IMG/VR virus record: IMGVR_UViG_3300031758_000687
Span: 1 to 21,095 of that record
From: a virus
Strand: one strand, 5' to 3'
Length of the DNA stretch: 21,095 nt
Below the pieces are notes generated by a model. It was given only the letters and a program-made list of their open reading frames with translations, was not told where the DNA came from and did not search any database. The position numbers were made by a program, and so were the translations under genes. Shown here in pieces: positions 1 to 21,095 of the stretch (positions are counted from its first letter, which is position 1; each line of letters begins with the position of its first letter).

Positions 1-291
1 CCAGTAAAAAAGGTTGGTCAGGGCATGGCTATGCTGTCAAACCCATCCAAAACTGCTGAACAACTCATCTTGAAGAAGGCTATTCATCACGATGGCAACC
101 CATTTGTGGGCTGGCAGCTTGGAAACTGCGAGGTTTACACTGATGTCAACGGAAACGTGAAGGTCAGGAAGAACGAAGCTGACCCATCAGCCAAAGTTGA
201 CGGCATTATTGCGATGATTATGGCTCTTCACTGCCATTTGGATAACGTATTTGTAAGCGATTCATTTGGCTTTAGGTCGCTGGAGTGGTAA
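1..291 (+). CDS. terL: terminase large subunit, C-terminal end (partial, 5' end outside window)
   Basis: The reading frame is open from base 1 (Pro-Val-Lys-Lys-Val-Gly-Gln-Gly before the first Met at 25), so this is the tail of a longer protein and not an 88-aa gene starting at 25. The visible 96 residues match the end of the nuclease domain of HK97/P27-type large terminases. A VGQG motif is followed by a Lys/Leu-rich helix, then HHDGNPFVGWQ, then NGNVKV, then an acidic KVDGIIAMIMAL helix. That last segment is known in the family to supply a metal-binding Asp and the final helix. TerL is the ATPase/nuclease that packages and cuts phage DNA at the portal. The portal gene follows 24 bases later, the usual order. 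The ATPase motifs lie upstream and cannot be checked. Confidence 0.88.
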   Translation, partial: PVKKVGQGMAMLSNPSKTAEQLILKKAIHHDGNPFVGWQLGNCEVYTDVNGNVKVRKNEADPSAKVDGIIAMIMALHCHLDNVFVSDSFGFRSLEW

Positions 292-315
292 AGTATGTGG
301 AAATAGGAGCGAATC

Positions 316-1719
316 ATGGGTATTCTTGATATTTTCAAGCGCAAAGATGTAGGCCAAAACGAGGCCAACACTCTCTTTGGACAGACCGCTTTGGGCAACA
401 ATATCGTCTATCAAGGCGATAACAAGCGTCCAACGGTCAATACTCAGATTCTCTATGTGACCACCTCCAGCGCCACTGCTGCTGGTCGTAGCGTGGATAT
501 GTCGGTGCTGAGTCGCAACAGCACAATCATGGCCTGCGTTGGCCTGAAGGCCCGTGCGCTTGCTCAGTTGCCGTTGAAGGTGTGCTGCGAAACAGAAGAT
601 GGTCAATATGTTGATGCCATTCGCTCTGACAAGGTTGGCGCTCGGGACAAGGCGAAAGCCAAGCAGGTTGCCAAGCTGTTGGGCAACCCAAACAACTTCC
701 AGAGCAAATACGAATTCTGGTATCAGTGGCTTATGTGGTACGAACTGTCTGGTGAAGCCTTTACCCTGTGGTGGAGGAAGGATCAGAAAAGCTCGACCGA
801 AACTCCGCTGGAGATGTATGTTCTGGACAGCACTTTGATTGCTGCTCAGATCACTCCTACCCGTTATCCGTCCTATCGCCTGTCCACACCAAGTTATGGC
901 TTTAGCAAGGACGAGCCATTGGCAGCGCATCAGGTCATGCACTGCAAAGAAATGGCTTGGCAAGGTTCTGCTGGCTTTAACAAAGGCATTTTGGCAACTG
1001 AGTTGGTCGGCCTTGACCAAGACATTGATTTGTACGCCAACTTTGTCATGCAGAACGGCGCAAAGCCCTCGGGTATGTTTGTGACCGATCAGGTTGTGCC
1101 TGATGGCAAATACAAAGAGGTTGCGGCCCGTCTGAAAGAGGCTTGGGCCAACATGACTGGCAGCAAATCCTCTGACCCAAGCAAACCGGGCCAAGGTATG
1201 TTGCTTGACCAAGGAATGAAGTACCAGAAGCTGGAAATGCTGAACTTACAGGACGCTGACGCTGCTGCTTTGAAGCTGCAAACCATGAAGCGTATCTGCG
1301 GTTTGTTCGGTGTGCCTCCGTCCATGATTGGTATCTCTGACAGCAAGTTCAACAACACTCAAACGCAGTTGGATGAGTTTTACAAGTCAACCATGTTCCC
1401 TGTCATTGTGAACGTGCAGGAAAAACTCAAGGCTCACTTGCTGCAAGGCTACCCAAGCCTGTGTATTGAGTTCGACACCAAGAATTTCCTCAAGGGCGCT
1501 CCTCTGGACCAGATGAACTTTGCGACTGCTGGCGTGAAGAATGGCATCATGACTCCGAACGAGGCCCGTGAATATATGAATATGCCTCACATTGATGGGG
1601 CAGACGAGTTGGTGAAGGATGACAAACCGGAAGAGCCAATTGCTGGCAGCTCTCCGCAGGATACGGGCGGCGGTGGTGGAAGCCAATCTAAGAAGATGAA
1701 CATCGGCTCTAAGACTTGA
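316..1719 (+). CDS. portal protein, HK97 family
   Basis: This 467-aa protein is of normal size for HK97-type portals, the dodecameric ring at the head vertex through which DNA enters and to which the neck binds. It begins MGILDIFKRK, a typical portal start. The family core includes a WYELSGEAF segment, a GFNKGILA turn near residue 218, NGAKPSG near 247-253, and KRICGLFGVPPSMIG around 325-339 followed by a long helix. The C-terminus is low-complexity, with acidic residues and then a run of Gly and Ser/Lys, as is common in portal tails. AGGAG lies 7 bases before the ATG, a good ribosome binding site. The gene sits between TerL and the prohead protease, as expected for this family. Confidence 0.92.
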   Translation: MGILDIFKRKDVGQNEANTLFGQTALGNNIVYQGDNKRPTVNTQILYVTTSSATAAGRSVDMSVLSRNSTIMACVGLKARALAQLPLKVCCETEDGQYVDAIRSDKVGARDKAKAKQVAKLLGNPNNFQSKYEFWYQWLMWYELSGEAFTLWWRKDQKSSTETPLEMYVLDSTLIAAQITPTRYPSYRLSTPSYGFSKDEPLAAHQVMHCKEMAWQGSAGFNKGILATELVGLDQDIDLYANFVMQNGAKPSGMFVTDQVVPDGKYKEVAARLKEAWANMTGSKSSDPSKPGQGMLLDQGMKYQKLEMLNLQDADAAALKLQTMKRICGLFGVPPSMIGISDSKFNNTQTQLDEFYKSTMFPVIVNVQEKLKAHLLQGYPSLCIEFDTKNFLKGAPLDQMNFATAGVKNGIMTPNEAREYMNMPHIDGADELVKDDKPEEPIAGSSPQDTGGGGGSQSKKMNIGSKT

Positions 1720-1787
1720 ATAAAAATGCGTACTGATTCAAAATATCTGGTAGCATTAGCAAGACAGGTCATTAGACCACCAATACA

Positions 1788-1858
1788 ATTGCCCGTATCA
1801 CAGGGGCAATCCCCTAAAATACAGGACAATAATTTATCCATTGCTTTAGGGGCAATCA
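1788..1858 (+). promoter_or_regulatory. structured leader before the prohead protease gene
   Basis: The 139-base gap between the portal stop and the protease ATG (1859) is the largest intergenic space in the window. It contains a 7-bp perfect hairpin: ATTGCCC at 1788-1794, a 9-base loop, and GGGCAAT at 1804-1810. The sequence AGGGGCAATC occurs twice, at 1802-1811 and 1848-1857, and the second copy carries the ribosome binding site of the protease. CCCCTAAA at 1811-1818 is the exact complement of TTTAGGGG at 1845-1852, so the RNA could hide that binding site in an alternative fold. The pairings are seen directly; a regulatory role is inferred. No T-run follows, so it is not an obvious terminator. 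Confidence 0.4.
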
Positions 1859-2659
1859 ATGAAGCAACTGAATCTAATCTGCGAAGCAAAGCTGAACCTG
1901 TCCGAAAAGGCCGCAAACGGCGAACCGACAGGAAAAATTGAAGCTCGTATCACCACTTGGGGCGCTCGTGAAGGCGCTGATGGTCGTAAATTCTTCTACA
2001 AGCCTGAAGGATTTATGGAATGGGCAGAGCAATTTGCCGAGTCAGGTCGTCCACTCCCAATGTTCCTGAACCACAACGCTGATTCCATGCCTGTTGGCGA
2101 ATGGACAGAGTTGGAAATGGATGATGAGGGCATGAGCGCCAAAGGTCGCTTGTTCTTGAACACCACTGCTGGTTCTGACCTGTACCAAGTCATGTCTGAG
2201 TCGCCCAATATGTTTGGCGGCGTTTCTGTTGGCGCTTACGCTGATGAATATCAGTGGGTTAAGGAAGATGGAGAGCCATTTCCTGCTGGCTCTGGCGACT
2301 ACTACGAAGACGGCTATTTCCAGATCACTAAAGGTGGCCTGCGTGAAACTAGCGTGGTGATGTACCCCAACAATCCCAAAGCAGAGGTCAAAAAGCTAGA
2401 GTATTTCCGTGAAGACGGCTCTGCTGACCTGAAAGTATTGGAAGAAGCCCTGCGGGATGCAGGTCTGTCCAAGCAGATGTCGGTTGCCGCCGCATCTGTG
2501 TTCAAGACGGTGATTGAGCAGCGTGATGCTGTGAAACCGCCTATTGAAAATGCGCCAACTCAGAGTGATTCTGATGCGGAGGCAACCGAAGCTGAAATTC
2601 TCGCTGCTCTTGAGCAACGTGAGTTTCTTAAACTCCTAGACAAACGACTGAAAGGTTAA
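1859..2659 (+). CDS. prohead protease (peptidase S78/U35 family)
   Basis: This 266-aa protein is the maturation protease that is packaged in the prohead and removes the delta domain of the capsid protein. The fold's landmarks are present: FLNHNADSMPVG with His72, the GGVSVGAY strand with Ser123, and LRETSVVMYPNNPKAEV with Glu163. These fit the expected His/Ser/Glu catalytic set of the family; the assignment of exact residues is by motif and not by alignment. The catalytic core ends near residue 180. A further 85 residues form an acidic, helix-prone tail rich in Glu and Ala. The start is supported by AGGGG 5-10 bases upstream. It abuts the first capsid gene by two bases, so the two are probably co-translated. 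Confidence 0.9.
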   Translation: MKQLNLICEAKLNLSEKAANGEPTGKIEARITTWGAREGADGRKFFYKPEGFMEWAEQFAESGRPLPMFLNHNADSMPVGEWTELEMDDEGMSAKGRLFLNTTAGSDLYQVMSESPNMFGGVSVGAYADEYQWVKEDGEPFPAGSGDYYEDGYFQITKGGLRETSVVMYPNNPKAEVKKLEYFREDGSADLKVLEEALRDAGLSKQMSVAAASVFKTVIEQRDAVKPPIENAPTQSDSDAEATEAEILAALEQREFLKLLDKRLKG

Positions 2660-2661
2660 TC

Positions 2662-4008
2662 ATGTCACAAGTTATTCTTGAGAAATTGGATGCTATCGAA
2701 GCTAAACAAGCTGAAGGCATCTCGGCTATTGAAGCCAAAATCCCCGCTGCTGTTGAGGCCGTCAAAGCCGAATTCAGCGAAATGGTTGCTGCTCTGGAAG
2801 CCAAAGTCGCCTCCGTGCAAGCTCCTGCCCTCATCAAGCCTGCCAAGACTGTTCGCGGCGATGTGAACAAGTCGGTTCGTGAGCAACTGAAATCTGTCCT
2901 GAATGGCAAGTCTTCTTTCGAGAAAGAGTTGAAGATTTTTGCTGATGAAGCTCAGATGGAAGCGTACCTGAAAGAAGCCTCTGCTTTGACCGCTGGCGGT
3001 GATGGTAAGGGTGGTCGTACTGCTTACGATCCAGTGTTCCGCGCTCTGCGTTTGGCTAACCCCTTGCGCGGCGTGTCTCGCACTGTAGCTACTGATGGCT
3101 CTAGCTATCAGTTCCGTGTCAAGACTGGTAATGCTGGCGCTCAGTGGGGCTACGCCATCCAGAACAACGGCACTCCTACAACTGAAAACACTTCCATCTG
3201 GCAAATCGTGTTGAAGGACATCAACGTCCAGTTCCCAATCCGTACTGCGGCTTTGGACGACATCGATGGCTTGGAAGCCAACGTGGTTGACGATATGCTG
3301 GCTGAATTCGCTCAGAGCGAAGCCCTGTCCATGATCGTGAACAACGACCAAAGCGGTAGCGGCACTACTGTTGCCACGGGCGGCGCTGACGGCCTGCGTG
3401 GTTTGGACCAGTACGGTGGTGCTAACAGCGTGTACGCTGGCGGCACTACCTCTGAGGCTGCTTTTGGCTCGTCCGGCACTGGCTCTAGCTCTGGCCTGCA
3501 CAGCTTGGCTACCTACGACCAGATCACCACCAACGGCAACACTGTTGGCGCTGCAAACATCACTTACAAAGACGTTGTGAACTTCATCTACGCACTGCCA
3601 CAGCAGTACTGGACTGAGAGCGCCAAGTTCGTTGTAAGCCCTGTCTTGCTGGCCCAAATCCGTGGCTTGGTGGACGACAACGGCACTCCCGTGTTTGAGC
3701 GTATGTCCCCGCTGGAAACTGACGGCATCGTTGGTCGCCTGTTGGGCTTTGATGTGGTGGTCAACAAGTATCTGGATAATCCTTCCCAGACAACTACTGG
3801 CACTGCTGGCACAACCAGCTTGTACCCAATGTACTTTGCTGACTGGAGCCGCTTCCACACCATCATTGACCGCTTGAACATGGTTATGCGCCGCTATGAC
3901 CAGACTTTGCCCGGTTTCATCACCTTCTTTGGTGAGAAGCGTTTGGCAACATCGGTGCGCGATCCCTTTGCTGGTGTGCGCTATCGTTCGACAGGCACTG
4001 CGACCTGA
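2662..4008 (+). CDS. major capsid protein 1, HK97 fold, with N-terminal delta-like region
   Basis: This 448-aa protein is the likely main shell subunit. Residues 1-103 are Ala/Glu/Lys-rich and strongly helical (many AIEAK-type heptads), as expected of the delta domain that acts as an internal scaffold and is cut off by the S78 protease. The HK97 fold appears to start near KEASALT (104-110), followed by RALRLANPLR, SIWQIVLKDINVQFPIR, the AEFAQSEALSMIVNNDQSG spine-helix end, and DGLRGLDQYGG. It closes with PGFITFFGEKRLATSVRDPFAGVRY, a standard C-terminus for this family. A probable cleavage region is 100-112 (inference). The next gene is a clear paralogue without residues 1-100, and a strong terminator follows immediately after the stop. 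Confidence 0.93.
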   Translation: MSQVILEKLDAIEAKQAEGISAIEAKIPAAVEAVKAEFSEMVAALEAKVASVQAPALIKPAKTVRGDVNKSVREQLKSVLNGKSSFEKELKIFADEAQMEAYLKEASALTAGGDGKGGRTAYDPVFRALRLANPLRGVSRTVATDGSSYQFRVKTGNAGAQWGYAIQNNGTPTTENTSIWQIVLKDINVQFPIRTAALDDIDGLEANVVDDMLAEFAQSEALSMIVNNDQSGSGTTVATGGADGLRGLDQYGGANSVYAGGTTSEAAFGSSGTGSSSGLHSLATYDQITTNGNTVGAANITYKDVVNFIYALPQQYWTESAKFVVSPVLLAQIRGLVDDNGTPVFERMSPLETDGIVGRLLGFDVVVNKYLDNPSQTTTGTAGTTSLYPMYFADWSRFHTIIDRLNMVMRRYDQTLPGFITFFGEKRLATSVRDPFAGVRYRSTGTAT

Positions 4009-4015
4009 TAAAAAT

Positions 4016-4040
4016 GGGGGGGCTACGGCCCCTCCTTTTT
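4016..4040 (+). terminator. rho-independent terminator between the two capsid genes
   Basis: GGGGGGGC at 4016-4023 pairs with GCCCCTCC at 4028-4035 over eight base pairs (one G-U). The four-base loop TACG is closed by a C-G pair, which gives the exceptionally stable C(UACG)G tetraloop. Five T residues follow at 4036-4040. It starts seven bases after the capsid 1 stop codon. An A-run at 4010-4014 before the stem means the structure could also act weakly on the other strand. It would reduce transcription of the second capsid gene and everything downstream relative to capsid protein 1. Confidence 0.88.
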
Positions 4041-4064
4041 GCGCCTCAACTTTAGGAAATTGCC

Positions 4065-5078
4065 ATGACCATCACTGAAAAAATCCTCGCTGGAATTAAG
4101 CAAGCCATTACTGAAGGCGGCACAGTCAACATCGACCTGAAAGAAGCCTCTGCAATCACTGGCTCTGGCTCTGGTGTGGGTGGTCGTGCAGTATTTGATG
4201 ATGCTTTTGCCGCCTTGCGCTACGCAAACCCTTTCCGAATTGGTTCGCGGATCGTGCCTGTTGCTGGCTCTGATATGCAGTTCGTTGCCAAGACTGGTAA
4301 CGCAACCAACCAAACAAACCCTTGGGGTTATCCCGTTCAAAATAACGTGGGTACTCCTGACACCAACACATCGATTTGGCAATTGCCTGTTCGTGCTGTT
4401 ACTGCTCAATTGCCTATTCGTTCGGCTGTAATGTCGGATGTCAATAACCTTGAAGCAACCATTGTCGAAGACCTCGCGCTGGAATTTGCTCAAGTTGAAG
4501 GCGCTTCTATGGCGGTCAACTCTGACCAGTCCGGCTCGACCACCACATCCACTGGCGCAACATCCGGCCTGCGTGGTTTGGATATGTATGTGTCTGCCTC
4601 TGCAAGTGCTTATGGCACATCTGGCACGGCCATCACAAACGGCATTCACAGCATCGCTACCGTGGCTCAAACTGGCGGCGGCGTGGTGTACAACAACATC
4701 GTTGATGTCGTTAATGCCTTCCCAAGCCAATACTGGTCTTTGCCCGGTAATGCTTGGCACATTCGCCCATCCATGATTGATTCGCTGCGTAGCCTGAAGG
4801 ATTCGCAAGGCTTGCCATTGTTCTTGGAAGTTGGTGATGAAGACGGCGCTGCTGTTGGTCGTATGTTTGGTTTCCCTGTGATTCCAAACCCATACCTGTC
4901 CACAGGCTTCCCAATCTACTTGGCAAACTGGCCTCGTTTCCTGACCATTGGCGACACCGAGCAGATGTCGATTCAAATGATGGACCAAACTGCGCCCGGA
5001 TTCGTTACACTGTACGCAGAAAAGCGTGTAGTTAGCTCCGTGCGTGACCCGTTTGCTGGTGTTCGCATGAGCGCCTAA
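4065..5078 (+). CDS. major capsid protein 2, HK97 fold, lacking the delta region
   Basis: This 337-aa protein is a paralogue of the preceding capsid protein. Its KEASAITGSG (26-35) aligns with KEASALTAGG (104-113) there; counted by eye, 23 of the next 39 positions from KEASA are identical. Shared landmarks include ALRYANPFR, TSIWQLP, LEFAQVEGASMAVNSDQSG, GLRGLDMY, SQYWSLPGNAW and the closing PGFVTLYAEKRVVSSVRDPFAGVR. Only 25 residues precede the fold, so there is no scaffold-like region. TTAGGAA before the ATG is a reasonable ribosome binding site. The frame is intact and full length, and divergence is spread along the gene, so it does not look like a decaying copy. It could be a minor or pentamer-forming capsid subunit, or an alternative shell protein; the sequence does not decide. 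Confidence 0.88.
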   Translation: MTITEKILAGIKQAITEGGTVNIDLKEASAITGSGSGVGGRAVFDDAFAALRYANPFRIGSRIVPVAGSDMQFVAKTGNATNQTNPWGYPVQNNVGTPDTNTSIWQLPVRAVTAQLPIRSAVMSDVNNLEATIVEDLALEFAQVEGASMAVNSDQSGSTTTSTGATSGLRGLDMYVSASASAYGTSGTAITNGIHSIATVAQTGGGVVYNNIVDVVNAFPSQYWSLPGNAWHIRPSMIDSLRSLKDSQGLPLFLEVGDEDGAAVGRMFGFPVIPNPYLSTGFPIYLANWPRFLTIGDTEQMSIQMMDQTAPGFVTLYAEKRVVSSVRDPFAGVRMSA

Positions 5079-5090
5079 TAGGGGATAAGT

Positions 5091-5762
5091 ATGTCCGTGC
5101 AAAGTGTATTGACTGGCCTGCCTTACGGTGGTCAAACCCGCAATCCGTTTAACTACGTCAAGGTTGAGCAGATTGGCAGGGATGTGACCACCAATTGGCT
5201 GACTCCTGATGAAGTCACCAATCAATTGAACTTGTTTGACGATCAGAGCCAAGACAGCTATGTCATGGGCTTGGATTTGGCAACTCGGATGTACATTGAG
5301 GACTACCTCGGGCTGTCGATCTTCCCTGTAACGTACCGTGTTTGGTATGGCGCAGAGAGCTTGACGGCCACTCCTGTGAGTCTTGACCTGCCAGAAGTCA
5401 GTCAGAATGTGCAACCAAACCTTGCGCCTCTGACAATCGGTTCTGTCGGTTATTACAACTCTCTTTTCCCGCCTGTCTTTGTTCCTGTTGACCCATCGCA
5501 GTATTACTACGACAACAGCGGTAACAAAATCATCATCACCAGCTTGCCGACCGACATCAACACACAGATGACGGCTCCAATTGTGGTGCAGTACACGACC
5601 GTGGGCAGTCCTTTGGCGGCTTATCCCGTGATTAAGCAGGCTGGATTGCTGATTCTCACGCACCTGTACAACAACCGTTCGGACACAACTGAAACCAAGC
5701 TGAAGACCATCCCTTATGGCGCTCAGACTTTGCTGCGTCCTTACAAGCCACTGGTGATGTAA
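5091..5762 (+). CDS. head-tail connector (adaptor), HK97 gp6-like
   Basis: This 223-aa protein resembles the gp6/gp15 adaptor family, which forms the ring directly under the portal. The best marker is the C-terminal helix VIKQAGLLILTHLYNNRSDT (residues 180-199), the family's signature, preceded by the PIVVQYTTVGS strand. The N-terminal half carries the usual opening: DVTTNWLTPDEVTNQLNL, then a helix ending LDLATRMYIEDYLG. It is longer than many family members (about 100-200 aa) because of a beta-rich insertion around residues 100-160. AGGGGATAAGT precedes the ATG. It is followed without a gap by the head-closure gene, the standard neck order. Confidence 0.82.
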   Translation: MSVQSVLTGLPYGGQTRNPFNYVKVEQIGRDVTTNWLTPDEVTNQLNLFDDQSQDSYVMGLDLATRMYIEDYLGLSIFPVTYRVWYGAESLTATPVSLDLPEVSQNVQPNLAPLTIGSVGYYNSLFPPVFVPVDPSQYYYDNSGNKIIITSLPTDINTQMTAPIVVQYTTVGSPLAAYPVIKQAGLLILTHLYNNRSDTTETKLKTIPYGAQTLLRPYKPLVM

Positions 5763-6107
5763 ATGTCTATTGCGCGTTTTGAAGATGTTGCCATCTACAA
5801 TTTGACTTTCAGCAAGTCAAGTTTTGGTGAGCAGGCAACCACTCAGACCGAGTGGTTCAAGACCCGTGCGCGAGTGGAAGATGTGGCGAACAACGTCAAG
5901 ATTTCGGACAAGTACCGTCTGTATCAAGACTTGGTGAATTTCACATTCAATTACACGCCAAACACAAAGCGGATTGTTGACCATCAGCAGTCTTACTCTA
6001 TTTTCTGGCGCGGCAATTTTTACCGCATCACCGATGTCCGTGAAACGAACAATCGGATGAACGTGAAAATGATGTGCTATCGCTCTGACCCTGTTACGGC
6101 GGTGTAA
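5763..6107 (+). CDS. head closure protein, SPP1 gp16 / head-tail joining family
   Basis: This 114-aa protein fits the size and pattern of head-closure proteins, small beta-barrels that dock below the adaptor ring and keep packaged DNA in. Visible features are an early TWFKTRAR-like strand (EWFKTRARVEDV), a central polar segment, and the diagnostic IFWRGNFYRITDVRETN near residues 80-95, followed by a beta strand with MMCYRSD. In this family the W-R-G-x-x-Y-x-I pattern before a turn is highly recurrent. The ATG directly follows the stop of the adaptor gene, so translation is probably coupled. Confidence 0.75.
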   Translation: MSIARFEDVAIYNLTFSKSSFGEQATTQTEWFKTRARVEDVANNVKISDKYRLYQDLVNFTFNYTPNTKRIVDHQQSYSIFWRGNFYRITDVRETNNRMNVKMMCYRSDPVTAV

Positions 6108-6527
6108 ATGGCAACACAAAACAATGTCGTACAGTATGGCAAGGCGATTCAGTACACGCTGAGTCAGATCGTCAATCCTGTGCCTGTTTACGCATCGTTT
6201 AACCGAAACTTTGCCGATCAGCCTAAGTTTATTACTTGGATGCTGCGAAACGTCCATCAGCCCGTCTATACGGGTCAGCAGCAGAGCAACAAAGGCATTG
6301 ACCGTCCTGTATTTCAGATTTCAATCTTTACCCAACAGATTGAAGACGGGTTCACTATCTCCAATCAGATTCTTCAGAGTCTGCATGGATATAGTGGTCA
6401 ACTTGGAAGTCCCACAGATGGCTTTTTCATTGCGAAGGCCGATGTGATGTGGCTTTACAATAGCTACAACAACGAGGAAAATATGGCGCAAATCTTCTTG
6501 GATTGCACCATAGACGTCCCGGCGTAA
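6108..6527 (+). CDS. tail terminator / tail completion protein (DUF3168-like)
   Basis: This 139-aa protein starts directly after the head-closure stop codon. The pattern RPVFQISIFTQQIEDGFTIS (residues 66-85) followed by a helix, then LHGYSG (92-97), and a late strand with MAQIFLDCTIDV is typical of gpU-type tail terminators. These form a ring that stops tail-tube growth and joins the tail to the head. Its position just before the major tail protein agrees. The N-terminal helix QYGKAIQYTLSQIVNPVPVYASF also fits the family. The assignment rests on pattern and position, and a related neck protein cannot be fully excluded. Confidence 0.68.
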   Translation: MATQNNVVQYGKAIQYTLSQIVNPVPVYASFNRNFADQPKFITWMLRNVHQPVYTGQQQSNKGIDRPVFQISIFTQQIEDGFTISNQILQSLHGYSGQLGSPTDGFFIAKADVMWLYNSYNNEENMAQIFLDCTIDVPA

Positions 6528-6569
6528 TACAAGACAATTTGTTCAACTATCTTTTGAAGGAAACTCAAA

Positions 6570-7094
6570 ATGGCTCTCATTAACAAAGTCTTGCCCGGAT
6601 ATGTGGCGACCCTCTGGTGTCAAACTGGCGCTACGCCCACACCTCTGACTGATACTCAACTGTCCACATGGACTGGTCAAGTTGCCGACATCATTGGCAC
6701 TGCTGCTGGCGGCACTGGCACTGATGGCATTCTCGTGCCTGTGGAAGCAATTCCTGCTTTCGGTGCTGACGATGCTTTCGCTGCTTACTCTGTGGCTGGC
6801 GCTCGTACTGGTGCAAAGATCACCACACAAAACCAAGTGACCTCGCTGACTATCACTGCTGCTTGGAATCCCGCTGATACAGCACAGTTGCTGATCCGCG
6901 AAGACGGCTACAACGGCACAATCGTTCGCACCTATGTGGTTGCCGTGTATGACGGCGAAGACACTGTTGCCTACGCTTTTAACGGCATGGTTGGCGGTAT
7001 GTCTTGGGATATGTCTCCTTCTGCCGAAGGTAAGTTCAACTTCACCATCCACCCCATCGGTGGCAACAGCTACGGCTGGTCCAACAACGCTTAA
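6570..7094 (+). CDS. major tail tube protein
   Basis: This 174-aa protein is rich in Ala, Gly and Thr and predicted to be almost all beta strand, as expected for the tube subunit whose stacked hexamers form the tail. It follows the tail terminator and precedes the tail chaperones, the standard place. Recognisable elements are the N-terminal ALINKVLPGYVATLWC, the FAAYSVAGARTGAKIT stretch, and the closing GGMSWDMSPSAEGKFNFTIHP, similar to other phage tube proteins. A clear GAAGGAAA precedes the ATG after a 42-base gap, the only sizeable gap in the neck/tube cluster. This is consistent with high independent translation of an abundant protein. No Ig-like C-terminal extension is present. Confidence 0.72.
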   Translation: MALINKVLPGYVATLWCQTGATPTPLTDTQLSTWTGQVADIIGTAAGGTGTDGILVPVEAIPAFGADDAFAAYSVAGARTGAKITTQNQVTSLTITAAWNPADTAQLLIREDGYNGTIVRTYVVAVYDGEDTVAYAFNGMVGGMSWDMSPSAEGKFNFTIHPIGGNSYGWSNNA

Positions 7095-7100
7095 TACAAC

Positions 7101-7325
7101 ATGACGACAATAAAAGACAATACAGACCTGCTGAGTTTCCTTGTGAGCCAAGCCGATTCTTCCAAGAATTGGTTTGGCTTTACACAACAACGCATCACTG
7201 CTATTGCGTTGGCTCACGACATTGCAAGGCATCACGCCGACAAGATGACACCCGAACAGGCCGTGGAATATGCCATCGCCTTGAATCAGGCTGTCTATGA
7301 AAAGATCATCAAAACGACAAGATAA
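7101..7325 (+). CDS. small helical protein of unknown function
   Basis: This 74-aa protein sits between the major tail protein and the tail chaperone. I do not recognise a family. It is polar and predicted all-helical, with helices around LLSFLVSQA, TQQRITAIALAHDIARHHA and TPEQAVEYAIALNQAVYEKII. There is no signal peptide or membrane segment. No purine-rich ribosome binding site is visible before its ATG, which begins 6 bases after the previous stop; translation is therefore probably by re-initiation after the abundant tail protein. The reading frame, spacing and codon use match the neighbours, so it is likely a real gene. It could be a tail assembly factor by position only. Confidence 0.7.
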   Translation: MTTIKDNTDLLSFLVSQADSSKNWFGFTQQRITAIALAHDIARHHADKMTPEQAVEYAIALNQAVYEKIIKTTR

Positions 7326-7334
7326 GGAAAAATT

Positions 7335-7805
7335 ATGTCACGCATTCAATCTGCTTTTGGCGACAGTTACCAAAAGGCATCCGCACATCTACGCACCAAG
7401 ACATTTGAGCTTGGTGGTCATGTCTTTAAGGTTCGCATCCCTTTGACCAAAGAGATGGAGCAAATTGAGACAGCAATCACAACCATTGACGATGAAGTCC
7501 TGAAGCAGCGATACGAAAAGATGTCGTCCAGCTTCCGTACTGGCACATTGATTGAGGGTGTGGAAATCACAGAAGATGATGTCATTGTTGAGGGCCGATC
7601 CACAAAGGATTTGGTCCGTCAAATCATCATGATGGAACAGCGAATTGTTTACTTCATCAGGCTGCTGGTTCCAGAGGTCGGTACTCTGGACAACTTGACC
7701 TATGAGGAAATTGACGCTGAGTGGCCTATGGCTGTGCAGTTGGAAATGATTGCCAAGATTGCAGAGGCAATCCAACCCGGCTACAAGGATTCCAGAAAAA
7801 ACTAA
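7335..7805 (+). CDS. tail assembly chaperone, short form (gpG-like)
   Basis: This 156-aa protein is the unshifted product of a chaperone pair comparable to lambda gpG and gpGT, which keeps the tape measure protein soluble and recruits tube subunits. It starts with AAGGA overlapping the previous stop. It has an N-terminal beta part (FELGGHVFKVRIPLTKEMEQIE), then long helices ending YEEIDAEWPMAVQLEMIAKIAEAIQPGY. The stop codon TAA follows a perfect slippery heptamer without a gap. Sequence similarity to lambda gpG is not obvious; the call rests on the position before the tape measure, size, and the frameshift signal. Confidence 0.85.
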   Translation: MSRIQSAFGDSYQKASAHLRTKTFELGGHVFKVRIPLTKEMEQIETAITTIDDEVLKQRYEKMSSSFRTGTLIEGVEITEDDVIVEGRSTKDLVRQIIMMEQRIVYFIRLLVPEVGTLDNLTYEEIDAEWPMAVQLEMIAKIAEAIQPGYKDSRKN

Positions 7806-8146
7806 TACAGGACGCCCACTCACAAGCCCGAGCGTATGTGTACGCTCACGGTGGGTGTCCTGACGATATTCCGGTCGATGACCTGCGGAACATTGAGATT
7901 ATGTTGGTTGATGGGATGATTGGGAACAAGGCTGTCTTGCTGGCGCTAAGTTCCTTGACCACAGGCAACTTAAACTCGAAAATGCAGAAGACGGCAAAGC
8001 CATTCCGAATGCAGGATGTCTTGCCGTCAACGCACGACTATATCGTCCCGCCTTTGAGCGAAGAGCAGCAGCGTGAACAGACGAACAAGCAATTGATGGC
8101 GTTTGTAGCGATGAAGCCCGGTTCGGAGGCATTCTTGAAAGTTTGA
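7335..8146 (+). CDS. tail assembly chaperone, long form made by -1 frameshift (gpGT-like)
   Basis: Ribosomes that slip one base back on A AAA AAC (7796-7802) read the next codon as CTA at 7802 and continue to the TGA at 8144-8146. The product is 270 aa: the 156 residues of the short form plus 114 more. The added part begins LIQDAHSQARAYVYAHGG, continues through a helical DLRNIEIMLVDGMIGNKAVLLAL segment, and ends in a charged EEQQREQTNKQLMAF region. In lambda the equivalent T part binds the tape measure. Only the region after 7802 in this frame has the expected character. An ATG exists earlier in the same frame (7721), but no gene starting there makes sense. Confidence 0.87.
7796..7862 (+). 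other. programmed -1 ribosomal frameshift signal (slippery site and stem)
   Basis: The slippery heptamer A AAA AAC occupies 7796-7802 in the correct phase (X XXY YYZ) and is followed at once by TAA. After a 5-base spacer comes a 12-bp stem: CAGGACGCCCAC at 7808-7819 pairs with GTGGGTGTCCTG at 7851-7862, with one G-U pair. Inside it lies a second, perfect 7-bp hairpin, GAGCGTA (7830-7836) with TACGCTC (7841-7847) and loop TGTG. Heptamer, spacer and stem all match the known design of -1 frameshift sites. Confidence 0.92.
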
Positions 8147-8147
8147 C

Positions 8148-8642
8148 ATGGCCTATACCCCTCAAGGGCAAAAATACCAGCTAACCGGATTTGCTGAGTT
8201 TGAGCAGCAATTACAAGAGATGGCTAGGGATTTTCGGGGTGACTTGGTTGCTAGGAACACTCTTGTTCCTGCGGCTAAGTCGGCTATGGAGTCGGTTTTG
8301 AACTCTGCCAAGTCCAAGGCCAGAGTTGGCGATAAGCCAAGGGATGCCGACAATCCATTTCACATGAGAGACACCATTCGCGTGAATGCTCGCGTCCCAA
8401 GCGAAAGGGATAAACGCAGTGAATATGTCAATGAAACTGATGCGGCAATTGCGGTTGTATCAGTCAAAAAGAGTGCTGTTTCACTGGCAAACGAGTTTGG
8501 CACTAAGAAGACGCCAGCAAACCCTTTTTTACGCCCTGCATTGCAAGAAAACGTACAGACAGTACTTGGCGCACTAAAATCTGAATTGGCTCAAGGAATC
8601 GTTGATTACGCCAAGAAACTGGAACGCAAGAGGAACAAATAA
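8148..8642 (+). CDS. HK97 gp10-like neck / tail completion protein
   Basis: This 164-aa protein matches the HK97 gp10-like family. It has LTGFAEFEQQLQEM at residues 12-25, an R-x-x-L-x-P-A-A-K helix, HMRDTIRVNA (72-81), then after a beta hairpin ANEFGT (114-119) and PANPFLRPAL (123-132). This last FGT...P-A-x-P-F-L-R-P block is the family signature. The protein is thought to act at the neck or in tail joining. It normally lies between the head-closure and tail-terminator genes. Here it comes after the chaperones, one base after the long-form stop. Its own TAA overlaps the tape measure ATG by one base. Confidence 0.85.
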   Translation: MAYTPQGQKYQLTGFAEFEQQLQEMARDFRGDLVARNTLVPAAKSAMESVLNSAKSKARVGDKPRDADNPFHMRDTIRVNARVPSERDKRSEYVNETDAAIAVVSVKKSAVSLANEFGTKKTPANPFLRPALQENVQTVLGALKSELAQGIVDYAKKLERKRNK

Positions 8643-11080
8643 TGGCTTCACAAAACATTGCCCGACTTGGCGTTGTCCTTGGCTTGGACACGGCTGAATT
8701 TACTGCGTCTATCGATAAAGCCATTTCTGAAAATGCGAAGCTGAAAAATGCGATTCGCCGCGACACTGATGCTGCGGCAAAAGAGTTGAGAGAGCTAACT
8801 CACGCCACTGATGATTATGGTAAGGCATTGTCTCGCGTTGAGTTGATGCAGCGTGAGACAACCAGCGGCAAATTCATGAACGCTACTTCTGACATGAAGA
8901 GGCGTTTGATGGATCAGGCGGCAGCTTATGACAAGATGGCTGCTTCTGCTAAGAATGCGACTAACGCTCAGTTTAAGATGAACGAGCAACAGAAGATTCA
9001 GTTGACTTACCAAACAACTGACTTGGTGACACAGATCGCTTCCGGCCAAAGCCCATTTATCGCCATCTTGCAGCAGGGTGGTCAGCTTAAAGACGTCATG
9101 GGTGGCGTAGGCAATGCGCTCCGTGCTGTTGGCTCTTTGTTTACGCCTGTAACAATTGGCGCTGGCGGTGCTGCACTGGCAATTGGCACTATGGCTCTTG
9201 CCGCATATCAGGCGGCAGATGACTTGCACAGGCTGCAAGACGCATTGACATTGACAGGCAAGTTTTCTGGCGTAACCGAAGAATCTTTCTTCAGGCTTGC
9301 CAAGACACTTAGCGAAAGCACAAACGCAAGCATTGGCAAAACTAAAGATGCTTTGATGGAAGTAATTTCCACAGGCCAGTTTACTGGCAAGGCTTTTGAG
9401 GCAGTCACTCAAGCAGTCATCACTTATTCTGAGATTGCAGGCGTTAGCGCAAAAGAAGCAACTGACAAACTAAAAGGCGGTTTGAACGGCACTACTGAAG
9501 GCGCAAAGTCTCTTAATAAAGAGATGAACTTTTTGACGCTTGAGCAGTACAAGCAAATTGAAGCCCTTGAAAGGGCAGGCAAAAAACAAGAGGCCGCACA
9601 AGTTGTGGCTGTAGCCCTGAACACCAAACTTGAGCAACAGCGCCGAGAGCTTGGCATTCTTGAGGGAGCTTGGAAGGATGTTACAAAAGCTGTCAGCGGT
9701 TATTACGACAAGCTGAAAGAATTGCTTACAGGTCCAACTCAGACCGAGACTTTGGACTCATTGACCAATCAAATTGATATGGTCAAGAAAAAGCTGGCTG
9801 GAACCAAAGAGGATGAGGACACTGTTTTCACTCGTGGATGGCGCAAAACTCTTGCGGCTCTTGAAGCAGCCAAAGAAAACATCCTTGAAATTCAGCGACT
9901 GCAAAACAGATCAACAACAGCCAAAGATGTTGGCGATGCCAAAGCCAAAATTGACGAGTACGACAAGTACAAGGGAATGCTGCGTAGCAAAGCATTTGAA
10001 GTCGCCAAAGCTCAGACCGATGCAGAGTTTGCAGGCGCTCGTGTAGGTGTTGGAGAGATTGAGGCTTTGCAGCTTGAGTCAATGAAGAAGTTGGCTGATG
10101 CTCGCACAGAGATGGCGCAAAAGAACCGTGAAGAAGACGGCAGGGCCACCGCGCAGAACCTTGAGATTTACAAAAATAAGGCTATCGTCATTGCCACTGA
10201 GACTGCCGAAAGGATTAGGCAAATTCGCACCAAATATATGCTTGCCGAATTTGCTGATGAGCAAAAACTGCGTGATGAAGCAAATCTTGCTAGAGCGACT
10301 GAAGATAATCGACTGGCTGCTATCCGCACTCAAAATCAAGGCAGAACCAGAGAAATGGAATTTGCCAAAGAGCAACTGGAGATGCGGAACAAGATGATCT
10401 TTGCAATGGAGAAAGAGCAAAGGCTTGCACAGCTTTCGCTTGAGTACGCACGGCGCAGGAAAGAGGTTGAAGCGCAAGGCGGTCCTGACCAGCAGTTTAA
10501 CCTTGACCAAATTGACCGCCAAGAGCAAATGGCAAAGCTGTTTATTGAGATTGAGACATCCATGCTCAGGACGCAGCGTGTGTTTGACTCTGTGTGGAAC
10601 AACATGAGTTCTGCCATTGACAACTTTGTCAAGACTGGCAAGTTGAGCATGAAAGACTTTGCTCGTAGCGTCATCCAAGACTTAATTGCCATGCACATGA
10701 AGATGCAGGCTATGACGTTGCTGCGTGGTTTGTTTGCCAGATTTGCTCCTACAACTGGCATTGGCAACCCAAGTATGTATGCTCTTAATGCGCCATCAGG
10801 TAGCGGCATCGGCCTAAGAGCCAATGGCGGCCCTGTTTCTGCTAACACTCCATACATGGTTGGCGAGAAAGGTCCAGAAATGTTTGTTCCATCGGGATCG
10901 GGCACGATCATCCCGAACCACAGCATGGGCATGACAACCACCACCAACGTGACAAACAACTACATTAATGCCATTGACACCAAATCGTTTGAAGATCGTC
11001 TTCTAGGCAGTTCTAACGCGATTTGGGCGGCTAATCAGTACGCCAACAAGAACCTCGCTACCAATTTCGGGAGAACATAA
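8642..11080 (+). CDS. tape measure protein
   Basis: This 812-aa protein fixes tail length and is ejected ahead of the DNA. Residues 100-240 resemble the TMP_2 / lambda gpH family (YQTTDLVTQIASGQSPFIAILQQGG near 124-148). A hydrophobic Gly/Ala-rich segment at about 156-195 could insert into the host membrane. Long charged coiled coils run from about 300 to 640. Residues 643-690 match the lambda tape-measure C-terminal domain (DNFVKTGKLSMKDFARSVI). A closing GGPVSANTPYMVGEKGPEMF motif near 726-745 is also typical. At about 0.15 nm per residue the tail would be near 120 nm long (inference). Its ATG and the next gene's ATG overlap the adjacent stops, indicating coupled translation. Confidence 0.93.
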   Translation: MASQNIARLGVVLGLDTAEFTASIDKAISENAKLKNAIRRDTDAAAKELRELTHATDDYGKALSRVELMQRETTSGKFMNATSDMKRRLMDQAAAYDKMAASAKNATNAQFKMNEQQKIQLTYQTTDLVTQIASGQSPFIAILQQGGQLKDVMGGVGNALRAVGSLFTPVTIGAGGAALAIGTMALAAYQAADDLHRLQDALTLTGKFSGVTEESFFRLAKTLSESTNASIGKTKDALMEVISTGQFTGKAFEAVTQAVITYSEIAGVSAKEATDKLKGGLNGTTEGAKSLNKEMNFLTLEQYKQIEALERAGKKQEAAQVVAVALNTKLEQQRRELGILEGAWKDVTKAVSGYYDKLKELLTGPTQTETLDSLTNQIDMVKKKLAGTKEDEDTVFTRGWRKTLAALEAAKENILEIQRLQNRSTTAKDVGDAKAKIDEYDKYKGMLRSKAFEVAKAQTDAEFAGARVGVGEIEALQLESMKKLADARTEMAQKNREEDGRATAQNLEIYKNKAIVIATETAERIRQIRTKYMLAEFADEQKLRDEANLARATEDNRLAAIRTQNQGRTREMEFAKEQLEMRNKMIFAMEKEQRLAQLSLEYARRRKEVEAQGGPDQQFNLDQIDRQEQMAKLFIEIETSMLRTQRVFDSVWNNMSSAIDNFVKTGKLSMKDFARSVIQDLIAMHMKMQAMTLLRGLFARFAPTTGIGNPSMYALNAPSGSGIGLRANGGPVSANTPYMVGEKGPEMFVPSGSGTIIPNHSMGMTTTTNVTNNYINAIDTKSFEDRLLGSSNAIWAANQYANKNLATNFGRT

Positions 11081-11730
11081 TGTCGTTCCAGACCATCTTT
11101 GAGAATCAGCAGTCCATGACTGTGAATAACCGAAGGACGGTAGGCCAGCAGGTCAGCCGTTCTGGTCAGGTGCGCGTGGCTCAATACCTTACTGCTGTGC
11201 CGTGGGTGTTTACAGTTGTGCCTCACAACTATCTGCCTTATGCGACTTCCCGAGACATCATTCAAACGATTGACAACCTTGATCGCCAGTTGCCAGAGAC
11301 AATCACGTTCAACAGCGGCAACTTGTCTTGGTTTACTGCGTATCAGGGTGAATTGACTCTTCCGCAAGTAAATGCCTTGACTTTGGCTGCTGTGCCTGCT
11401 GCCAACTCGCAAATTATTTCTGTTGGCAATCTTCCATCCGTGCCTTCAGCAAGGATTGTGTTTAAGGCTGGTGATTTCTTGCAGATGGGTCAATACACAT
11501 ACAAAGTGCGCCAAGATGTTTTGCGCGGCGTTAACACAACTGTATCCGTCAGCCTGCATCGTCCTGTGATTGGCACTGTGTCTGTTGGCACTTTGACCAA
11601 CGTAGGAAACGATTGTACTTTTACAGTCTTGGCAGAAAAATGCCCAACCTATACACTTATGCCAGCACCCGGAAGTGCCTTTGTGCAATGGGATGAAGCG
11701 TTTGTATTTAGAGAGGACATTACAGGATGA
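11080..11730 (+). CDS. minor tail protein, possibly distal tail protein
   Basis: This 216-aa protein follows the tape measure with a TAATG overlap, the place of lambda gpM. It is mainly beta-rich: a long N-terminal region with tandem Q/S/T strands, a central hairpin SLSWFTAY-like segment (GNLSWFTAYQGEL), then IVFKAGDFLQMGQYTYKVRQDVLRG followed by SLHRPVIG. The GDxxQ...TYKV...V.LHRP pattern resembles small beta-barrel modules in distal tail and baseplate-hub proteins of many siphophages. No enzyme motif is seen. Function is assigned by position and fold impression only. Confidence 0.6.
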   Translation: MSFQTIFENQQSMTVNNRRTVGQQVSRSGQVRVAQYLTAVPWVFTVVPHNYLPYATSRDIIQTIDNLDRQLPETITFNSGNLSWFTAYQGELTLPQVNALTLAAVPAANSQIISVGNLPSVPSARIVFKAGDFLQMGQYTYKVRQDVLRGVNTTVSVSLHRPVIGTVSVGTLTNVGNDCTFTVLAEKCPTYTLMPAPGSAFVQWDEAFVFREDITG

Positions 11731-12365
11731 CTACAACAATGACCGCGCTGAATAGCTCGTCTATTCAGCAAGCAGAATTTATTAGGCTTACTGTTTCGTC
11801 AAACATATATACGTTTTGCAACGCAGCGTCACCAATCACTGTCAACGGCATCGCGTTCACAAACCTTGGTAGTCTGCTGCAACTGAGCGACATCAAGCGA
11901 GACATCAAAGCAACTAGCTCTGACTTGTCTGTGTCCTTGACTGGAGTTGACGGAACTAACGTGGCTGTTGTTTTGGGGTCTAACATTAAAGGTTCACGCA
12001 TTGAGGTGTGGCGTGGATTCTTGGACTCCAACAACCAAATCATTACAACGCCTACGCAGCAGTTTTTCAAGCGTTATCAAGGCATTGTTTCCAATTACTC
12101 AATCACAGAAGACTTCAACGAGCAGCTACGCATTCGCGTGGCAACTGTTGGTCTGTCCTGTGCCTCGTTCCGGACAATCCTTGAGAACCGTGTTGGCGGT
12201 GTACGCACGACACCAAAGATTTGGCAGGTGTACTATCCAAACGACACAAGCATGAACCGAGTTCCGACTATTGCTGGCTCATACTTTGACTTTGGCGGTC
12301 AACCCAATACCTCTGGCAGTCAGGCTTCATCTAACGCACCATCACAAAGAATCTTTGGACGATGA
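11727..12365 (+). CDS. minor tail protein, gpL-like position
   Basis: This 212-aa protein overlaps the previous gene by ATGA. The N-terminal half is beta-rich (ITVNGIAFTNLGSLLQLSDIKRDI, then SDLSVSLTGVDG, and IEVWRGFLD). The second half has NRVGGVRTTPKIW (154-166) followed by YYPNDTSMNRVPTIAGSYFDFGG. That pattern, Gly-Arg-Arg-Thr-like then a Trp/Tyr and D-x-x-M-x-x-V-P before an F-G, recurs in tail-tip adaptor proteins encoded between the tape measure and gpJ in many siphophages. In lambda this slot holds gpL. No Cys cluster as in lambda gpL is present. It probably connects the tube end to the tip protein. Confidence 0.65.
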   Translation: MTTTMTALNSSSIQQAEFIRLTVSSNIYTFCNAASPITVNGIAFTNLGSLLQLSDIKRDIKATSSDLSVSLTGVDGTNVAVVLGSNIKGSRIEVWRGFLDSNNQIITTPTQQFFKRYQGIVSNYSITEDFNEQLRIRVATVGLSCASFRTILENRVGGVRTTPKIWQVYYPNDTSMNRVPTIAGSYFDFGGQPNTSGSQASSNAPSQRIFGR

Positions 12366-12808
12366 TAAGACTAGCGACAAGATACGACATACCACGACTG
12401 CTTGAGATTGTTGAGGCGTATGCCTTTGAGAATCCCATTACGGTTTTGGGTAAACAGGTCAATCATGACCCTAAATATGTTGAGAGCTTGTTGTTTGGCA
12501 TCATCATGGGGCGCGGGTTTGTCTATATAGATAAGCACATGAGAGGCGCAATTATTGGCATCAAGAATCAGAACATCTGGTGTCCAAAGGTGAGAGAATT
12601 GAATGAGTTGCTTTGGTGGGTAGAGCCTGAGTACAGAAACGGCACAATTGGTGGTCGGCTCTGGAAAGCGTTTGACCAGCAAGCCGATCAGATGTTGAGC
12701 AGTGGCGATGTTCATTGCGTCATTACATCTGTATCGGCATCAGGCCCATTGATTGATTACACCAAGCGCGGCTACAAGGCGGTTGGCGCTAGTTTTGTGA
12801 AGGAATAG
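12362..12808 (+). CDS. GNAT-family N-acetyltransferase-like protein in the tail operon
   Basis: This 148-aa protein has the full GNAT layout: an N-terminal RLATRYDIPRLLEIVEAY strand-helix, central strands around GRGFVYIDKHMRGAIIGIK, the LLWWVEPEYRNGTIGGRLWKAF acetyl-CoA loop (R92-N-G-T-I-G-G98), and a C-terminal IDYTKRGYKAVGASF strand, the usual end of GNAT domains. It overlaps the gpL-like gene by ATGA and is followed after two bases by the tip gene, so it is firmly part of the tail operon. In lambda this position holds gpK and gpI, and no NlpC/P60 peptidase is seen here. Substrate is unknown; possible roles are modification of a tail protein or of a host target. Confidence 0.8.
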   Translation: MIRLATRYDIPRLLEIVEAYAFENPITVLGKQVNHDPKYVESLLFGIIMGRGFVYIDKHMRGAIIGIKNQNIWCPKVRELNELLWWVEPEYRNGTIGGRLWKAFDQQADQMLSSGDVHCVITSVSASGPLIDYTKRGYKAVGASFVKE

Positions 12809-12810
12809 AT

Positions 12811-15800
12811 ATGGTTGGGTCAATGATTGTTGCCGCAGTTACAAAGACTGCTATTGCTGCGTTTACATATGGACAAATTGCGGCTGCTTTTGTGATTAAC
12901 TTTGCAGTGTCTAGCATTGTGTCTCGTGTATTTGCACCAGACGCAGGAAGCAGCCAAGCAATCGACAACGGCGTTCGCCAGCAAGTTCCCCCGTCATCTA
13001 CCAACAGCATTCCAATTGTTTACGGAGATGCTTACTGCGGCGGCAGGTTTGTTGATGCCGTCTTGAGTACAGACGCCAAAACAATGTACTACGTCATGGT
13101 TGTCTCGCACATCAGTCCAAATGGTCAGTTTACGTTTGACCAATCTGATATGTATTGGGGCGATAGGAAAATTGCATTTGACGCAACTGACAGGACAAGG
13201 GTTGTTAGCCTTACTGATGGCGCTGGCGGCGTTGACACAAAGGTTAGCGGCAACCTGTTTATCGCCTTGTACACATCAACACAGGCTGGTGTGATTAGCT
13301 CGACCAATGGCGCATCTTTGCCGAACATCTTTATGGGTGGCAGCGACATTCCCTTAGAGACTCGTTGGTTAAGTAACGTCAGGCAAATGAATGGCTTGGC
13401 TTTTGCAATCATCAAGCTGAACTACAACCGAGATGCAGAAACAACGGGTATGCAAACCGTTACGTTTAAAGCCCGTCAATATCTCAATGGAACTGGCGCT
13501 GCAAAGCCGGGTGATGTTTGGTATGACTACATCACAAACGAACTGTATGGCGGCGCTATGGCTGCTGACATTGTTGATGCAACTTCTGCTGCTGCTTTGA
13601 ACACATACTCGGACGGCTTGATTCCCTACTTGCAAAATGGCACACAGTTTTTTCAGCCACGCTATCGCATCAACGGTGTTATTGATACAGGCCAATCATG
13701 TTTGGAGAACATCAACGCAATCATGATTGCTTGCGACTCTTGGAATCAATACAACGCAGCCAAAGGGCAGTGGGGTGTTGTCATCAACAAGGCAGAAACA
13801 ACAGCACTTGCGTTTGATGACAGCAACATCATTGGCGAGATTCGCGTCAGTGCTTATGACATTACTAGCAGCGTAAACCAAATTGAAGCCGAGTTCCCAA
13901 GCAAAGAGAACCGCGATCAATCTGACTTTGTGTACTACGAAACACCCGCTGGATTGCTGTATCCCAACGAACCAGTAAACAAGTCTTCCATCCAATTGTC
14001 GATGGTTAATGACTCTGTGCAAGCTCAGTATTTGGCTTCCCGCATTCTTGAACAGGCTCGTGAAGACCTGATCGTCAACATCAGCACCGCATACACGGGC
14101 ATTCAAGTTGACGCTGGTGATGTCATCTCAATCACAAACTCATCCTACGGCTGGACGGCAAAGCTGTTTCGTGTCATGAAGGTGTCTGAAGTCAGTTTGC
14201 CTGATGGCAATCTTGGTGCAACCTTTGAGTTGAATGAATACAACGCACAGGTGTATGACGACCGCGACATTACTAAATACACCCCTGCGCCAAACACAAA
14301 TTTGCCGGACCCTGCAAACTTTGGCAACTTGATTGCGCCAATTGTTGTGTCGTCATTCCCAAGTTCGCCAGTGCCTAGCTTTACTGTTCAGCCTTACGTT
14401 GGCAGCGGTGGATTTGTCACCTATGCAGAAGTTTGGTATTCGGCATTTAGCAACCCAACAGCATCGCAAATTTACTTGGGCGGCACAACAAGCATTCCAA
14501 GCAACGGAGTGCCTTACTCTGCTGGTCAGACGCTGCCAACAGTTGAGGTGCAGATTCCGGCAGGCAATTGGTACTTGTTCTATCGCCTTGTCAATCCTGT
14601 GGCTACAAGCCAATATTCGCCAGCAAGTGCTTTGTTTAACTGGAGGCCAACTACTTTCCAATACACCGAAAGATACCTTGCTGTGCGTTATGCAGACAAC
14701 GCCACAGGCACATCTGGCTTTAGCACAAACCCTCGCAACAAGACGTATTACGGCTTGCAGAATAACGTCACAGCCAATGCCAGCACTAACCCTGCTGACT
14801 ACACTTGGTATGCAGGCAACTTTGGCTCATCAAATTATTTGCTGTATGCAAATCGAACAAATCGCAAGTTTAGTTTTGCCGTAGGAAATGCTGCGTTCAA
14901 CAACCTTGGCGGCGCTTTTGTGCCTACTGAATCATCTGTGTACGACACTTCTGTTTGGGGCGCGCTAGAAGACGGGACTAACTTTATTGATCTTGACTTG
15001 CGAACTGGTCAATTGACCAAAGCAGGAACAACAGCAATTAGTTCTGCCGATGGTTTGTTGAGTGTGAGCAACAATACAAACGGCTCAATGATTGTGTCTT
15101 TGCAAAAGTTCCTCAACTTTGGCAATGGTGTTTACTCCAAGACGTTTAACGCAGCCACTTTGACCGTTGATGTGTTTGGTCGTGTTGTCGGATTCACGCA
15201 GCCTGATGACTTCTTTTACACAGAAAATGTTTTCATTGCAACATCTGGACAGACCACTTTTAGCGTCAATCATGTTGTAGGCAACATTCTTGTATTTCGT
15301 GATGGCGTACTGCAAGACACAAGCGATTACTCTGAAACGACCACAACTGTAGTTTTAGATAATGCTTGCGCTTCTGGCGAGGTTGTGACTGTATTCAACA
15401 TGAGGGCCGTCAGTACAGATCAATACTACGAAAACTTGAACGTAACAATTGTCTCAAGTACAGCCAACTCAATTACCTATAGCGCACCAGCTTATCAAAT
15501 TATCAGCGCAGGCGACCTGCTTTGCTTTGCAGCCGCACAGCCTCAGCCAGCAGACACGCCTACAACCTACACTGTTCAGTCTGTCAACACGACCACCAAA
15601 ACAATTGTGTTTACAACCAACATTGCTGGAGCAACCAATGGGTTTAGCGCGTTTAGGCGTAGGGCTGCTGGTTCAACATACAGGCCGTTTAGCCGATACA
15701 CGGTTGACTTGAGTGCTGCTAACTCATACGAGCCGCCTGAGTTCACGATTCGCAATGGTTTTGAAATGGTTTACGTCAACGGCGCACAATTTAGCGAAAT

Positions 15801-16128
15801 TGACTATGACCTTTCTGGCAATTCAATTGGCGGCTTCCCGGCTGGTGTGGCTGGAAAAATGACGTTCATCATGTTTTCTGAAAACAACTTTGGTGTTCCG
15901 GCATCCAACGTGACAAACACTGTGGCTTATTCCATCAATGGAGCTTTGAGCTATGTCTTCCCAAGCAATCCCTTGGCTATGGAAGTGTATGCAAACGGAG
16001 CTTTGCTGGCCCAAGGAACTGGCTTGGACTACACGGCAAACTCGGCTGGATACAATCTGGTTCAAGCCTTCAACAACAACTTTACCTTGCTCAATCAGCA
16101 AACTTTTGCTAGGATTGGCCCCGCATAA
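12811..16128 (+). CDS. tail tip / central fibre protein, gpJ-like
   Basis: This 1105-aa protein is the likely host-recognising hub at the tail tip. Residues 5-42 are hydrophobic (AAVTKTAIAAFTYGQIAAAFVINFAV), a feature often seen at the start of gpJ-like proteins. The hub part runs to about residue 490 and includes YGDAYCGGRFVDAV, IKLNYNRDAE, GDVWYDYITNELYGGAM and IQVDAGDVISITNSSYGW near 431-447, the standard gpJ core. The C-terminal half is beta-rich fibre. It holds three related modules centred on VFRDG (828), VYVNG (987) and VYANG (1059), each followed by a D-Y pair. AAGGA precedes the ATG. The C-terminal region is expected to carry receptor specificity. Confidence 0.86.
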   Translation: MVGSMIVAAVTKTAIAAFTYGQIAAAFVINFAVSSIVSRVFAPDAGSSQAIDNGVRQQVPPSSTNSIPIVYGDAYCGGRFVDAVLSTDAKTMYYVMVVSHISPNGQFTFDQSDMYWGDRKIAFDATDRTRVVSLTDGAGGVDTKVSGNLFIALYTSTQAGVISSTNGASLPNIFMGGSDIPLETRWLSNVRQMNGLAFAIIKLNYNRDAETTGMQTVTFKARQYLNGTGAAKPGDVWYDYITNELYGGAMAADIVDATSAAALNTYSDGLIPYLQNGTQFFQPRYRINGVIDTGQSCLENINAIMIACDSWNQYNAAKGQWGVVINKAETTALAFDDSNIIGEIRVSAYDITSSVNQIEAEFPSKENRDQSDFVYYETPAGLLYPNEPVNKSSIQLSMVNDSVQAQYLASRILEQAREDLIVNISTAYTGIQVDAGDVISITNSSYGWTAKLFRVMKVSEVSLPDGNLGATFELNEYNAQVYDDRDITKYTPAPNTNLPDPANFGNLIAPIVVSSFPSSPVPSFTVQPYVGSGGFVTYAEVWYSAFSNPTASQIYLGGTTSIPSNGVPYSAGQTLPTVEVQIPAGNWYLFYRLVNPVATSQYSPASALFNWRPTTFQYTERYLAVRYADNATGTSGFSTNPRNKTYYGLQNNVTANASTNPADYTWYAGNFGSSNYLLYANRTNRKFSFAVGNAAFNNLGGAFVPTESSVYDTSVWGALEDGTNFIDLDLRTGQLTKAGTTAISSADGLLSVSNNTNGSMIVSLQKFLNFGNGVYSKTFNAATLTVDVFGRVVGFTQPDDFFYTENVFIATSGQTTFSVNHVVGNILVFRDGVLQDTSDYSETTTTVVLDNACASGEVVTVFNMRAVSTDQYYENLNVTIVSSTANSITYSAPAYQIISAGDLLCFAAAQPQPADTPTTYTVQSVNTTTKTIVFTTNIAGATNGFSAFRRRAAGSTYRPFSRYTVDLSAANSYEPPEFTIRNGFEMVYVNGAQFSEIDYDLSGNSIGGFPAGVAGKMTFIMFSENNFGVPASNVTNTVAYSINGALSYVFPSNPLAMEVYANGALLAQGTGLDYTANSAGYNLVQAFNNNFTLLNQQTFARIGPA

Positions 16129-16137
16129 GGATATGAA

Positions 16138-16500
16138 ATGACTCAAGCGTACAACTTATCGCAGCTTGCAAACAACCTAGATTCGTCTGGTCGTTTGGAC
16201 GCGACTGACGGATTGGTCAACGCACTTCCTATTGTCAACGGAGGCACTGCTGCAACCACAGCCTCTGCTGCACGAGCCAATTTGAATGTTCCAGCAAGAG
16301 ATGGCAGTGATGCTTCTGGCAACTGGAACATCAATGCTGCGTCAGCATCTACTGCCGCCGAACTCAATACGGCAAATTGGACTATTGAGCAACAAGGAAC
16401 AAATTTGGCATTCTTGTATAACGGCGTTGTCGTTATGCGCGTATCCAATTTTGGTGCAATTACTGCTGCGTCTGATGTTCAGGCTGGCGGCGCTGTTTAA
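16138..16500 (+). CDS. small fibre-like protein with NGGT motif
   Basis: This 120-aa protein follows the tip gene with AAGGA as ribosome binding site. Residues 31-52 hold LPIVNGGTAATTASAARANLN, a motif common in phage tail fibres and present again in the large fibre of this window (residues 683-704). Next comes a SGNWNINAASAS segment, also seen in fibre modules of the G-T/N-W-x-I-x-I-S-G-N-A type. The last third is beta-rich. The protein seems to be a single short fibre module, perhaps an accessory fibre or a spare part of one. No chaperone domain is visible. Confidence 0.72.
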   Translation: MTQAYNLSQLANNLDSSGRLDATDGLVNALPIVNGGTAATTASAARANLNVPARDGSDASGNWNINAASASTAAELNTANWTIEQQGTNLAFLYNGVVVMRVSNFGAITAASDVQAGGAV

Positions 16501-16511
16501 GGAGAAACAAA

Positions 16512-16883
16512 ATGCCAGTAACCGTTCGGAACACCGATATTCTTTTTAACAATGGCACAACACAATCTACTGCCGCCAGTGCTGCTTCAACCGATTTTGG
16601 CGGTGTCGGCTCATACGCTGTTCTTATGATGGCGGCAGATAACAATTTGGCATCAGGAGGCACGATTGCTGGCTCCAGTTTAAGAGTTAACGCGCAGATC
16701 AATCAATCCATAACCCTTACTAGCAACCCTTTTCCAAATACTTCAGTTGGAGGTAGTTATGTCGGCGGTGGATCGGCGGTATCTGGCACTTGGCGAAAAA
16801 TGTCTGGGGGTGTAGTATTTCTTTTTGACTCTCAATATGGACTTAGATATTACGCCAACGCCCTTTATGTTCGCATTTCTTGA
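16512..16883 (+). CDS. small beta-rich tail-associated protein, function unknown
   Basis: This 123-aa protein begins MPVTVRNTDILFNNGTTQSTAASAAST, an opening seen in many tail-fibre proteins where a short strand is followed by a Ser/Thr/Ala linker. The rest is predicted beta-rich, with Gly-rich turns (VGGSYVGGGSAVSG) and a late LRYYANALYVRIS strand. It has a good GGAGA ribosome binding site and lies in the gene cluster between the tip protein and the large fibre. I cannot name a family for the C-terminal part. A structural or decoration role at the fibre is inferred from composition and place. Confidence 0.66.
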   Translation: MPVTVRNTDILFNNGTTQSTAASAASTDFGGVGSYAVLMMAADNNLASGGTIAGSSLRVNAQINQSITLTSNPFPNTSVGGSYVGGGSAVSGTWRKMSGGVVFLFDSQYGLRYYANALYVRIS

Positions 16884-16895
16884 CGAGGAAAAAAA

Positions 16896-17168
16896 ATGAT
16901 TGTTACCATCACATCTGTTCGCAACCCGAAATGGGTTAACGAAGAACACACAATGATTGATTGCGAAATCACCACCTCCCAATTCGGTAATGAAATCCTG
17001 CCGTTTACTGCAAGTCAAAATGACTGTGAAGCGCACGGTCGCGCTATTTTTGCTGACCTTGTTGCTGGTGTTTATGGGGAGATTGCAGAATATGTTCCGC
17101 CTCCAGAACCTGAAACGGTTGTAACAGCAACCCCAGCATCCGGCGAAATCCCTAGCGCTGTGCTATGA
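16896..17168 (+). CDS. conserved small protein of the fibre cluster, function unknown
   Basis: This 90-aa protein starts with a beta hairpin (MIVTITSVRNPKWVNEEHTMIDCEITTSQFGNE). It then has a helix with SQNDCEAHGRAIFADLVAGVYGEI and a Pro/Ala/Thr-rich tail (EYVPPPEPETVV). The EVLPFTA...EAHGR..F..L..G.YGEI-like layout is, from memory, frequent in small proteins next to fibre genes of uncultured aquatic phages and resembles the core of fibre-assembly-like proteins. No experimental function is known to me. CGAGGA precedes the ATG. It overlaps the cupin gene by ATGA, implying coupled translation. Confidence 0.68.
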   Translation: MIVTITSVRNPKWVNEEHTMIDCEITTSQFGNEILPFTASQNDCEAHGRAIFADLVAGVYGEIAEYVPPPEPETVVTATPASGEIPSAVL

Positions 17169-17518
17169 GCCAACCAACCGTAAAAATTGGCTGTGTCGCG
17201 AATCTCTACTCACGCATGATGCGGTTTGAGAAAGCTGGCGATACCGAGATCGGCCACACGCACCAGTTCGACCATCTCACGCTGCTTGCCAAGGGCAAGC
17301 TGAAGGTCACGGTTGAAGGTGTTGCCACCGAGTTCACCGCGCCACACATGATCTACATCCACAAGAATAAGGTGCATGAGCTTGAAGCCTTAACTGATGA
17401 GACTGTGGCATATTGCATCCATGCCCTGCGGGACAAGGACAACAACGAAATCCTCGACCCGTCCATGATCCCTGCCGGGGTTTCGCCAATGTCGATGGCT
17501 GCATCAGTTTGCAAGTGA
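17165..17518 (+). CDS. small single-domain cupin protein with four-His site
   Basis: This 117-aa protein has both cupin motifs. Motif 1 is G25-x5-H31-x-H33-x3-H37-x6-G44, matching the classic spacing except that His37 stands where most cupins have Glu. Motif 2 holds PHMIYIHKNKVHEL with His71 as the usual ligand. A metal site made of H31, H33, H37 and H71 is therefore likely. The fold would be a small beta barrel of about 100 residues. It starts inside the stop of the preceding gene. By eye it is more GC-rich than its neighbours. An enzymatic role (sugar isomerase or dioxygenase type) and a structural role are both possible; substrate unknown. Confidence 0.8.
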   Translation: MSQPTVKIGCVANLYSRMMRFEKAGDTEIGHTHQFDHLTLLAKGKLKVTVEGVATEFTAPHMIYIHKNKVHELEALTDETVAYCIHALRDKDNNEILDPSMIPAGVSPMSMAASVCK

Positions 17519-17561
17519 CATTTTGCGTCATAATTGAGTTAAGACAAGACAGAATCCGTAG

Positions 17562-17604
17562 CCCTGCGAGATAGCGGGGAGCGTCACCACCCGAGCTTTG
17601 GGGA
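17562..17604 (+). promoter_or_regulatory. structured leader before the fibre-proximal gene
   Basis: The 91-base gap between the cupin stop and the next ATG (17610) contains two hairpins. The first pairs CCCTGC (17562-17567) with GCGGGG (17574-17579) around the loop GAGATA, six pairs with one G-T. The second pairs CCCGA (17590-17594) with TTGGG (17598-17602) around a three-base loop and covers most of the GGGGA ribosome binding site (17600-17604). The two G-runs and two C-runs can pair in alternative ways. A role in controlling translation of the fibre genes is inferred. Confidence 0.35.
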
Positions 17605-17609
17605 ACCAA

Positions 17610-18107
17610 ATGGCTGTCTTCAATAAAAACGCACTTACACAAGTGTCGGGGTTTGATAACCCCATCATCGCTGGCGAACTGGTCTATCAACAACAGACCT
17701 ACTGGAACCTTGTGTTCACAGGCGCTGGCAATACCCCTGTTAACCTAACTGGCGCAACAATCAACGCACAGATTGTTCGCCGCTTGTTGAGCAACATTCA
17801 GGACAGTCGTAGCGGCTTGACGTTCGACATCACTGACTACAGCCCTGCTCCGACTCCTGTACCATTGACAATCACAAACCGCAATAATGCGGCTGGCTCA
17901 TTTACGCTTGTGATTGACCAATCCTCTTGGGACATCATTGCAGGTGATCCCGAGTTGGACATCTCTGCCAATGTCCCTGTTGGCTTTTCTGGACGAGTCA
18001 AAATTAGTTTCCCTGCTGGAGGTGGAACACCACAAGATGATGCAATCATCTTTCTGTTGTTCCTTGTTCGCTCTGATGGTGTTGTCAACACCTCTGCTTC
18101 TGTTTAA
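17610..18107 (+). CDS. beta-rich fibre-proximal protein, function unknown
   Basis: This 165-aa protein sits directly before the large fibre gene. I chose the ATG at 17610 over an in-frame TTG four codons earlier because GGGGA at 17600-17604 is correctly spaced for it. The sequence is beta-rich. The block YWNLVFTGAGNTPVNLTGATINAQIVRR (31-58) followed by SRSGLTFDITDY and later SFTLVIDQSSWDII resembles the Ig-like N-terminal domain of baseplate upper proteins (BppU-like), which link receptor-binding fibres to the tail. That resemblance is an impression and not an alignment. No transmembrane or enzymatic motif. Likely a fibre-docking or accessory structural protein. Confidence 0.68.
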   Translation: MAVFNKNALTQVSGFDNPIIAGELVYQQQTYWNLVFTGAGNTPVNLTGATINAQIVRRLLSNIQDSRSGLTFDITDYSPAPTPVPLTITNRNNAAGSFTLVIDQSSWDIIAGDPELDISANVPVGFSGRVKISFPAGGGTPQDDAIIFLLFLVRSDGVVNTSASV

Positions 18108-18116
18108 GGGGAAATC

Positions 18117-21095
18117 ATGGCTACTTTGAATGTGACCGTAGTTGACGGCAACAATATCAACGTCCAAGTCGTACCCACACCAAATCAAGTCATTAACATT
18201 GATCGTGGCGTTGCTGGTAATGGCATTGAAAGCATTACGGTAGTTGATATTGATGACTTTGCTTATCTGGACATCGTTTATACAAACGGCACAGAAGAGC
18301 AACTCGGCCCGATTGGCGTCAGCAGCCAAATCCTGATCGACATTGAAGACAACATGGTAAGCATCGTTGCTGTTGCAAACGATCTTGCTGTTATCAATGA
18401 TGTGTACGACAACCTTGCAGCCATCAACGATGTAGAAGCAAATATGGCGGCAATTATTGCTGCCCCTGCTGAAGCTGCTGCCGCCGCTGCTAGCGCTGCT
18501 AACGCTGCTCAATCTGCTTCTGACTCGCTGGAGTCTGCAAACGATTCAGCTGCTTCCGCATCTGAGGCATTACTGAGTGAGCAAAACGCCGCTGATAGTG
18601 CTGCTGCTGCTTTGCAAAGTTCTATTGACGCACAGACTGATGCCAACAATGCGGCAACTTCTGCGGGACAATCAGCAACCTCTGCCGCTGCTGCCCTTGC
18701 ATCTGAACAAGCTGCCGCTGATTCTGAGGCTGCTGCGCTGGCATCTGAAAATGATGCGGCTGCTTCTGCTGCTGCCGCCCTTGCCTCTGAACAAGCTGCC
18801 GCCGCTTCTGCTGCTGCTGCCGATACAAGTGAAGGCAACGCTGCAACTTCTGCATCTAATGCTGCCACTTCCGCTTCTGCTGCTGCCACATCAGCAGCAA
18901 ATGCTGCCACCTCAGAAACCAACGCCGCCTCATCTGCAACAGCCGCTGATGGCAGTGCTGATTTGTCTGCTGCTGAAGCTGTCAATGCCGCAAATTCTGC
19001 TGGAGAGGCTGCGACATCTGCTGCCGCTGCCTTGGCCTCCGAGCAAGCTGCTGCTGACTCTGAAGCTGCTGCACTGGCATCTGAGAATAATGCTTCTGCT
19101 TCTGCTGCTGCCGCCCTTGCGTCCGAAAATGCTGCTGCCGATAGCGAGGCTGCTGCTCTTGCATCGCAGATTGCTGCCGCCTTGTCTGAGGCAAATGCTG
19201 CTGCTTTGTATGACAATTTTGACGACCGTTACCTTGGCGCAAAGAATGCTGACCCTGCCACAGACAACGATGGCAACCCACTGTTGACTGGCGCTCTGTA
19301 CTGGAACACAGTCAACAATGTGATGAGGACATACAACGGCACTGCATGGCAGACTGCTTTTGTCCCCTCAACCAACTTTGTCGCCAAGTCGCCAACGGCA
19401 ACCGACAATGCTGTGCCTCGTTTTGATGGCACGACTGGCTACACCATCCAAAACTCTGGCGTCATCATTGACGACAACAACAACATCGCAGGCAACAGCT
19501 TCACTGGTCATTACGTTCAGATTGACACGACTGTTACTGAGGCTCCCGGTGTCGGTAAGATGGTTTGGGATGCTGCCCAAGGAACTATCGCATTCAACGC
19601 TTTAGCTGACGGCGTTGTTCGCATTGGTCAATCAATTTTGGCTCGTGTCACCAACGCAGATTCTGTGACCATTCAAAAAGGTCAAGCAGTTTATTTGTTT
19701 GGGGCGCAAGGCGACAGGGCTACTGTTAAGTTGGCAAGTAACACATCTGACGCAACATCAGCCAAGGTGTTTGGCCTTGCCAATCAAGCCATCACCGCCA
19801 ACGGCACTGGCTTCATCATGTGCCAAGGCGTTATTGAAGGCTTGAACCTCTCTAGCTTTTCGGCAGGCGATTCTTTGTATTTGGGTTCGACCCCCGGATC
19901 GCTTACAAACGTCAAACAATACGCTCCCAACCATCTGGTTTACATGGGTGTTGTCGAACGTGCAAATGCTGGCAATGGTCAGATTTATGTTCGTGTTCAA
20001 AATGGATATGAGCTTGACGAGCTTCACAACGTATCAGCACAAAGCCCAACAAACGGTCAGACGCTTGTTTTTAACAGTTCAACCAACTTGTGGGAAAAAT
20101 CTAACGCTCCAGTGTTGAGCAGCGCAACTGGCTTGCCTTTGTCCACTGGTGTGACTGGCATCTTGCCTGTTGCTAACGGTGGTACAGGCGCATCTACAGC
20201 ATCTTCTGCTCGTACCAATCTTGGCCTTGGCACTGCGGCTGTGCTTGATGCTGGAGTAGCAAATGGCGTTGCCACGTTGGACAACAGCGGTACTGTTCCG
20301 CTTTCTCAAATCCCTGCGTCACTGCAAGGCGCTTTGACTTTTGAAGGCACATGGAACGCAGCAACCAACACGCCAACAATCACATCTGGTGTTGGCGTAA
20401 AGGGACACTACTATGTTGTCAGCGTATCCGGCAACACAACCATTGATGGTGTGTCTGGTTGGGTGACTGGCGACTGGATTGTGTTCAGTGGCACTGTTTG
20501 GCAAAAGGTGGACAACACTGATGCCGTGACATCTGTTAACGGCTACATAGGCAGCGTTGTGCTTGGCTTTGCAGATGTTGGCGCTCCTTCTGTATCTGGA
20601 GCCAATGCAACTGGCACATGGGCAATTGGCATCTCTGGTAATGCGGCCACAGCCACTACAGCAGCAACATCCAATAACCTGAACATCAACGGCCTGACCT
20701 CTGAGCCAGCAACGCAGTCATCTGACCTGATTGCTTTCTACGATGTATCTGCTGGCGCTACACGCAAAGCAACTGTTCAACAGCTTGCATTGGTTGGCCC
20801 CACTGGACCGACAGGCGCTACAGGTCCGACAGGTCCGACTGGCCCGACTGGTCCGACAGGAGCGACAGGCACTGCCGCAACTGTTGCTGTTGGCCCAACT
20901 ACAACTGGTGCAGCAGGCACAAGCGCGACCGTAACGAACTCCGGCACATCGTCTGCTGCTGTCTTTAATTTTACGATTCCGCAAGGCGCTACTGGCCCCA
21001 CAGGTCCGACTGGTCCAACTGGCCCACAAGGTATTCAAGGCAACACAGGTCCAACTGGACCAACTGGACCGACTGGAGCAACAGGTACTGCCGCA
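18117..21095 (+). CDS. large tail fibre protein (partial, 3' end outside window)
   Basis: The frame stays open from the ATG at 18117 (AAGGGGA before it) to the last base, 993 codons. Domains in order: a beta-rich N-terminus that probably docks to the tail (1-115); an Ala-rich helical array of seventeen 14-residue repeats (121-358) of the lambda Stf phage-fibre type; a [10 protein letters not shown]...[18 protein letters not shown] adaptor (368-410) common in phage fibres; a beta region with GDSLYLG (583-589); a [20 protein letters not shown] motif (684-703); a [21 protein letters not shown] module (806-826); and two collagen-like G-X-T tracts (894-917 and from 957) separated by a beta module ending VFNFTIPQG. 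The receptor-binding tip and any chaperone lie downstream. Confidence 0.9.
18477..19190 (+). repeat. seventeen tandem 14-residue (42-bp) Ala-rich repeats within the fibre gene
   Basis: Divided from 18477 in steps of 42 bases, the fibre reads as 17 blocks on the pattern [14 protein letters not shown]. Blocks 6 and 14 (from 18687 and 19023) are identical in protein but differ in 8 of 14 codons, all synonymous. Blocks 7-8 and 15-16 continue the similarity. The 14-residue step equals two heptads, as in trimeric fibre coiled coils. Confidence 0.88.
20796..20867 (+). repeat. collagen-like G-X-T tract, first (8 triplets)
   Basis: Eight uninterrupted Gly-X-Thr triplets (X is Pro or Ala) lie in frame in the fibre gene, built from 9-base units such as ggt ccg aca. 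They would form a short triple helix or flexible spacer. Confidence 0.85.
20985..21083 (+). repeat. collagen-like G-X-T/Q tract, second (11 triplets)
   Basis: Eleven Gly-X-Y triplets in frame (mostly GPT, with GPQ, GIQ and GNT in the middle) follow a beta module that ends NFTIPQG. The tract may continue past the window edge. The same protein pattern uses varied codons. Confidence 0.83.

Follow-up and report, generated by a model that had tools for sequence, protein, structure and literature searches.

Why would a phage of HK97 type carry two capsid genes? Phages of this type are the textbook case in which one scaffold-fused protein makes hexamers and pentamers, and most of them build their pentamers from that single capsid protein. 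The virus record IMGVR_UViG_3300031758_000687, of which we analysed a stretch of 21,095 bases (the window), instead encodes two in tandem, here called MCP1 and MCP2. One bears a scaffold-like (delta) region and the other is nearly scaffold-free, a split that amounts to a natural experiment on how pentamers are told from hexamers. It also bears on how much delta one shell needs, and on the origin of vertex proteins like T4 gp24.

The window opens with the 3′ end of a terminase gene (25-291), followed on the + strand by genes for a portal protein (316-1719; PF04860, E 1.8e-60; phrog_12) and a Peptidase_S78 prohead protease (1859-2659; PF04586, E 1.4e-9; phrog_80, head maturation protease). The two capsid genes come next, also on the + strand: MCP1, an HK97-fold major capsid protein with an N-terminal delta (2662-4008; 448 aa; PF05065, E 4e-27), and MCP2, an HK97-fold paralogue without a long delta (4065-5078; 337 aa; PF05065, E 6e-21). 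A head-tail adaptor gene directly follows MCP2 on the same strand (5091-5762; phrog_40 and phrog_442), and beyond it lie further head-tail/tail genes, the tape measure and tail proteins. HK97 has the same portal-protease-capsid order, and its capsid protein gp5 carries a fused delta of about 100 residues. MCP1 and the protease resemble HK97 gp5 and gp4, with a fused delta of similar length and an S78 protease just upstream, and have the sequence features of the delta plus S78-protease capsid type; MCP2 has only a leader of ~26 aa, and there are two capsid proteins here where HK97 uses one for both hexamers and pentamers. Elsewhere in the window, an acetyltransferase-family gene (phrog_1249) sits between tail genes at 12362-12808, a probable tail fibre frame has a long Ala-rich stretch (18460-19200), and collagen-like Gly-Pro-Thr repeats run off the contig end (20800-21095).

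The original prediction described two intact, tandem HK97-fold capsid genes, and our analysis agrees: neither ORF is interrupted or truncated, both score above the PF05065 Phage_capsid cut-off in a profile search with nearly the whole model covered, and both match PHROG 10 (major head protein). The two proteins are 45% identical over 343 aligned columns (E 5e-86). The offset of 78 residues given for their starts is exact, with MCP1 K104 aligned to MCP2 K26, and a recount of the 39 positions from KEASA again gave 23 identities. The prediction had also assigned a scaffold to MCP1 only, which holds for the delta of ~104 residues (2662-2973, + strand; ending YLK|EASALT), delimited by alignment and by a low-confidence model in which it is mostly helical (helices 2-50, 64-80 and 96-110). 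It does not hold that MCP2 lacks any counterpart, as MCP2 has a short conserved leader of ~26 aa (4065-4142, + strand) that ends IDLK|EASAIT, the same predicted protease junction. After its delta, MCP1 reads YLK-EASALTAGGDGKGG; an alignment of relatives gives the MCP2 leader consensus MTITEKILxGIKQAITEGxxVxIDLK, then EASAxTGSGSGVGG. One short alignment suggests that this leader may descend from both ends of the delta region. In two loci from a single contig (L067 and L120), MCP1 is split near residue 149 by a stop codon in frame, either real or a sequencing error, with MCP2 intact; in another single contig, MCP2 can be read only by joining two frames that overlap, apparently a frameshift (L095:5394-6380).

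We sought other genomes with the same pair and found it in the complete genome of an isolate, at ~190 loci and on contigs of five MAGs. The isolate, Methylophilaceae phage P19250A (KX815270), was the sole relative among annotated phages at E 1e-5; its two genes are adjacent, in the protease-MCP1-MCP2 order seen here, and their products are 60% and 58% identical to MCP1 and MCP2. Among viral contigs, relatives of MCP2 are encoded in 182 stretches and relatives of MCP1 in at least 600, and both genes are present in 187 fetched loci (some being one contig fetched twice); MCP2 also occurs on five contigs binned in proteobacterial MAGs. Every fetched MCP1-type locus has MCP2 unless the contig ends, and fetched loci with a single gene are cut by a contig end, bar that of the distant Rhizobium phage RHph_X2_25. 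Because the genes are paired in all loci that reach far enough, the pair is fixed in this phage group. When we looked for a close relative with a single capsid gene, only RHph_X2_25 came up, at 25% identity. OM43 phage Venkman (MT375522; L084) has been described as syntenic with P19250A (PMC8163748); it was rejected as a pair carrier, since its head module is of a different kind, in which only one gene is annotated as capsid and the scaffold has its own gene.

The lineage with paired capsid genes is one of freshwater phages, and the pair is so far unremarked in the open-access literature, where we found no description of it. Isolate and MAG labels hint weakly at betaproteobacterial hosts, since phage contigs are not binned reliably and one of the MAGs carries an alphaproteobacterial label. 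In a Phage_capsid survey of 397 genomes of bacteria from the same phylum, the matches listed included no further tandem pair of full length; this result is not a count, as the survey overlooked the second gene of a known pair carrier (G001). In one surveyed genome, a full Phage_capsid match has behind it, within 3 kb, two short fragments of the capsid C-terminus (frames of 89 and 102 aa; G356:C90:252646-255598), possibly partial duplications in another prophage.

How old is the pair, and is the second gene functional? In a quick tree of 79 representatives (SH-aLRT support), a branch of length 2.2 with support 100 separates all 46 MCP2 sequences from all 32 MCP1 sequences. MCP2 is therefore one clade, pointing to a single duplication that predates the whole sampled group, with no exchange between the copies. 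RHph_X2_25, on a branch of about 10, is too distant to root the duplication. Median pairwise dN/dS (Nei-Gojobori, three dS bins) is 0.07-0.13 for MCP2, 0.12-0.15 for MCP1 and 0.09-0.16 for the protease. The claim that the second capsid gene is functional and under selection is thus borne out, with dN/dS about 0.1 excluding relaxed selection (near 1). These values also bear on the suggestion that MCP2 is a duplicate of recent date or in decay, or that the pair is an artefact of assembly, for which we found no evidence. Given dN/dS of ~0.1 and its presence in relatives (a complete isolate genome, ~190 loci and the contigs of five MAGs), MCP2 is neither a pseudogene nor a misassembly, and we rejected both explanations as having practically no chance of being right. 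The pair is real, conserved and under selection.

If both proteins are functional, do they belong to the same particle? HK97 gp4 cuts gp5 after about 103 residues. In the window, the end of the MCP1 delta and the end of the MCP2 leader have a common junction, LK|EAS(A)(L/I)TGSG, and across the relatives a junction of the form E(A/Q/S/T)x lies at a constant spacing ahead of the GG (GGR) landmark in all of the 176 MCP2 and in 173 of the 176 MCP1 sequences examined. EASTLTGSG is found in both genes of L171-L174 and L176, the P19250A pair has EQAGLQGSG with EAAGLQGSG, and four loci (L140, L145, L148 and L153) have EAAGLT with EAASLG. Within a genome, the two junctions match at 5.38 of 8 residues, compared with 5.04 (sd 0.05) when partners are shuffled, and none of 2000 shuffles was as high; the test used distinct pairs, and its statistic ignores kinship among genomes. 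Because unusual junction forms tend to be common to both genes of a genome, one protease, the S78 enzyme, probably cuts both MCP1 and MCP2 at this junction. In three loci near P19250A (L167, L169 and L170), the MCP1 junction contains a lineage-specific insertion, KEASAIGNPAGIGGGAGVGG, and MCP2 retains the short form.

A common junction is awkward for the proposal that MCP2 builds a separate shell, smaller or alternative, or a compartment outside the virion. Delta-less HK97-fold proteins such as encapsulins do self-assemble, but MCP2 has its protease junction in common with MCP1, its gene is inside the head operon, and no second portal was found among the genes searched in the window. We consider such a shell quite improbable. 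That MCP2 has some role in the shell of the virion itself is, by comparison, a reading in which we have high confidence.

The arrangement of the two genes suggests how much of each protein is made. An intrinsic terminator (4016-4040, + strand) lies in the 56-base gap between MCP1 and MCP2, with an 8-bp GC stem, a 4-nt loop and T5 (GGGGGGGC-TACG-GCCCCTCC-TTTTT); the sequence downstream has a Shine-Dalgarno-like AGGA ahead of MCP2 (4054-4057, + strand), retained in many relatives. No other strong terminator was found on the + strand of the 21-kb window. Under a strict rule (a stem of 7 or more unbroken pairs, 5 being G-C, followed by 4 or more T within 8 bases), terminators are present in 175 of 182 MCP1-MCP2 intergenic stretches (108 of 115 different ones) and comprise 69 different stem-loops, and the remaining 7 stretches have, by eye, an imperfect version. 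Elsewhere in the loci, the same rule gives 45 terminators in 706 kb, with overlapping loci counted repeatedly. Terminators after capsid genes also occur in single-capsid phages (e.g., T7 gene 10); the notable feature here is a second capsid gene on the low side of the terminator. In L023, L024 and L025, ~520 extra bases separate MCP1 from MCP2 (L023:1506-2082, L024:5423-6000 and L025:5424-6000) and contain an ORF that by eye is like a GIY-YIG homing endonuclease (YTYIHF...PFYVGKG); the gap is likewise longer in L110.

Codon usage is graded in the same direction. The effective number of codons is 38.2 for MCP1, about 43.7 for MCP2 and 48.8 for the protease, and codon bias is stronger in MCP1 than in MCP2 in 68 of 69 genomes, with the protease weakest of the three. 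Together with the terminator, these values suggest that MCP1 output is the largest and that MCP2 output is smaller yet substantial. Taken together, the terminator and the graded codon bias make MCP2 probably a lower-copy shell protein of the virion. The terminator can be read as "less than MCP1" but not as "55 copies", because the adaptor and tail genes beyond it are lowered as well.

Copy number also matters for the suggestion that MCP2 acts only at or near the portal vertex (e.g., in the capsomers around the portal) or in prohead initiation. Its gene does adjoin that of the head-tail adaptor (5091-5762), on the connector side of the terminator. However, MCP2 has stronger codon bias than the portal (effective codon number 46.5) or the adaptor (52.5) and comes close to the gene at 6570-7094, possibly the tail tube (41.1), which suggests tens of copies or more. 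We therefore regard a purely portal-side role as unlikely, and favour a minor component of the shell at large.

Where in the shell might such a component sit? P19250A has a genome of 38.7 kb, and several related contigs are 37-41 kb. HK97, at such a genome size, builds its shell from 60 x 7 subunits minus those of the portal vertex; a shell like this would call for about 360 subunits in hexamers and 55 in pentamers. In phage T4, one protease cuts both gp23 and gp24, and the N-terminal piece removed is long in gp23 and short in gp24. T4 gp24 forms the pentamers at 11 of 12 vertices (PMC3012670). The pair described here is like gp23/gp24 in being two HK97-fold paralogues in one genome, but T4, a myovirus, encodes its scaffold proteins separately, whereas in the phage studied here the delta of MCP1 takes that part and the protease is of S78 type. 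When MCP1 and MCP2 profiles were compared with solved structures, no T4 chain was matched at E up to 0.1; because no sequence kinship was found, we say that the pair may "work like" T4 gp23/gp24, not that it "is a" gp23/gp24.

We propose that one old HK97-type capsid gene was duplicated and that the two copies then specialised. MCP1, with its delta scaffold, would drive prohead assembly, be abundant and form the hexamer lattice. MCP2 would have lost most of the delta and would be made in smaller amounts, since only part of transcription would pass the terminator. It would join the same prohead as a minor part and, in the simplest case, form the pentamers at the 11 vertices that lack the portal. 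At maturation, the S78 protease would trim both proteins at their common junction, taking off the delta of MCP1 and the short leader of MCP2, and DNA would be packaged. Paralogy, one duplication, universal pairing, purifying selection, a conserved junction, the terminator and graded codon bias are established at the sequence level, and cleavage and the presence of MCP2 in virions, at lower copy number, are what we infer. Its position at the vertices, the most likely one by analogy with T4, is the least certain element, and we judge the chances of a division of labour between MCP1 hexamers and MCP2 vertex pentamers, like those of gp24, to be about even. Among the roles first suggested for the second protein, a minor shell component agrees with the terminator and graded codon bias, with pentamers as the simplest case; both features speak against MCP2 being an equal partner of MCP1.

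Differences between the two proteins bear on the vertex position. AlphaFold models of MCP1 and MCP2, built from 23 and 31 sequences, have low confidence (mean pLDDT 44 and 55), too low for a comparison of capsomer contacts. In Foldseek searches, both of these low-confidence models matched HK97-fold capsids and encapsulins, with the RcGTA capsid closest to each (for MCP2, E 2.5e-9, compared with about 1e-6 for HK97). An alignment identifies stretches present in MCP1 but not in MCP2, at 254-262, 288-295, 372-384 (~13 residues) and the C-terminus, and the loop deletions relative to the MCP1 set are common to the MCP2 set. From general knowledge of the fold, we take MCP1 372-384 to lie probably in the axial domain, close to the axis of the capsomer. 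The absence of an axial loop from MCP2 would fit a pentamer, where there is less room than in a hexamer, but this is suggestive only. The RcGTA capsid protein (Rcc01687) is also the nearest solved sequence to MCP1 (E 5e-8), yet RcGTA differs from the pair in that its single capsid protein makes both pentamers and hexamers (PMC7296036). A dedicated vertex protein is thus not required, because most HK97-type phages, and RcGTA, manage with one.

In the strongest competing reading, MCP2 would be a minor subunit mixed into hexamers and pentamers with no fixed place, tuning curvature, size or stability. The bodies of MCP1 and MCP2 are strongly similar, the N-arm junction is retained, and lower MCP2 expression would fit this arrangement too. 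To our knowledge, Family 2B two-component encapsulins are cellular compartments without protease, portal or delta, whereas the pair here belongs to a phage with all three. They nevertheless resemble it in being two co-assembling HK97-fold paralogues, of variable composition, and a mixed shell stays a candidate because they demonstrate that such paralogues can mix (PMC12407261). However, strict pairing and a long branch without exchange suggest distinct, non-interchangeable roles, as do the loop deletions common to the MCP2 set, so we hold a mixed shell to be possible but doubtful. Covering a vertex or a mixed placement alike, it seems to us somewhat probable that these widespread small siphophages have an HK97-type shell of two obligate paralogues, one scaffold-bearing and one nearly scaffold-free, with a joint protease site and a ratio set by the terminator. 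In P19250A, the only isolate found, MCP1 bears the annotation "gene transfer agent capsid protein" and MCP2 "hypothetical protein", the latter of which a shell role would correct.
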